Shown here piece after piece: positions 1-64,000 of a stretch of DNA of 64,000 nt (its first letter is position 1; every line of letters begins with the position of its first letter). The notes below the pieces were generated by a model. It was not told the origin of the DNA. It was given only the letters and a program-made list of their open reading frames with translations, and made no database searches. The stretch comes from Halarcobacter sp. (lineage in GTDB: Bacteria > Campylobacterota > Campylobacteria > Campylobacterales > Arcobacteraceae): the NCBI RefSeq assembly GCF_963676935.1, contig NZ_OY781470.1:434001-498000 (forward strand). Reading direction: 5' to 3'. Both the position numbers and the translations under genes were made by a program.

Positions 1-54
1 TTTTTACATGTTTTAATTTTCTATGTTTTACACTTACACACTTAAGGACTAAGA

Positions 55-1620
55 TTGAAAATCTTTAATTACAGACTAATTATTTTTATTTTAAGTATAA
101 TTTTTGGAGTTGCATTCTCTATCCCTTCTTTTTTACAAACTGATAGTGGCAAAAAAATCTCTTTGGGACTTGATTTACAAGGTGGTTTACATATGCTTCT
201 TGGAGTTAAAACAGATGAAGCAGTAACTTCTAAAATTAAATCAATTGCAACTTCAATTAAATATTTTGCAGATGATGAAGAGGTGCTAATAGAGGATTTA
301 TCTATAAAAGACGATACTGTACAGTTTACAGTACTTGATAAAGATGAACTTCCAAAAGTTAATAAAATGCTAGATACTATCAAAGGTTTAGATATCACAA
401 AAGAGGATATCAACTATAAAATTGCTCTTACAAATAAAGAACAACTAAGAACAAAAGACTTAGCTGTTGCTCAAGCAGTTGAAACAATAAGAAACAGACT
501 TGATCAATTTGGTTTGGCTGAACCAAATGTAGTTAGACAAGGTGAAACTGATATTGTTGTTGAGTTACCAGGTATCAAAACAGCTGAAGATGAAAAAGCA
601 GCTAGAGAGTTGATTTCAAAACCAGCAAATCTTGAACTTATGGCAGTAGATGAAGAAAGAGCTGATCAAGTATACTCTTTGACAAAATATCAAGCTGCTC
701 AATATGGGGATATTATTTTAGAAGATACTGATAACCCTCAAATCAAATATTTAGTAAAAGAGATTCCTATTTTAAATGGAAGTCAAGTAATTGATGCAAA
801 GGTTGCTTTTGACCAAGGAAATCAACCAATTATTAATTTTACTCTAAATAGTAGTGGTGCAAGAATATTTGGTGACTTTACAGGGAAAAATGTAGGGAAA
901 AGACTTGCTGTTGTTTTAGATGGAAAAGTTTACTCTGCACCAAATATTAGAGAAAGAATTGGTGGAGGTTCAGGTCAAATCTCAGGTGGTTTTTCAACAG
1001 TTGAAGCGGGAAATGTTGCAATTGCTTTAAGATCAGGTGCATTACCTGCATCAGTTGAGTTACTAGAAAAAAGAAGTGTTGGACCAAGTCTTGGTGCTGA
1101 TTCTATTCAAGCATCAATGATAGCCTTAATCTCAGGATTTGTAATAGTATTTTTATTTATGATTATCTACTATAGAAATGCAGGAATTATTGCAAATGTT
1201 GCTCTTATCTCAAATATATTTATTATTATTTCAGTTATGGCTATGTTTGGTGCTACATTAACACTTCCTGGTATGGCGGGTATAGTTTTAACAGTTGGTA
1301 TGGCAGTTGATGCCAATGTAATTATTGGTGAAAGAATTAGAGAACTTTTAAAAGCAGGCATGTCTATTCCAAAAGCTGTTGAAGATGGATATTCAAATGC
1401 AATGAGTGCAATTCTTGATGCTAATATTACTACACTTTTAGTTGCAGTAATTCTTTATGCTTATGGTACAGGACCTATTAAAGGGTTTGCTGTAACAATT
1501 TCAATTGGTATCTTAGCATCTATGTTAACAGCAATTTTAGGTACACATGGAATTTATGAAGCCTTATTGCCAAAAATGACAAAAGACAAAAACTTAAAAA
1601 AATGGTTTGGGATTAAATAA
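55..1620 (+). CDS. secD: Protein translocase subunit SecD
   Basis: SecD is an inner-membrane subunit of the Sec translocon. With SecF it uses the proton motive force to help pull proteins across the membrane. The 521-residue product has one N-terminal membrane segment (about residues 6-25), a large periplasmic region, and a C-terminal block of five membrane segments. The conserved DLQGGLHMLL stretch follows the first segment, and GMAVDANVIIGERIRE lies in the membrane core. Length is normal for the family. The start is TTG, supported by an AAGGA ribosome site at 44-48, six bases upstream. The stop overlaps the secF start by one base (TAATG), so the two are translationally coupled. The 54 bases before it hold no gene that I can see. 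Confidence 0.97.
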   Translation: MKIFNYRLIIFILSIIFGVAFSIPSFLQTDSGKKISLGLDLQGGLHMLLGVKTDEAVTSKIKSIATSIKYFADDEEVLIEDLSIKDDTVQFTVLDKDELPKVNKMLDTIKGLDITKEDINYKIALTNKEQLRTKDLAVAQAVETIRNRLDQFGLAEPNVVRQGETDIVVELPGIKTAEDEKAARELISKPANLELMAVDEERADQVYSLTKYQAAQYGDIILEDTDNPQIKYLVKEIPILNGSQVIDAKVAFDQGNQPIINFTLNSSGARIFGDFTGKNVGKRLAVVLDGKVYSAPNIRERIGGGSGQISGGFSTVEAGNVAIALRSGALPASVELLEKRSVGPSLGADSIQASMIALISGFVIVFLFMIIYYRNAGIIANVALISNIFIIISVMAMFGATLTLPGMAGIVLTVGMAVDANVIIGERIRELLKAGMSIPKAVEDGYSNAMSAILDANITTLLVAVILYAYGTGPIKGFAVTISIGILASMLTAILGTHGIYEALLPKMTKDKNLKKWFGIK

Positions 1621-2588
1621 TGGAAATTTTTAAAAGTGGAAAAATTTATGATTTTATGGGTAAGAGAATCCCATTTCTTGGCTTATCAAGTTTATTAATT
1701 ATAGCTTCAATTGTATTATTAATTACAAAAGGGGTAAATTTCGGTATTGATTTTGCCGGTGGAACTATTGTACAAGTTAAATACGAAAAACCAGCCCCAA
1801 TAGATAAGATTAGAGATGTATTAAATAATACAAACTATAAAGGTTCATCAATTACAGAATTTGGTTCACCTGAAGAGGTTGTTATTAGAATTACAGGTTC
1901 ATCTTCAAATTTAGCAAATGATATTGGTGATGAGATGCATAAAATTCTTGATTCAACAGGTAACTTTGAAGTAAGAAGAGTTGATATGGTTGGGCCAAAG
2001 GTTGGTGGAGAGCTTAGAGAAAAAGGTTTAATGGCTTTAGGATTATCATTAATCATAATCTTAATTTATGTTTCATTTAGATTTGAATGGAGATTTGCCA
2101 TTGCATCAATATTAGCTTTAGCTCATGATATTACAATCGCTTTAGGTGCGATATCTCTTTTCAATGTTGAAGTAAACTTAGATATTCTAGCTGCAATTCT
2201 AACTATCTTAGGATACTCTCTAAACGATACAATTATTGTATTTGATAGAATTAGAGAAGGGATTTCAACATCAAAAGAGAATATATTGAATTCAGTTGTA
2301 AATGAGTCAGTAAGTAGAACTTTATCAAGAACTACACTTACATCTTTAACAACATTTTTTGTTGTTGCAACACTATTTGCATTTGGTGGAGAGATTATCC
2401 ATGGATTTGCATTTACAATGCTTGTAGGTATTATAGTTGGTACATATTCATCTATTTTCATCGCTGCATCATTCTTAGTTCAATTAAAATTCTCAATTGC
2501 TAACTTTAGAGAAAAAGAAGCTGAGAAAGTTAAGAGACAGAAAGAGAAAGAGAAGATTAGAGCAATGTATGAAAAAGGAACAGTCTGA
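1620..2588 (+). CDS. secF: Protein translocase subunit SecF
   Basis: SecF is the partner of SecD in the Sec translocon. The 322-residue product has six predicted membrane segments. It carries the family signatures GIDFAGGT near residue 40 and SLNDTIIVFDRIRE in the fourth transmembrane region. It ends in a charged, Lys/Glu-rich cytoplasmic tail. Its start overlaps the secD stop by one base. Its own TGA stop sits in the loop of a small hairpin (2578-2599), and the stop marks the left edge of a 144-bp palindromic element, so the element has inserted or been retained right at the gene end. Confidence 0.97.
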   Translation: MEIFKSGKIYDFMGKRIPFLGLSSLLIIASIVLLITKGVNFGIDFAGGTIVQVKYEKPAPIDKIRDVLNNTNYKGSSITEFGSPEEVVIRITGSSSNLANDIGDEMHKILDSTGNFEVRRVDMVGPKVGGELREKGLMALGLSLIIILIYVSFRFEWRFAIASILALAHDITIALGAISLFNVEVNLDILAAILTILGYSLNDTIIVFDRIREGISTSKENILNSVVNESVSRTLSRTTLTSLTTFFVVATLFAFGGEIIHGFAFTMLVGIIVGTYSSIFIAASFLVQLKFSIANFREKEAEKVKRQKEKEKIRAMYEKGTV

Positions 2589-2730
2589 TAAGACTGTTCT
2601 TGCATCATCTTTTAAAATATTTCTGCGTTAAAAAACAAAATTTACTCAGTCACTTACTGCTGTAAGCTCCTTTACAAATTTAATTTCTTGCCTTGAACTC
2701 TTTAAAATCTAATACAATAACAGTCTTATC
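2587..2730. repeat. 144-bp imperfect palindromic (MITE-like) element
   Basis: Both ends carry the same 12-bp inverted terminal repeat: GATAAGACTGTT at 2587-2598, and its exact complement at 2719-2730. Similarity continues inward (TTG, then A/T-rich sequence ending in TTTTAAA). The centre is also palindromic, with CTTAC...GTAAG around TGCT near 2660. The left terminus additionally folds with the secF 3' end (GAACAGTC/GACTGTTC). It has no coding capacity. The layout resembles a miniature inverted-repeat or REP-like intergenic element. I see no second copy in this window. Confidence 0.6.
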
Positions 2731-2949
2731 TTCAATTATTCTAAGTAAAAAAACAAAGAAAAGGCAATCTTTCTGTTCAGATACCACGTGAATACAAGAC
2801 TAAGAGGAGTGCTTAACTCCTCAAATTAAAAGAAAATAAAGATATTAGATAAAAAAATAACACTTTTTAACATATCTTCAACATACTTTAATGATATAAT
2901 TGTAAAAATAATAAAAAAATATTACTGTATTTAAAGGTGAGTATACCAA
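2731..2949. other. Gene-free stretch between the palindrome and the next gene
   Basis: Together with the palindrome this makes about 360 bases without a gene. It holds a small perfect hairpin, GAGGAGT-GCTTA-ACTCCTC at 2804-2822. On the minus strand there is a T-run (2747-2753) after a weak 5-bp hairpin, which could be the 3' end of a short minus-strand RNA. The last 100 bases are AT-rich and probably contain the promoter of the membrane protein at 2950, whose ribosome site is AAAGGTGAG at 2932-2941. Nothing else is recognisable. Confidence 0.35.
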
Positions 2950-3417
2950 ATGGATAGAGATAAATTAAAAAAAGTAAAACTAGGTTTTGATAAAATAACA
3001 TCTAATAACTTTACAAATTGGAAGTTGGTATTATTCTGGATATTTTTCTTTGAAGTAATAGCTGCAATCTTTGAGTTTATATTTGTAGATAAATATGTTG
3101 AATATTCTGTTTCTATACCACATACTCTTACTACAGAAATCCTAGTTGGTCTAATAGTAACCGCATTTGTATGGTATTGTATTTACAATATTATTTTTGA
3201 TGATCCAAAAAGTAAATTTAGACTACTTATATTAACTCTAGTTGGGTTATATTTTATTGTTACAAATGACTTTTCATTACAGTTTTTATTAAATAATCTA
3301 AATCCATTGCATTTTCTTGAATTAGATTTTGGTGGAGTACTTATTTTAGAACTTTTACTTAAACTTATTATCCTTTATTTAATATATCAACTTATTGTTT
3401 CTACAAAGAAAAAATAA
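2950..3417 (+). CDS. Small four-segment membrane protein, unknown function
   Basis: I do not recognise this 155-residue protein. It has a charged N terminus of about 20 residues and then four hydrophobic segments (about 24-45, 62-83, 90-110 and 125-150). It ends in a lysine-rich tail, so it is an inner-membrane protein with both ends probably in the cytoplasm. The start is ATG with a good AAAGGTGAG site. It stands alone, with about 90 bases before the next gene. It lies between secDF and leuS, a neighbourhood of housekeeping genes, which argues for a conserved lineage-specific protein rather than a mobile gene. No catalytic motif is visible. Confidence 0.75.
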   Translation: MDRDKLKKVKLGFDKITSNNFTNWKLVLFWIFFFEVIAAIFEFIFVDKYVEYSVSIPHTLTTEILVGLIVTAFVWYCIYNIIFDDPKSKFRLLILTLVGLYFIVTNDFSLQFLLNNLNPLHFLELDFGGVLILELLLKLIILYLIYQLIVSTKKK

Positions 3418-3508
3418 GTTATAAAAATAATTGAAATAGTCCAAAAAGTCATCTTTTATCATATTTTAGATAAAATATTTTTTTTAAGAAAACTGATAAA
3501 GGATTATC

Positions 3509-3853
3509 ATGGATTGGGGTAAGGTAACTTATATATTCTTTTCGCTCATGTCTTTAACTACTACAGCAGGTTTTTTATATGAACCAAATGCAGTTGCACT
3601 TTTTTTAGCGGCAGGTGTTAATGTTATATCAACAATATTAAAAATCGGTGTTAAAAACCTACTAGCAGCAGAGTTATTAGCTAGTTCATTAGTTGCAGAC
3701 TTACATCTTATTCCTGCATTTATGGTATTAACATTTATCGGAGATGAACCAATGTCTACATCTCTTGCAATTGGAGCAGTTGTAGCAAATTTATTCTCAA
3801 TAGCTTTAGCTTTAATTGAGAGCGCAAAAAGTCAAGATAAGGAAGAGTATTAA
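3509..3853 (+). CDS. DUF6394-like small membrane protein
   Basis: This 114-residue protein has three or four hydrophobic segments and begins [21 protein letters not shown]. It resembles, from memory, a conserved Campylobacterota membrane family (DUF6394) found just upstream of leuS. No function is established. Its stop overlaps the leuS start by one base (TAATG), so the two are co-translated. A clear GATAAAGGATTATC site precedes the ATG. The family name is my recollection. The coding status and membrane nature are read directly from the sequence. Confidence 0.75.
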
Positions 3854-6318
3854 TGGAGTATAATCCACAAGAAATTGAGGCAAAGTGGCAAAATTATTGG
3901 AATGAAAATGGAAGTTTTGAGCCACTAAATGATTATAAAAAAGATAAAAAATATATTTTAAGTATGTTCCCATACCCAAGTGGTAGAATCCATATGGGAC
4001 ACGTTAGAAACTATTGCTTAGGTGATGCTTTTGCAAGATATTATAGAAAAGCAGATTTTAATGTACTTCACCCAATTGGTTGGGATAGTTTTGGTATGCC
4101 AGCAGAAAATGCAGCTATTAAACATAAACTTCATCCAAAAAAATGGACTTATGAAAATATTGATTATATGAGAGATGAACTAAAAGCTTTAGGTTTATCT
4201 TTTTCTAAAACTAGAGAGTTCGCAACTTCTGATGAATTATATACAAAGTGGGAACAAGAGTTTATTATCAAAATGTATGAAGAGGGTCTTCTTTATAGAA
4301 AATCAACAACAGTAAACTGGTGTCCACATGATTTAACTGTTTTAGCTAATGAACAATTAGAAGAGGGGTGTTGTTGGAGATGTGGAACTCCTGTAGAGCA
4401 AAAAGAGATGCCAGGATATTATGTAGCTATTACAAAATATGCTCAAGAATTACTAGATGATTTAAAAACATTAGAGGGTGAGTGGCCATCACAAGTTTTA
4501 ACTATGCAAGAGAATTGGATAGGAAGAAGTGAAGGTTTAGAATTCACTTTTGAATTATCAAAAGAATCTAGGTATAAATTAGATAAACAATTCTCTTCTT
4601 ATAAAGTATTTACAACTAGACCTGATACAATTTATGGTGTATCATACTCAGCTTTAGCTCCTGAGCATCCAATTGTAAAATATCTAGTAGATAATAAATT
4701 ATTAGATGACGATAAATTAGAAGCTATTAAAGCTATGCAAAAAGTGAGTGAAAGAGATAGAGCAACAATGCCTAAAGAGGGTGTTTCTTTAGAGATTGAT
4801 GTAATTCATCCACTTACAGCAGAAAGAATTCCTGTATGGGTTGCTAATTTTGTATTGAGTTCATATGGTGGTGGAGCAGTTATGGCAGTTCCAGCACATG
4901 ACCAAAGAGATTTTGAGTTTGCAAGAGAATATAGTTTACCAATAAAACAAGTTATTGTTGGACCTGATGGTTTATTTGATAAAATGACTGAAGCTTATAC
5001 AGGTGAAGGTGAATTAGTAAACTCTGAAGGTTTTAGTGGATTAAAAAATAATAAAGCTAAAAAATCAATTATTTACCATTTCGAGCAAAACTCTTTTGGT
5101 ACAAAACAAATCAATTATAAATTAAGAGATTGGGGTGTATCAAGACAAAGATATTGGGGTGCACCAATCCCTTTTGTACATTGTGATGATTGTGGATTAG
5201 TTCCTGAAAAAACTGAAAACTTACCAATTGCTCTTCCAGAAGATGTAGAGATTACAGGTGAAGGGAATCCATTAGATACTCATCCTACATGGAAAAAATG
5301 TAAATGTCCAAAATGTGGAAAAGAAGCTACAAGAGAAACTGATACTCTTGATACATTTGTTCAGTCATCTTGGTACTTTTTAAGATATGCAACAAATCCA
5401 CAAAAATGGACAAAAGAGGGTGTATCTAAATCTGATAGTGATTATTGGATGGATGTTGACCAATATATTGGTGGGATTGAACATGCTATTTTACATCTAT
5501 TGTATGCAAGATTTTTTACTAAAGTATTAAATGACTTAGGATATACAAACTCTAGAGAACCATTTAAAAAACTTCTTACTCAAGGTATGGTTTTAAAAGA
5601 TGGTGCAAAGATGTCAAAATCAAAGGGAAATGTTGTAGATCCAGACTTGATTGTAGAAAAATATGGAGCTGATACTGCTAGATTATTTATCCTTTTTGCT
5701 GCACCACCAACAAAAGAGTTAGAGTGGAATGATAGTGCAGTTGATGGCGCATTTAGATTTATTAAAAAGTTTGCACAAAGAAGTGAACATATAACTGAAA
5801 ATGGTATAGCAAATTTTAAAAATATAGAACATTCATCTTTATCAAAAGATGAGAAAGAAGCTAGAAGAAAAGTTTATGAAGCTTTAGAAAAATCTAATGA
5901 TGTATTTAATAAAACTTATGCATTTAATACTTTAATAGCATCTGCAATGGAAGCAATGAATGCTTTACAAGTACAGGATAATGAGCTTGTATGGGCAGAG
6001 GGTTATTATATTCTTACAAATATTTTAGAGCCAATAATTCCTCATTTATCTTGGGAATTATCTGAAAATCTTTTCAAAAGAGAAAACTTTAATGATAAAA
6101 TTGAAGTTAAAGAGGAAGTTTTCGCATTAGATTCAGTAACACTAGCAGTTACAATTAATGGTAAAAAAAGATGTGAAATTGAAGTAAATCCTAGCGCATC
6201 AAAAGATGAGATTTTAGCTTTAGCAAAAGAGAGCTCATCTAAATGGATTGAAGGTAAAGAACTAATCAAAGAGATTGTTGTTCCTAATAAGCTAGTTAAC
6301 TTGGTTGTAAAGGGATAA
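3853..6318 (+). CDS. leuS: Leucyl-tRNA synthetase
   Basis: This enzyme charges tRNA-Leu with leucine in the cytoplasm. The 821-residue length is normal for bacterial LeuRS. The class I signatures are present: HMGH at residues 47-50 (in [12 protein letters not shown]) and KMSKS at 586-590. The zinc-domain cysteines (CPH, CCWRC) and a second Cys pair set (HCDDC, CKCPKC) are visible. The editing domain contains the [11 protein letters not shown] threonine-rich loop. It is co-translated with the preceding small membrane gene and is followed one base later by lptE. This is the same order as I recall for Helicobacter. Confidence 0.98.
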
Positions 6319-6319
6319 T

Positions 6320-6835
6320 ATGAAATCAAGTCGAATACTATTATTTTGTTTATTTATTTTTATAATTACAGGGTGTGGATATAAACCAGCTACTTATTAT
6401 ACAAAAAAAGAGTTATCTGGTAATATTTTTGTAAACCTTAATATTAATTTAGAAGACCCACGAAACATAGTTATTATAAAAGATACAATGAATGAAATAT
6501 TAGTTCATAGACTTGACCTAAAGATTGTTGATGATCCAAGTATTGCTGATACAATTTTAACTTTAACTCTTGATTCTGTATCAATGGCTTTAGTTCAGAC
6601 AGATGCTGATGGTTATAGTAACGTATATAGAGCTACAGTTAAAATTGGAGTTATATATGATAAGAATGGACAAAAGAGAAGTTTTACAGTTAATGGACAC
6701 AATGACATAAATATTGATTCAGGAGCTATAATTACTGACACAAATAGATTCCAAGGTATTAGAGCAGCAGCTAATAAAGCATTAGATGAAGTTGTATCAA
6801 AATTAGCAATCAATTCATTTAAAGAAAATGATTAA
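6320..6835 (+). CDS. lptE: LptE-like outer-membrane LPS-assembly lipoprotein
   Basis: The 171-residue product begins with a lipoprotein signal (hydrophobic stretch ending IIFIITGCGYKPATYY, with the lipobox cysteine near residue 20). A beta-rich domain follows, and it includes the LNINLEDPRNIVII region. Size and position between leuS and folC match the LptE-type lipoprotein that plugs LptD and helps place lipopolysaccharide in the outer membrane. Sequence identity in this family is low, so the assignment rests mainly on the signal, the length and the gene order. It overlaps folC by eight bases. Confidence 0.75.
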   Translation: MKSSRILLFCLFIFIITGCGYKPATYYTKKELSGNIFVNLNINLEDPRNIVIIKDTMNEILVHRLDLKIVDDPSIADTILTLTLDSVSMALVQTDADGYSNVYRATVKIGVIYDKNGQKRSFTVNGHNDINIDSGAIITDTNRFQGIRAAANKALDEVVSKLAINSFKEND

Positions 6836-7991
6836 TTTTAAATTTGCCTCTTTAAATGAGGTTTTAAGTCATAAGACTATGTATTATGAAAAAATAGATT
6901 ATTCTATTGTAAGTAAATCATGGCAAATTTTGTCAAAATATTTAAAGCTTCCATATATAATTCATATCATAGGAACTAATGGTAAAGGTTCAACAGGAAG
7001 ATTTTTAGCTCATTATTTACAAAAAAAATCTTATAAAACTGTACATTATAGTTCTCCACATATTTTAAAATTCAATGAAAGAATTTGGATAAATGGCAAA
7101 GACAGTACAGATTTTGATTTAAATTTTGCCAATAAAAAATTGCAAGATTATTTACCATTAAATCTATTAGAAAAACTTACATATTTTGAATATACAACTT
7201 TATTAGCATTGATTCTAAGTGATGGAGTTGATTATTTGGTTTTTGAAGCAGGTTTAGGTGGTGAATTTGATGCAACAAATGTTGTACCTAGTGATTTGTC
7301 ATTAGTTACAACAATTGATATAGATCATCAAAGTTTTTTAGGTAACACTATAGAAGAGATAGCTAAGACTAAAATGCGTTCAGCTGATAACAAAATGTTA
7401 ATCGGTTATCAAATCCATCAAGAAGTTTATGATATAGCTTTAGTTGTTAAAAAGGAGCTAAAAGAAGAGTTTGGAAGAGATATTAAAATCAATAAAGTTG
7501 AAAAATTTGATTTATCAGCTTTAACAAAATATCCATTATTTCTTCAAAGAAATCTTTGCTTAGTAATAAAAGCATTAGAGGAATTATCTATAGCTATAGA
7601 TTTTAGGTTATTTGATGATGTTAAGCTTTTGGGAAGATGTCAAAAAATATCAGATAATATTACAGTTGATGTTGGACATAACCCTTTAGCAGCTAAATCT
7701 TTATTAGAAGAGTTTAAAAATAAAAAAATTGTATTGATTTATAATTCTTACAAAGATAAAGATTATAAAACAGTATTAAATATTTTAAAACCTATCATAA
7801 AAGAGATAATAATTTTAGATATTGATGATAAAAGAATAGTAAATAAAAATGATTTATTAGAAATTTGTGAAAAATTGAATATAATAATTAATACTAATTC
7901 AAAAATAAGAAAAGATGAAAAATATTTAGTTTTTGGTTCTTTCTTGGTTGTAGAAAAATTTTTAAAAAGTTTGGAAATTGATGAAAGATAG
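6828..7991 (+). CDS. folC: Dihydrofolate synthase / folylpolyglutamate synthase
   Basis: This is a Mur-ligase-family enzyme that adds glutamate to dihydropteroate and to folates. The 387-residue protein carries the ATP-binding loop GTNGKGSTG near residue 50. The family motif SSPHILKFNERIWING and the FEAGLGGEFDATN box follow. The C-terminal ligase-domain signature DVGHNPLA is present. Length is typical of the short Campylobacterota FolC. It overlaps lptE upstream and, by eleven bases, the M23 peptidase downstream, so the block is tightly coupled. Confidence 0.95.
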   Translation: MINFKFASLNEVLSHKTMYYEKIDYSIVSKSWQILSKYLKLPYIIHIIGTNGKGSTGRFLAHYLQKKSYKTVHYSSPHILKFNERIWINGKDSTDFDLNFANKKLQDYLPLNLLEKLTYFEYTTLLALILSDGVDYLVFEAGLGGEFDATNVVPSDLSLVTTIDIDHQSFLGNTIEEIAKTKMRSADNKMLIGYQIHQEVYDIALVVKKELKEEFGRDIKINKVEKFDLSALTKYPLFLQRNLCLVIKALEELSIAIDFRLFDDVKLLGRCQKISDNITVDVGHNPLAAKSLLEEFKNKKIVLIYNSYKDKDYKTVLNILKPIIKEIIILDIDDKRIVNKNDLLEICEKLNIIINTNSKIRKDEKYLVFGSFLVVEKFLKSLEIDER

Positions 7992-8907
7992 ATTGATAAT
8001 AACCATCTCAGATGTGCATAGTACTAAAGCTTTTAATGTACATCAAATTATTAAACAAGTGATTTTAATAATTGTTTTAATTGTCTTACTTATTATGGGT
8101 GGTGCATTTTGGTTTATTACTGAACTTAATCATAGAATGGATAATTTAAAAGAGCAAAAAGAAAAAGAGATTGATTTAAAAGAAAAAGAGATCTCGGTAC
8201 TTGTAGAAAAAGAAAAGAAGTTACAAGCTCAAAATCAATTTTATTCTTTACAAATTAAAGGTAAAGTAAGAGATATAGAAGCATTAAGTTCAAAGTTAGA
8301 TCATATTGAAGAGATGATCGGTCTAAGAAATGATAATGAGAAAAAAGAGCAGATTACACAAGAAACATTAAAATCAATTAATGATAAAATTAAAATGTTT
8401 ATGTTAACCACAATACCTAGTGGTTCTCCTCTTAAAGATACAACAATTACTTCTAGGTTTGGTTACAGAATACACCCTGTAACTAAAAAGAAAAAATTTC
8501 ATAGAGGGATTGATTTAAGAGCAAAAAGAAAAACTGAGGTTTTTGCTACAGCTGATGGGGTTGTTAGTTTTGCAAGAGCATCAAATTATGGAGATTTTGG
8601 TAGAGTAATTAAGATTCGACATAATTTTGGGTTTGAAACTGTGTATGCACATTTAAATAAGACACTTGTAAAAACAGGTGATATTATAAGAAAAAACCAA
8701 GTTATAGGTTTAAGTGGAAATAGTGGAAGAAGTACAGCACCACATTTACATTATGAAGTAAAATATGGTGAGAAAATTCTAAATCCTAGGGAGTTTATAA
8801 AATGGCAACTTGGGAACTATTATGGTATTTTTAATAAGGAGAGGAGAGTTCAATGGGAATCTTTGGTAAGGCTAATAAACGAACAGTCCAAAATGGTGCA
8901 ACAGTAA
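7981..8907 (+). CDS. M23 family peptidoglycan endopeptidase (Csd1/Csd2-like)
   Basis: This is a predicted zinc metallopeptidase that trims peptidoglycan cross-links and helps set cell shape. The protein (308 residues from this ATG) has a short cytoplasmic N terminus, one membrane segment at about residues 20-45 and a charged coiled coil (about 47-125). The LytM/M23 catalytic domain has HRGID (H174, D178) and HLH (255-257). I chose the ATG at 7981 over the adjacent TTG at 7978 because GGA lies six bases ahead of it. It sits directly upstream of, and overlaps by 55 bases, the bactofilin gene. Helicobacter pylori has two such peptidases (csd1, csd2) in this position; only one is present here. 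Confidence 0.92.
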   Translation: MKDRLIITISDVHSTKAFNVHQIIKQVILIIVLIVLLIMGGAFWFITELNHRMDNLKEQKEKEIDLKEKEISVLVEKEKKLQAQNQFYSLQIKGKVRDIEALSSKLDHIEEMIGLRNDNEKKEQITQETLKSINDKIKMFMLTTIPSGSPLKDTTITSRFGYRIHPVTKKKKFHRGIDLRAKRKTEVFATADGVVSFARASNYGDFGRVIKIRHNFGFETVYAHLNKTLVKTGDIIRKNQVIGLSGNSGRSTAPHLHYEVKYGEKILNPREFIKWQLGNYYGIFNKERRVQWESLVRLINEQSKMVQQ

Positions 8908-9299
8908 TAGCACATGGAACTTGTATTATTGGTGGTATAACTACAGAGGGAAGTGTACATATTGATGGTAAATTTGAAGGTGTTATATTAGAAGCTGATA
9001 TGATTTCTATTGGTAAAACAGGAGAAGTTATTGGTGATATAAAAGCAAATAACTTGATTGTAAGTGGTCTACTTGATGGGAAAATAGATTGTAATCAAGT
9101 ACAAATATTATCTGAAGGTAAGGTAATAGGGAATATGAAATATAACGAGTTGGTTATTGAAGAGGATGGAAAATTTGAAGGGCAAGGGATTAGAAAAGGT
9201 TCTAATCTAACGAGTAAATATGATGAAGTTGAAAACAAAATCAATAATATTATACTTAGTCCTGCACAACAAATAGAACATGGCCCAAAAAATTCATGA
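8853..9299 (+). CDS. ccmA: Bactofilin, cell-shape protein CcmA
   Basis: Bactofilins polymerise into filaments under the membrane and scaffold peptidoglycan enzymes. The 148-residue product has short disordered ends flanking a right-handed beta-helix with regular Gly-spaced repeats (GTCIIGGITTEGSVHIDGKF, then similar strands to about residue 115). A strong ribosome site (TAAGGAGAGGAGA) precedes the ATG. The gene starts 55 bases inside the M23 peptidase gene and overlaps the helicase start by 20 bases. The peptidase-bactofilin pair supports a shape-control role, as known for CcmA/Csd1 in Helicobacter. Confidence 0.94.
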   Translation: MGIFGKANKRTVQNGATVIAHGTCIIGGITTEGSVHIDGKFEGVILEADMISIGKTGEVIGDIKANNLIVSGLLDGKIDCNQVQILSEGKVIGNMKYNELVIEEDGKFEGQGIRKGSNLTSKYDEVENKINNIILSPAQQIEHGPKNS

Positions 9300-11403
9300 A
9301 CGTCTAGAAGAGCTTTATTCTCAAAAGCAATTTATTGAAAAAGAGATTGCAAAACTTGAGAATGAGTTAAAAAATAGTTCAAGAGCAAATTTAAATATAA
9401 AACTTTCAAAAAGTGATAAAATCAATCTGTTTGAAAGTTTATTTGTAAATAGAAATGATATTTATGCAAAAAAATGGATAAGTAAAGATGGTTTAAAACA
9501 AAGCTTTTATCCGGTAACTCAAACTTTTAAAGGTAGAGATTTTCTTCCTTTGACTCACAAAGATTTAGAAGCACACTTAAGAGGTCAGGTTCAAATTGCT
9601 TCATATGTAATAGATAAAGAGAATAAAGTAAAATTTGTTGTATTAGAGATTCTTTCTTCTGATATAGCTAAACTTTTAAATAGTTTTTCTCTTTTAAAAG
9701 CCAATTTCTTATTTGAGTATAGCTCATATAATTCTGTTTTTGTTTGGTTGTTTTTTGAAACAAAAATAAGTGCGAAAGATTCAAGAAAATTTGCGCAATA
9801 TATACTTAGAAAAGCAAATATAAATGCTAAAATATATCCAAATAAAGATTTTTCAACATTTGCTTCTTTGGAAGAACCTTTGGAATTACCTTTACATTTA
9901 AAATTTAGAGATAATAATACAACTGTATTTTTTAATCCAATTGATAAAACTATTTATAAAAATCAATGGACAATTTTACAAAATATTAAGAAAATATCTT
10001 CAAATACTATAGAAAAGTATATAAACTTTGAAACTGTAACAAACTCTTCGTTTATTTTAGAAGATATACAAATACCACCTTTTAAATTAGATTTAAAACT
10101 ATATGATTTTGTTTATATCCCAACAAAAGATTTGTCAAAAAGTTTTATTAATAAATTAAAAAGTTTTGCTACTTTTGATAATCCTCAAATAAAAATATTA
10201 TTGAAATTAAGAAAACCTTTATTTAATACACCAAAAGTGATAAAAAACTTTGAAGAAGATGAAGTTTATTTAAAACTTCCAAGGGGATTAATATATAAAA
10301 TTGAAGAGTTTTTTAATGAATATAATGTAGATTATGAGATAGATAATAAAACTTACTTAGAAAAGATAGAAACAAAGAAAGTAAAATTTGATTTAAGAGA
10401 TGAGCAAGAAGAAGCAATTGATTCTATATTAAAAAAAGATTTTTCAATATGTGTTGCTCCTCCAGGATTTGGAAAAACTTTAATAGGTGCTAAAATGTTT
10501 GAACAAAGAGCTTGTACAACATTGATAATAGTAAATAAAAATATGCTTTTGTCTCAATGGATTGATAGATTTGTAGAGTATTTTGGATATGAAAAAAAAG
10601 ATATTGGATTTTTAGGAAAAAGTAAAAATAAATTAAATGGACAAATAGATGTAGCAACAATGCAAAGTTTAAAAAATACTCCTGATGTTATCAACAATTA
10701 TTCTTTTGTGATAGTTGATGAGTGTCATCATATACCAGCAGTTACCTTTGAACAAATTGTTAAAAACTTTTTTGGAAGATATATTTTAGGACTTAGTGCA
10801 ACTCCAAATAGAAAAGATGGTTTAGAGCCAATATTGTTTCAACAATTAGGAAATTTAGCCTATGAATATAAGAATAAAAAATCTGTAAAAAATCATTTAA
10901 AAGTGATTAAAACAGAATTTACTAGTACATGTGATACATATGCAGAGTTAATAAATGAGATATCAAGAGATGAAAAGAGAAATAATCTAATAATAGAACA
11001 AATCGTTTTAAATAAAAAAAGAAAAATTTTACTTTTAACTGATAGAATAGAGCATATAAATATTTTAGAAGAGAAACTTCTTAATATAGATTTTGATTTT
11101 GTTTCGATTCATGGAAGTCTTAGTAAAAAAGAGCAAGAAGAAAAGATGAAGTTAGTTGAAGAAAAAAATCTTATTTTAGCTACTACATCATATTTTGGAG
11201 AAGGGATAGATTTTCCCCATTTAAATACCATTATTTTTGCAACACCAATATCATATTTTGGTAGGCTAGTTCAATATTTAGGTAGAATTGGAAGAGGCAA
11301 TCAAGAGTGTTTAGCTATTGATTTATTAGATTATAAAAATGCAATGCTTAATTCAGCATATAAAAAACGTATCCCTGGATATAAGCAGATGCACTATATT
11401 TAG
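9280..11403 (+). CDS. SF2 helicase fused to a degenerate TOTE-type AEP primase domain
   Basis: The 707-residue protein starts with a coiled coil (about 5-40). Next comes a domain at about 45-235 that resembles the archaeo-eukaryotic primase domain of TOTE conflict systems: INLFESLFVNRNDIYAKKW, RDFLPLT, VWLFFE, YPNKD, LELPL. A superfamily 2 helicase follows, with Walker A GFGKT (396-400), DECHH (480-484), LSATP and a motif VI QYLGRIGRG (from 665). The primase acidic pair expected near 123-125 reads E-I-L, and the His expected before VWLFF is Phe, so polymerase activity looks lost (from remembered family motifs). It overlaps ccmA by 20 bases and has ordinary local codon use. It may act as a DNA-repair or defence helicase; the function is unknown. 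Confidence 0.8.
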   Translation: MAQKIHERLEELYSQKQFIEKEIAKLENELKNSSRANLNIKLSKSDKINLFESLFVNRNDIYAKKWISKDGLKQSFYPVTQTFKGRDFLPLTHKDLEAHLRGQVQIASYVIDKENKVKFVVLEILSSDIAKLLNSFSLLKANFLFEYSSYNSVFVWLFFETKISAKDSRKFAQYILRKANINAKIYPNKDFSTFASLEEPLELPLHLKFRDNNTTVFFNPIDKTIYKNQWTILQNIKKISSNTIEKYINFETVTNSSFILEDIQIPPFKLDLKLYDFVYIPTKDLSKSFINKLKSFATFDNPQIKILLKLRKPLFNTPKVIKNFEEDEVYLKLPRGLIYKIEEFFNEYNVDYEIDNKTYLEKIETKKVKFDLRDEQEEAIDSILKKDFSICVAPPGFGKTLIGAKMFEQRACTTLIIVNKNMLLSQWIDRFVEYFGYEKKDIGFLGKSKNKLNGQIDVATMQSLKNTPDVINNYSFVIVDECHHIPAVTFEQIVKNFFGRYILGLSATPNRKDGLEPILFQQLGNLAYEYKNKKSVKNHLKVIKTEFTSTCDTYAELINEISRDEKRNNLIIEQIVLNKKRKILLLTDRIEHINILEEKLLNIDFDFVSIHGSLSKKEQEEKMKLVEEKNLILATTSYFGEGIDFPHLNTIIFATPISYFGRLVQYLGRIGRGNQECLAIDLLDYKNAMLNSAYKKRIPGYKQMHYI

Positions 11404-11417
11404 ATTAGAGGATTAAG

Positions 11418-13058
11418 ATGTTAGGAATTATAGTTTGGACACTATTTATTGCAATAATAGTTAATATAATATTAAAAAAAGTTCATTTACCTACAATTAT
11501 AGGATATATTGTTACAGGTACAATTATTGCTTATGTATTTGATTTACATAATGCAGTAAATAATCACGATTTAAAAGAGATTGCAGAGTTTGGTGTTGTA
11601 TTTCTAATGTTTACTATTGGTTTAGAGTTTTCAATTGAACACTTAAAAAAGATGAAAAAAGAGGTGTTCTTTACAGGGAGTTTACAAATACTTGTAACAA
11701 CCTCATTTGTTGTATTTTTATGTATGGTTATTTTAGGTTTTGATTTTAAAACTTCACTTGTAATAGGTGCTGCTTTATCTTTATCTTCAACAGCAATTGT
11801 ATTAAAAACATATAATGAAACTAATGAGATAAAAAAGAGACATGGTCAAAGAGTTTTAGGGATTTTAATTATGCAAGATATTGCAGTAATCCCTATCTTA
11901 CTTATGATATCTTTCTTTACCTCAGGAGATGAACAAGATGTAGTTAGACTTATTTTTAATACTACTGTTGCCGCATTTATATTAATAGCACTTTTATATG
12001 TAGTGGGGAAATATCTTCTTGAACCATTTTTTGAACATGTAACAAAAGCAGAATCAGATGAACTTTTTGTTGCTTCTGTACTACTTATAGCTATTGGTGC
12101 TTCATTTTTAGCCCATCATTTTGGATTTACTTACTCATTAGGGGCTTTTGTAGCAGGTATGATGATTAGTGAAACAAAATTTAAACATCAGGTTGAAGCT
12201 GACCTTACACCTTTTAGAAACTTACTTTTAGGGGTTTTCTTTATAACAGTTGGGATGCAAATCAATTTTTCTGTAATAGCAGATAATATATTAATCATCT
12301 TAATACTACTTCCTGTTTTATTATTATTAAAATATGCAATTATTTATCTTATTGTTAGAATTGATGATACAAAAAGAGTAGCTTTTAAAACTGCTTTATC
12401 ATTAGTTCAAATTGGAGAGTTTTCTTTAGCTATTTTAGAATTGGCAAGAAGTTCAAGTTTATTGGATCCAACTTATTCACAAATTTTAATAGTAACAATT
12501 GTAATCTCAATGATATTAACGCCAATTGTTCTAAAAAATATGTCTGGTTTAGCATCTAAATTAGTACCAGATGATACTCTAACTATTACAAATACATATA
12601 ATATAGATAAAGATACAAAAGGTCATATTGTTGTTATTGGTTATGGACATTTAGGGCAAGAGATAGCAAGTAATTTAAGACTTGATGGACATGAATATGT
12701 AATTGTTGAACACAATCTTAAATATTTTGAAATGGGATATTTAGATGATGAACCAATTATATTTGGTAATGCTGCCCATAAACATATCTTGGAATCAGTA
12801 AATATCAAACAAGCATGTGCAGTTATTGTCGCAATTGATAACCCAGAAAAAGTACATTTAGTGTGTGAAGTAATAAATGATTTGACTCAAAGTACAAAAA
12901 CAATTGTAAAAGTTACAAGATTTAGTGAGAAAAAAGAGCTTGAAAACTTACATTTAGAACATATAATTGTTGAAGATGATATTGTAGCAAGAGCACTTGT
13001 TGAAGAAACAAAAGAGTGTAAATTAGATTTAATTGAGGATCAAATAATAAAAAGATAA
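11418..13058 (+). CDS. CPA2 (KefB/KefC-like) cation:proton antiporter
   Basis: This 546-residue inner-membrane protein has about twelve membrane segments of the sodium/hydrogen exchanger fold (residues 1-375). A cytoplasmic RCK/TrkA-N domain follows from about residue 400, with the nucleotide-binding loop VVIGYGHLGQEIA. Typical family stretches are LPTIIGYIVTGTIIA and FTYSLGAFVAGMMISE. It probably exchanges K+ or Na+ for protons, gated by a nucleotide ligand. A ribosome site (AGAGGATTAAG) precedes the ATG. The gene ends inside a bidirectional terminator. Confidence 0.9.
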   Translation: MLGIIVWTLFIAIIVNIILKKVHLPTIIGYIVTGTIIAYVFDLHNAVNNHDLKEIAEFGVVFLMFTIGLEFSIEHLKKMKKEVFFTGSLQILVTTSFVVFLCMVILGFDFKTSLVIGAALSLSSTAIVLKTYNETNEIKKRHGQRVLGILIMQDIAVIPILLMISFFTSGDEQDVVRLIFNTTVAAFILIALLYVVGKYLLEPFFEHVTKAESDELFVASVLLIAIGASFLAHHFGFTYSLGAFVAGMMISETKFKHQVEADLTPFRNLLLGVFFITVGMQINFSVIADNILIILILLPVLLLLKYAIIYLIVRIDDTKRVAFKTALSLVQIGEFSLAILELARSSSLLDPTYSQILIVTIVISMILTPIVLKNMSGLASKLVPDDTLTITNTYNIDKDTKGHIVVIGYGHLGQEIASNLRLDGHEYVIVEHNLKYFEMGYLDDEPIIFGNAAHKHILESVNIKQACAVIVAIDNPEKVHLVCEVINDLTQSTKTIVKVTRFSEKKELENLHLEHIIVEDDIVARALVEETKECKLDLIEDQIIKR

Positions 13059-13076
13059 AGAGTTTTACTCTTTATC
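13054..13076. terminator. Bidirectional terminator between antiporter and olsF
   Basis: This is a perfect 10-bp stem, GATAAAGAGT (13054-13063) with ACTCTTTATC (13067-13076), around a TTT loop. It contains the stop codons of both convergent genes. T-rich sequence follows on the + side (TATATATCTTTTT), and an A-rich stretch on the left gives a T-run on the minus side. Confidence 0.8.
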
Positions 13077-14777
13077 TATATATCTTTTTCTTGCACTATT
13101 TTTTATCTTTTCTATTTCAACTAAAATAAATCCATCAACACAATTTGAAAAATCTGGATCCACATTAAAAGCTAAAAATTTAACTCCATCCTCTTCACAT
13201 ATATCTGAATATTGTTTGAAAAGGGTTGGTACAGTTACCCCCATACTATTTAAAGTTGATTTTAAAGTTTTAAAATCTTTCTTTTTATCATCAAGAGAAA
13301 ATACATCTTTTAAATCTTTTGTATGACAAGAGTACTGATATGGTAACTTTGCTTCAATTAGTATTTTTTTACTTGAAAAGTAATGGCTATAGTGATATAT
13401 CATCATATCTTTTGCAAGAGATGGAAAGGTTCCAGATATTGAAACTGGACCAAACATATATTTAATATGTGGGTGAGCCTTTAAATAAGCACCTATTCCA
13501 TACCATAAATAATCTAGCGCTCTTGTTCCCCAATATTTTGGTTGAACAAAACTTCGTCCCAATTCTATAGAGTCTTTTAAATATGGATCAAAGTTTGGAT
13601 TATATTTAAATAAAGTATTAGAATAAAACCCTTTTTTACCAATATTTTCATTTATAAAGTTTCCATTACCTATCCTATATGAGCCTACAATTTCTAAATC
13701 ATTTTCATCCCAAAGAACTATATGTTGATAATATATATCATATTTATCTGTATCTCTTTTTTGATTTATACCTTCACCAACTTTCCTAAAACTTAGTTCT
13801 CTTAGCCTTCCTAACTCTTTTAATACAACAGAATCATCTTCATAATCATAAAGATAGATTTTTTTACCATCAGAAGTTTCTCCTAAAAGTTTAGACTTTT
13901 TTAACTCTTTTAAAATATCATTTTTCTTTTGTGGGTGAGCTATCGCTTTTTGAGTTACAAAATAAGATTTTTTACCTTTTTTTAAAGCATAAACATGTTT
14001 TTTATAAAGGCTTACAACAACTTTCTTATCTAAACCTCTTGGTTTAATATTTTCATTTGGAATTATTTCCCCAATTTTTATATTAATATTTGTTGACTTC
14101 TTTCTAAACATCTCATTTGATAATAAAAGAGTTGAAAATGTTTTATTAATCAAAGACATAGTATAAAAGGATTTAGAGTTTTTACCACCAATAAAAATTG
14201 GTAATATTGGGGCATTTGAATTCATTGCAAAGTTAATAAATCCCTTATTCCAAGAAGGATCTTTAACACCATTTGCACTTGCTCGACTAACTTCTCCTGC
14301 TGGAAAGATTATAATTGCACTCTCATCATTTAGTGCTTCATAAACTTTTTGAATATCTTTTTTTGATTGTCTCATTTTATAGTTATCAATTGGTATAAAA
14401 AGAGTTTTTAAAGCATCTATTCCAATAAGAAAATCATTGGCAACAATCTTAACATCAGTTCTAACTGTACTTATAAGTTTTAAAAGTGAAAGGGCATCCA
14501 ATGCACCTAATGGATGGTTAGCAATAATAACAACTTTACCACTAGCTGGTATATTTTGTATATCATTACTTGAAACTGTGTAATCAAACTCAAAGTAGTC
14601 TAATACTGCATCAACAAACTCAAACCCTTTTAAATGGGAATTTTTTTCTAAAAATTCATTTATTGAGTTTTCATGAATTACTTTTTTTGCAATCTTTATT
14701 AAGGATTTGCTTAAAAAGTTAGGTTTTTTTGCAACCTTTGGAAACTTTTTTTCAATCTCTTTTTGCACATCTATCAT
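13065..14777 (-). CDS. olsF: Bifunctional ornithine-lipid synthase OlsF-like
   Basis: The 570-residue protein joins two acyltransferase domains. The N-terminal half has a lysophospholipid-acyltransferase motif NHPLGALD (H88, D94) and the FPAGEVSRA block. The C-terminal half (about 320-560) is an OlsB/hemolysin-type N-acyltransferase, with VGSYRIGN, ELGRSFVQPKYWG and YMFGPVSISGTFP. This arrangement is that of OlsF, which makes ornithine lipid from ornithine and acyl-ACP at the inner membrane. Ornithine lipids replace phospholipids when phosphate is scarce. It is transcribed away from the di-heme gene at 14916, with an AAGGAGAAAAT ribosome site and a predicted Pho box in the shared upstream region. 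Confidence 0.85.
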   Translation of the reverse strand: MIDVQKEIEKKFPKVAKKPNFLSKSLIKIAKKVIHENSINEFLEKNSHLKGFEFVDAVLDYFEFDYTVSSNDIQNIPASGKVVIIANHPLGALDALSLLKLISTVRTDVKIVANDFLIGIDALKTLFIPIDNYKMRQSKKDIQKVYEALNDESAIIIFPAGEVSRASANGVKDPSWNKGFINFAMNSNAPILPIFIGGKNSKSFYTMSLINKTFSTLLLSNEMFRKKSTNINIKIGEIIPNENIKPRGLDKKVVVSLYKKHVYALKKGKKSYFVTQKAIAHPQKKNDILKELKKSKLLGETSDGKKIYLYDYEDDSVVLKELGRLRELSFRKVGEGINQKRDTDKYDIYYQHIVLWDENDLEIVGSYRIGNGNFINENIGKKGFYSNTLFKYNPNFDPYLKDSIELGRSFVQPKYWGTRALDYLWYGIGAYLKAHPHIKYMFGPVSISGTFPSLAKDMMIYHYSHYFSSKKILIEAKLPYQYSCHTKDLKDVFSLDDKKKDFKTLKSTLNSMGVTVPTLFKQYSDICEEDGVKFLAFNVDPDFSNCVDGFILVEIEKIKNSARKRYIDKE

Positions 14778-14799
14778 ATTTTCTCCTTAAGATATTGAA

Positions 14800-14833
14800 A
14801 TTTTAAAAAAAATCCATTACAAAAAAGTTACAT
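14800..14833 (-). promoter_or_regulatory. Predicted Pho box and -10 for olsF
   Basis: Reading the minus strand, the direct repeat is ATGTAAC (14833-14827), four bases, TTGTAAT (14822-14816), an 11-bp period. Exactly ten bases later comes a -10 element TAAAAT (14805-14800), 23 bases ahead of the olsF ATG. The same layout is found at three other promoters in this region, which is the main support. Confidence 0.65.
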
Positions 14834-14851
14834 ATTTACAAAAAATAAATG

Positions 14852-14885
14852 TTGTTATCAATTTGTAATAATCAAAAAGTAAAAT
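14852..14885 (+). promoter_or_regulatory. Predicted Pho box and -10 for the di-heme/NicO operon
   Basis: The direct repeat is TTGTTAT (14852-14858), four bases, TTGTAAT (14863-14869), an 11-bp period. The -10 element TAAAAT (14880-14885) lies exactly ten bases after the box and 31 bases before the ATG at 14916. It is divergent from the olsF box in the same intergenic region. Confidence 0.7.
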
Positions 14886-14915
14886 GCAAATTTAATAAAG
14901 ATTAAAGAGTAAAAA

Positions 14916-16664
14916 ATGAATAAAAAATATATAAATATTTCAATATTGTTGTATGCCTGTTGTAGTTTATCTGCACAAGATTTAAAAACAAAAAACCTTT
15001 ATAATACCACTGCTTATATCTCAAGTCAGTGTTATACAAAAACTGTAAATGATGCAGATGAAAATATATTGCATAACCCATGTTTTAGTTGTCATACAAA
15101 AAATAAAGAACCGAATTTTACTTTAAGTGATGATGATTTGCAGGAGGCTTATGATTTTCCTGAAGCAGCATTAAAAAATCCTTGGATTAATCTATTCAAA
15201 GATAGAACATCTCAAGTAGAGAAGATATCAGATGAAGAGATTTTAACGTATATAAAAGAAGATAATTATAAGAGTAAAGATGGGGATATAATTTTAAAAT
15301 CAAAATTGGAAAACTTAAATAAAGAATGGGATTTTAATGAAAATGGAAAGTGGGATGGATATATCCCTGATATAAATTTTAGTTTTGATAAAGAGGGCTT
15401 TGATAAAGATTCTTCTGGAAACTATACAGGGTGGAGGGCATTTGCTTATCAGCCCTTTTTAGGAACATTTTGGCCAACAAATGGAAGTACAGATGATGTA
15501 TTAATTAGATTACCAAAAAGTTTTCAAAGTGATGAAAATGGCAATTTTAATTTAGATATATATAAATTAAATCTTTTAATAATTGAAAGCTTAATCAAAC
15601 AAAAATCGATTGAGATTGATGAGCTTGATGAAAACTCTTTTGGTGTAGATTTAAATCAAAATGGAAAACTTGATAAAACTTCAACAATTGTATTTAATTG
15701 GAAAATTCCAAAATATGATAATAAAACAAAAAAGATTTATGGTTATTCAATGAATTATGTTGGATTAGCAAAAAAGGAATTGTTAGAAGGAAAAAGACAC
15801 ATCGCACCAGGACTTTATCCTGTGGGTACTGAGTTTGCTCATACAGTAAGATATATTGATGTTGATAATAATGAGATAAAAATAGCTTCAAGGATTAAAG
15901 AGTTTAGGTATGGGAAAAAGAAGCTTTGGAATACTTATTCTCAATTACACAATTTAGGTCTTAGTGAAATCAAAGAAAAACATGATTTCCCAGATAGAGT
16001 TGATGTATATTTAGGAAATATTGAAGTTGGATTAAGTAATAAAAGAGGATGGTATTATCAAGGGTTTATTGAAGATAAAAAAGGTGAATTAAGACCTCAA
16101 ACTTACGAAGAAACTCTTTTTTGTATGGGATGTCATAGTAATTTAGGTTCAACAGCAGACTCTACTTTTGTTTTTCAAAGAAAATTAGAAAAAAACTCTT
16201 TTGCTAAGGGATGGTACCATTGGACTCAAAAAGGTTTAAAAGGAATACCAGATAAAAAGTTAAAAAATGGTCAAACTGAATATGTAAGATATATAAAAGA
16301 GAATAGTGCAGGGGATGAATTTAGAGCAAATGAAGAGATTGAAAATAAGTTTTTTATCTCAAATTGGAAAGATGATAAACAGAATATTGAAAAAGATTTA
16401 ATAGCAAAATTAGAGAATCCCGAAATCCCTTTATCTCAAGATTGGAAATTTAAAAATAAAGAGTTAGAAAAAGTCAAAAATGATATATCTTATTTAATAC
16501 TACCATCCAAGCAAAGAGCTTTAAATTTAAATAAAGCCTATAAAGTAATAGTTGATGAACAAAGTTATATCTATGGGAGAGATCCACATATTAAACCTGC
16601 AACAAATGTTTATCAAAAGATAGATAAAGGTCAAATGACTCACCTACAAAAGATTTCACAATGA
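14916..16664 (+). CDS. Periplasmic di-heme c-type cytochrome-like protein
   Basis: The 582-residue protein has an N-terminal signal peptide (cleavage near LSA-QD, residue 20) and two heme c attachment motifs, CFSCH at 56-60 and CMGCH at 403-407. Between them lie Asp/Asn/Gly-rich loops resembling calcium sites (DFNENGKWDG, DLNQNGKLD) and the conserved block WRAFAYQPFLGTFWPTNG. It is a paralogue of the 767-residue lipoprotein at 22183; they share both hemes and the C-terminal VIVDEQSYIYGRD. The reaction is unknown. Being at the head of an operon with NicO and DUF1007 under a predicted Pho box, it may serve electron transfer or phosphorus-compound oxidation in starvation. Its stop overlaps NicO by four bases. 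Confidence 0.75.
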   Translation: MNKKYINISILLYACCSLSAQDLKTKNLYNTTAYISSQCYTKTVNDADENILHNPCFSCHTKNKEPNFTLSDDDLQEAYDFPEAALKNPWINLFKDRTSQVEKISDEEILTYIKEDNYKSKDGDIILKSKLENLNKEWDFNENGKWDGYIPDINFSFDKEGFDKDSSGNYTGWRAFAYQPFLGTFWPTNGSTDDVLIRLPKSFQSDENGNFNLDIYKLNLLIIESLIKQKSIEIDELDENSFGVDLNQNGKLDKTSTIVFNWKIPKYDNKTKKIYGYSMNYVGLAKKELLEGKRHIAPGLYPVGTEFAHTVRYIDVDNNEIKIASRIKEFRYGKKKLWNTYSQLHNLGLSEIKEKHDFPDRVDVYLGNIEVGLSNKRGWYYQGFIEDKKGELRPQTYEETLFCMGCHSNLGSTADSTFVFQRKLEKNSFAKGWYHWTQKGLKGIPDKKLKNGQTEYVRYIKENSAGDEFRANEEIENKFFISNWKDDKQNIEKDLIAKLENPEIPLSQDWKFKNKELEKVKNDISYLILPSKQRALNLNKAYKVIVDEQSYIYGRDPHIKPATNVYQKIDKGQMTHLQKISQ

Positions 16665-17392
16665 TTGGTTTATATGAAGATTTTTTAAATTTTGTTATTA
16701 GTAGTCAGCAAAAAATTAATTTATTAATAAGCAATTATTTTGATAGATTAGATGCAGGTGATTCGAATATGTTTATTTATATTCTTGCTGTATCATTTTT
16801 GTATGGCTTGATTCATGCTTTAGGTCCAGGACATGGAAAAATGATAATTGCAAGCTATTTTTTAGTAAAAGGTGCAAAAGTTAAAGAAGCATTTAAAGCA
16901 GGTTTTTTAACTTCAATAATTCATACAATATCAGCACTGGTAATAACATTTACTTTGTATATTTTCTTTGAATCAACAATAACAAAATATTTTTCAGATA
17001 TCAATACAAATATGTATAAAGTATCTGCCATATTTATAATAGCAATAGCTTTATTCTTACTATATGAAGTATATAAAGATAGAAATATAGAAGAAAAAGA
17101 GCAAAAAATTGGAAATAAATCTTTATTTGCAGTTACTATGTCAATAGGGATTGTTCCATGCCCAGGAGTTATGTCTATTGTACTTTTTTCATTAATCTTA
17201 GGATATATAAAATTAGGTATTTTAAGTGCTATTGTAATGAGTATTGGCATGGGTATTACAATATCTTTAGCAGCTGTATTAACAACACAAATTAAAAATA
17301 ATAATAGCAAAACAATACAATATTTTATAAATTATATATCTTATATAGGTATTGCAATCTTACTTTTTATGGGGATTGTACTTTTAGTATGA
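16661..17392 (+). CDS. NicO family nickel/cobalt-type transporter
   Basis: The 243-residue inner-membrane protein has six predicted segments. It carries the NicO/RcnA signature HALGPGHGK (H52, H58), which is followed by FKAGFLTSIIHTISA. Family members move Ni2+ or Co2+, mostly outward for RcnA types, but the substrate cannot be fixed from sequence. It lacks the His-rich cytoplasmic loop of E. coli RcnA; the loop here is short and acidic. It begins within the stop of the di-heme gene (ATGA) and ends the same way into the DUF1007 gene. The strict coupling suggests one functional unit. Confidence 0.85.
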   Translation: MIGLYEDFLNFVISSQQKINLLISNYFDRLDAGDSNMFIYILAVSFLYGLIHALGPGHGKMIIASYFLVKGAKVKEAFKAGFLTSIIHTISALVITFTLYIFFESTITKYFSDINTNMYKVSAIFIIAIALFLLYEVYKDRNIEEKEQKIGNKSLFAVTMSIGIVPCPGVMSIVLFSLILGYIKLGILSAIVMSIGMGITISLAAVLTTQIKNNNSKTIQYFINYISYIGIAILLFMGIVLLV

Positions 17393-17871
17393 AAAAAGTT
17401 TTATTATTTATTTTTACCCATCTTGTTGCTTTTGCTCATCCTCACTATTTTTTAGATACAGCTTTAGAAATTAAAGAAAATGTAATAAAAAACCATTGGA
17501 AATTTGATAGATTAAATTCCAAGATTTTAATGTTTGATTATGATAAAAACAAAAATAAAATATTGGATTTAAATGAGAAAAAAGAGTTTTTATTGGCAAA
17601 TTTTTATAAATTAGAAGATAACAATTTTAACATTTTTTTAGCTAATGAAAATGAAGAGATAAAAGTTAAACCTAAGAATGTTGATTTAATAATTGATAAA
17701 AAACGTTTAGTTATAGTTTTTGATATCCCTTATAACTTAGCAAATGAAAACACATTTTGCACAATGGATGAAAAAATCTATCTTGCTTATAAGTTAGAAA
17801 AGTTGATAACGAACTATGATAAAGAAGTTCAAAAAAGTGAATATGATTTTTGTATAGGAGTTTTTAAATGA
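17389..17871 (+). CDS. DUF1007 family periplasmic protein
   Basis: The 160-residue product has a signal peptide (MKKVLLFIFTHLVAFAHPHY) and the AHPHYF N-terminal motif typical of DUF1007, a periplasmic family that accompanies NicO-type transporters. A putative EF-hand-like loop, DKNKNKILDLNE, lies near residues 52-63 and could bind Ca2+. The mature His-Pro-His start could bind a metal. It overlaps the genes on both sides by four bases. It is likely a metal-handling accessory of the adjacent transporter, though the metal is not known. Confidence 0.8.
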   Translation: MKKVLLFIFTHLVAFAHPHYFLDTALEIKENVIKNHWKFDRLNSKILMFDYDKNKNKILDLNEKKEFLLANFYKLEDNNFNIFLANENEEIKVKPKNVDLIIDKKRLVIVFDIPYNLANENTFCTMDEKIYLAYKLEKLITNYDKEVQKSEYDFCIGVFK

Positions 17872-18185
17872 TTAAAAAAAGTATTATAGGGTTAGCTTTT
17901 TTAGGGATAAATCTATTTGCCCATCCAGTGAGTTATACAATAGATTTAGAAGTAAACTATGATGAAAAAAATGGATTAGCTTCAATTGTTTGTAAAAGTA
18001 ACAGTAGAAATAAATGTGGTTTATATAATATCAAATTGTTATCAAAAGATAAAAAGGAACTTGCAAATAAAAGATTTCCTTTTTTAAAAGATTCAACTAC
18101 TGTAAAAGTTGCTAAAAAACCTTATGAATTAGAGTTTTATTTAAGAAAGGTACCAGAACACAAATACTTGATGATATTTCAGTAA
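17868..18185 (+). CDS. Small periplasmic protein, unknown function
   Basis: This 105-residue protein has a signal peptide ending near LFA-HPVSY, so the mature form would start with His-Pro, like the DUF1007 protein before it. The rest is a short beta-rich domain with two Cys (in CKSNSRNKC), a possible disulfide. I do not recognise a family. It is the last gene of the four-gene operon from 14916, overlapping the DUF1007 gene by four bases. Shared N-terminal His-Pro suggests, as inference, a common metal or partner. Confidence 0.7.
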   Translation: MIKKSIIGLAFLGINLFAHPVSYTIDLEVNYDEKNGLASIVCKSNSRNKCGLYNIKLLSKDKKELANKRFPFLKDSTTVKVAKKPYELEFYLRKVPEHKYLMIFQ

Positions 18186-18291
18186 AAATTAATAATATAG
18201 TTACCTTTTGATTATTTAAATTATATTTTTATGTATATAGCTTCCCATATATTAGTATTTATAGATATTTTTAAAGTAACCATTATTAAAA

Positions 18292-18325
18292 TTGTTATCA
18301 TAATGTAATTTTTCATTTTTATAAT
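18292..18325 (+). promoter_or_regulatory. Predicted Pho box and -10 for phoX
   Basis: The direct repeat is TTGTTAT (18292-18298), four bases, ATGTAAT (18303-18309). A consensus TATAAT follows at 18320-18325, exactly ten bases after the box and 47 bases before the ATG. The downstream gene is a phosphatase, which is the expected kind of target. Confidence 0.75.
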
Positions 18326-18371
18326 TGCCTGTCGCTAAAGGGCGTTAGTTAATAATAAAAAAGGAAAATAA

Positions 18372-21300
18372 ATGAAAAAATCTCATTTGAGTCTAAGTGC
18401 TTGCGCAATATTGGCAGCATTTACATTTGTAGGTTGTGGTTCATCAGGTGATTCTGGTGCATACTTCGCTACATCAAATACAGGTGCTTTACAACTTAAT
18501 CCACTTCTTGCTAATGTTGAGTATACATGTGGTACACATTCAGGACTAACAGATAGTAATGGTGAATATAAATATTCAACAGGGGATACTTGTGCTTTTA
18601 CTATAGGTGGGGTAACTTTAAAAGGGACTCCTAATTCAAATTTAACAATTGAAGCTTTAGCTGAACAAAATGATGGAGTTGATGAAACAGCTTTAACATC
18701 ATATATTATTGCAGTTATGTCAGAAAAAACTGGTATTGATTATGATATAAATAATTTACCTGACAATTTTGAATTACCACAAAATGTTAGTGGTGATACA
18801 AATAATCCAGTAAATTTTAAATCTATTGAAAGTTTAATGGAAAGTATTAGTGATTCAGATATAAAAAATAGAGTAAATAAGATTAAATATAAAGTTTCTA
18901 ATAGATTTGCAAAAAGAGTATCTTTATCTTTTGAGGAAATAGCTGTTCCAACTACAGATGAAACTAAGCTTACTCAACAAGCTTCTAAAAAAGCTTTTGT
19001 AAATGGGAAAGAACAATCTATTGGATATTCTACATTAGTTAGTACAGGTTATAATGATAACAATGAAATATTAGGAAAATCTAAAGACTACTTAGATAAT
19101 GATATAAAATTTAGTGATGGTAGTAATTATATCTGTAATGGTACAAATGGTGGAGCTGGTTCAGGTATGGATTTTACTTCACTACATAATGTTGATGGTA
19201 AATTATATGTAATATCACAATTTGAATGTGCTTTAGGTTCATATTATATGTTAGAGGTTGAACAAGATGAAACAACAGGTGCTTTAAGTCCTAAAAAAAA
19301 TACCTTACAATTTATCTCACAAAAAGATGATTTTGGTGGTTGGGTACATTGTGCAGGACAAAGAACACCTTGGAATTCACATCTAAGTTCAGAAGAATAT
19401 GAACCTGATACTAGAGCAGTAGAAGCTAACATTGATTCTCAAACTGGTTTAGTTGGTGATAGCTATTATGATAGTGTTGCATCAAAATTCTGGGGAAATA
19501 CTTCACAAATGTCTTCATATTATTATGGATGGACACCTGAAATTAAAATCAAAAATGGACAAGCTGAATATTCTAAACATTATTCAATGGGTAGATTTTC
19601 TCATGAATTATCTTATGTAATGCCAGATAGTAAAACTGTATATATGAGTGATGATGGTACAAATGTAGGTTTCTTTATGTTTGTAGCAGATACTGCTGAG
19701 GATTTAACTTCAGGTACTTTATATGCAGCAAAATGGAATCAAACTTCAGCAAATGGTGCAGATGCAGGTGCTGCAGATTTGTCATGGATTAGTTTAGGTC
19801 ATGCAACTGACAGTCAGATTAAAGCAATCTTAGACCCTGATAATGATATTACAACAAATGATGCACCAAAATTTTCTGATATATTTAATGTTTCATCTCC
19901 TTCAAATGGAACTTGTTCTTCAAACTTTACTTTAATTAAAGCTAATGGTTCTACTGAAGAGTGTTTACAATTAAAAGAGGGTATGGAATTAGCAGCATCA
20001 AGATTAGAAACAAGAAGATATGCAGCGATGCTTGGAGCAACAACAGAATTTAGAAAAGAAGAGGGTATAACTTTTGATAAAAACTCTGGAAGACTTTATG
20101 TTTCAATGAGTGAAGTTAGAAAAGGTATGCTTGATAATGATAGTTCATATGACAGTTCATCAATTAATCATATTAGAGTAAAAGAGAATAAATGTGGTGC
20201 AGTTTATGCTTTAGATGTAGATGTTAATAGTGTAAAAGATACAAATAATACAGTAATAAACTCTTCATATGTTGTAAAAAATATGTACTCAATTCTTGAA
20301 GGTACTTATTTAGATGGTACCCCTTTAGCTTATGCTAGTGATTCAGCTTATGCAGGTAATAGATGTGATGTAAATGGTATCGCAAGTCCTGATAATGTTA
20401 CATTTTTAGAAGATTCAAATACCTTAATGATTGGAGAAGATACTTCACATCATAAAAACAATGTTGTGTGGGCTTATAATACAAAAACAAAAGAGTTAAC
20501 AAGAACTTTTACAACACCACTTGGTGCTGAAACAACTTCTCCTTTTTGGTATCCTGAACTTAAAAATGGATTTGGTTACTTAGGTGTAGTTACTCAACAC
20601 CCAAGTAAAGAATCAACTGATGGTGGAGAATCAGCATTTGGATATGTTGGACCATTTAAAAATCTAACAGAAAAAGTTGATACTACTGATGCATTAAGTT
20701 CAATTGAAAAAATTGCTACTTATTCAACTCAAACAGAAGCAGCAGCGGAAATTGTTGCATTTGATAAAGATTCAAATAAAGCATTTGTAACAAATGGAGC
20801 AACTAATGCAATTGATGTATTATCAGTTACATATAATAGTGAGACAAAAACCACTTCAATGGAAAAAGCATCTTCTATAGATTTATCAAGTTATGGAGCA
20901 GGTGTTCAAAGTGTTGCAGTAAGTAATGGAAAAATTGCAGTTGCAGTTGGAAGTGAAAGTAAAGCTACTGTAAAAGGTTCAGTTGTAGTTTTTGATATAG
21001 TTGGAACACACCTTAAAACAATTGAAGCTGGATATTTACCAGATATGGTTACTTTCAATGAGGATGGAACTAAAATTTTAGTTGCAAATGAAGGTGAACC
21101 AAATAGTACATATGAAAATGATCCTATAGGGTCTATTGGTATTATTGATGTTGCTGATAACTATGCATATACTGATATAACATTCTCAAATGTTACTATC
21201 CCTGATGAGGTGATTATTAAAGATTCAGCTGAAGCTGCACAAGATATAGAACCTGAATATATTACAGTATCTGGAAACAAAGCTTATGTAACATTACAAG

Positions 21301-22115
21301 AAAACAATGCAATAGCTATTGTTGATATTGAAAAGAAATCAATTGATTCAGTTGTATCTTTAGGGTTTAAAGATTATTCTTTAGAAAAAAATGCAATTGA
21401 TATTGAAGAAGAAGGTCAAGCATTATTAAAAACTTATGATTCATTATATGGTATGTATATGCCAGATTCAATCGCTTCTTATAAAATTGGTTCTAAAACT
21501 TATTTAGTAACTGCAAATGAGGGTGATGGTAGAGAATATGGAGATGAAAATGATGATACTTATTATACAAATGAGAAAAAAATCAAGAAATTAGATTTAG
21601 TAGATTCTTTAGTAAGTGTTTATGCTGATGAAAATGATTTAAAAGTTCATTCTGAATTAGGTAAAAATTCTGAAGGTAAATATGAAAAATTGTATGCATT
21701 TGGTGCTAGAAGTTTCTCAATTTGGAATCAAGAAGGTACTTTAGTTTTTGATAGTGCTAATGAATTATCAAAATTAACAAGTAAATTTATGCCTGAACTA
21801 TTTAATCAAGATGATGGTGAAATAGATGGAAGAAGTGGAAATAAAGGTGTTGAACCTGAAGCACTAGCAGTTGGAGAATTAAAAGATAGAACTTATGCTT
21901 TTGTTGGCTTAGAAAGACAAAATGCAATAGTTGTATATGATATTTCAACTCCAGAAAAAGCTAAGTTTGTTAAATATATTATCACTGAAAAGGATGGTGA
22001 CATCTCTCCTGAAGGTATGAAGTTTGTATCAAAAGAGAATAGTCCTACAGGAAGTGCATTACTATTTGTTTCTTATGAAATGAGTGGTTCTACTTCAATT
22101 TATGAAATTAAATAA
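18372..22115 (+). CDS. phoX: PhoX-type alkaline phosphatase fused to choice-of-anchor I domain
   Basis: This is a 1247-residue predicted lipoprotein (lipobox FVGC, Cys22). The first two-thirds resemble PhoX (DUF839), an Fe/Ca-dependent phosphomonoesterase: MGRFSHELSYVMPDSKTVY, ASRLETRRYAAMLGATTEFR, SPDNVTFLEDSNTLMIGEDT and AETTSPFW. The last third (from about 770) is a choice-of-anchor I/YVTN-like propeller with FDKDSNKAFVTNGATNAIDV, ILVANEGEPN and YLVTANEGDGREYGDE, a domain often found in secreted phosphatases and nucleases. It is about twice the length of classical PhoX. It would release phosphate from organic esters at the cell surface. A Pho box lies upstream, and a terminator hairpin separates it from the next gene. 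Confidence 0.85.
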   Translation: MKKSHLSLSACAILAAFTFVGCGSSGDSGAYFATSNTGALQLNPLLANVEYTCGTHSGLTDSNGEYKYSTGDTCAFTIGGVTLKGTPNSNLTIEALAEQNDGVDETALTSYIIAVMSEKTGIDYDINNLPDNFELPQNVSGDTNNPVNFKSIESLMESISDSDIKNRVNKIKYKVSNRFAKRVSLSFEEIAVPTTDETKLTQQASKKAFVNGKEQSIGYSTLVSTGYNDNNEILGKSKDYLDNDIKFSDGSNYICNGTNGGAGSGMDFTSLHNVDGKLYVISQFECALGSYYMLEVEQDETTGALSPKKNTLQFISQKDDFGGWVHCAGQRTPWNSHLSSEEYEPDTRAVEANIDSQTGLVGDSYYDSVASKFWGNTSQMSSYYYGWTPEIKIKNGQAEYSKHYSMGRFSHELSYVMPDSKTVYMSDDGTNVGFFMFVADTAEDLTSGTLYAAKWNQTSANGADAGAADLSWISLGHATDSQIKAILDPDNDITTNDAPKFSDIFNVSSPSNGTCSSNFTLIKANGSTEECLQLKEGMELAASRLETRRYAAMLGATTEFRKEEGITFDKNSGRLYVSMSEVRKGMLDNDSSYDSSSINHIRVKENKCGAVYALDVDVNSVKDTNNTVINSSYVVKNMYSILEGTYLDGTPLAYASDSAYAGNRCDVNGIASPDNVTFLEDSNTLMIGEDTSHHKNNVVWAYNTKTKELTRTFTTPLGAETTSPFWYPELKNGFGYLGVVTQHPSKESTDGGESAFGYVGPFKNLTEKVDTTDALSSIEKIATYSTQTEAAAEIVAFDKDSNKAFVTNGATNAIDVLSVTYNSETKTTSMEKASSIDLSSYGAGVQSVAVSNGKIAVAVGSESKATVKGSVVVFDIVGTHLKTIEAGYLPDMVTFNEDGTKILVANEGEPNSTYENDPIGSIGIIDVADNYAYTDITFSNVTIPDEVIIKDSAEAAQDIEPEYITVSGNKAYVTLQENNAIAIVDIEKKSIDSVVSLGFKDYSLEKNAIDIEEEGQALLKTYDSLYGMYMPDSIASYKIGSKTYLVTANEGDGREYGDENDDTYYTNEKKIKKLDLVDSLVSVYADENDLKVHSELGKNSEGKYEKLYAFGARSFSIWNQEGTLVFDSANELSKLTSKFMPELFNQDDGEIDGRSGNKGVEPEALAVGELKDRTYAFVGLERQNAIVVYDISTPEKAKFVKYIITEKDGDISPEGMKFVSKENSPTGSALLFVSYEMSGSTSIYEIK

Positions 22116-22120
22116 CTTAT

Positions 22121-22145
22121 AAAAGAGGGGTTCCCCTCTTTTATA
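22121..22145 (+). terminator. Hairpin after phoX
   Basis: The palindrome AAAAGAGGGG (22121-22130) is followed by TT and CCCCTCTTTT (22133-22142), then a T-rich run. It is a strong stem, close behind phoX. The next gene, at 22183, has no Pho box of its own in the 67-bp gap, so it may be reached by read-through. Confidence 0.75.
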
Positions 22146-22182
22146 TATAAAAAGTTTTTTTAAATATTTTAAGGAGAAGAAA

Positions 22183-24486
22183 ATGTTTAGAAAAATTTTA
22201 TTAAGTAGTTTAACTGCTTTTGCCATAATAGGTTGTGGTGGGGGAGGTGGTTCAGGAGGATTTATCTCTTCTAACTCAGAGCAATCAACCCTAGTAACAG
22301 TAGAAAGAGGTTCTGTTTTAAATGGAATAGTTACAGATAGTTTGGGACAAAAAGCTATTTGGAATAAAGGAACAAACACTTATACTTTTGAAAAGGCAAT
22401 TACCTATCCAATAAAAGTAACAGGTGGTTTTGTAGATATAGATAATGATGGTATAAAAAATAATTCTGATTTTGATTTAGATATTGAACTTAAGTCTTCA
22501 AATGGGAAAAATATAACTTTGTTAACTACTGTAGTTTTTGATGAAGATGAAAACATAGAAAAAAGTAATAAAGAGTATTTCATCAATGAGTTTTTATTAG
22601 ATGAAGATGATATATTAAAACTACCATCTTCAAAAAAAAGACTTGCTTTGTTATCAAATATAATCTACAAAAATTTAGAACTTAATTCTACATTGAATTT
22701 AGATAATATTATGACTTTGATTAGTTCAGGTAAACTTGATATTAAAACTGAATATGAGAATACTAATTTAAATGATTATTCAAATCTTTCACCATCAGAA
22801 TTTTTAGAAGAGAATGAGAAAAAGATGATAAAAGATATTGAAAAAATAAAAGCATCTAAATCTAATTTACCAAACTATTCAGGAGATGATATAACTTCAA
22901 CTACAATAATCAATAAACAATCAGCATATATCTCACCTCAATGTTATACAAAAACAGAAGATGCAGCTGGTAAAATATATAATCCCTGTTTTTCATGTCA
23001 TATAAATTCCCAAGAGCCAAACTATATAGATGATTGGGATTTACAAGAAAGTTATGCTTTTAATGCAAATAGTTATCAAAACCCTTTTACAAATAGTTTT
23101 AAAGATAGGACAAGCTTGGTTGATGCTATAAGTGATGAAGATATTTTAGAATATATCAATGTAGATAATTATAAAAATAATCAAGGAGATATAATTTTAG
23201 CTTCAAAACTAAAATATGATTTACCTTCAAAGTGGGATTTTTCTCAAGATGGGATAAAAGATGGCGTTTGGAGTGGGTATGTACCAGATTGTTTTTTTAA
23301 TTTTGATTCTGAAGGATTTGATTTAGATAATAATGGAAGTTATACAGGATGGAGAGCTTTTGCTTATTCACCATTTCTAGGTACATTTTGGCCAACTAAT
23401 GGTAGTACAGATGATGTATTGATTAGACTACCTAAATTTATGAGAGAAGATAGTAATGGAAACTTTTCAAAAGAGGTTTATAAAATAAATCTTGCAATTG
23501 TAGAATCAATGATAAAAAAAGATGATGTTGCTTTAGACTTTCAGGTTGATGAATCTAAATATGAAGTAGACTTAAATCATAATGGTATTTTTGATTCAAC
23601 ATCTGTAATAATTTATAAATGGGATACCTCTAATATAGTAAAAAAAGATTATTATGTGGGACTTGCTAAAGATAAATTAGAGGCAAAGGAATTGCATATT
23701 GCTCCTGGTTTATATCCAAAGGGAACAGAATTTTTACATTCAGTTAGATATATAGGGATAAATGATGATAAGAGTGGAATAAAACTTGCTAAAAGGATGA
23801 AAGAATTAAGATATGGTAAAAAAACATCTTGGAATACTTATTCTCAACTTTATAATGCTGCATTATCTGAGATAAAAGAGAAGCATGATTTTCCAGATAG
23901 ATTAAAAACAATAAATGGAAATATTGAAGCAGGACTTCAAACTGGTTTAGGGTGGAGATATCAAGGGTTTATTGAAGATATAAATGGAAATCTAAGACCA
24001 CAAAGTTATGAAGAGACTCTTTCATGTATTGGATGCCACTCTGGAATAGGAGCAATAACAGATACAACATTTGCCTTTCCAAGAAAAGATAATAGTTATA
24101 AAAATGGTTGGTATCATTGGTCACAAAAAGATTTAGTTGGATTAAAAGATAGAATACTTTCTAATGGAAAAGGTGAATATGCTTTTTATTTAGAACAAAA
24201 TAAAGCGGGTGATGAGTTTAGAGGAAATCAAGAGATAAAGGACAAATTTTTTGATTCAAATGGAGATTTAATTCAAAGTGAAGTTGATAAAATAAAAGAT
24301 GATATAAGTTACCTTATTTATCCTAGTGTTCAAAGGGCGATTATGCTTAATAAAGCTTATAAGGTTATTGTGGATGAACAAAGTTATATATATGGAAAAG
24401 ATGCCCATATTGAACCTTTAAATGATACAGTATTTGATGAAGTAATAATAGATAAATCAACAGGTATAAGTGCTATAAAATATTAA
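22183..24486 (+). CDS. Di-heme lipoprotein, paralogue of the 14916 protein
   Basis: The 767-residue protein begins with a lipoprotein signal (AIIGCGGGGGSGG, lipobox Cys18). It has an extra N-terminal domain of about 210 residues, with an acidic loop DIDNDGIKNNSDFD that resembles a thrombospondin-type-3 or EF-hand calcium site. The rest aligns with the 582-residue protein at 14916: heme motifs CFSCH (269-273) and CIGCH (615-619), FLGTFWPTNGSTDDVLIRLP, HIAPGLYPKGTEF, KHDFPDR, VIVDEQSYIYGKD. It is probably surface-anchored, as its neighbour PhoX is. Function is unknown; an oxidoreductase or electron carrier is plausible. A ribosome site (TAAGGAGAAGAAA) precedes the ATG. Confidence 0.75.
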   Translation: MFRKILLSSLTAFAIIGCGGGGGSGGFISSNSEQSTLVTVERGSVLNGIVTDSLGQKAIWNKGTNTYTFEKAITYPIKVTGGFVDIDNDGIKNNSDFDLDIELKSSNGKNITLLTTVVFDEDENIEKSNKEYFINEFLLDEDDILKLPSSKKRLALLSNIIYKNLELNSTLNLDNIMTLISSGKLDIKTEYENTNLNDYSNLSPSEFLEENEKKMIKDIEKIKASKSNLPNYSGDDITSTTIINKQSAYISPQCYTKTEDAAGKIYNPCFSCHINSQEPNYIDDWDLQESYAFNANSYQNPFTNSFKDRTSLVDAISDEDILEYINVDNYKNNQGDIILASKLKYDLPSKWDFSQDGIKDGVWSGYVPDCFFNFDSEGFDLDNNGSYTGWRAFAYSPFLGTFWPTNGSTDDVLIRLPKFMREDSNGNFSKEVYKINLAIVESMIKKDDVALDFQVDESKYEVDLNHNGIFDSTSVIIYKWDTSNIVKKDYYVGLAKDKLEAKELHIAPGLYPKGTEFLHSVRYIGINDDKSGIKLAKRMKELRYGKKTSWNTYSQLYNAALSEIKEKHDFPDRLKTINGNIEAGLQTGLGWRYQGFIEDINGNLRPQSYEETLSCIGCHSGIGAITDTTFAFPRKDNSYKNGWYHWSQKDLVGLKDRILSNGKGEYAFYLEQNKAGDEFRGNQEIKDKFFDSNGDLIQSEVDKIKDDISYLIYPSVQRAIMLNKAYKVIVDEQSYIYGKDAHIEPLNDTVFDEVIIDKSTGISAIKY

Positions 24487-24499
24487 CTTATAATACTTT

Positions 24500-24533
24500 T
24501 TGTTATTGTTCTGTAATCCTTCATTATTATAAT
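24500..24533 (+). promoter_or_regulatory. Predicted Pho box and -10 for the glycerophosphodiesterase
   Basis: The direct repeat is TTGTTAT (24500-24506), four bases, CTGTAAT (24511-24517). TATAAT lies at 24528-24533, exactly ten bases after the box and 32 bases before the ATG. It is the fourth instance of this layout. Confidence 0.75.
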
Positions 24534-24564
24534 GACTTCAATCTTAGATAATGAAGGATGAAAA

Positions 24565-25788
24565 ATGGTAAAACTTTTAAAAGTTACTTTTGGTTTAGTT
24601 TTGGCTTTTATCTCTTTTGCAAATGCACAAGAGAATATTCAATTAGGAGTAAGACCATATTATTTAGTAAATGATATGGATGAAAGCAGTTTAAAAAAAG
24701 AGCTTCAATCATGTGTTGATAAAACTCCCTCACGAACATTTTTTTCAATTGGTCACAGAGGTGCACCACTTCAATTCCCTGAACACACAAGAGAATCATA
24801 TGTAGCCGCAGCAAAAATGGGAGCTGGAATTATTGAGTGTGATGTGGCTTTTACAAAAGATAAAGAGTTGGTTTGTAGACACTCTCAATGTGATTTACAC
24901 ACAACAACAAATATTTTAGCTACACCTTTAGCTTCAAAATGTACAAAAGAGTTTACTCCTGCTGTTTATGATAAAAATGGAAAGTTAATAAAAGAAGCAA
25001 GTGCAATGTGTTGTACCTCAGATATTACTTTAGCTGAGTTTAAATCATTAAAAGGGAAAATGGATGCATCAAATAAAACTGCTACAACTTTAGAAGAGTA
25101 TATGGATGCAACTGCTTCTTTTAGAACAGATTTATATAGTCAAAATGGAACATTAGTAAGCCATAAAGAGAGTATTGAATTATTTAAACAATTAGGTGTA
25201 AAAATGACACCAGAGTTAAAAACTCCAAGTGTAAAAATGCCTTTTAATAAAGATTACACACAAGAAGATTATGCACAACAAATGATAAATGAATATAAAC
25301 AAGCAGGTGTAAAACCAAGTGATGTTTTTGTCCAATCTTTTAATATTAAGGATATTAAATACTGGATAAAAAATGAACCAAAATTTGGATTACAAGCAGT
25401 ATATTTAGATGATGATGTTTATAACGAAAAAGATGGGATGCAAAAGCAGATTGCAAAGATGAAAGAGTTTTCAAAAATGGGTATAAAGTATATTGCACCA
25501 CCTTTACAAATCTTAGTTACACTTGATAAAAATAAAAAAATAGTTCCATCAAAGTATGCCTTAGAGGCTCAAAAACAAAATATAGGAATTATAACTTGGA
25601 GTATAGAAAGATCAGGACCACTTAAAAACGGTGGAGGTTGGTATTATTCTTCAATCAAAGATGCAATTAATAATGATGGAGATATGTATGAATTGATTGA
25701 TGTTTTAGCTCAAAAAGTAAAAGTAAAAGCTATTTTCTCCGATTGGCCTGCAACTATTACTTACTATGCCAATTGTAAAGGTCTTTAA
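24565..25788 (+). CDS. glpQ: Secreted glycerophosphodiester phosphodiesterase
   Basis: This 407-residue protein has a signal peptide (residues 1-21, ending FANA-QE) and the GDPD fold. The catalytic and metal-site motifs are HRGA (H64, R65), PEHT, ECD (E91, D93) and RHS (H106). It would hydrolyse glycerophosphodiesters from phospholipid head groups to glycerol-3-phosphate in the periplasm, a phosphate-scavenging reaction. An insertion with several cysteines (SKC, MCC) follows the active-site region. It has its own predicted Pho box and is closed by a strong hairpin at 25818. Confidence 0.9.
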
Positions 25789-25817
25789 AAAGCATTTAAA
25801 TATAAATGTAAATAATC

Positions 25818-25851
25818 ATGTATAAAAAAGATATTTCTCTTTTTTATACAT
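25818..25851. terminator. Long hairpin terminator after glpQ
   Basis: This is a perfect 14-bp stem: ATGTATAAAAAAGA (25818-25831), loop TATTTC, and its complement at 25838-25851. The stem itself carries A- and T-runs, so it could act on either strand. Confidence 0.7.
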
Positions 25852-25956
25852 AACTGCAAATTTAATCACTATTCTCTTATCTATAATCTAAAATTATGAA
25901 AATATTATAAATAATAGTTATATTAAGAATAGATTTAACTAATCTATATTATTATA

Positions 25957-25973
25957 ATGATAATAATAATCAT
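25957..25973 (+). promoter_or_regulatory. Fur-box-like operator upstream of the TonB receptor
   Basis: The 17-bp near-palindrome ATGATAATAATAATCAT lies within an AT-rich palindromic region, 13 bases before the ATG at 25987. It resembles the 7-1-7 Fur consensus (TGATAAT-N-ATTATCA). Iron or another metal repressor is the likely reader. Confidence 0.55.
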
Positions 25974-25986
25974 AATAGGAGAAGCG

Positions 25987-28038
25987 ATGGATTTAAGAAA
26001 GTTTGTTTTTTTATCTCTTAGTAGTTCTATCTTTTTATACTCCCAAGATGTAAATAGATTAGATGAGTTAATAATTACAGCTACTAAGACTGAAAATAGT
26101 TTAAAAAGTTTAACTTCAACGGTACAGATTGTTGAAGATATAGATATAGAAAATAGTGGAGCTTCAAATATATCAGAAATTTTGTCTTCAACTGCTGGAA
26201 TATATTTGTCCCCCTCTGGAAATAGATTTAGTATAAGAGGGATGAATCATTCAGACACTCTTATCCTTATAGATGGAAAGCGGGTTAATGGAGAGTTTTC
26301 TAAAATATTTGAACTTGAAAGAATCCCTGCAGATATGGTTAAAAGAATAGAGATTCTAAAAGGTAATTCAAGCTTATTATATGGAAGCGATGCAATGGGA
26401 GGTGTAGTTAATATTATAACAAAAAAATCTTCTAAAGATTTATCTGGAAGTATTCAATTTCTAGCTTCCCAACAGAAAAAAGCTACAGATTTTTTTGTAT
26501 CAAATAAGATAGGAGATACATCTTTTACTTTTTATTCAAATTACTTAGATAGAAGAGGGTATTCTGAAAGAAAATTGGCAAATATTAAGTTGATGCATTC
26601 AGGTAGTGCAAAATCTCCGTCAGATAAAACTTTACCAAAATCTGGTGCATACAAGGCTATGTCTAATAGTTTAAGTGATAATTATATTATTGACAATGAT
26701 TATTTATCTGATTTAGAACTTAAAAATATAGGTGGTAGCGTATCTTATGATTTTAATGATGATATAAAACTATCTTTTGACTTCTCTCATCTAGATGAAA
26801 CAAAAGAGAATAGTTATGTTAGTGATAGTTATCCATCAGCTTATTTAACTCCTAAAAATACATATATAATGGCAAGAAATATCCCTGCTAAACAATATAA
26901 TGATAATGAAAGATTAAATTTAGCAGCATCTTTAGATTACAATATTTCAAATCAGATGAATTTAAAATATAATATCGCTTATTCAAAATATGAAAAGGAT
27001 AGAAAAACTTATACCCCTTTGTATAAAGGACTTGGTTACACCTCAATAGGAAGTTCTGCTTTTAGTGTAAATCAATCTGTTTTAAAATATTTAAATAATG
27101 ATATTTTATTTACCCATACTCTAAATAAATATAATAGGTATATTCTTGGAGCAGAACATAGAATTAACGATACTGATTCAACTGCTTTTAATGTAAACAA
27201 TAGAACATATACTTCATATTTTGCACAGCATGAGTATACTGTTTTAGAAGATTTAAAATTTATATATGGTGCAAGATATGATAAAACATCTATAGATGAA
27301 AATGAAATATCTTTAAGTTTTGGAACTATATATAAAATAAATGATAATTTATCTATTCGTGGGAATTATTCAGAAGGATTTAGAAGTCCTGATGATAGAG
27401 AGTTGTATGTTGACCAAACAACACCAACTGGAAAAAGAAAATTGGGTGCATCAGTAGTTGAAACCACATATAAAAAACTTTCAAATGAATTAAAATCAGA
27501 AAAAAGTAAAACATTTGAGTTAGGACTTATTGGGAATTATGATATTTTCGATTTTGAACTTACAGCTTATAAAACAGATGTTGATGACAGAATATCGGAA
27601 GTTTCTTATGGAAACTATAGTACCTTTGAAAATATTAGTGATAGTGAAATAAAAGGTTTCGAATCTTCAATCTCTTTTTCATTAATAGAAAAGTTTTTTG
27701 TAAAACTAAATTTCACTTATACTGATGGAAATAATGAAACAGAAAATATAAATCTAATTGAAATTCCAGAAAAAACTGCAGACTTTGTATTAAGTTATTA
27801 TCCAACTGAAAATATAGAATTGAAATCCATAACAAAATATGTTGGTTCCCAATATAGTGATGAGTATGAAAAGTTAGGTGGCTACACAATAACAAATCTT
27901 AAAGCAAATATAACAGACATAGTTGAAAATACAGATTTTTTTGTAGGTGTAGATAATATTTTTAATAAACAAATGGATGAATACTTAGGATATATACCCC
28001 AATCAAGTATTTATGCTGGTATAAAATATAGATTTTAG
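25987..28038 (+). CDS. TonB-dependent outer-membrane receptor
   Basis: The protein has 683 residues from this ATG, which I prefer to an upstream ATA/ATC-rich extension because AGGAGA lies just before it and the signal peptide (MDLRKFVFLSLSSSIFLYSQ) starts there. A TonB box (DELIITATKTENSL) leads into the plug domain (ISEILSSTAGIYL, SIRGMN, LIDGKRVNGE, LLYGSDAMGGVVNIITKK). A 22-strand-type barrel follows, ending YAGIKYRF with the terminal Phe. It would import a metal chelate or similar ligand with TonB energy. The overlapping operator suggests Fur control. The substrate cannot be assigned. Confidence 0.9.
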   Translation: MDLRKFVFLSLSSSIFLYSQDVNRLDELIITATKTENSLKSLTSTVQIVEDIDIENSGASNISEILSSTAGIYLSPSGNRFSIRGMNHSDTLILIDGKRVNGEFSKIFELERIPADMVKRIEILKGNSSLLYGSDAMGGVVNIITKKSSKDLSGSIQFLASQQKKATDFFVSNKIGDTSFTFYSNYLDRRGYSERKLANIKLMHSGSAKSPSDKTLPKSGAYKAMSNSLSDNYIIDNDYLSDLELKNIGGSVSYDFNDDIKLSFDFSHLDETKENSYVSDSYPSAYLTPKNTYIMARNIPAKQYNDNERLNLAASLDYNISNQMNLKYNIAYSKYEKDRKTYTPLYKGLGYTSIGSSAFSVNQSVLKYLNNDILFTHTLNKYNRYILGAEHRINDTDSTAFNVNNRTYTSYFAQHEYTVLEDLKFIYGARYDKTSIDENEISLSFGTIYKINDNLSIRGNYSEGFRSPDDRELYVDQTTPTGKRKLGASVVETTYKKLSNELKSEKSKTFELGLIGNYDIFDFELTAYKTDVDDRISEVSYGNYSTFENISDSEIKGFESSISFSLIEKFFVKLNFTYTDGNNETENINLIEIPEKTADFVLSYYPTENIELKSITKYVGSQYSDEYEKLGGYTITNLKANITDIVENTDFFVGVDNIFNKQMDEYLGYIPQSSIYAGIKYRF

Positions 28039-28047
28039 GAGAAAAAA

Positions 28048-28473
28048 ATGAAAAAAATTTTAGTAGTAATTAGTTTAGTGTTTTTAACACTTGGTTTAAA
28101 TGCAAAGGAAGTGAATAAATCTAACAAGTTTAAAATAAATGAGTTGATAATTCTTCCACATATTGGAAAAGTGATTAAGAATCATAAAAAAGAGTTAAAT
28201 ATTAGTGCCGAACAAATGGAAAGATTCTCAAAAGAGGTAAAGCAAGTTTATCCTCCAAAGTTTCAAAATTTGATTAGAAAAGCTTTCCCTATAGAAAAAA
28301 AAGTTCAAAGAAAAGTCTTAAAAGGGGCAACCCATTTAGAGGTGAAAGAATATTTAGATGAAATTGCAAAACTAAAAAGAGAAGCAATAAACATAAAAAT
28401 TGAAGCTTTAAATGCATTTAGAAAAATACTTACAGCTGAACAATGGAAAAAAATAATTAAGCTTTCTAAATAG
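28048..28473 (+). CDS. Spy/CpxP-like small periplasmic helical protein
   Basis: This 141-residue protein has a signal peptide (MKKILVVISLVFLTLGLNA-K). An alpha-helical, lysine-rich domain follows, with LNISAEQ and LTAEQWKKI, the LTxxQ-type repeats of the Spy/CpxP family of periplasmic chaperones and metal sensors. It follows the TonB receptor by nine bases with an AGGAGAAAAA ribosome site, so they form one operon under the Fur-like operator. Its role may be envelope protection or a metal-linked function. The repeat resemblance is modest. Confidence 0.7.
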   Translation: MKKILVVISLVFLTLGLNAKEVNKSNKFKINELIILPHIGKVIKNHKKELNISAEQMERFSKEVKQVYPPKFQNLIRKAFPIEKKVQRKVLKGATHLEVKEYLDEIAKLKREAINIKIEALNAFRKILTAEQWKKIIKLSK

Positions 28474-28490
28474 ATTAATTACTTAACTTA

Positions 28491-28528
28491 TGATAAAATC
28501 CTTTTTTATTTGAAAAGGGGTTTTATCA
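28491..28528 (+). promoter_or_regulatory. Hairpin sequestering the ribosome site of the DUF445 gene
   Basis: TGATAAAA (28491-28498) pairs with TTTTATCA (28521-28528). Pairing continues inward through CC and the AGGGG ribosome site at 28516-28520. The structure ends two bases before the ATG at 28531. It could limit translation, or serve as a leftover terminator. Confidence 0.4.
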
Positions 28529-28530
28529 AA

Positions 28531-29235
28531 ATGAATAAGTCTGATATTACAAATATTATTACAATACTTCTTTTAGCTTTTGGTTATGCAAATGGTAACG
28601 ATTTGGTTTATACAATTGGATTATTTGCTTTTAGTGGTGCTATAACAAATACTTTAGCTATACATATGCTTTTTGAGAAAGTTCCTTTTTTATATGGCTC
28701 GGGGATTATTGAAAAAAAATTTGAAGCTTTTAAAGATTCTATTCATAACCTTATAATGAATCAATTTTTTTCAAAAGAAAATCTAAATAAATTTTATGAA
28801 GTAGAGTTTAATAGTGCAAAAAAAACTATTGATTTTGAAAAAATATTAAATAAAACAGATTTTACTCCTGCTTATGATTCTTTAAAAGAAGCAGTAATGC
28901 AATCAAGTTTTGGTGGAATGTTAGGGATGTTCGGTGGCGAGTCTGCCTTAGAACCTTTAAAAGAACCATTTGTAGAGAAACTGAAAAAATCAATTATAGA
29001 TATCTCAAACAGTGATTCTTTTCAAAAAATTTTAAATGAAACTCTAAAATCAAAAGATTTAAATGAAGATATTCACGAAAAAATCTCTTTAGTTGTAAAT
29101 AATAGATTAGATGAACTAACACCAAAAATGGTAAAAGAGATGGTTCAAAATATAATAAAAGAGTATCTTGGATGGTTAGTTATTTGGGGTGCAGTATTTG
29201 GTGGACTGATTGGATTTCTTTCAACACTTTTTTAA
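28531..29235 (+). CDS. DUF445 family membrane protein
   Basis: The protein has 234 residues from this ATG; a TTG at 28510 would add seven. The DUF445 signature appears at the N terminus, with two short membrane segments and TNTLAIHMLFEKVPFLYGSG. A long helical middle follows, and a C-terminal hydrophobic anchor (LVIWGAVFGGLIGFLSTLF). Members are inner-membrane proteins of unknown role. I prefer the ATG because AAGGGG precedes it. It stands as a single gene between the TonB operon and the stress-protein operon. Confidence 0.8.
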   Translation: MNKSDITNIITILLLAFGYANGNDLVYTIGLFAFSGAITNTLAIHMLFEKVPFLYGSGIIEKKFEAFKDSIHNLIMNQFFSKENLNKFYEVEFNSAKKTIDFEKILNKTDFTPAYDSLKEAVMQSSFGGMLGMFGGESALEPLKEPFVEKLKKSIIDISNSDSFQKILNETLKSKDLNEDIHEKISLVVNNRLDELTPKMVKEMVQNIIKEYLGWLVIWGAVFGGLIGFLSTLF

Positions 29236-29290
29236 ATATTTAGCTTTTCACTTCATATAAATCTTTGATTGATTTATCTTTTTAAGTTTA

Positions 29291-29323
29291 TGCAAGTTTC
29301 ATGACAGACTTATTTTTTATAAT
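29291..29323 (+). promoter_or_regulatory. Predicted TctD-type box and -10 for the usp/regulator operon
   Basis: The direct repeat is TGCAAG (29291-29296) and TGACAG (29302-29307), an 11-bp period. A consensus TATAAT follows at 29318-29323, ten bases on. The same block occurs at three other promoters of the tricarboxylate region. The operon encodes the response regulator, so autoregulation is likely. Confidence 0.7.
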
Positions 29324-29351
29324 TTCATAATATCTTTAGAAAGGATTATTT

Positions 29352-30200
29352 ATGAAATACAAAAAACTATTTTTCCCTATTGGTGGTGGAGATGAATTAG
29401 AAGAGAGACTTTTTGCAGCTTTCTTGATTGCAAAATATTTTAATGTCAGTCTTGAAGTTTTGAAATGTGGACTAAAAACGAATATGAGTATATATAAATC
29501 ACTATCAATACCTAAAGATATTATGAAAAAGATTGATGAAGTAGTTGATACGAAACTAGATGATGAAAATCATCAGATACAAGAACTATTTGAGAAAATA
29601 GCAGCTGAGGTTGGTATTAAGGTTTCACAAAAAGCTCTTGAAAATGAAGCAAATACTTTTTTAAATATAAAAGAAGGTTTGCGAAGCTCCCTAGTTGAAC
29701 AAGAGTCAAAATTTTGTGATTTGGTTATAGCAGCAGCTCCTCCTTCTGGTGTTACAACTGCAACTTTTGAAACAGCTGTGTTAAAAAGTGGTAAATGTGT
29801 ACTTATGTTTCCTAGAGTAATGAAAAATTTTAAAACAGATTCTATTATTATTGGATGGAACAATTCCCCTGAAGCATCACGTGCAGTTACTTCATCAATT
29901 GATATTTTAAAACAAGCTCAAAGAGTACACATAGTCTCTTCAGAAGAGTATACAGATGATTTAGAAAAAATGAATAGATTAAGAGAATACCTTTTTCATC
30001 ATGGAATTGATGCAAGTTATGAGATTGTTAAAACAACTAGGATACCAGGACAAGCTCTTTTAAATGCAGCTCTTGATGGAAATTTTGATTTAATTGTTGC
30101 AGGTTCCTATGGACATAAGGGCTTAAAAGAGCTTATGTTTGGTGGAGCTACAAGATATTTATTGGAAAAATCAACGCTTCCTATTTTTATGTCTCACTAA
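29352..30200 (+). CDS. Universal stress protein (UspA family), two-domain
   Basis: The 282-residue cytoplasmic protein has a C-terminal Usp domain with the ATP-binding signature GSYGHKGLKELMFGG and the opening strand IIIGWNNSPEASRAV. The N-terminal half is a diverged Usp domain (KLFFPIGGGDELEERLFAAF). Such proteins often sense energy state or bind a nucleotide. It is the first gene of an operon with the response regulator and kinase (19 bases to the next gene) under the predicted TctD-type box. It may link carbon-source uptake to stress or energy status. Confidence 0.85.
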   Translation: MKYKKLFFPIGGGDELEERLFAAFLIAKYFNVSLEVLKCGLKTNMSIYKSLSIPKDIMKKIDEVVDTKLDDENHQIQELFEKIAAEVGIKVSQKALENEANTFLNIKEGLRSSLVEQESKFCDLVIAAAPPSGVTTATFETAVLKSGKCVLMFPRVMKNFKTDSIIIGWNNSPEASRAVTSSIDILKQAQRVHIVSSEEYTDDLEKMNRLREYLFHHGIDASYEIVKTTRIPGQALLNAALDGNFDLIVAGSYGHKGLKELMFGGATRYLLEKSTLPIFMSH

Positions 30201-30219
30201 TTTATGGTAGAATTTACTT

Positions 30220-30876
30220 ATGAAACTATTAATCCTTGAAGACAATGAAACTTTAGCAGATGGTATTTATAAAAAACTAAAAGAGATAGGTTTTATTGCA
30301 GATGTTTTCTATGAAGGGGAAGAGGGACTTTTCGCTTTAGAAACATCTACATATGACCTTCTTATTTTGGACTTAGGTCTTCCAGGAATTGATGGAATCG
30401 ATATTATAAAAAAGCTACGTAGTTCTCAAAAAAACCTTCCTATTTTAGTTATATCTGCAAGAGATAGATTGGATCAAAGAATTTTAGGTTTAGATACCGG
30501 TGCGGATGATTATATATGTAAACCTTTTGAGTTAGATGAAGTTGTAGCAAGAGTACAAGCCCTTCTTAGAAGAAGTAATAATCAAACTTCAAATATCATA
30601 AAATACAATGACTTGGAATTTAACTCTCAAACTTTAGCTTTAACAAGAGATGAAGAAAAAATTGAATTAAGTAAAAGGGAATTAACTATATTTGAATATC
30701 TACTTCAAAATCTAAATGCAATAGTAAGTAAAGAGAATATAGTAGAACATATAACTTCTATTGATGATGAATTTAACCCAACTGCTGTTGAAACTTATGT
30801 CTCAAGACTCAGAAAAAAATTAGGAGATTCCATAAATTTAAAAACAGTTAGAGGTTTAGGTTATATGATGAGTTAA
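30220..30876 (+). CDS. OmpR-family response regulator (TctD-like)
   Basis: The 218-residue protein has a receiver domain (acidic pocket EDN near residue 8, phosphorylated Asp51 in LILDLGLPG, Lys in CKPF). A C-terminal winged helix DNA-binding domain follows (RELTIFEYLL... VETYVSRLRKKL... RGLGYMM). The subfamily is QseB/PmrA/TctD-like. It is paired with the histidine kinase two bases downstream. Position among Tct genes and the shared 11-bp-period repeat at four promoters point to it as the activator of the tricarboxylate regulon. Confidence 0.9.
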   Translation: MKLLILEDNETLADGIYKKLKEIGFIADVFYEGEEGLFALETSTYDLLILDLGLPGIDGIDIIKKLRSSQKNLPILVISARDRLDQRILGLDTGADDYICKPFELDEVVARVQALLRRSNNQTSNIIKYNDLEFNSQTLALTRDEEKIELSKRELTIFEYLLQNLNAIVSKENIVEHITSIDDEFNPTAVETYVSRLRKKLGDSINLKTVRGLGYMMS

Positions 30877-30877
30877 C

Positions 30878-32257
30878 ATGGATACAAACACTACATCTAT
30901 TAAATCAAGCCTTATTGCTTGGTTAACTTTCCCACTAGTTATTTTTACAATGATTCTTTTTATTTATATATATTTTATATTAGAAAAAAAAGTTACAGAT
31001 TTTTTTGATAATAGATTAAAAGCTAGTGCTAAAAGTATTGAATATAGTATTGGAATAAAGAACTCAAAACTTTTTGTTGATATACCTAGCTTTTCAATTG
31101 AGTTACTCTCTTCAAATGATAAGGGTTTAATCTTTTACTCTGTGGTGGATGAAGAGAATAGTCTTCTTGTGGGGTATGAATCTTTATTAAATAAAAGTAG
31201 ATTAGTTGACGAAGAAGCTGTATTTTATAATACAAAATACAATGACTCTAATTTAAGAATTGTGTCTTATAAAACTTCCCTCTATAGTGCAGGAAAAGTT
31301 TACAATGCTTATATTACTTTAGGAGAAACCACAGAAGAAAGAGATGAAAATATAAACTACGTATTGAGCCTACTTCTAATTATAATGGTAATTGTAATAG
31401 TTTCTACTGTCTTAATAACCCTTGTTGCAGTTTCTGAGGGCTTAAAGCCACTAAATAAGCTAAAGAGAATTATAAAAAAAAGAGATGAAAGGGATTTAGA
31501 ACCCCTTGTTTTTAATGCACCTAAAGAGGTTGAAGATATTGTAAAAAGTATTAATATCTTATTAGAAAGAAGCAGAGATACTATTGATTATATAGAACAA
31601 TTCAACTCTGATGTATCCCATCAATTAAGAACTCCTCTTGCAGAGATGAAAGTAAAATTAGAGTTTTTATATGATAAAGATGATAAAAATTATATCACTT
31701 TAAATTCTCTTTTAAATAATATGTCACATATAACAGAACAGCTTCTTTTATATGCAAAAACAAATCCAAATACTATAAATTTAAAACGATTTAAAAAACA
31801 AAGTTTAAATAAAATATGCAAAGAGTATAGTTTAAAAACTGCTCCAAGAATATATGAAAAAGGTTTTGAGTTTGCTTTTGAAAATATGGAAGAAGAGGTT
31901 TTTATAAAGTGTGACCAAATTCTTCTTGAGAGTATGTTAGATAATATAATAAATAATGCTTTACACTATGCAGTTGATGAAAATGGAAATCCTATGGGAA
32001 CAATTACTTTATCTTTAGAAAGACACAATAATACTATTTGGTTAAATGTAAAAGATGAAGGAAATGGTGTTGACAAGAAGTTTTTAAAAACTATTTTTGA
32101 GAGATACTATAGAGTTGACTCTAAAAAAAGTGGTTCAGGATTAGGACTTAGTATTGTAAAACAAATAGCTACACTTCATAATGCAAAGGTTCAAGCAATA
32201 AATGAAAATGGATTAAAAATATCATTGATCTTTGATTTTCCAAAAATTAAGAACTAG
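30878..32257 (+). CDS. Sensor histidine kinase (TctE-like)
   Basis: The 459-residue inner-membrane kinase has membrane segments at about 13-35 and 165-190 that flank a periplasmic sensor of about 130 residues. A HAMP-like linker follows (EGLKPLNKLKRII). The HisKA box is VSHQLRTPLAEMK (H248), and the ATPase domain has NIINNALHYAV and GSGLGLSIVK. The layout is that of TctE-type citrate/tricarboxylate sensors. It is co-transcribed with the regulator. Its stop overlaps the end of the convergent Bug gene by four bases, so there is no space for a terminator there. Confidence 0.9.
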   Translation: MDTNTTSIKSSLIAWLTFPLVIFTMILFIYIYFILEKKVTDFFDNRLKASAKSIEYSIGIKNSKLFVDIPSFSIELLSSNDKGLIFYSVVDEENSLLVGYESLLNKSRLVDEEAVFYNTKYNDSNLRIVSYKTSLYSAGKVYNAYITLGETTEERDENINYVLSLLLIIMVIVIVSTVLITLVAVSEGLKPLNKLKRIIKKRDERDLEPLVFNAPKEVEDIVKSINILLERSRDTIDYIEQFNSDVSHQLRTPLAEMKVKLEFLYDKDDKNYITLNSLLNNMSHITEQLLLYAKTNPNTINLKRFKKQSLNKICKEYSLKTAPRIYEKGFEFAFENMEEEVFIKCDQILLESMLDNIINNALHYAVDENGNPMGTITLSLERHNNTIWLNVKDEGNGVDKKFLKTIFERYYRVDSKKSGSGLGLSIVKQIATLHNAKVQAINENGLKISLIFDFPKIKN

Positions 32258-33216
32258 TCTTCTATTAAATAGTTGAATTTTTTAAAATCTTCATAAGAGT
32301 TTTGTAAAATTTTTTTAGAATTTTGTGAACCTATCCAAGTATAGCCAATATTTTTTCTTTTTAAATATCTATGTACAGATTTTTTTGCTAATGTCTTTTT
32401 AATTGCATTTTCTAGAATTCTAAATCTATGGGGAAAATCTTCTTTAAATTTTTTTGAAACGGCTATTCCTCTTATTGGACCATGTATAATAGGCATTGTT
32501 ATACCTGTATCTTTTATTGTATCATTTAAGGTTGGAGCATCCCATCTTTTAGATGGTTTATTTGATACAATGGCAAGTGGTTTAATATATTCTCTATACT
32601 TTTCACTTCCTTGAGCTGCAATAATAAGAAGATCAACTTTTGATTCAAGTAATGCTTTTCTTGCACTTCCACCTCCATTATAAAGTTTTATATCAACATC
32701 TTTAAAAGGTATATTAAACTTTTCTAGTAATAGTTTAAAAAGGATATGTCCACTTGATTTATTTATTAGGGCTACTTTTAACTCTTTTGGATTCTTTTTT
32801 ATATAGTTTAATATTTCAACTATAGAGTTAAATTCTGAGTCTTTTCCCACTGCAATAAAATCTTGTTCAAACCACTGAAGGTTTATTATTTCAAAATCAT
32901 TTAATGAAAAATCTGCTTTTTTACTTATTATTAGATTTAATAGATATGGAGAAAAAGTGGAACAAAATACTTTATACCCATCATGGGGTTCTTTTAAAAC
33001 ATAATTAGCAGCATCTAAGGAACCATTAGTTTTGATAGTTTTTACATTTATATGTACACCTAATTCTTTTTGAAGAAGTGCTGCCATATTTCTTGTCATT
33101 CTATCAGCACTTCCCCCTTCACCAAGACCAACTACAAACTCAATTGATTTATTTGGATAATCAAATGAAAAAAGCAAGCTTTTTAACAAAATAAAAAATA
33201 AAAAGATATATCTCAT
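32254..33216 (-). CDS. Bug-family (TctC-like) periplasmic binding protein
   Basis: The 320-residue protein has a signal peptide (MRYIFLFFILLKSLLFSF) and the Bug/TctC start FDYPNKSIEFVVGLGEGGSADRMTRNMA, which binds the ligand's carboxylates in the family. It is the last gene of the tctA-prpF-tauE run, nine bases after the TauE gene. It is divergent from the main TctC at 37220, and many Asp-binding variations suggest another ligand. A role as a second or extra substrate sensor for the permease or the kinase is possible. Confidence 0.8.
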   Translation of the reverse strand: MRYIFLFFILLKSLLFSFDYPNKSIEFVVGLGEGGSADRMTRNMAALLQKELGVHINVKTIKTNGSLDAANYVLKEPHDGYKVFCSTFSPYLLNLIISKKADFSLNDFEIINLQWFEQDFIAVGKDSEFNSIVEILNYIKKNPKELKVALINKSSGHILFKLLLEKFNIPFKDVDIKLYNGGGSARKALLESKVDLLIIAAQGSEKYREYIKPLAIVSNKPSKRWDAPTLNDTIKDTGITMPIIHGPIRGIAVSKKFKEDFPHRFRILENAIKKTLAKKSVHRYLKRKNIGYTWIGSQNSKKILQNSYEDFKKFNYLIED

Positions 33217-33225
33217 ACTAAAACC

Positions 33226-33984
33226 TTACATTAAAACAATTCCATCATAAATTAATTTACTTCCTAATATAAGTATAACAACTTTTAAAATTTTTTTAAA
33301 TAGCTCATTGCTACTTTTATCAAGAAGTTTTTTACCTGTAAGTGTTCCTAAATATGAAAATAGGATTAACAGAAGAATCAAAAATATCCAAGGGGTATAA
33401 TCAAATCCTAAACCACCAAAAATAATAGCCTTCCCAAAATTTTGAAAAGATACACACCAAGCAAGAGTTCCAACTATTAGATGTCTTTTTGTTAAAATTG
33501 AAGATAAAAAAATTGCAATTAAAGGTCCCATAACACCTACAAACATTGTTAAAAAACCTGTTATTACACCAAAAACTACAATTAGAAGATTAGAGACTTT
33601 CTCAAATTTTAAATTAGGAAGTAAGTTTAATACAATAATTCCAACTCCCAAAGAAAGTTTCATTATATATTCAGGTAAAGATATCAAAAAGTAGATACTT
33701 AAAATATATCCTATAAAGCTTCCAATCATAAAAAGAACAAAAAATCTTACAAAAAAAGATTTTCTAAAAAGAAAAGCACGTAAAAGTCCTGAACCTGATT
33801 GTGTAAGTGCATGAATTGAAAGAAGTGCGGTAGGAGGAAGAACCATACTCATTCCTCCTATTACTAAAAGTCCTCCACCAGAACCAACTGTTGTTGAGAT
33901 TGCCGCTCCAATAAAACAACAGAATATTAATATAACTATATCAAAAAGCTCTAATGGAAGATGAAAAAAGTCCATTTTATACAA
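33226..33984 (-). CDS. TauE/SafE family sulfite exporter-like permease
   Basis: The 252-residue protein has eight predicted membrane segments, with the TauE/SafE motif FIGAAISTTVGSGGGLLVIGG near the N terminus and a repeat later (FVGVMGPLIAIFLSS). Family members export sulfite, sulfoacetate or other organic acids. It starts at TTG 33984 (GGAGAGG just ahead) or ATG 33975. The two differ by three residues. It overlaps or abuts prpF. In this operon it may export a by-product or import a related acid; the ligand is not assignable. Confidence 0.8.
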   Translation of the reverse strand: MYKMDFFHLPLELFDIVILIFCCFIGAAISTTVGSGGGLLVIGGMSMVLPPTALLSIHALTQSGSGLLRAFLFRKSFFVRFFVLFMIGSFIGYILSIYFLISLPEYIMKLSLGVGIIVLNLLPNLKFEKVSNLLIVVFGVITGFLTMFVGVMGPLIAIFLSSILTKRHLIVGTLAWCVSFQNFGKAIIFGGLGFDYTPWIFLILLLILFSYLGTLTGKKLLDKSSNELFKKILKVVILILGSKLIYDGIVLM

Positions 33985-35047
33985 AAACCTCTCCGGCCAT
34001 TAGCAGTCTAGCCGTTCTTGTTGTTTTCCCTTCTACATCTTTTATCTTTGTTGTAGGAAAATTTACTCCAACATCGATTGTTCCTGAAGGTGTTTCTATT
34101 TTCACAGTATGTTCTCCTATTTCTAACTTTTTAGAGTTTAGTTCATATAAAATAGTTCCTTTTATAAAAGAACCAGTTGCTACACAAAAACCTGCACTAA
34201 CTGCAAGAGCTGGATGAGCAGATGTAGGGGTAAAGTATCGAATGTTTATATCCCCACCATTTTTTGCCTCTGAGACAACTGCAAATTTTGGAATTACATT
34301 TCCTTTTGCACTACCTAAGCCCATCTTTTGTGAAGCTTGTTCTCTAATTGACTCTATTTTTTTAAAAAGCTCTTTTTTTGCATCAAGTTCAGCTGGAGTT
34401 TCATATCCTGTTAACCCCATATCCTTAGCTTTTACAAAAACAACTGGCATAGAGATATCTAAACAAGTTGCCTTAACCCCATCAAAAATATCATATTTAT
34501 TTCCAGTAGGAAGATAATGTCCTGTTTTCCCACCAGTTATATTTTTAAAAAACATTTTTATAGGAGAAGCTGTACCAGGAACTCCAGCTATCTCAAAGTC
34601 ACCATGGTATTGAACTGTTCTATTTGGAGTTTTGATTACTTGAGTAATAGTTGCACCAGTATTTACATCATATACATTTACTGTTGTCTCGCCATCTTCT
34701 ACTGATACCAAACCTCTTTCAATCCCAAATGCCCCAACAGCTGTGAGAATATTACCGCAAGTTGGTTTATCATCTGCTATTGCTTCATCTATACTTGGTT
34801 GGATAAATTTATACTCTAAATCTATCCCTTCCCTTTTTGATACTGATATAATAGCAACTTTTGTAGTGACTGTTGTTGCTCCACCTATGCCATCAATTTG
34901 TCTAATATCAGGGCTTCCCATAATCTTCAAAATTAAATTATGTCTTTCATCTTTATCTTTAGGTAAATCATTATCTAAAAAATACGCACCTTTAGAAGTT
35001 CCTGATCTATATAAAATACAGCTAATTCTTGTTAAATCATTCATCAT
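33977..35047 (-). CDS. prpF: PrpF-family isomerase (aconitate / oxalomesaconate type)
   Basis: The 356-residue enzyme of the PrpF/DUF453 family is built from two similar halves, with RSGTSKGAYFLDNDLP at the start and PTCGNILTAVGAFGIERGLV mid-protein (the active-site Cys in the PTCGN block). SAHPALAVSAGFCVATG is the second family signature. Members isomerise double bonds in methylaconitate, aconitate or 4-oxalomesaconate. It lies one gene downstream of the TctA-TctB permease and is likely co-transcribed with it. The true substrate is probably the acid imported by the Tct system. Length is close to normal for PrpF. Confidence 0.85.
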   Translation of the reverse strand: MMNDLTRISCILYRSGTSKGAYFLDNDLPKDKDERHNLILKIMGSPDIRQIDGIGGATTVTTKVAIISVSKREGIDLEYKFIQPSIDEAIADDKPTCGNILTAVGAFGIERGLVSVEDGETTVNVYDVNTGATITQVIKTPNRTVQYHGDFEIAGVPGTASPIKMFFKNITGGKTGHYLPTGNKYDIFDGVKATCLDISMPVVFVKAKDMGLTGYETPAELDAKKELFKKIESIREQASQKMGLGSAKGNVIPKFAVVSEAKNGGDINIRYFTPTSAHPALAVSAGFCVATGSFIKGTILYELNSKKLEIGEHTVKIETPSGTIDVGVNFPTTKIKDVEGKTTRTARLLMAGEVFV

Positions 35048-35048
35048 T

Positions 35049-37040
35049 TTATGCTCCTGTTATTGCATCGTAAATTAAACCTGTTGGAAGGTGAAGTGTC
35101 ATAATATGGCTTATAAATAGTAGAAGTCCTATTGCCACACCAGTAATAATGAATATTTTCAACCAAGAAGATTTCATCTTTGTTCTAATAATTATCACAA
35201 AAAGAATTGCTAATGAAGGAACAAAACCTAAAATCCAAGTTCCTAATAGGAATATAGGAAGGATTAAAAAGTTTTTCCAAATATCAACCCATGCAGATGA
35301 AAGCTGTCCATTTTCAGTAATTGCAACTGATAAAATATCTTTTTGTCTCTTTTTAGATGTAATTTGAATTGACAAGATAACTCCAAAAAGTAAAAGTAAT
35401 GAACTAACTACCATAGGGAAAATTCCACCTAAAAACTGAAGATAAAAAGAGTCAATTAATGCAAATAGACCAAATGCCATAAGAAACCAAATAAATAGTA
35501 ATTCTCCAGTAAAAAATGAGTATGGATAATTTGTAGTTTCTTCTTCCTTTTGTATATTTAATTCTTTCTCTTTTTTAGAGTCTCTATTTTTAAAATAAAC
35601 ACTAATTAAAACTGAAGCAACCATAAATATTATTAAAATAATTACACCTGGTCTTTCCATCATTTCCCAAGAATAAAACTGAACTGCTTGATAATAATAT
35701 GTTTCAATAGTACCAGCTAAAACAAAACCAATAAGTAGGGCAGGTCTTGGCCAATCAAAGTATTTAAATAGTGTCCCTAATGCACCAATTGCAATTAAAA
35801 GCATTAAATCCTCTAAAGATCTTGTTGCTTGAAGTGCAGCAAAGAAGATAATCATTAACATAAATGGAGCAACATATCCATAAGGAATAGTTGTGATTTT
35901 TGAAATCTTATTTGATAAAAGCATACAAGTTCCAGTACCAACAACATTTGCAATTGCTAAAGACCAGATAATAATATATGAAACTTCTAAGTTTTCATTA
36001 ACCATTCCAGGTCCAGGTTCAATCCCAAGAATTACAAGTCCACCTAAGAATACAGCCATAGAACCACTTCCAGGGATACCAAATAGAAGTGTTGGAACTA
36101 ATCCACCCCCCTCTTTAGCATTATTTGCTGATTCAGGAGCGATAACTCCTCTTACATCACCTTTACCAAACTGTGATTTATCTTTTGAAGTTTGTACAAC
36201 ATGCCCATAAGCAATCCAGTCAACAACACTTCCCCCAAGACCTGGAATAGCACCAATCATAGCACCAATTGGAGCACAACGTGCTACTATCCATCTTGAA
36301 ATCCACATATCTTTAATACCTTGAACAAAACTTCCTCCAAGCTTTTCAGCTTTTGAAATCTTTTTATTCTCAACTAATAAAGAGATGATTTCAGGAACTG
36401 CATAAACACCAAGTCCTAAAATTACAAGTTTAATTCCATCATATAAATAGTAGCTATCCATTGTCATTCTAAATTCACCAGTTGCTGGTGCTGCCCCAAC
36501 AGATCCTAAAAGAAGTCCAATCGCAGCAGCTATAAATCCTTTATATAGAGATTTACCACTTAAAACTCCAACCATACTAAGTCCAAAAATACCTAAAATA
36601 AATAGTTCAGCAGACCCAAGTTTTAAAATTAAATCTCTTGCAAAGATTATAAATATAGATAAAATTAAAGCACCTAAAAGTCCTCCTACTAATGAAGCAG
36701 AAAATGCAGCTCCAAGAGCCCTTGCTGCCTCACCTTTTTTTGACATAGGATATCCATCAAGAACTGTTGCTTGAGAAGCAGAAGAACCTGGTATTCCCAT
36801 AAGAACTGAAGTAAAAGTATCTGAAGTTGGAATAACTGCAACCATACCAATTAACATTGCTAGTGCTGAGGTTTGATCCATACCATAAAGAAAAGGTAAC
36901 ATTATAGAAAAACCTACAATACCTCCTAATCCTGGTAAAATACCAACTAAAATTCCTAAAAACACTCCACCAAGTAGATAAAGCATATGGTGAACTTGCA
37001 TTAATTCAGAAAATGCACTCATAAGTGTTTCAAAAGCCAT
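35049..37040 (-). CDS. Fused TctA-TctB tripartite tricarboxylate transporter permease
   Basis: The 663-residue protein is longer than the normal TctA (about 500). Residues 1-500 are TctA, the large membrane subunit (LLGGVFLGILVGILPGLGG, GIPGSSASQATVLDGYPM, LFGIPGSGSMAVFLGG). From about residue 515 there is a TctB-like domain (DUF1468) with four further membrane segments (FFTGELLFIWFLMAFGLFAL onward). With a TctC binding protein it would form a secondary transporter for a tri- or dicarboxylate. It has its own TctD-type box upstream and continues into prpF. Confidence 0.9.
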   Translation of the reverse strand: MAFETLMSAFSELMQVHHMLYLLGGVFLGILVGILPGLGGIVGFSIMLPFLYGMDQTSALAMLIGMVAVIPTSDTFTSVLMGIPGSSASQATVLDGYPMSKKGEAARALGAAFSASLVGGLLGALILSIFIIFARDLILKLGSAELFILGIFGLSMVGVLSGKSLYKGFIAAAIGLLLGSVGAAPATGEFRMTMDSYYLYDGIKLVILGLGVYAVPEIISLLVENKKISKAEKLGGSFVQGIKDMWISRWIVARCAPIGAMIGAIPGLGGSVVDWIAYGHVVQTSKDKSQFGKGDVRGVIAPESANNAKEGGGLVPTLLFGIPGSGSMAVFLGGLVILGIEPGPGMVNENLEVSYIIIWSLAIANVVGTGTCMLLSNKISKITTIPYGYVAPFMLMIIFFAALQATRSLEDLMLLIAIGALGTLFKYFDWPRPALLIGFVLAGTIETYYYQAVQFYSWEMMERPGVIILIIFMVASVLISVYFKNRDSKKEKELNIQKEEETTNYPYSFFTGELLFIWFLMAFGLFALIDSFYLQFLGGIFPMVVSSLLLLFGVILSIQITSKKRQKDILSVAITENGQLSSAWVDIWKNFLILPIFLLGTWILGFVPSLAILFVIIIRTKMKSSWLKIFIITGVAIGLLLFISHIMTLHLPTGLIYDAITGA

Positions 37041-37086
37041 CTTAAATCCTTTCTCGAAGTACTACTACTTCTCATTTTATGAAAGA

Positions 37087-37119
37087 AGATTAACATTCTA
37101 CTCTGTCATGAAACTTGCA
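37087..37119 (-). promoter_or_regulatory. Predicted TctD-type box and -10 for tctAB
   Basis: On the minus strand the direct repeat is TGCAAG (37119-37114) and TGACAG (37108-37103), an 11-bp period. The -10 TAATCT (37092-37087) follows after ten bases. AATGTTAAT spans the same position as in two of the other boxes. Confidence 0.7.
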
Positions 37120-37153
37120 ATTTTTTGTAAGAAAAGTAATATTAAAAATCTGT

Positions 37154-37194
37154 GAAAATAAAAAAAGCCACCATCTTCAAAGAGATAGTGGCTT
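37154..37194 (-). terminator. Terminator after tctC
   Basis: On the minus strand a 12-bp stem (one wobble) formed by 37165-37176 and 37183-37194 surrounds a six-base loop. It is followed by a T-rich run. It ends the tctC transcript before the tctAB promoter. Confidence 0.8.
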
Positions 37195-37219
37195 TTAAAA
37201 GGAAGGCTTAATTTAGTGA

Positions 37220-38329
37220 TTAGAATCTAACTCTATAGTTAGTAGATAACCAATTTTGAATCCACTTTCTATCTTCATCATTTACATTAGTTGCAGTTGA
37301 TTTAAGTTTGTCTGCTTTCTCTCCAACTGTTTGAGGATAAATACCAAGTTGTTGTTCACTCATTGCTTTAAATTTTGGATCTGAAACAATCTTTTTCATC
37401 GCATTTTGATAAGTTTCAACAACATCATTTGATACATCTTTTGGTAACATAATCATCTTTTGAGATGGGAATGAAGCTGTAAAGAATGTTTTCCATGCTT
37501 TAAATGCAGCACCTGATGGTTTTTTACCATGTACCTTTTCATAAACCTCACCAAAATGTGGTAAATTTGGGAAAGTTGGGTCTCTTTGGAAATCACCATT
37601 GTCATCTAATGTTCCCCATGCAAATAAAGGAACAGCTCTACCATCTTTTTGTGCAGGTAATACATTTTTGATATAAGAAGATGTAGTTTGGAAATCAATA
37701 TTTGTTTCTCCTCTTAAAAATGCAAGTCTTGTTGATTTTTTACCTTTCATACCAAATACTGGTTGAGTTTTGATATCTAATAAATCAAATGCAAGTAATG
37801 CAATTAAATCCATAGAAGTTGCACCTTGAGATCCAAACTTTAGTTCTTGAGATTTAAGCTTATCTAAATCATCAATACTATTAACTCCAAGTTTAGATGA
37901 TACATAAACAACTCCACCAGTTGGTGAAGAGATTACTGCTTTCCAATTTTTATAATCATATCTTACTCTTTTATCTCCAAGTAGAAATGGAATTTGAGTT
38001 GAAGCAGATGAAGCAAAAATTGTTAACCCATCTTTTGAAGCTCTTTTTGCAAAGAAGTTTGCACCTTTAGTTGAACCACCACCTGGCATATTTTTAATTA
38101 CAACTGTTGGTTGTCCAGGAAGGTTTTTAGAAATTAAAGGAGCATAAAATCTACTCCATTTATCAGTTCCTCCACCAGCTTTATAAGGAACTATCCACTC
38201 AATAGTTTTTCCTTTAAAACTTACCTCTTTTGCCGTTGCAACATTTACTAGCATCCCTAGTGCTAAAGTTGAAGCTAAAATTGTCTTTGCCATTTTATCT
38301 GTAAACAGAATTCTTTTACTAGTCATCAT
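37220..38329 (-). CDS. TctC / Bug-family periplasmic substrate-binding protein
   Basis: The 369-residue protein has a signal peptide (about residues 1-33, ending ATA-KE) and the Bug-family start KTIEWIVPYKAGGGTDKWSRF. The later NMPGGGSTKGANFF and FASSASTQIPFLL blocks bind the carboxylate ligand in this family. It is longer than a typical TctC (about 325). It has its own TctD-type box and its own terminator, so it can be expressed in excess over the permease. It is the probable partner of the TctA-TctB fusion, delivering a tri- or dicarboxylate. Confidence 0.88.
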   Translation of the reverse strand: MMTSKRILFTDKMAKTILASTLALGMLVNVATAKEVSFKGKTIEWIVPYKAGGGTDKWSRFYAPLISKNLPGQPTVVIKNMPGGGSTKGANFFAKRASKDGLTIFASSASTQIPFLLGDKRVRYDYKNWKAVISSPTGGVVYVSSKLGVNSIDDLDKLKSQELKFGSQGATSMDLIALLAFDLLDIKTQPVFGMKGKKSTRLAFLRGETNIDFQTTSSYIKNVLPAQKDGRAVPLFAWGTLDDNGDFQRDPTFPNLPHFGEVYEKVHGKKPSGAAFKAWKTFFTASFPSQKMIMLPKDVSNDVVETYQNAMKKIVSDPKFKAMSEQQLGIYPQTVGEKADKLKSTATNVNDEDRKWIQNWLSTNYRVRF

Positions 38330-38359
38330 GTTAAATCCTTTTTTTGGTTTTATGCTGGA

Positions 38360-38392
38360 AGATTAACATTGGATTCTGGCATGAACCTTGCA
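38360..38392 (-). promoter_or_regulatory. Predicted TctD-type box and -10 for tctC
   Basis: On the minus strand the direct repeat is TGCAAG (38392-38387) and TGCCAG (38381-38376), an 11-bp period. The -10 TAATCT (38365-38360) follows after ten bases. It is divergent from the box at 38454 in the same gap. Confidence 0.65.
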
Positions 38393-38453
38393 GAATTGTA
38401 AGTTTTATATTGAGATTTGAAATGCTATTTTATTGCTATGTTTAGGGCTTTTT

Positions 38454-38486
38454 TGCAAGATTATTGACAGACTTTAATGTTAATAT
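38454..38486 (+). promoter_or_regulatory. Predicted TctD-type box and -10 for the RraA/aldolase gene
   Basis: The direct repeat is TGCAAG (38454-38459) and TGACAG (38465-38470), an 11-bp period. The -10 TAATAT (38481-38486) follows after ten bases. The overlapping TTGACA is not a normal -35, since it is only 11 bases from the -10. Confidence 0.7.
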
Positions 38487-38540
38487 CACACATTGATTTT
38501 ATTTAGTAGTAGATAAAAATTTACATAAAAAAGGAATAAC

Positions 38541-39026
38541 ATGAGACAATATAGAACAGCTGATCTTTGTGATGAAAATCAAGATAAAAAAATTCAAGTA
38601 TTATCCCACAAATTTAAAAACTATGGAGGGAAAAAAAGATTTAAAGGTAGAATAAAAACTATTAAAATTGAAAAAAGTAATTGGGCAGTAATTGATATAC
38701 TAAAAAATGTATCAGGTAAAAATAAGATTCTAGTTATTGATGTAGAAGAGGCATATTATGGTATTGTTGGAGATAAACTATCTACTCTTGCAGAAAAGAA
38801 CCATTATGAGGCATTGATTATAAATGGATTTGTTAGAGATACAATGGAAACAAGAAAGTTTAATATTGGACTTTTTGCATTAGGAACTTGTCCTTTAAGG
38901 AATTTTGATAAAACACCATCACAATTGGGTATTGATTTATATTTTGGAAATGTCTCTTTTAAAGAAGATGATTACATATATTGTGATGAAGATGGGATTA
39001 TTATTTCAAATGAAAAGCTTATGTAA
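38541..39026 (+). CDS. RraA-fold protein, possible HMG/CHA-type aldolase
   Basis: The 161-residue protein has the RraA fold (YRTADLCDENQ, GGKKRFKGRIKT, GDKLSTLAEKN, NGFVRD). In E. coli RraA the segment reads VRQ; here it is VRD (R99, D100) and the GDKL loop (77-80) is complete. That is the pair needed for pyruvate-type metal aldolase chemistry (4-hydroxy-4-methyl-2-oxoglutarate/4-carboxy-4-hydroxy-2-oxoadipate aldolases). With PrpF and Tct transporter genes under the same predicted regulator, an aldolase acting on a tricarboxylic or branched acid is more likely than an RNase E inhibitor. RNase E regulation is the alternative. Confidence 0.8.
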   Translation: MRQYRTADLCDENQDKKIQVLSHKFKNYGGKKRFKGRIKTIKIEKSNWAVIDILKNVSGKNKILVIDVEEAYYGIVGDKLSTLAEKNHYEALIINGFVRDTMETRKFNIGLFALGTCPLRNFDKTPSQLGIDLYFGNVSFKEDDYIYCDEDGIIISNEKLM

Positions 39027-39182
39027 AATATACTCTCTTTTTTACTTTATTAAATCTATGGATTCTTTTTTGCACTTAGTCTTCTAAATCCCAAATTAAA
39101 CCTTATTTAAATACAATACGTTTTTAATAAATTGTTAATATTAGATTGTTAGTATAGTTATTACTTAAGGAAAAAATAGATT

Positions 39183-39491
39183 ATGGAAGATAATGGAATA
39201 GAATTACTTGTTTTATTGGATATTTCAGGTTTAGAAGATAAACAGAGATTTGAAAAATACTTAAAAAGAGAAGGGTTTAAAACAGTAGAAGGGGAAGAGT
39301 TTGTTTATACAGCAAAATCTTCAACTACACTTTTCTCAACAAAGGCGTATATTCTAGAAGTGTTTAAAGAGGGTCTTAAAAAACAAGAGTTTAAAGGTGA
39401 TGCAAATATGGTATTCTTACTTAATGAAACACCATATCCAGCTTATTATTTTGATACAAATACAAATGAGTTTGAACTAGTAAAAGAGTAG
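39183..39491 (+). CDS. Small conserved-looking protein upstream of mfd, unknown function
   Basis: This 102-residue cytoplasmic protein is of a family I do not recognise. It is acidic, with two blocks LLVLLDISGLEDKQRFEKYL and MVFLLNETPYPAYYF, and no membrane segment or catalytic motif. It has an AAGGAAAAA ribosome site, a TATAGT -10 (39153-39158) upstream, and ends two bases before the TTG start of mfd. The tight link suggests co-expression with the transcription-repair factor. Confidence 0.7.
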   Translation: MEDNGIELLVLLDISGLEDKQRFEKYLKREGFKTVEGEEFVYTAKSSTTLFSTKAYILEVFKEGLKKQEFKGDANMVFLLNETPYPAYYFDTNTNEFELVKE

Positions 39492-39493
39492 TA

Positions 39494-42481
39494 TTGAAAA
39501 ATATTTATGAATTTCTAAAGAATTTAAAAGATAATAAAGAGTTAAAAAACTGCCAACTTTTAGTTGTAAATGATGACAAACAAGCACAAGTTGCCAATGA
39601 TATAGTTTCTTTTTTAGGGTTTGAATCTTTTGTATTATCCGATTTTAGAGCAAATTTTGGAGATGACTTATTATCTTTTTCAACTGAACTTCAAGATATA
39701 ACAAAAGTTTTAAACGAGTATTACTCTTATAAAAAAGAGAATAAAATATTAATTTCACCCATTAGAACAATATCATTTCCTATGCCAAAAGAGAATTGTT
39801 TTGATTCTTTTGAAATCTCTTTTGCTGATACTTTAAATATTGAAGAGTTAAAAACAAAACTTTATAACTGGGGATACTATTTTGTTGATATAGTTACATC
39901 TGAATCAGAGGTTTCTATTAGAGGAGATATAATTGATATTTGTCCTTTAGGAAGTGAAACTGGATATAGAGTATCCTTATTTGATGATGAAGTTGAGAGT
40001 ATTAGGAAGTTTGATATAGAAGATCAGAAGTCATTTAAAGAAGAGATTGAAACTTTTAAAATAACACCAGCTTTTTTGGCCTTAGATGAAAAAAAACTTG
40101 ATGAGATAAATGAACAAATTGAAAAAGTGGAATCGGATGCTTTTATAAAAGATATCCACTCCCTTGGGTTTTGGTATCTTGATGAATTGGGTGAATATTT
40201 ACCACAAAAATTAAACTCATATATTACTCAAGAGGCTTTAGAGGAACTTGAAGAGGTATATGTTTTTGAAGATAAAAGAATAAACAAAGACAAGTTTTTA
40301 ACTCTTCCTCAAATCTTTAAAGCTAAAAATTATCAAGAGATAGCACCTGCAAATGTAAAAGAGTTCTTGACTTTCCATGAAAATAAAAAAGTAACTATAA
40401 TCTCTTCAACAGAAGCAAAAGTTAAAGCTTTTGATTTGGATCTTTCAAACAAAGATATAAATTATGTTTTTGATTCATATATTTTAAATCTTGTTAGTGA
40501 TGATGAAGTTATTATTTCACTAAATAAAGAGATTAAAAAAAGAAGAAAAAAGAAAATAAAACTTGTACTTGATGAGCTACAAAATGGAGATTTTGTTGTT
40601 CATGAAAAACATGGTATTGGTCAATATCAAGGAATTGAACCTGTTGTTGTAATGGGAGCAAAAAGAGATTTTGTAGTTGTAACTTATGCTGGTGATGACA
40701 AGCTTTTACTTCCAGTAGAAAATATAGATACTATTGATAGATATGTTGCAGATGGAAGCTCCTATGCTGTTGTTGATAAGCTTGGGAAAGGTAGCTTTGC
40801 AAAACTAAAAGAGAAGGTAAAAGATAAGTTATTTGCCATTGCAAATGATATTATAAAAATAGCAGCTGCAAGGGAACTTGTAAATGGTATAAAGATAAAT
40901 ACCGACAAAAAGCTATTGACAGATTTTGTATATACAGCTGGCTTTGAATATACCAAAGATCAAAAAAGAAGTGTAAATGAAATCTTTGAAGACTTAAGTT
41001 CTGGTAGAGTTATGGATAGACTTTTAAGTGGAGATGTTGGATTTGGTAAAACAGAAGTTGCTATGAATGCTTTATTAGCAACTGTTTTAGATGGATACCA
41101 AGCTATTTTTGTATGTCCCACAACACTACTTTGTTCTCAACATTTTCATGGGATTCAAAAAAGATTTGAAAACTATGGAATCAAAATGGCTAAACTTGAT
41201 GGTAAAAGTACAGCAAAAGAGAAAACCCAAATCAAAAAAGATTTAGCAAGTGGAAAATTACAACTAGTTATAGGAACCCACTCTTTACTTAGTGTAAAAA
41301 CTAACAATTTAGCACTTGTAATAATAGATGAAGAACATAAATTTGGAGTAAAACAAAAAGAGAAATTAAAAGCTTTAAGGGATGATGTTCATATCTTCTC
41401 TATGAGTGCGACACCAATTCCAAGAACTTTAAATCTAGCTCTTAGTAAATTAAAAGGGATGAGTTCGCTTTTAACTCCCCCACAAGAAAGACTAGGGGTT
41501 AGAACCTATGTAAAAGAGTATAGTGATAAACTTATAAAAGAGATTATTTTAAGGGAAAAAAGAAGAGGTGGACAACTTTTTTATGTACATAATAATATAG
41601 CTTCAATAGATGCAAAAAAAGCAGATATAGAAGAGGTTGTACCAAATATCAAAATTGAAGTAATTCACTCAAAAATAAAACCAGCAGATGCTGAAAAAAT
41701 TGTTGAAAGATTTGATAATAAAGAGTTTGATATTCTTCTAGCTACTTCCATTGTAGAGTCTGGTCTTCACCTTCCAAATGCAAACTCAATAATAATTGAT
41801 GGAGCAGATAGATTTGGTATTGCAGATCTACACCAATTAAGAGGAAGAGTTGGAAGAAGTGATAAAGAGGGCTTTTGTTATTATGTAGTTGAAGATAAAA
41901 AGAAAATTACAAATGATGCTATAAAAAGACTTGTAGCTTTGGAATCAAACTCATATTTAGGAAGTGGTACAGCTTTAGCCCATCAAGATTTAGAGATTAG
42001 AGGTGGGGGAAATATTATTGGTGAAGCCCAAAGTGGTCATATCAAACAAATTGGTTATGGCTTATATCTTAAGATGTTAGAAGATGCACTTGCAACTCTT
42101 AGTGGAGATACAAAAGAGGAAGCTAAAACCGTTGATATTAAACTTGCAATTTCAGCATATATTAGTAGTGATTATATAGTTGAAGATAGAGTTAGACTTG
42201 AATTATATAGAAGATTATCAAAATGTCAAAATAGAGATGAAGTTTATATAATAGAAGAAGAGATGGAGGATAGATTTGGAAAACCTGATACTCCAACAAA
42301 ACAATTCTTAGAACTTATTATTATAAAAATTCTTGCCTTATCAAAATCTATTAAAACAATTAGTTCATATGAGATGAATGTAACATTTACAAAAAGTGAT
42401 GATACTAAAGAAACAATCAAAAGTCCTAGTAAAGATGACGATGATATTATTGATACAACTTTGAAATATTTAAGAAAATAA
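39494..42481 (+). CDS. mfd: Transcription-repair coupling factor Mfd
   Basis: This ATP-dependent translocase removes stalled RNA polymerase at lesions and recruits UvrA. The 995-residue protein has a UvrB-like N-terminal domain and the RNA polymerase-interacting region (DFVVHEKHGIGQYQGIE). The SF2 motor has GDVGFGKTEVA (Walker A), DEEHKFG (Walker B), SMSATPIPRTL and QLRGRVGRS. It is slightly shorter than E. coli Mfd, as is usual in this phylum. The start is TTG, two bases after the upstream gene. A hairpin at 42481 follows. Confidence 0.97.
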   Translation: MKNIYEFLKNLKDNKELKNCQLLVVNDDKQAQVANDIVSFLGFESFVLSDFRANFGDDLLSFSTELQDITKVLNEYYSYKKENKILISPIRTISFPMPKENCFDSFEISFADTLNIEELKTKLYNWGYYFVDIVTSESEVSIRGDIIDICPLGSETGYRVSLFDDEVESIRKFDIEDQKSFKEEIETFKITPAFLALDEKKLDEINEQIEKVESDAFIKDIHSLGFWYLDELGEYLPQKLNSYITQEALEELEEVYVFEDKRINKDKFLTLPQIFKAKNYQEIAPANVKEFLTFHENKKVTIISSTEAKVKAFDLDLSNKDINYVFDSYILNLVSDDEVIISLNKEIKKRRKKKIKLVLDELQNGDFVVHEKHGIGQYQGIEPVVVMGAKRDFVVVTYAGDDKLLLPVENIDTIDRYVADGSSYAVVDKLGKGSFAKLKEKVKDKLFAIANDIIKIAAARELVNGIKINTDKKLLTDFVYTAGFEYTKDQKRSVNEIFEDLSSGRVMDRLLSGDVGFGKTEVAMNALLATVLDGYQAIFVCPTTLLCSQHFHGIQKRFENYGIKMAKLDGKSTAKEKTQIKKDLASGKLQLVIGTHSLLSVKTNNLALVIIDEEHKFGVKQKEKLKALRDDVHIFSMSATPIPRTLNLALSKLKGMSSLLTPPQERLGVRTYVKEYSDKLIKEIILREKRRGGQLFYVHNNIASIDAKKADIEEVVPNIKIEVIHSKIKPADAEKIVERFDNKEFDILLATSIVESGLHLPNANSIIIDGADRFGIADLHQLRGRVGRSDKEGFCYYVVEDKKKITNDAIKRLVALESNSYLGSGTALAHQDLEIRGGGNIIGEAQSGHIKQIGYGLYLKMLEDALATLSGDTKEEAKTVDIKLAISAYISSDYIVEDRVRLELYRRLSKCQNRDEVYIIEEEMEDRFGKPDTPTKQFLELIIIKILALSKSIKTISSYEMNVTFTKSDDTKETIKSPSKDDDDIIDTTLKYLRK

Positions 42482-42520
42482 AAGGAAAGAATAGGGGGGA
42501 GGGAATGAATTCTTTCCTTT
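42481..42520 (+). terminator. Hairpin after mfd
   Basis: AAAGGAAAGAAT (42481-42492) pairs perfectly with ATTCTTTCCTTT (42509-42520) around a G-rich 16-base loop. The following T-run is weak, so termination may be partial. Confidence 0.6.
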
Positions 42521-42650
42521 TACAAGGAGTATAAAGTACTAAATGTCTACAAACTAAAAGCTTATAGATTCACTTACTGATGAAATTATAATGAAAAAAA
42601 GTAGTGAAAAAGTGTGCATTTTAAACAAATTAAAAAAAATTGAGAAATTC

Positions 42651-42668
42651 TTGTTAAGTTGACGTTAA
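42651..42668 (+). promoter_or_regulatory. CpxR-like direct repeat before the Spy-like gene
   Basis: GTTAA occurs at 42653-42657 and 42664-42668, an 11-bp period. This resembles the spaced GTAAA repeats read by CpxR-type regulators. The regulator at 43223 would be the natural reader. It lies about 90 bases before the Spy-like ATG. A second -10-like CATAAT follows at 42702. Confidence 0.4.
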
Positions 42669-42755
42669 TAAATAATTAAAAATGAGTTAAATACTTGATG
42701 TCATAATTTCAATGTAGCAAATGAAAAGTTACTTAAATTGACAAAAGGATTTGAG

Positions 42756-43226
42756 ATGAAAACAAAAGTATTAATGGCAGTAGCACTTACTGGATTATTA
42801 GGAACTGGTCTTTATGCATATGGTGGAAATATGCAAAGTATGCAAAAAGGTATGAGTTGTCCTAGTGGAATGAACAATTCTATGATGATGAAAAAACAAA
42901 AAAAAATGAGAAGTCATGGAGTAATGAGTCTTTTAAGAGATTTAAATTTAACTTCTGAACAAATGAAAGATATTCAAAGTATCAAACAAGAGTTAATGAA
43001 AAAAAGAACAAGACCTACAGTTGCTTTTACAAAAGAAGGCTTTGATAAAGAGAAATATATTCAAATAATGAAACAAAAAAGAGATAATATGCTAGAATCA
43101 AAAGCTGAAATGATTGATAAAGTGTATAAAGTCTTAACTTCTGAACAAAAAGAACAATTAAAAGTTCTTATGGATTTAAGAGCAGAAAGAATGAGTACAA
43201 TGATGAATAAAAGGATGAGATTTTGA
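42756..43226 (+). CDS. Spy/CpxP-family periplasmic protein with Met-rich N terminus
   Basis: The protein has 156 residues from this ATG (a TTG at 42738 is upstream; AAAGGA favours the ATG). A signal peptide (MKTKVLMAVALTGLLGTGLYA-Y) is followed by a methionine-rich, Cys-containing stretch (GNMQSMQKGMSCPSGMNNS, then MMM), which could bind copper or silver. The body has two LTxxQ motifs (LTSEQMKDIQ, LTSEQKEQLK), as in Spy/CpxP chaperones. It heads a three-gene operon with the regulator and kinase downstream, overlapping the regulator by four bases. Confidence 0.8.
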   Translation: MKTKVLMAVALTGLLGTGLYAYGGNMQSMQKGMSCPSGMNNSMMMKKQKKMRSHGVMSLLRDLNLTSEQMKDIQSIKQELMKKRTRPTVAFTKEGFDKEKYIQIMKQKRDNMLESKAEMIDKVYKVLTSEQKEQLKVLMDLRAERMSTMMNKRMRF

Positions 43227-43906
43227 TAAAAATTGCTATGGTAGAAGATGATTTAGAATTAGCAGAAGTTCTAACCCAATACTTAAAGCAGTATAATATT
43301 GAAGTTACAAACTATGAGGAGCCATATTTGGCTCTAAGTAGTCTAAGAATAAATAAATTCGATCTAATAATTTTAGATTTAACTCTTCCAGGAATGGATG
43401 GTTTGGATGTTTGTAAAGAGGTTGTAAAAAATTTTGATATACCGATTATAATATCAAGTGCTAGAAGTGATATAACTGACAAAGTAACTGCTTTACAATT
43501 AGGTGCTGATGATTATTTACCAAAACCCTATGATCCAAGGGAACTAGAAGTTAGAATAAAAACAATCTTAAGAAGATTTAATCATAATAATGAGGATGTA
43601 AAAGAGAAAAAATCTAAACTTTTCAATCTTGATTTAGAAAAAAAAGAGATTACAAAAGATGGTAAATATATAAAATTGACTGCTGCTGAATATGAGGTTT
43701 TGTCATTGATGATAAAAAGGGAAGGTTTTGTAATAAGTAGAGAAGATATTTTTGAAAATTCAGATTTAATGAATTCAGATTATGAAAGTTCAGGTTCATT
43801 AGCTGTTATTATAAATAGAATAAGACATAAAATAGAAGAGAGTCCAAAAGAACCGCAATATTTACATACAATTAGAGGAATGGGGTACAAGTTTACAAAT
43901 GAATAG
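43223..43906 (+). CDS. OmpR-family response regulator (CpxR-like)
   Basis: The 227-residue protein has a receiver (EDD pocket, Asp52 in ILDLTLPG, KPYDP) and a winged-helix output domain (TAAEYEVLSLMI, VIINRIRHKIEE, TIRGMGYKF). The start is TTG, overlapping the stop of the Spy-like gene (TTGA). It is followed, with an eight-base overlap, by its kinase. The gene order Spy/CpxP-regulator-kinase supports envelope or metal stress control with feedback from the periplasmic protein. Confidence 0.9.
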   Translation: MIKIAMVEDDLELAEVLTQYLKQYNIEVTNYEEPYLALSSLRINKFDLIILDLTLPGMDGLDVCKEVVKNFDIPIIISSARSDITDKVTALQLGADDYLPKPYDPRELEVRIKTILRRFNHNNEDVKEKKSKLFNLDLEKKEITKDGKYIKLTAAEYEVLSLMIKREGFVISREDIFENSDLMNSDYESSGSLAVIINRIRHKIEESPKEPQYLHTIRGMGYKFTNE

Positions 43907-45140
43907 AGAATCAATATTTTTTACAATAACAATAAGTTTTTTCATTTCCATATTACTAGTTATAGTTAGTTTTGGTATTTTAATGATTGGAAATCAAAAA
44001 AGAGTAGAACATTATTTATTTGAAAAATATCGACCAGTATCACAAATGATTTTTAAACATCATTTTCGAAATGGCAGTTTTGATGAAAGATTTTATGAAA
44101 GTTTAAAATCACTTAATTTTAATATGATTTCAGAAATGCCTTCGATAAATGGTGTAACATACAATCCAAAAACAAAAATTTTAGTGCAGAGAAGATACAA
44201 AGATATACTTTTTAGAGTTTTACAATTAAATAATAAGCAATATTTATATCTTAAAAAACGAAATAATACATTTTTAATTGAAGATAAAAATGATTTAACT
44301 GTAGATTCTAAAATATATATAATTTTAGGTTTTGCAATAATATTAATCACCTTGATTTTATCTTTTCTTGTAACCCTAAGAAAACTTATGCCAATAAAAA
44401 TACTAAAAGATAAGGTTAGTACCTTAGGGGAAGAAAATTTTGACTTTGAATGTTGTGATACAAATAGAAAAGATGAGGTGTCTTTATTAGCAAAAGAGTT
44501 TAAACTTAGTGCTAAAAAATTAAAAAAATTAAAAGAAGCTAGAAATGTATTTATTAGAAATATAATGCATGAATTAAAAACTCCAATCACAAAAGGGAAG
44601 TTTCTTACAGAATTGGAAAGAAATGAAGAAAACTATGAGAAACTAAAAGAGGTATTTAATAGGTTAGAATCCTTAATTAATGAATTTGCTTCAATTGAGG
44701 AATTAATATCTTCTTCAAAAAATATTGAAAAAAAACATTATTTTTTAGATGATATTATTGATAATGCAAAAGATATTTTGATGTTAGATGATGAATTAGT
44801 AATAGAAGATTTTGAGAATGTAAAGCTTGATATCAATTTTAAACTTTTTTCTATAGCTATTAAAAATTTAATTGACAATGCAATTAAATATTCAGATGAT
44901 AGAAAAGTTATTATAAAAAATAGCAATGAAGATATAATTTTTGAAAATAGTGGAAAAGAGTTAGAATTTGATTTAGAAAAGTATTATGAACCATTTTTTG
45001 CCAATGAAGAAAAAATTAAAAATTCATTTGGATTAGGTTTATATATTGTTAATAATATTTTAAAAGCGAATAACTATATTTTAGAGTATGAATACAAAGA
45101 CAATAAAAATATTTTTATTTGTAAAAAGGAAGAGAAATAG
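43899..45140 (+). CDS. Sensor histidine kinase (CpxA-like)
   Basis: The 413-residue inner-membrane kinase has segments near 8-28 and 145-165 with a short periplasmic loop of about 110 residues. A HAMP-like segment follows (LRKLMPIKILKD). HisKA is IRNIMHELKTPITKGKF (H224), and the ATPase has NLIDNAIKYS and FGLGLYIVNNI. It probably senses the envelope or metal signal relayed by the Spy-like protein. Its stop lies at the start of the next reading frame, the oxidoreductase. Confidence 0.9.
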   Translation: MNRESIFFTITISFFISILLVIVSFGILMIGNQKRVEHYLFEKYRPVSQMIFKHHFRNGSFDERFYESLKSLNFNMISEMPSINGVTYNPKTKILVQRRYKDILFRVLQLNNKQYLYLKKRNNTFLIEDKNDLTVDSKIYIILGFAIILITLILSFLVTLRKLMPIKILKDKVSTLGEENFDFECCDTNRKDEVSLLAKEFKLSAKKLKKLKEARNVFIRNIMHELKTPITKGKFLTELERNEENYEKLKEVFNRLESLINEFASIEELISSSKNIEKKHYFLDDIIDNAKDILMLDDELVIEDFENVKLDINFKLFSIAIKNLIDNAIKYSDDRKVIIKNSNEDIIFENSGKELEFDLEKYYEPFFANEEKIKNSFGLGLYIVNNILKANNYILEYEYKDNKNIFICKKEEK

Positions 45141-46270
45141 TTTACGACATAGCTATTATAGGAGCTGGTGCAAGTGGTTTAATGTTTGCCTCACAAATAA
45201 AAAATAGAAATATTTGTTTAATAGAAAGCAACTCTAAAATAGGACAAAAAATAAAAGTTAGCGGTGGAGCTAAATGCAATATTACAAATGAAAAAGTAAG
45301 TAGTGATAACTATTTAGGGGATAGGAAACTTAGCTCTTTTGTTTTGAAAGAGTTTTCAAATAAAGATCTATTGAATTTTCTAAATAACAACGGTGTATAT
45401 CCCAAAATAAATCCAAAAATAGTAAAAGGTACATATTTTTGTCAATCCTCTCAAGATGTGATAAATATGTTTTCAAAAACAACTAGCCATGTGAAAAAAT
45501 TTTTAAATACAAAAGTTGTTGATGTAGATTTTAATGAAATATTTACTATTAAGACAGATAGTCAAAATATAAAAGCAAAAAAACTTGTAGTTGCAAGTGG
45601 TGGTTTATCCTATGAAGGTTTAGGTGCATCAAGTATTGCTTTTGATATAGCAAAAAAGTTTGGACATACAGTTACAAAATTAAATCCTGCACTTGTAGGA
45701 TTTACAGTACAAAAAGAGCAATTTTGGTTTAAAAAATTAAGTGGTTTATCTATTATGGCAAAAGCAAAAGTTGAAAATAAATCTTTTTATGGTTCTTTAC
45801 TTTTTGCACATAAAGGGTGTTCTGGTCCAATAATTTTAAATAGTTCCTTATATTGGAAAAAAGGAAAAATGAGTTTTGATTTTTTACCAAATAAAAAAAT
45901 AAAAAAACTTTTAACTGGAAATGCCTTGATAAGTTCAAGAATTCCACTTCCTAAAAGATTTATGCAAGAGTTTTTAAACTCAATTAAAGTTGAGGATAAA
46001 CCTTGTAATAAGTTAAATATTGAAGAGTTAAAAAGCCTTGAGACAATACATAACTATGAGTTTTCCCCTGCGGGTAATTTTGGTTATACAAAAGCCGAAG
46101 TTACAAAAGGTGGGATATCTACTGATGAAATAGATTTTCAATCTATGGAAAGTTTAAAACAAAAAGATTTATATTTTTTAGGTGAATGTTTAGATGTTAC
46201 AGGTGAACTTGGAGGTTATAACTTTCAGTTTGCTTTTTCTAGTGCTGTATCTTGTGCAAATAGAATTTAA
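45137..46270 (+). CDS. NAD(P)/FAD-dependent oxidoreductase (HI0933/BaiN-like), non-canonical start
   Basis: The protein needs the dinucleotide fold IIGAGASGLMFAS at its N terminus, which is encoded from about 45155. The first in-frame ATG, TTG or GTG is ATG 45182, which would remove the whole glycine motif. Upstream in frame are only ATA (45137) and GTT (45140), after a good AAGGAAGAG ribosome site at 45127-45135; an in-frame TAA lies at 45122. The rest is typical: KVSGGAKCNITN, VASGGLSYEGLGASS, HKGCSGPIILNSS and the FLGECLDVTGELGGYNFQFAF end. Translation is probably coupled to the kinase gene, which ends at 45140. The start is given as 45137 and is uncertain. Confidence 0.8.
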   Translation: MVYDIAIIGAGASGLMFASQIKNRNICLIESNSKIGQKIKVSGGAKCNITNEKVSSDNYLGDRKLSSFVLKEFSNKDLLNFLNNNGVYPKINPKIVKGTYFCQSSQDVINMFSKTTSHVKKFLNTKVVDVDFNEIFTIKTDSQNIKAKKLVVASGGLSYEGLGASSIAFDIAKKFGHTVTKLNPALVGFTVQKEQFWFKKLSGLSIMAKAKVENKSFYGSLLFAHKGCSGPIILNSSLYWKKGKMSFDFLPNKKIKKLLTGNALISSRIPLPKRFMQEFLNSIKVEDKPCNKLNIEELKSLETIHNYEFSPAGNFGYTKAEVTKGGISTDEIDFQSMESLKQKDLYFLGECLDVTGELGGYNFQFAFSSAVSCANRI

Positions 46271-46273
46271 TAT

Positions 46274-46300
46274 AAGTTAGTAACTTTTTGTTACTAACTT
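46274..46300. terminator. Bidirectional hairpin between oxidoreductase and BCCT genes
   Basis: The perfect 11-bp stem AAGTTAGTAAC (46274-46284) and GTTACTAACTT (46290-46300) surrounds TTTTT. It covers the stop codon of the minus-strand transporter and follows the oxidoreductase stop by three bases. Confidence 0.7.
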
Positions 46301-48267
46301 AATAAATGGATAAAGTGCATATGTTTTTGATAATGGTCAACTATATCATTTCTAATTCCATCTTTTGACCATCCCATAATATCGTAATCTTGTCCACCTT
46401 CAATTAGGTGTACAACTGCACAATAATATAGTTCTTCTTCGCTTCTTTCATTATCATCTTTTTCATCAACTGCAAAACTTGGTTTAACTCTAGGTACAAG
46501 TTTAACTTTATAAATAAAGTTTTTGTTTTCTCCAAAGTTTCCTTCTTCTCCAAGAAAGACAGTTAGAGATATCCCCTCATCACTTTCATTTATAGAAACA
46601 TCTAATTCATGTTTTTTTAACTCTTCAGCAACATCAGTAATAGCAGGAGATGCAATTTTTTGAATAAACCTTTTTACATTGTTTTTAGATGGGAAATCAA
46701 TTATATTACTTAACCTTGCATCCCAATCAGCAGTATTACTTGTAGTTGTGATTTGAGTTGGACTATATAATAAACTCTCTTTTTTTGCTATATCTACTCT
46801 TAAGGCTTTCATTAAACCATAGCAGGCAATTAATAAGACAATGGAAAAGGGCAGGGCACTAGCAATAGTCATTGTTTGTAAAGCACTTAATCCACCAACT
46901 AAAATTAATATAGAGGCAATTACCCCTTCTCCTACAGCCCAATAAACCCTTTGCCAAATAGGTGTCTTATCATTTCCATTTGAACAAAGCATATCAATAA
47001 CCATAGAACCTGAGTCTGATGATGTTACGAAAAATACAATTACCATAACTGTTGCCACAATTGAAGTTAAACCACTAAAACTAAAGTGCTCTAAAAATGC
47101 AAATATTGCTACAGGTACATTATTTTTAACAATTTCTCCAAAGGCAACGAATCCGTCATCTAAAATTAGACTAATAGCTGAGTTACCAAAAAAAGTCATC
47201 CACATCAAAGTAAATCCTGTTGGAACAAGAAGAACACCAAGTGTGAATTCTCTAATTGTTCTACCCCTAGAAATTCTTGCAATAAATAAACCAACAAATG
47301 GTGACCAAGATATCCACCATGCCCAATAGAGAATAGTCCAACCACCTATCCAATCTGTTTTTTGATAAGCAAAAAGATTAAAGGTACTTTTTAATAAGTT
47401 TGAAGCATAATCCCCAACATTTTGTACATATGCTTGAAGTAAGAAAATAGTATTTCCTGCAACTAAAACAAAAAGTAAAAGTAACACGGCCAATACAAGA
47501 TTTATCTCTGATAAAATTTTGATACCTTTATCAAGTCCTGTTGTTACTGAAAGTGTAGCTAGAGCAGTTATTCCAATAATCAAAATAACTTGTGAAGTGG
47601 GACTTACTGGTATATCCCATAAATAGTTAAGTCCTGTATTTACTTGAAGAACACCATAACCTAAAGATGTGGCAACCCCAAATAAAGTACCAATAACTGC
47701 AAAAATATCAACAGCATGTCCAATAGGTCCATATATTTTATCTCCAATTAAAGGATAAAGTGCCGATCTTAATGTTAAAGGTAAGTTATGTCTATAACTA
47801 AAAAATGCTAAGATAATTGCAACAATTGCATATATTGCCCAAGCATGAAGTCCCCAGTGAAAAAATGTGATTCTCAAAGCTTCTTTTGCAGCCTCAATTG
47901 TACTTCCTTCTCCCACAGGTGGGTTTAAAAAATGCATTACTGGTTCAGCAACACCAAAAAACATAAGACCAATACCCATCCCTGCTGAAAAAAGCATAGC
48001 AAACCATGAAAGATATGAATAATCTGCTGTAGAATGATCAGGACCTAATTTAATATCACCGTATTTTGATAATGCCAAGTAAAATACAGTGATTAAAATA
48101 ATAGCTACAGTTAGAACATAAAACCAACTTCCATTTTGTACAATTACATTTTGTAAGTTTTTGAAAAATGAATCTGCAAATTTTGGAAAAATTGAAGCAA
48201 ATAATGCTAATAAAGCAATTATTCCAGATGATGTAAAAAAAACATGTTTATTTAATTTTGAGTTCAA
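46294..48267 (-). CDS. BCCT family betaine/choline-type transporter
   Basis: The 657-residue inner-membrane protein has twelve predicted segments. It carries BCCT signatures: MLFSAGMGIGLMFFGVAEP and the aromatic ligand box GGWTILYWAWWISWSP, followed by GLFIARISRGRTIREF. The C-terminal tail of about 140 residues is hydrophilic, as in osmosensing family members, though it differs in sequence from BetP. It would import compatible solutes such as glycine betaine or choline. It stands alone, with a 262-base AT-rich gap upstream that holds no other feature I can define. Confidence 0.92.
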   Translation of the reverse strand: MNSKLNKHVFFTSSGIIALLALFASIFPKFADSFFKNLQNVIVQNGSWFYVLTVAIILITVFYLALSKYGDIKLGPDHSTADYSYLSWFAMLFSAGMGIGLMFFGVAEPVMHFLNPPVGEGSTIEAAKEALRITFFHWGLHAWAIYAIVAIILAFFSYRHNLPLTLRSALYPLIGDKIYGPIGHAVDIFAVIGTLFGVATSLGYGVLQVNTGLNYLWDIPVSPTSQVILIIGITALATLSVTTGLDKGIKILSEINLVLAVLLLLFVLVAGNTIFLLQAYVQNVGDYASNLLKSTFNLFAYQKTDWIGGWTILYWAWWISWSPFVGLFIARISRGRTIREFTLGVLLVPTGFTLMWMTFFGNSAISLILDDGFVAFGEIVKNNVPVAIFAFLEHFSFSGLTSIVATVMVIVFFVTSSDSGSMVIDMLCSNGNDKTPIWQRVYWAVGEGVIASILILVGGLSALQTMTIASALPFSIVLLIACYGLMKALRVDIAKKESLLYSPTQITTTSNTADWDARLSNIIDFPSKNNVKRFIQKIASPAITDVAEELKKHELDVSINESDEGISLTVFLGEEGNFGENKNFIYKVKLVPRVKPSFAVDEKDDNERSEEELYYCAVVHLIEGGQDYDIMGWSKDGIRNDIVDHYQKHMHFIHLLS

Positions 48268-48529
48268 GAAAATCCTTTTGTTTAATAAAAAATAAAAAGT
48301 AAACTATATTTTACAGTTTTATTCTTAATATAAATTACTTTAAAGCTATATTTAAGATTATATTTATTTAGAAAAAAAATTAAAATCATTTATTATTTTT
48401 GGATATATAAAGCTAAAATGTTGAAGTAATAATATTATAAATGTTTAATAAATTATAAAAATAATATTGCAAAATGAATATAAAAAAGTTATAATATTAA
48501 ATTATAAAACAAACTAAAGGCTGAGTTTA

Positions 48530-49933
48530 ATGTTTTTTTCAGGTTCTAAAGTAAAAGAGGAAGAGAATCTCCAATTAAAAAATGAGATAGAAAGGTTAAA
48601 AGAACAACTACAACAAAAAGATCAAAAGATTGAATCTTTACAAGAAGAGTTAAAAAGTTCAATATCAAGTGATGAATTAAATAAAATAAAAGAAGAACTT
48701 GATATTTATGTTCAAATGGCAGGCTTCTCTCAAAGCGAAGGTTTAATAGTATTTGGAAAAAATGATGAAGTTTTTTTTAGAAATAAAAATACTATTGAAC
48801 ATGGGGTAGATGAAAAAATTGTATTAAATGCAGTTAAAGAATCTTCAGATCGAGTTATCTTAAATGATTGTGAAGCTTCCGTAGCAATTAAACAATTTAA
48901 TGACTACACAATTGTATCGTTAAAACAAACTTCAATTCATGATAAAAAAGATGGCGGTTTATTGGAAAGACACAATAAAAATATGACTAACTCTTTATCT
49001 TCTACACAAAATACATATTTGAGTTTATTAGATGAATTGAAATCAATGATGACAGAATCTAAAGATACAGCTGATGGTTCTACAAAAGGGTTAAATCTTA
49101 CTAATAATATTGTTCAAGATACTGAAAAATTACACAGTGAAATTGAAACTGAACATGAAGTTGTTAGTTCTTTAGTTTCAAAAAGTAAAGATATTTCAGA
49201 TGTTATTAATATTATTCAAGAAATAGCATTTCAAACAAATATTCTTTCACTTAATGCAGCAGTTGAAGCTGCAACTGCTGGTGAAGCAGGAAAAGGTTTT
49301 GCAGTAGTTGCACAAGAAGTGAGAAATCTCGCAAATAGATCAGCAGAAGCTGCAACTCAAATAAAAAATGTAGTAGATTCAATCCAAATGGAAACAGGAA
49401 GAATTAAAAAGAGTTCTGAAAGTGTTGCTGTTGTAGTAAATGAAACTAAAGATAGAGTTTTGGTTTTAAGTGAATTAATGAATAGTTTCCAAAGAAATGC
49501 TAACAGAGCTGTTTATGAAGTTGAAAGTATTTCTAATAAAATATTTATAAACTTAGCTAAATTAGACCATGTAATATATAAAAATAATTTATATCAATTA
49601 ATATTTGGTGGAGAACATAACTTTAATCCTGTTGACCACCATAATTGTAGACTTGGTAAATGGTATGAAACTGGATTAGGTAAAGAAGAGTTTAGTATGG
49701 TTCCTTCATATAAACATCTTGAAAAACACCATTCAATTGTACATGATGAAGCTAATTCATTAGCTAAAGAGTGTTCTGGACATTCTGTTTCATGCTCTAA
49801 ACAATTGATTGAAACAAAAATAGAGTTCGTTGAAGATTCAAGTGAGCAAGTATTTATTTATTTAGACAGAATTTTAGAAGAGAAAAATAATTTGATTATG
49901 AAAGAAGCTGCATCTAAGCTTTTTGATGAATAA
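48530..49933 (+). CDS. Soluble methyl-accepting chemotaxis protein with CZB zinc domain
   Basis: The 467-residue protein has no membrane segment. An N-terminal coiled coil (about 8-62) is followed by a small PAS-like region. The MCP signalling hairpin has [35 protein letters not shown]-terminal CZB domain has [14 protein letters not shown] and HSIVHDEA, whose His/Cys residues bind zinc. It resembles the cytoplasmic TlpD-type receptors of Helicobacter that sense oxidants or hypochlorous acid through zinc-thiolate chemistry. It is followed, 11 bases later, by a receiver gene and two kinases. Confidence 0.9.
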
Positions 49934-49944
49934 ATGGAGAAAAA

Positions 49945-50322
49945 ATGAGTGATAAAATTTATGAAATAGCAGTTGTTGATGATGAAACTGAAATTTTAGG
50001 TATGATACAAAAATATTTAGGAAAAGTGGGAAAATATAAAGTAACAACATTTTCAAACCCTGTTGTAGCAGTTGATTCTGTAGAAAAAGGTAAATATGAT
50101 TTAATTCTTTTAGATATTATGATGCCACAAATGACTGGATTAGAAGCTTTGGAAAAAATTATTGAAAAAAATCCTTCTCAGAAAGTTTGTATGATGACTG
50201 CATATTCTACATTAGATAAAGTTTTAAAATCTCATAAAGAGGGTGCAACAAATTATGTAATGAAACCTTTTTCTTCTTTGCAAGCGTTAGAAACAAAGAT
50301 TAAAAATATATTAGATTCTTAA
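49945..50322 (+). CDS. Single-domain response regulator (CheY-like)
   Basis: The 125-residue receiver has an acidic pocket (DDE at 12-14), phospho-Asp57 in LILLDIMMP, and the Lys in VMKPF. It has no output domain. It sits between the CZB chemoreceptor and two sensor kinases, so it may be their output, or a phosphate sink. A GGAGAAAAA ribosome site precedes the ATG. Confidence 0.9.
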   Translation: MSDKIYEIAVVDDETEILGMIQKYLGKVGKYKVTTFSNPVVAVDSVEKGKYDLILLDIMMPQMTGLEALEKIIEKNPSQKVCMMTAYSTLDKVLKSHKEGATNYVMKPFSSLQALETKIKNILDS

Positions 50323-50326
50323 ACTT

Positions 50327-52480
50327 ATGTATTTTAAGAGATTATTAAATTGGTATATTCTCTTAGCTGTTGTTTTAGTTGTAATTATTGTAGTATTTTT
50401 TAAGACTTTTGAAAATAAAGAAAAAAATTTAGTTTTAAAAAATACAACTTTAAAGCTTGATAATATTTACCAAAAATACCTACAAAATATGAAAGAGTAT
50501 AATGAAATACTCTTTTTTAATCACATTATTAGTAATAGTAAGTTAAATAATTTACTAGTAAAAGATGATAATAAGTCTCTAGAAGATATTAATTTTATTA
50601 AAAATAGTCTAAATGATTTATCAAGATTTTTTAAAACTTATAATATTGATGAAATATCTATTTATTCAAAAAATTTTAAACCTATTTATAGTAGTAAATA
50701 TAAGATTGAAAAAATAGATTTAACAGATTCATATAAAAAAATTTTTAAAGATATTGTTAAAAATAAAAAAGATATATCATCTATTGTAGTTTCAAATGCA
50801 AGTGTTTCATTAAAAATATTTAAACCCTTACTTGATGAAAACCATTCTCTTCGAGGTATTTTTGAAACTTCAATTGATTTATCTAAATTTTCCCATAAAA
50901 TATTTATAAATGAAGATATAAATGTAAAATATATCTTTAAAAAATCTATTTTAGAAAAATATTTAGATGCAAAATTTTTAGAAAATTATTTACCATATAG
51001 TTATGATAAAAACTATCTTTACAAAAAATCATTTTTTGGTAGTAGAAACACTAATAATTTAGATAAAAGTGAAATTGAGGCTAATCTAAACAAAGAAATT
51101 AGATTTAATTTAATTTCAATAAAAAATAATCAAACATATTTAAATAGTTTTATTCCAATCTCTAAATATTTTTCAGATGAAAAAATAGGATATATTGTTT
51201 TTACTACTAAATTTTTTAATTATTCAGAAATCTTATACAAATACAATTTATTAATGTTATTTACAATTTTTTCTCTATTATTTATTTTTATTGTATTTGA
51301 TCAATACAATAGAAGAAAAAAACTTTTTTATAAACTACAATTAAAACTAAATAGCATAACAAAAAGTATTGATAAGTATGTAATCTTTGTTGAAACAGAC
51401 ATAGAAGGTATAATTACTTATTGTTCACAAGCTTTTTGTGATATTAGTGGATATAAAAAAAATGAAATAATTGGAAGACCTATGAGTATTGTTAGAAATC
51501 CAGATATCTCAAAGAAGTTTTTTGAAAGTATGTGGGAGAAAATATCTCAGGGCAAAACTTGGGAAGGTGAAATTAAAAATTTAGATAAAAATGGAAATTC
51601 TTATTGGGAGAAAGGTGTTATCTCTCCTATATATTCTTTTAATAAAAAAATTATAGGTTATAGAGCAATTAAAGTAAATATTACTGATGAGAAACAATTA
51701 CAAAAAGTAAACAGTTTATTAAAAAAAGAGTTGTTTTTTAAATTAAATGAGATAAAAACAATTGACCAATTAAAAGTTGATGAATCTAAAATTAAATTGA
51801 TGAGTCAAATACTAGATACTTTTTCAAGTGAGTGGAAAAAACCTATATCAAATATAAGTTCAAACCTATTGGAGTTTGAAAATAGAGTTGATACAGCAAG
51901 ATATACAAAAAATGATTTGAAAGAGTTTATATTAAATCAAAAAGAAGAGATCAAATATTTATCAATAAACCTAAATGAGTTTAGAAAGTTATTTATAGAT
52001 AGTGATAAAAATGATAAATATAACATATATGAGGTTATTAAATCTGCAATAGATTCTTTTAGTGATGAAAATATTGTTTTTGAATTTAAAGGGGATGATT
52101 CTATAGAAAACTATGGTGTTTTTTATGATTTAAAAAAAGTTGTATCGGGAATTGTTATAAACTCAATTGATGCTTTCAAAAGTAAAAAGATTGAAGATAA
52201 AAAAATAACTATTCAATTAATAGAAGGGGAAGATACAGCCACACTAAAAATATCAGATAATGCAGGTGGAATTCCAAAAGAGATACTTCCAAAGATATTT
52301 GATTATAACTTTAGTACAAAATATCATACTAAAGTTGAAGGCTTACCTTTATATCTTGCAAAACTTATTATAGAAAAATCTGATGGAAAGATGTGGGTTG
52401 AAAATATAGAAAATGGATGTTGTTTTTTTATAGAGTTAAAAATAAAAGATAAAAGAAGTGAAAAAAGAGAATTTATATGA
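50327..52480 (+). CDS. Membrane PAS sensor kinase lacking the phospho-accepting His
   Basis: The 717-residue protein has an N-terminal membrane segment (8-27), a periplasmic Cache-like sensor (about 28-305) and a second segment. A PAS domain follows (ITYCSQAFCDISGY, MSIVRNPDIS, WEGEIKNLDKNG). The kinase region aligns with the HQWRQP-type H box of related kinases, but reads SSEWKKP, so the His position is S501. The ATPase N box (INSIDAF) and G1 box (DNAGGIPKE) are present; the later G2 region is altered (VEGLPLYLAK). It is probably a pseudokinase or acts through the neighbouring kinase, with which it overlaps by four bases. Confidence 0.85.
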   Translation: MYFKRLLNWYILLAVVLVVIIVVFFKTFENKEKNLVLKNTTLKLDNIYQKYLQNMKEYNEILFFNHIISNSKLNNLLVKDDNKSLEDINFIKNSLNDLSRFFKTYNIDEISIYSKNFKPIYSSKYKIEKIDLTDSYKKIFKDIVKNKKDISSIVVSNASVSLKIFKPLLDENHSLRGIFETSIDLSKFSHKIFINEDINVKYIFKKSILEKYLDAKFLENYLPYSYDKNYLYKKSFFGSRNTNNLDKSEIEANLNKEIRFNLISIKNNQTYLNSFIPISKYFSDEKIGYIVFTTKFFNYSEILYKYNLLMLFTIFSLLFIFIVFDQYNRRKKLFYKLQLKLNSITKSIDKYVIFVETDIEGIITYCSQAFCDISGYKKNEIIGRPMSIVRNPDISKKFFESMWEKISQGKTWEGEIKNLDKNGNSYWEKGVISPIYSFNKKIIGYRAIKVNITDEKQLQKVNSLLKKELFFKLNEIKTIDQLKVDESKIKLMSQILDTFSSEWKKPISNISSNLLEFENRVDTARYTKNDLKEFILNQKEEIKYLSINLNEFRKLFIDSDKNDKYNIYEVIKSAIDSFSDENIVFEFKGDDSIENYGVFYDLKKVVSGIVINSIDAFKSKKIEDKKITIQLIEGEDTATLKISDNAGGIPKEILPKIFDYNFSTKYHTKVEGLPLYLAKLIIEKSDGKMWVENIENGCCFFIELKIKDKRSEKREFI

Positions 52481-54972
52481 AATTAAAATTTTCTACAAAA
52501 CTATTTTTTACCTTTTTATTGTTTGGTACCATAATATTACTATTTTTAGGATATTTTGAATATAAAATTATAGAAGAAAAAGTTAAAGAAAATAGTATAA
52601 AAACTTTTTCTTCAAATATTGATGCCATAAAAATAAAAATAAAAAAAATAAAAAAAGAAAATAAAAATATTATAAACTCGATTGAAAGATTAAATTCAAT
52701 AGAAAATATGAGTAATTCGAAACTTTTAGATTACTTAAAAACTATTATAGATTCTCACATGAATATCTTAGAGATTTCAATTTTGGATAAAAACTATAAA
52801 GTTTTATTAAATGCTACAAAAGATAATAAGTTTGAAGATAAAGATTACTATAAATATTTATCCTCTATAGATAAAAATGAAACTTATTTTAGTAATATTG
52901 ATTTAAAAACTACCAATAAAGATATTGTATATCCCTTAGTTCATAGCCTGAAAATTGCAAAAAAGGTAGATGGTTATATTATATTTTTAGAGATAAATAT
53001 TAATGATTTAATAAATTCTTTAAAAAAATTTTCATATGTTATTGACAAAAATAACCAAATCATTTTTGATAAAACAAATAAATATACTTGGTCTAAGTAT
53101 TATTATCCAAATATAAATTTAAAAGATAATCTTACATTTCTAAATGAGATAGTTTATAAAAAAGAACTCGTTTTTCAAAATAATTATATATATAAATTTG
53201 TTGATATAGATAAAAATAATTATTTAATTTTTTTAAATAGTTTTGAAAATCTAAATCTAAATGAATTTATTGATTTATACTTATACGAAATTTTAATTGT
53301 ATCTATATTAACTCTAATTATATCATTGGTTTTATCTTTACTGTTAACTGTTCCTATTTCAAATATAAATGAAAAACTACTGATAGAAAAAGATTCTTTA
53401 TATAATTCAATCAAAAAGAAAACTCTCGAATTAGATGAGAGTTTAGAGATAATTGATAAGCATATAATGTTTTTAAAGATGAGTAAAAAACATATAATTG
53501 AAGATGTTAGTTCATATTTTTGTGAAATTTATGGGTATCAAAAAGAGGAACTTTTAGGTCAACATTATTCTATCCTTTATTCAAAAGATAGATATAAACA
53601 AATCAAAAAAGAGGTTTTTGATAAATTACCTGAAACAAAGGAATGGAGAGGTGAAGTTTTAGCTAAGAAAAAAGATGGGGAAGAGTATTGGGTTGAATCA
53701 TATATAAAAACTGATTATGAAGGAACAAAACTTAAATCATACACAATTATTAGAAAAGATATTAGTGATAATAAAAAAGTTGAGAAACTATATGAAGATT
53801 TATATTATCAAATTGAACAATTGAATGTAATATTTCAAAATGTATATAGTGGTATTAGTTTAATAGATTTAGAAGGAAATATCAAAAAATCAAATTTGGC
53901 ATTTTGTAATATGCTTGGATATAAAAATGATGAAATCACTTCAATAAATATTTTTGATTTAATAAATACTAATAATAAAAATTTATTAGAAAAAATATTA
54001 AAAGATTTAAAGGATTTTGGTTCTATATCAGATATGGAATTCATATTTATTACAAAAAACGAAGGTGAAATATATTTAAATCTTTCTTTGAAAATACTTC
54101 CAGATAGATCTAATGTAGTAGTTGTTTTTAATTCATTAGAGGATAAAAGAAAGCTTCAAGAGTTAAATCAAAATCTTGAGCAAAGAGTATATGAGGAAGT
54201 TAAGAAAAATATTCAAAAAGATAAAGCTCACCAAGAAGAAAGATTAAAAAATGTAAAGCTTACTTCTATTGGAACTTTAGCAGCAGGTATAACTCATGAA
54301 ATAAATACTCCACTTACATATTTAAAAGGTAATTTTGAAATGTTACAAATGGATATTGATGATGTAGATGATGAGAATTTAAAAAATGAAATGATTGAGA
54401 GTTGTACAAAAATTTCAGATGCAATATCAAGAATATCAGTGATTGTTGAATCTATGAGAGAGATGTCCCAAACCTCTTCAGAAATAAAAGAAAAAACAAA
54501 TGTATTTTCTACTTTGGTTACTTCTTTAACTATGGCATACAATGTTTCTAAACAGATTTCAAGAATATATTTAAATGATAATGAGTTTAAACTTACAAAT
54601 ATAAAAAAAGATGAGATGCAGTTTTTTGCAAAAATTCAAAAACAAAGACTTGAACAAGTATGGATTATTATTATAAATAATGCTTTAGATGAATTAAAAA
54701 AGATAGAAAGTTATGAAAATAGAAGATTAGATATAAGAATATATGAAGAAGATGATTTTATTATCACTAAATTTATAGATAATGCAGGTGGAATAAAAAA
54801 AGAAATATTAGCCAAAATATTTGAACCTTTTATAAGCTCAAAAGAACACAGTGGAATGGGTATAGGACTTAATATTGCAAAAAAAATAGTTGATGAGCAA
54901 GAAGGTATAATGGAAGCATATAATCAAGATGATGGTGCAGTATTTGAAATCAAACTTCAAAAAGCTAAATGA
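52477..54972 (+). CDS. Membrane Cache-PAS-PAS sensor histidine kinase
   Basis: The 831-residue protein has two membrane segments (8-28 and about 265-292) flanking a periplasmic Cache-type sensor. Two PAS domains follow (YFCEIYGYQKEELLGQHYS, then LAFCNMLGYKNDEITS) with a PAC-like end WRGEVLAKKKDGEEYWVE. A coiled coil leads to HisKA with GITHEINTPLTYLKGN (H607), and the ATPase has NNALDEL, DNAGGI and GMGIGLNIAK. It is an intact kinase, unlike the previous one. The two probably form a heteromeric sensor that acts on the single-domain receiver at 49945. Confidence 0.9.
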   Translation: MKLKFSTKLFFTFLLFGTIILLFLGYFEYKIIEEKVKENSIKTFSSNIDAIKIKIKKIKKENKNIINSIERLNSIENMSNSKLLDYLKTIIDSHMNILEISILDKNYKVLLNATKDNKFEDKDYYKYLSSIDKNETYFSNIDLKTTNKDIVYPLVHSLKIAKKVDGYIIFLEININDLINSLKKFSYVIDKNNQIIFDKTNKYTWSKYYYPNINLKDNLTFLNEIVYKKELVFQNNYIYKFVDIDKNNYLIFLNSFENLNLNEFIDLYLYEILIVSILTLIISLVLSLLLTVPISNINEKLLIEKDSLYNSIKKKTLELDESLEIIDKHIMFLKMSKKHIIEDVSSYFCEIYGYQKEELLGQHYSILYSKDRYKQIKKEVFDKLPETKEWRGEVLAKKKDGEEYWVESYIKTDYEGTKLKSYTIIRKDISDNKKVEKLYEDLYYQIEQLNVIFQNVYSGISLIDLEGNIKKSNLAFCNMLGYKNDEITSINIFDLINTNNKNLLEKILKDLKDFGSISDMEFIFITKNEGEIYLNLSLKILPDRSNVVVVFNSLEDKRKLQELNQNLEQRVYEEVKKNIQKDKAHQEERLKNVKLTSIGTLAAGITHEINTPLTYLKGNFEMLQMDIDDVDDENLKNEMIESCTKISDAISRISVIVESMREMSQTSSEIKEKTNVFSTLVTSLTMAYNVSKQISRIYLNDNEFKLTNIKKDEMQFFAKIQKQRLEQVWIIIINNALDELKKIESYENRRLDIRIYEEDDFIITKFIDNAGGIKKEILAKIFEPFISSKEHSGMGIGLNIAKKIVDEQEGIMEAYNQDDGAVFEIKLQKAK

Positions 54973-55037
54973 TAAAAGAAAGTGAAAACTAATACTAGTC
55001 TCGATACAATTTCACAATTTATATTATAGGGTAGATT

Positions 55038-55850
55038 TTGAGAATAGCATTTATTGGTGATATCGTTGGACGTCCAGGCAGAAAAATTATTAAAGAGAAT
55101 CTTTTTAAAATAAAAGATCAATATAATATTGATTTTGTAATAGCAAATGGTGAAAATGCAAGTCATGGATTTGGACTTACTGTAAAAAACTGTAATGAGT
55201 TATTAAAAGCAGGAATAGATATTATTACAGGTGGAAACCACTCTTTTGATAAAAAACAAGAGATGTTTGCACTTCTTGAAACTGGACAGGTTTTAAGACC
55301 AGATAATTACCCTGAAGGGGTACCTGGTTCTGGTATTAAAGTTGTTGAAGTAAATAATGAAAAACTAGCTGTTATAAACCTAATGGGACAATTTGGTATG
55401 CCAATGGTTGAAAATCCATTTAATTGGGTAAAAAAGATAATGGAAGATTTAAAACAGCAAAATATTAAAAATATTTTTGTAGATTTTCATGCAGAAGCTA
55501 CAAGTGAAAAAAGAATTATTTTTATGATGTTAAAAGGTCAAGTTAGTGCAGTTTGTGGAACTCATACTCATATTGGTACTGACGACTTAGAAATCACAGA
55601 TAATACAGCATACCTTACAGATATTGGTTTAACAGGTTGTAGAGATAATGTGATAGGAATGAATGAAAATGTGCCAATTCAAAAAGTAACTACTGGATTA
55701 GGTGGACATTTTGAAGTTCCTAATTCTTGTAAATCAATTTTACAAATGATGCTAATAGATATAGAAGAGGGTAAAGCTATTAACAGTTTTAAACTAAAAA
55801 AATATTGCGATAAAGATGAAATAATAAAAACAGATGCAATTATCAACTAA
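55038..55850 (+). CDS. ymdB: YmdB-type metallophosphoesterase (TIGR00282)
   Basis: The 270-residue protein has the calcineurin-like phosphoesterase metal-site motifs FIGDIVGRPGRK, NGENASHG, GGNHSFDK, DFHAEATSEK and GTHTHIGTDD. YmdB homologues hydrolyse 2',3'-cyclic nucleotides and affect RNA turnover and biofilm state. The start is TTG. An AT-rich promoter with a TATTAT -10 lies just upstream, after the kinase gene. It overlaps the DNA glycosylase gene by 17 bases. Confidence 0.9.
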   Translation: MRIAFIGDIVGRPGRKIIKENLFKIKDQYNIDFVIANGENASHGFGLTVKNCNELLKAGIDIITGGNHSFDKKQEMFALLETGQVLRPDNYPEGVPGSGIKVVEVNNEKLAVINLMGQFGMPMVENPFNWVKKIMEDLKQQNIKNIFVDFHAEATSEKRIIFMMLKGQVSAVCGTHTHIGTDDLEITDNTAYLTDIGLTGCRDNVIGMNENVPIQKVTTGLGGHFEVPNSCKSILQMMLIDIEEGKAINSFKLKKYCDKDEIIKTDAIIN

Positions 55851-56496
55851 AATCTCTAATAGTTTTGAACTGCTAGCTTTTTTAAAAAATAAAAACCTTT
55901 TAGAAAATCATAATGAGTATTGGTGGCCAAATGAAAACTCTTTTGAGATTTTAATTGGTGCAATATTGACTCAAAATACAAAATGGATAAATGTAGAGAG
56001 ATCACTTTCCAATTTAAAGAAATTAAATCTTCTTTCTTTAGAAGCTTTAATTGATGTTGATTTAGTGTTGCTCATAGAAGCAATAACTCCTAGTGGATTT
56101 AAGAATCAAAAATCTCAAAGATTAAAACTTTTAGCAAAAAATATCATTGATGAGTTTGTCAATTTCGAAACTTTTTTAAAAGAAGTTGATAGGCAATGGT
56201 TATTAAAGCAAAAAGGAATAGGCTTTGAAACAGCTGATGCAATACTTTGTTATGCTTGTCATAGAGAGTTTATGGTTGTAGATAAATATACTCAGAAATT
56301 AGTCTCATTTGTAGGTTTTGAATTTGATAACTATGAAGATTTACAAAGCTGGTGTGAATATGGAATTAATGAAAATTTGGATAAAATTGTCAAACTTTAT
56401 GGTTATGATATACCTCTAAATAAAATATATTGCAGATTCCATGGAAAAATTGTTGAATTTATGAAAATTAATAAATTAAGTAAGGGTGAAGAATGA
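55834..56496 (+). CDS. 3-methyladenine DNA glycosylase, MagIII type
   Basis: The 220-residue protein is a helix-hairpin-helix glycosylase: LIGAILTQNTKW, then the hairpin KQKGIGFETADAIL and the catalytic-Asp segment FMVVDKYTQKL. It lacks the four C-terminal cysteines of the endonuclease III iron-sulfur cluster. That combination, with its 220-residue length, matches Helicobacter MagIII, which removes 3-methyladenine. It overlaps ymdB upstream and the ParA-like gene downstream. Confidence 0.85.
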   Translation: MQLSTKISNSFELLAFLKNKNLLENHNEYWWPNENSFEILIGAILTQNTKWINVERSLSNLKKLNLLSLEALIDVDLVLLIEAITPSGFKNQKSQRLKLLAKNIIDEFVNFETFLKEVDRQWLLKQKGIGFETADAILCYACHREFMVVDKYTQKLVSFVGFEFDNYEDLQSWCEYGINENLDKIVKLYGYDIPLNKIYCRFHGKIVEFMKINKLSKGEE

Positions 56497-57284
56497 TTAT
56501 TATTCCACAAACAAAAGGTGGTGTTGGTAAATCTACAGTTGCAATGCAAGTAATTGCACCGTATCTTTTTAAAAAACATGGCAAAAAAGTAACTTACATA
56601 GAAATTGATGATGAGAATAATGACAGTAAATCTTTTACAAGAACTGAAATTGTTGATAAAAGAATGTTAGGGACTAACAAACTTACAGAATTAGATGAAC
56701 TTATCTTAATGGATGATAATCATGAGATTATTGTTGATGTAGGTGGAAATAAAACCTCCTCTTTAGTTTTAGAAGAGATTAAAAAAGTTGGTTCGTTTGG
56801 TAATATAAAATGGATTATTCCTCTAGGTGATGGGGAATTAGATGGTAAAAATGCTATTGCAACTTTGAAAAAAATTAAAAAAATTGAACAAAATCTAGAT
56901 AACAATATTCTTTTTGCTTTAAATAGAGCGATTTCTATGGATGCAGATTATATTGAAGAGCAATTTATAAACTTTTTTGGACATAAATATTTAGATAGTA
57001 ATTCAGTTATTTGTGATTTTGTAAAGGATCCTAAATATTTTCCTGTTAAAAATGATAAAGTTATTACCATGAGTAGATATTTAGGAAGTACTGTATGGGA
57101 AATGGCATACAATAATACTGATTTTGCTGCTAAAGCTATGAAAGCAAAAGAGTTAGGAGATATTGAAAGTGCTAGAAAATATCTTTTCTTTAGAAGAATA
57201 CAAACAGAAGCAAAAGATTATGTATTAGGAACACTTAATAAAATATTTTATGATTTAGATAATTGGTTAAATATTAAAAAATGA
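56493..57284 (+). CDS. Orphan ParA/MinD-like ATPase
   Basis: The 263-residue protein has the deviant Walker A motif KGGVGKST at its N terminus (TKGGVGKSTVAMQ) and a DVGGNKTSS segment. It is not paired with a ParB. It overlaps its neighbours by four bases on each side (ATGA). The next gene encodes an 82-residue coiled-coil protein with a C-terminal membrane anchor. A polar or membrane positioning pair is a reasonable inference, but the cargo is unknown. Confidence 0.85.
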   Translation: MIIIPQTKGGVGKSTVAMQVIAPYLFKKHGKKVTYIEIDDENNDSKSFTRTEIVDKRMLGTNKLTELDELILMDDNHEIIVDVGGNKTSSLVLEEIKKVGSFGNIKWIIPLGDGELDGKNAIATLKKIKKIEQNLDNNILFALNRAISMDADYIEEQFINFFGHKYLDSNSVICDFVKDPKYFPVKNDKVITMSRYLGSTVWEMAYNNTDFAAKAMKAKELGDIESARKYLFFRRIQTEAKDYVLGTLNKIFYDLDNWLNIKK

Positions 57285-57529
57285 GTGATATGACATTTAA
57301 ACAGGCTAAAGAGATAGTTGAAAGACTTGAACTAGCAGAGCTTAGCCTTAGAAACTCTTTTGATAATATAGATTATGCAAGAAGATCATTAGATGATTCA
57401 ATTATTGAACAAAAAAAAGTATTAAAACAAATTCCACAAAAAGATAAAAAGATTTCAATATTATATATTATTATCATGTTAAATGTTGGCTTTATTGCTG
57501 GTCTTTTTGTAGGTAAATATTTATTATAA
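57281..57529 (+). CDS. Small coiled-coil membrane-anchored protein
   Basis: The 82-residue protein has an N-terminal helical coiled-coil region (residues 5-50, rich in Glu/Lys/Leu) and one C-terminal membrane segment (IIMLNVGFIAGLFVGKYLL), so it should be tail-anchored. The family is not known to me. It starts within the ParA-like gene's stop and is probably its partner. Confidence 0.7.
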   Translation: MSDMTFKQAKEIVERLELAELSLRNSFDNIDYARRSLDDSIIEQKKVLKQIPQKDKKISILYIIIMLNVGFIAGLFVGKYLL

Positions 57530-57544
57530 AATTTAGGAATATGA

Positions 57545-58255
57545 ATGGGTAAACAAGAAAAAATTGTAACTATGTTTAATGAAATTGCAGGAACATACGA
57601 TATTGCAAATAGAGTATTAAGTCTTGGGATTGATAAATCATGGAGAAACAAAGCTTGTAACAAAGCTTTTGAACTTTATGATAAAAATGAGATAGAAAGA
57701 ATTGTTGATGTTGCTTGTGGTACAGGTGATATGATAGAGTTTTGGCAAAGAATTGCAAAAGATAATGGTATTTTGTTAGATAATATTGTAGGTGTAGATC
57801 CAAGTGTTGGAATGATGGATGTAGCAAAACAAAAACTTCCTGAAGTAAAATTTATTGAAGCAGGTGCTGCACAAATGCCTTTAGAAAATGACAGTGCTGA
57901 TATCATCTCAATCTCATATGGAATTAGAAATGTTGTTCAAAGACAAGAAGCTTTTGATGAATTCTCAAGAGTTCTAAAAAAAGGTGGTCTTGTTGTAATC
58001 TCTGAGTTTACTAAAAAAGAAAAGACTTCTGTTTTAGATCATTTAACTGACTTTTATATGAATAAAGTATTGCCTACATTAGGAGGACTAATTTCTAAAA
58101 ATAAAGCTGCATATACTTATCTTCCAAACTCAATTGATGAGTTTTTAACAACTGAAAATCTTTGCAAAGAGTTAAAACAAGCAGGACTTGAACCTATTTA
58201 TACTAAAGATTTCTCAATGAAAATCTCAACTTTAATTATCGCAAGAAAAATATAG
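57545..58255 (+). CDS. ubiE: Demethylmenaquinone/ubiquinone methyltransferase UbiE
   Basis: The 236-residue enzyme transfers methyl from S-adenosylmethionine to the quinone ring of demethylmenaquinone. The SAM-binding motif is VDVACGTGDMIEF, followed by VGVDPSVGMM and ISYGIRNV. The C-terminal LGGLISKNKAAYTYLPNSI is also family-typical. It is essential for menaquinone in this phylum. It lies 15 bases after the small coiled-coil gene, in a run that continues with xseA. Confidence 0.95.
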   Translation: MGKQEKIVTMFNEIAGTYDIANRVLSLGIDKSWRNKACNKAFELYDKNEIERIVDVACGTGDMIEFWQRIAKDNGILLDNIVGVDPSVGMMDVAKQKLPEVKFIEAGAAQMPLENDSADIISISYGIRNVVQRQEAFDEFSRVLKKGGLVVISEFTKKEKTSVLDHLTDFYMNKVLPTLGGLISKNKAAYTYLPNSIDEFLTTENLCKELKQAGLEPIYTKDFSMKISTLIIARKI

Positions 58256-58280
58256 TTTCTTACGATAATAAAGGAAAAAT

Positions 58281-59468
58281 TTGAATTCTGCAATATCTGT
58301 TTCCACACTAAATACTCAAATAAAATCTTTATTAGAAACAACATTTATAAATGTTTATGTTGAAGGGGAAATTTCTAATTTAACTTATCATAATTCTGGA
58401 CATATATATTTTTCTATAAAAGATGAAAATTCTACTATCTCATGCGTTATGTTTAAAGGTAATGCAAAGTATTTGAAGTTTCAATTGGAAGTGGGACAAA
58501 AAATCACTATTACAGGGACTATTACTGTTTATACACCAAGGGGAAGTTATCAACTTTTATGTAATAAAATTGAACCTTCTGGACAAGGGGCATTAGCTCT
58601 AGCTTATGAACAATTAAAAGCAAAACTTCAAGCAAAAGGGTATTTTAATCCTGAAATAAAAAAAGCATTACCAAAATATCCTAAAAAAATAGCACTTATC
58701 ACCTCTCCAACGGGTGCAGCAATTGCAGATATGAAAAAAGTAGCTACTCATAGATGGCCTTTAGTTGAACTTGTATTAATACCAACATTAGTGCAAGGAG
58801 AAGAAGCAAAATATGATATTATAAAATCAATAAAGTATGCTCAAACTTTAGATGTTGATCTTTTGATTGTTGGAAGAGGTGGGGGAAGTTTAGAGGATTT
58901 ATGGGCATTTAATGAGGAGTTAGTTGCGACTGCTATTTATGAATGCTCAAAACCAATTATCTCTGCTGTTGGTCATGAAATAGATTTTTTAATTTCTGAT
59001 TTTGTAGCTGATATTAGAGCTGCAACACCATCAAATGCAATGGAAATTGCACTTCCTGATATAAATGAACATAGAATATATTTAGATAATTTAGAGAGTG
59101 ACCTAAGTATTAGATTTAAAAATTTAGTTTCACAAAAACAAAATAGTTTAGATAATATAAAATCTCTTTTTGAACAAAACTCTTTAAAATCAAAATTTAA
59201 TTTTATTGAAGAGCAAATAAAATTAATGAAGAAAAATTATGATAGTTATATGAGTACTATTTTAAATAATAAACAAAATAGTATTAATTTATTAAAAAAT
59301 GCAATAGAATCTAATCATCCAAGTAAAAAAGAGTTAAATGGCTATGCTCAGATAACTTTAAAAAATAAAATAATAAAACTGGAAGATTTAAAAGAAGATG
59401 ATATTATTGCTTTGCAATCCCCAAAAACGATAGTTTCATGTAAGGTATTAAATATAAAAAATCAATAA
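58281..59468 (+). CDS. xseA: Exodeoxyribonuclease VII large subunit
   Basis: The 395-residue subunit of exonuclease VII degrades single-stranded DNA with XseB. An N-terminal OB-fold (VEGEISNLTYHNSGHIYFSI) precedes the catalytic domain with ITSPTGAAIADM and GRGGGSLEDLWAFNEE. A C-terminal coiled coil follows. The start is TTG (AAGGAAAAAT ahead). XseB is not in this window. Confidence 0.95.
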   Translation: MNSAISVSTLNTQIKSLLETTFINVYVEGEISNLTYHNSGHIYFSIKDENSTISCVMFKGNAKYLKFQLEVGQKITITGTITVYTPRGSYQLLCNKIEPSGQGALALAYEQLKAKLQAKGYFNPEIKKALPKYPKKIALITSPTGAAIADMKKVATHRWPLVELVLIPTLVQGEEAKYDIIKSIKYAQTLDVDLLIVGRGGGSLEDLWAFNEELVATAIYECSKPIISAVGHEIDFLISDFVADIRAATPSNAMEIALPDINEHRIYLDNLESDLSIRFKNLVSQKQNSLDNIKSLFEQNSLKSKFNFIEEQIKLMKKNYDSYMSTILNNKQNSINLLKNAIESNHPSKKELNGYAQITLKNKIIKLEDLKEDDIIALQSPKTIVSCKVLNIKNQ

Positions 59469-59522
59469 TAAATTAAGTTTATAATCGCTAGAATAAAGCT
59501 TCATATATTAAAAAGGTTTGAG

Positions 59523-61700
59523 ATGAATTCAGAATCTATAGCAAATAAAATTCGAACAAAACTTATTATAGCAGGTATATTTATTATACTATTTGCAATT
59601 GCAGTTTCATATTATATGATCTCTAACATGGATAAAGAGATACAAATAAATACAAAAAAACATTTTGAACTTTTAATTAAAGAAAGAATTAAATCAAAAA
59701 TGAATATTGGTTTAACAAATGCTATTACTCTTTCAAAAAACACAGATATTATGGCTGCCTTGGAATATAACGATAGAGATACAGCTAAGCTTTCTTTAGA
59801 TGGTATCTCAAAAGCTATGAAAGCTGGAACTTCTTTAAAAAATGTGAAAATCCATATACATGATAAAAATGTAAAATCTTTTTTTAGAGCTTGGAAACCA
59901 GATAAATATGGAGATGATTTAAGCTCTTTTAGACAAACAATTTTAGAAGTTAAGAAAACAAAGAAACCTTTAAATGCAATTGAAGTTGGAAGAGCAGGAT
60001 TAGTTTTAAGAGGTTTAGCTCCAATTTTTGATATAGAAGATAAATATCTAGGTTCAATTGAATATATTCAAGGATTTAATTCTATAGTAAAAGATTTTAA
60101 ACAAGATGGTGAATACCTCCTTGTTTTAATGAATGAAAAATTTAAAAGAGGTAATGCTTTATCTGAACAAAATAAAATTGGAAAATATTATATATCTCAA
60201 AATGTAAGTGATAAAAATTTTGTAAATAGTTTTTCAAAAATTGATATCAATAGTTTAAAACAAAATGGTTTATTAAAAGGTTCAAATTATTTTTATACAG
60301 CTTTTCCTATTAAAGATTTAAAAGGGAATCAAATTGGTATTTATGTTTTAGGTAAAAATATCAAAGAGTTAGAAGATTTGATTAGTAAATCATCACAAAT
60401 AGTTTTTGTAATGCTTACTCTAATGGCAATTTTAATCGTAGTTTTTGTAATTATTACAATGGTTTTATTTAAGAAAATTGTTACAGGTGGATTAAATAAA
60501 TTTAAATCGAATTTTGCATATTTTTTAGAGTTTGTTTCTTTTAAAATTAATACCTTTAATAAACCAGCAGTTTATACAAATGATGAGATTGGTCAGATGT
60601 TAATAATGTTAAATGAAGCAGCTGAAACTTTTGATAAAAAATTGAAAAATGATATGAGAGTTATAGGGGAGATTGTTTTAACTACTGATAAAGTTGAGCA
60701 AGGTATATATAAATGTAGAATTAATTCAAATTCTGATAACCCTATGATTATGACTTTAAAAAGTACAATCAATAAAATGTTGGATGCTATGGATTCAAAT
60801 ATGAAAGAGTTAATGAAAGCTTTAGGTCATTATTCAGAGGGTGATTTTAGAGAAAAAGCATATATTCCTGAAAATTTGAAAGCAGATATGCTAGCAGTAA
60901 TGAACTCAATAAATAAACTAGGAGAGACCTTAGGAGAGAACGCAAAAAGTAACCTGCATAACGGAGAGACGTTAGAGGATAACTCAACAACAATGACAAA
61001 CTCAATGGAAAACCTAGCAGTAAAAGCGAATGAACAAGCAGCAAGCCTAGAAGAGACAGCAGCAGCAGTAGAAGAGATCACCTCAATAACAAGAGGAAAC
61101 GCAGAGAATGCTACAAAAATGGCAACACTAGGACAAACAGTAAGAGATTCAGTAACAACAGGTGAAGACTTAGCCACAAAAACAGCCTTATCAATGGATG
61201 AGATAAATGAAAAAGTAACAGCAATAAATGAAGCGATTAATGTAATAGATCAAATAGCCTTCCAAACAAATATACTTTCTTTAAATGCAGCAGTAGAAGC
61301 AGCAACAGCAGGAGAAGCAGGGAAAGGTTTTGCAGTAGTAGCACAAGAAGTAAGAAACCTAGCAAGTAGAAGTGCCCAAGCAGCAAAAGAGATAAAAGAA
61401 TTAGTAGAAGATGCAAACCTAAAAGCAAATGAAGGGAAAGTAATATCAGATAATATGATAGAAGGATATAAAGAGTTAAATACACATATAAGTGAAACAA
61501 TCCATATCATAGAAGATGTAAGTGTAGCATCAAAAGAACAGATGACAGGTATAGAACAAATCAATGATACAATAACAATGCTAGATAGAGTAACACAAGA
61601 GAATGCAAATGAAGCTAATCAAGTAAAAGAGATAGCAAAAGAAGTATCAGCAATGGCAAATGAATTAGTGCAAGATGCCAAAAATAAGAGATTTAACTAA
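59523..61700 (+). CDS. Cache-domain methyl-accepting chemotaxis protein
   Basis: The 725-residue receptor has membrane segments at about 13-34 and 293-322 around a periplasmic Cache-like domain ([12 protein letters not shown]). A HAMP-like and a second linker region follow. The signalling tip is [23 protein letters not shown], and the end has a C-terminal MANELVQ. From about 60885 to the end the base use changes (more CTA, AGC, AAC, GTA; less TTA/TTT), unlike the first 450 codons and unlike the CZB receptor at 48530. That suggests the signalling half has been exchanged with a paralogue. It is followed by PAS, CheW and receiver genes. Confidence 0.9.
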
Positions 61701-61709
61701 GGAGAAGTA

Positions 61710-62114
61710 ATGGCAGCAGGACAAGAGACAGTTTTAGATGAATATGCATTCTTAGTTAGTGAGACAGATGAAAAAGGTATAATAAGATTTGCCAATGATG
61801 ATTTTTGTAAGATAGCAGAATATAGCCTAGAAGAGTTAATAGGAGAGCCGCATAATAAAGTAAGGGATCCTGAGATGCCAAAGAAAGCTTTTAAATCTTT
61901 ATGGGATACAGTACAAAAAGGTGAGATTTGGACAGGATACGTAAAAAATGCAACAAAATCAGGAGGATATTATTGGGTATATGCTACAGTATATCCATTT
62001 GAAAGTTGTGATGGTTCTAAAGGTTATCTTTCTTGTAGAAGAAAACCTTCTAGAGAAGAGATTGACGCTATTAAGGAAGTTTACAAACAATGGAATTTAG
62101 AAGAGGGGAAATAG
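61710..62114 (+). CDS. Aer/CetB-like single PAS domain protein
   Basis: The 134-residue protein consists of one PAS domain with Aer-type flavin signatures: FVSETDEKGIIRFANDDFCK, HNKVRDPEMPKKAF, LWDTVQKGEIWTGYVKN, YYWVYATVYPFES. As in Campylobacter CetA/CetB, a PAS protein beside an MCP would pass a redox or energy signal to the receptor. Flavin binding is inferred from the motifs. The start is ATG nine bases after the MCP, with a GGAGAAGTA site. It abuts cheW. Confidence 0.85.
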   Translation: MAAGQETVLDEYAFLVSETDEKGIIRFANDDFCKIAEYSLEELIGEPHNKVRDPEMPKKAFKSLWDTVQKGEIWTGYVKNATKSGGYYWVYATVYPFESCDGSKGYLSCRRKPSREEIDAIKEVYKQWNLEEGK

Positions 62115-62603
62115 ATGGAAACAATTAATAATACTCATGAAGAAGTAATAGATTATGCAAACTCAAGTGAGTTTATGACATTTGAACTTGGTAAAATGAA
62201 ATATGCGATTGAATTACCTAAGATTAGAGAAATTCTTACATATCCTAAGAATATAACAATATTACCTAATACAACAAAATGGGTAAAAGGTTTAATTAAT
62301 CTTAGAGGTGAAGTTGTTCCAATTCTTGATATTAGAGTTAAATTTAATACAGGTGAAGTTGTTTATAATGAAAGTACAGCAGTTATTGCTGTAATAACAG
62401 AAGATAATAGAATGATTGGAATTGTAGTTGATAAAGTTGATGATGTTCAGAGAATTGATACTTCAACATTAGCACCTGTATCTGATATGGGGTCAGCAAT
62501 TCCTTCTAAATATTTAAAAGGTTTTGTAAGATTGGCAAACAATCAAATGCTTGTAATAATGGACATTGAATCTGTTGTTAGTAAAGATGAATTAAAGAAT
62601 TAA
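62115..62603 (+). CDS. cheW: CheW coupling protein
   Basis: The 162-residue protein is the adaptor that links chemoreceptors to the CheA kinase. It shows the CheW beta-barrel motifs FMTFELGKMKYAIEL, IREILTYPKNITILPN, and WVKGLINLRGEVVPILD. The start is the base after the PAS gene stop. Length is normal. Confidence 0.92.
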   Translation: METINNTHEEVIDYANSSEFMTFELGKMKYAIELPKIREILTYPKNITILPNTTKWVKGLINLRGEVVPILDIRVKFNTGEVVYNESTAVIAVITEDNRMIGIVVDKVDDVQRIDTSTLAPVSDMGSAIPSKYLKGFVRLANNQMLVIMDIESVVSKDELKN

Positions 62604-62620
62604 AAGAATAAAATTATTTC

Positions 62621-63010
62621 ATGCAAGAAAAAATAGAAAAATTAAAGCGATTAAAACTACTATTTGTAGAAGACGAGACAGATCTTGTCGAAATTATTAC
62701 TGATACATTACAAAAGTTAAATGCAAACTTTTTATCAGCAAAAAATGGTCAAGAGGCTCTTGATATTATAGAAGCTAATGATGACATAGATATTATTGTC
62801 ACAGATATAAATATGCCTGTTATGAATGGTCTTGTTATGATTAAAGAATTGCGAGACAAGGGTAACTCTATTCCTATTATCATAATGTCAGCACATACAG
62901 AAACAGATTATATAAATAAGGCAAAAGAGTTAGGTGTTGATAATTATTTATTAAAGCCTTTTGATTTTATTAAATTTATCGATTTAATAACTGAAATGGA
63001 AATAAAATAA
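62621..63010 (+). CDS. CheY-like response regulator
   Basis: The 129-residue receiver has the acidic pocket EDET, phospho-Asp62 (IIVTDINMP), and Lys in LKPFDF. It has no output domain. It lies 17 bases after cheW. It is probably a chemotaxis-output or adaptation regulator. A second receiver protein begins five bases later. Confidence 0.9.
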   Translation: MQEKIEKLKRLKLLFVEDETDLVEIITDTLQKLNANFLSAKNGQEALDIIEANDDIDIIVTDINMPVMNGLVMIKELRDKGNSIPIIIMSAHTETDYINKAKELGVDNYLLKPFDFIKFIDLITEMEIK

Positions 63011-63015
63011 CCTAA

Positions 63016-64000
63016 ATGTCTGGGACTATTGATAAAAAACTTTTAAAAAGACTTAAACTACTTTATGTTGAAGATGATGATACTGTAAGAGCAGATTTGT
63101 CATCTTTACTCTCAAATTTTTTTGACACAGTGTATACAGCAAAAGATGGACAAGAGGGACTATCTTTATATAAAGAAAAACAAAATGAAATTGATGTAAT
63201 TGTAGCTGATATAAATATGCCAGTTTTAACAGGTATTCAAATGTTACAAAAGATAAGAGAGTTTGACAAAGAGATACCTACAATATTCGCAACTGCATAT
63301 TCTGATAATGAATTTTTAGTTGATGCTATTAAACTAAAAGTTTCAGAGTACATAATTAAACCGATTGATATTAGAAAGCTGATGACTTCATTAAATGAAA
63401 TAGCAAAAAATATTTATCATGATTTTCTTATAAATCAACAAAATAAAGAACTTAAAAAATATAAAGATATAATTTATAACAATAATATTGTTATAAGAAC
63501 TAATAAAAATATGAAAATCACTTTTGTTAATGATCTTTTTTGTGAAATTACTGGATTTGACAAAAAAGAGTTATTAGGAGAAGAATTAACCATCTTAAGA
63601 CACAAAGATACTGATTCTGAAATCTATAAAAAAATTTATAATAGTATACTAAACAATAGACAATGGAATGGTGAACTAAAAAACTTAACAAAAGATGGAA
63701 ACTTTTATTATGCTGATACTTCTATTGTATCTACATTAAACGATTCAGGGGAGATTACTGGTTGTTTGATTATACAAAAAGATGAAACTTTAAAAGCTAT
63801 AAAAAGAAGAGAAATTCAAACTTCCTTGATAAAAGATAAAAGTGAAATTTTTCAAAAAAGTAAGAAAAGTTCAGCTGAACTTTATCAAGTAATAAATAAT
63901 TTAAATTATGAGCTTGAATCTTTGAAAAATAATTTATTAAAAGAGAAGCAAGAAAAAGATTCTTATATAAGTACACTGGAAAGATACAGTAGTGAAAATA
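63016..64000 (+). CDS. Receiver-PAS protein, truncated at the window end
   Basis: The reading frame begins ATG at 63016 (MSGTIDKKLLKRLKLLYVED) and stays open to the last base. The first 125 residues form a receiver (VED acidic pocket, Asp65 in VADINMP, Lys in IIKPID). A PAS domain follows at about 150-260 (FVNDLFCEITGFDKKELLGEE, LRHKDTDSE, WNGELKNLTKDGNFYY). The last 60 residues seen are a coiled coil, so an effector domain (for instance GGDEF or a kinase) probably follows beyond the window. Type and total length cannot be told. Confidence 0.8.
   Translation, partial: MSGTIDKKLLKRLKLLYVEDDDTVRADLSSLLSNFFDTVYTAKDGQEGLSLYKEKQNEIDVIVADINMPVLTGIQMLQKIREFDKEIPTIFATAYSDNEFLVDAIKLKVSEYIIKPIDIRKLMTSLNEIAKNIYHDFLINQQNKELKKYKDIIYNNNIVIRTNKNMKITFVNDLFCEITGFDKKELLGEELTILRHKDTDSEIYKKIYNSILNNRQWNGELKNLTKDGNFYYADTSIVSTLNDSGEITGCLIIQKDETLKAIKRREIQTSLIKDKSEIFQKSKKSSAELYQVINNLNYELESLKNNLLKEKQEKDSYISTLERYSSEN

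Follow-up and report, generated by a model that had tools for sequence, protein, structure and literature searches.

Four promoters within a 64-kb stretch of Halarcobacter sp. DNA (64,000 nucleotides, hereafter the window, meaning the whole stretch that was analysed) carry the same short direct repeat, which raises the question of whether this repeat is a true phosphate-starvation box and, if so, which regulator would read it. The initial annotation had described at each promoter a 7-4-7 repeat followed after exactly ten bases by TAAAAT or TATAAT, and both the coordinates and the description proved exact for all four. Each site has two 7-bp direct repeats with a 4-bp spacer and an 11-bp period, and the half-site consensus of the Halarcobacter box is (T/A/C)TGTWAY.

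The repeat and the promoters that carry it

The first site, ATGTAAC-TTTT-TTGTAAT followed by N10 and TAAAAT (14833-14800, minus strand), lies in the promoter of a minus-strand gene (13065..14777) for a bifunctional acyltransferase (Pfam Acyltransf_2 and Acetyltransf_5), which from its domain order we take to be an OlsF-like ornithine-lipid synthase. Divergent from it and 18 bp away, TTGTTAT-CAAT-TTGTAAT with N10 and TAAAAT (14852-14885, plus strand) serves a plus-strand gene run that codes for di-heme protein A (14916..16664), which has two CxxCH motifs and a weak similarity to cytochrome P460, a NicO metal transporter (16661..17392, PF03824), a DUF1007 protein (17389..17871, PF06226) and, closing the run, a 105-aa protein without family (17868..18185). 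The remaining two sites are also on the plus strand and end in TATAAT after N10. TTGTTAT-CATA-ATGTAAT (18292-18325) is found in the promoter of phoX (18372..22115, plus strand), whose product is a PhoX alkaline phosphatase (PF05787) fused to a choice-of-anchor I domain (PF22494), and of the gene that follows it, which encodes di-heme protein B (22183..24486, plus strand), 56% identical to A. TTGTTAT-TGTT-CTGTAAT (24500-24533) precedes a plus-strand gene for a GlpQ-like glycerophosphodiester phosphodiesterase (GDPD; 24565..25788, PF03009).

The E. coli PhoB pho box likewise has two 7-bp direct repeats, a 4-bp spacer, an 11-bp period and a TGTnA core. A fixed -10 distance in place of a -35 element is a feature of PhoB-type boxes that is present here as N10; in E. 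coli the distance from the pho box to the -10 is 10 bp. The half-sites differ, being CTGTCAT/TGTCAT in E. coli and TGTWAY in Halarcobacter, and the CTGTCAT feature is absent from the sites described here; one TGTCAT half-site in the genome precedes a plcP-like gene. In the excerpt of PMC4415409 available to us, the pho box is described as 7-bp direct repeats with a 4-bp spacer whose consensus differs among species, and CTGTCAT therefore defines the E. coli box and not the pho box as a class.

Occurrence of the repeat compared with controls

Searched exactly, HTGTWAYNNNNHTGTAAT has four matches in the window, and these are the four sites from which the pattern was built. The A+T content of the window is 72%. 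Taken without the -10 (at most one mismatch), the repeat is not significant in the window, with 5 matches against 3.9 expected and 31 of 100 shuffles reaching 5, as might be the case if AT-rich promoter composition produced the repeat and no dedicated regulator read it. The window by itself is therefore no proof, which is supplied by the genome counts. In the 3.1-Mb genome the pattern with its -10 (at most one mismatch) has 16 matches compared with 2 for the reversed control, and the 12 further matches outside the window constitute an independent test; a relaxed pattern gave 14 against 2, many of them at the same places. Across 15 congeneric genomes, 145 pattern matches were found and 10 for the reversed pattern. 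TGTAAY..TGTAAY pairs with gaps of 0-16 number 105 in the Halarcobacter sp. genome (52 for the reversed pattern), and among the 100 of these that were listed a period of 11 is the commonest spacing, with 16 pairs against 11 for the next; the in-frame periods 6, 9, 12, 15, 18 and 21 have 5-11 pairs each, as expected from coding sequence, and the remaining periods 0-8 each. The position of the -10 is strict: 52 of 84 repeat pairs picked regardless of any -10 have TANRAT at exactly N10, and none of the other distances between 2 and 20 accounts for more than 3.

A 34-position weight matrix that includes the -10 reaches a score of at least 10 in the window at the four sites only; it was trained on ten sites of this genome, the four among them, and the scores of those training sites are consequently not independent. 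Shuffled sequences contained none at a score of at least 15. Set against the reversed controls, the shuffles, the period-11 peak, the strict N10 and the kinds of genes that follow the sites, the compositional explanation has a negligible probability. As judged from sequence, the element at the four promoters is very probably a genuine phosphate-starvation box, common to the phosphate genes of this genome and its relatives.

Targets in the genome and in related species

Eleven of the 16 matches in the genome precede phosphorus genes or a di-heme gene. Outside the window, phosphorus genes follow seven of the 12, namely the pstS operon, a DeoR-ugpC-B-A-E-HAD operon, a phnF/C-P lyase operon, phoD, a second phoX, ppk2 and a plcP-like/glycosyltransferase pair; the classes pst, ugp and phn are also targets of E. 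coli PhoB. The genome search proposed as a check, which looked for the pattern upstream of pst, phoB and further phosphate genes, was positive, the pattern also standing before the operon that ends in genes for a PhoB-like regulator and a PhoR-like kinase, and the matches argue for the reading of the repeat as a phosphate-regulon site. The pattern proposed with it does mark phosphate genes, but its exact form is too narrow: the pstS box starts with AGTAAC and the ppk2 box ends with TGTAAA, so that mismatches or a weight matrix are needed.

The other five matches outside the window concern prx, a CAAX protease, a PotD-like binding protein, a DUF6815/PTS neighbourhood and pyruvate kinase; 5 of the 16 are unexplained or false. 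The exact match at 2544906 (prx/ferredoxin) is judged a false positive that overlaps the upstream edge and the first codons (MLVT) of prx; a site of this type lies 234-246 bases before a ferredoxin gene in five relatives, and its conservation is due to coding and start-site conservation of prx. The CAAX-protease (816904) and DUF6815/PTS (2556867) matches are left over, a repeat pair at 1906382 has a weight-matrix score below 10, and a PiT match in relative G014 is oriented away from the PiT gene.

All 65 matches in seven relatives (G017, G014, G012, G006, G009, G004 and G002) were tallied by hand: 38 precede phosphorus genes or a di-heme gene, 12 are scattered, and pyruvate kinase, chemoreceptors and the prx artefact account for 5 each, the reversed control having 6 matches over the same seven genomes. 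The box stands before the olsF orthologue in 8/8 relatives examined, that is, these seven and G008, in which 4 of 8 matches were inspected. The single glpQ orthologue found among 30 relatives (in G006) has a box with a score of 21.4.

The plcP-like gene, named from the metallophosphoesterase domain of its putative product and from context, and the GT4 glycosyltransferase gene are divergent and have a common intergenic region with one box on each side. PlcP/glycosyltransferase lipid remodelling in marine bacteria is the subject of PMC4796936. The association of a metallophosphoesterase and a GT4 glycosyltransferase at one box-bearing intergenic region resembles that system, and the differences are that here the genes are divergent, that each side has its box and that an OlsF ornithine-lipid route would be controlled in parallel. 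The ppk2 box with its TATAAT lies inside the 3' end of nspC in the Halarcobacter sp. genome and in 7/7 fully examined relatives. Over these eight genomes the synonymous identity of nspC is 0.89 at the box compared with 0.63 in the remainder of the gene, a level reached by 2 of 372 overlapping nspC windows, site included, which supports a dual-use sequence conserved beyond coding need.

A candidate regulator

The pst operon has the order pstS, EAL/GGDEF protein, pstC, pstA, pstB, phoU, PsiE-family protein, PhoB-like regulator and PhoR-like kinase, with one box before pstS and an internal triple repeat before pstC. In E. coli, phoB-phoR are found beside sbcD, whereas the regulator here is encoded in the pst operon. 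Such a layout was already in print for an aquifer Epsilonproteobacterium, in which phoU and phoB are annotated adjacent to pst, and the part of that paper available to us (PMC4674564) describes no pho box and no regulon member beyond pst.

The best NCBIfam family of the regulator is PhoB, but its score of about 173 bits is under the TIGR02154 equivalog cut-off of 296.2, hence the name PhoB-like; the kinase has 141 bits on the PhoR equivalog, for which the cut-off is 334. The PhoB base-contact residues T194, V197, R201 and R219, named in the consulted parts of PMC3264566 and PMC3973317, are all kept in the regulator, as in E. coli PhoB, and in 15/15 orthologues aligned. The regulator has a lysine at the position of the acidic E191 of PhoB. 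It also has Asn at position 196, as do 15/15 orthologues aligned, whereas E. coli PhoB has Asp. This substitution was considered as the cause of the change from TGTCA to TGTAA and was set aside, since D196 makes no contact to DNA according to the same excerpt of PMC3264566.

The genome is rich in OmpR-type regulators, and a different member of that family could bind the box and co-regulate phosphate and other genes; one of them (C1:2955611) is slightly ahead on the PhoB model (173.9 against 172.4 bits), and in several relatives pyk and chemoreceptor genes have the box upstream as well. However, C1:2955611 has Val at position 194, and each of 10 further OmpR-type regulators of this genome in the alignment (that at 30220-30876 of the window included) lacks at least one of the four contacts, which leaves the PhoB-like regulator alone among the 11 in having all of them. 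The box is moreover carried by the very pst operon that encodes the PhoB-like regulator, and this regulator, the one compared in this way, tracks the box over 200 genomes of the class. In these genomes the box was found in 57 (96 places against 4 for the reversed pattern, counted by hand) and a regulator match at E <=1e-40 in 85, and 53 of the 57 box genomes have both, a count that is inflated because related genomes are not independent trials. Proximity is subject to the same inflation and points the same way, 42 of 92 box sites lying within 10 kb of the regulator where about 0.84 were expected. The box was not found at this stringency in 32 of the 85 genomes with a regulator match, nor in any of 14 genomes in which the regulator match is only 39-41% identical; four box genomes are without the regulator, and one identical sequence is common to three of them. 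Within the family, each of 19/19 genomes has exactly one regulator match at the same threshold. On this evidence, control by another OmpR-family regulator appears highly improbable.

The association with pst genes was followed in the best 80 of 305 named loci that hold the regulator. An Arcobacteraceae-type group among these 80 (L138-L172, L176 and L184, the last titled Sulfurimonas) was set by rank and pst similarity. In this group a matrix score of at least 15 occurs before 28/30 pstS and 25/31 pstC genes, with 17 and 21, respectively, at a score of at least 20, and before 3/587 other genes. The signal is weaker in the other loci of the best 80, where a score of at least 15 precedes 5/15 PstC genes and 18/560 others; six of these 18 reach at least 20, and they comprise two PstA/PstC-like proteins, one weakly PstS-like protein and three exported proteins. 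Boxes before pst genes are also found in named Sulfurimonas and Sulfurospirillum records.

We are thus strongly inclined, with little doubt left, to regard the element as the pho box of this lineage, a predicted head-to-tail site for two monomers of the PhoB-like regulator, whose gene and that of the PhoR-like kinase close the box-bearing pstS-pstC-A-B-phoU-psiE operon. By analogy with PhoB, phosphate limitation would lead the kinase to phosphorylate the regulator, which would then bind the 11-bp-period repeat in tandem, head to tail, where a -35 element would otherwise lie. Given the distance of exactly 10 bases from the repeat to the -10, the bound regulator would be expected to recruit RNA polymerase and activate transcription. 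The regulon thereby induced would swap out phospholipids (olsF, plcP-like/glycosyltransferase), liberate phosphate from esters and phosphonates (phoX, phoD, glpQ, C-P lyase), import phosphate (pst, ugp) and handle polyphosphate (ppk2).

The best-studied relative is C. jejuni. A 2006 paper on C. jejuni PhosS/PhosR reportedly calls the system non-classical in its title. The C. jejuni PhosR box is GTTTCN4GTTTC, and this sequence is found at none of the four promoters; in the window it has 7 matches with at most one mismatch, against 4.7 expected. The initial annotation had spoken of a PhoB/PhosR-type site that defines the phosphate regulon, and this reading is well supported. C. jejuni PhosS/PhosR controls the pst genes and phoX (PMC3197622, from the part available to us); the present system belongs to the same phylum, and differs in its PhoB-like box and in regulator genes that adjoin pst.

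The di-heme proteins and PhoX

The di-heme box could be there for a reason other than phosphate, which would then regulate the classic genes only: a gap of 18 bp separates it from the divergent olsF box, so that it might be the neighbour's site, and the di-heme protein is uncharacterised. The distribution of the di-heme genes speaks against this. All five stand-alone di-heme genes have a box (scores 15-25, the Halarcobacter sp. copy belonging to the training set), and in G004 the di-heme copy and olsF are on different contigs; the other 6 of the 11 copies, which are without a box of their own, are directly behind phoX. It is therefore unlikely that the di-heme box is unrelated to phosphate. 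PhoX-type loci have a box with a score of at least 14 in 12/12 cases (2 in this genome and 10 in relatives, two of these ten being the choice-of-anchor half only), and for 9/11 di-heme copies a PhoX-type gene is found no more than 4 kb away. Di-heme and PhoX homologues (E <=1e-60) occur in the same 9/31 genomes, which has a chance of 5e-8 if they were independent, a figure whose force is lowered by the relatedness of the genomes. The box thus very probably links the two-heme protein to the phosphatase PhoX, judging from gene context.

Each of the 11 members of the di-heme family matches Pfam P460 with an E no higher than 0.01, the matches of both window copies being under Pfam's cut-off. The structure predicted by AlphaFold is of low quality (mean pLDDT 50.8), and its top Foldseek matches are cytochrome P460 and cytochrome c'-beta with a best E of 0.013, none reaching E <=0.001; a sequence search for a solved relative (E up to 1) returned none. 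These results weakly suggest a relationship to cytochrome P460. PhoX holds iron. Since each di-heme copy found either has a pho box upstream or immediately follows phoX, it is conceivable, if rather doubtful, that PhoX-type phosphatases work in partnership with the P460-like di-heme protein. The latter may provide the iron centre of PhoX, oxidise it or restore it or, alternatively, may release phosphate esters by oxidation for cleavage by PhoX, with NicO and DUF1007 handling metal. Among the open-licence papers listed, no title or abstract opening links PhoX to cytochrome c or heme.

Implications for the Arcobacteraceae

The element is a PhoB-type pho box with a consensus of its own lineage, in a phylum whose studied C. 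jejuni system is said to be non-classical. No pho box in Arcobacteraceae is named in titles and abstract openings of the open-licence papers listed, PMC9449129 and PMC4674564 among them. The Arcobacteraceae and some further Campylobacterota gain a defined pho box with a regulon that can be tested, and the interest sits in its unfamiliar members. From the box, lipid remodelling with ornithine lipids and glycolipids is predicted under phosphate stress, and the di-heme proteins, NicO/DUF1007, a NIT-domain chemoreceptor and a PHP-phosphoesterase ABC operon would belong to the phosphate-starvation genes. The most surprising lead is the link between PhoX and the di-heme protein; if the proposed partnership is true, phosphate scavenging would include redox chemistry.

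Boxes at candidate uptake systems, and the pst operon

The locus L023:59-6263 of the organism's own genome (contig C1, about 1358000-1364300) is a candidate for organophosphate uptake. In it, the gene for a PotD-like binding protein diverges from a PotABC-like operon that includes two genes for PHP-domain proteins, and each side has a pho box, with weight-matrix scores of 23 and 14.5. Among the related genomes, G009 has a Na+/Pi cotransporter gene downstream of a box (L116:1858-3006), and in G014 the box near a PiT-family gene is oriented away from that gene (L093:3066-4692). An EAL/GGDEF protein is encoded between pstS and pstC on the minus strand (L019:2507-4341); its frame in the own genome is open over the first ~90 residues and contains no ATG, GTG or TTG start there. 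Relatives of it occur in 22 of the 35 Arcobacteraceae-type loci L138-L172, a part of those chosen among the best 80 of 305 loci with the regulator.

In the window, an OmpR-type regulator, a 2CSK_N kinase and a gene that by eye resembles tctC follow one another (30220-33216), a succession that suggests a TctDE tricarboxylate system, and the weight-matrix scan of the window found no box of their own.

Promoter variants and a split fusion

At the glycosyltransferase and plcP-like promoters (L026:6255-6320; C1, about 2884254-2884320), the ATG lies only 6-7 bases past the end of the -10, a spacing that recurs in relatives (L079, L091, L097, L105, L130 and L135), and leaderless transcripts are therefore predicted on both sides of this intergenic region. 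Upstream of pyruvate kinase, a box-like repeat, usually ending in TGTAAA, is present in the own genome (L025:5616-5648) and in five of seven relatives (L086, L098, L119, L126 and L134).

The PhoX/choice-of-anchor I fusion of the window is split in G010 and G011: at L282 and L283, 945-aa proteins match solely its choice-of-anchor I half and have their own boxes, with separate PhoX-only genes nearby.

A chemoreceptor gene with a box

Finally, a box is present at a NIT/MCP/CZB chemoreceptor gene of the own genome (L249:3957-6977; C1, 1289456), and also at its counterparts, 57-68% identical, in G014, G006, G009 and G002 (L089, L110, L117 and L132), which makes it a candidate phosphate-starvation chemoreceptor.
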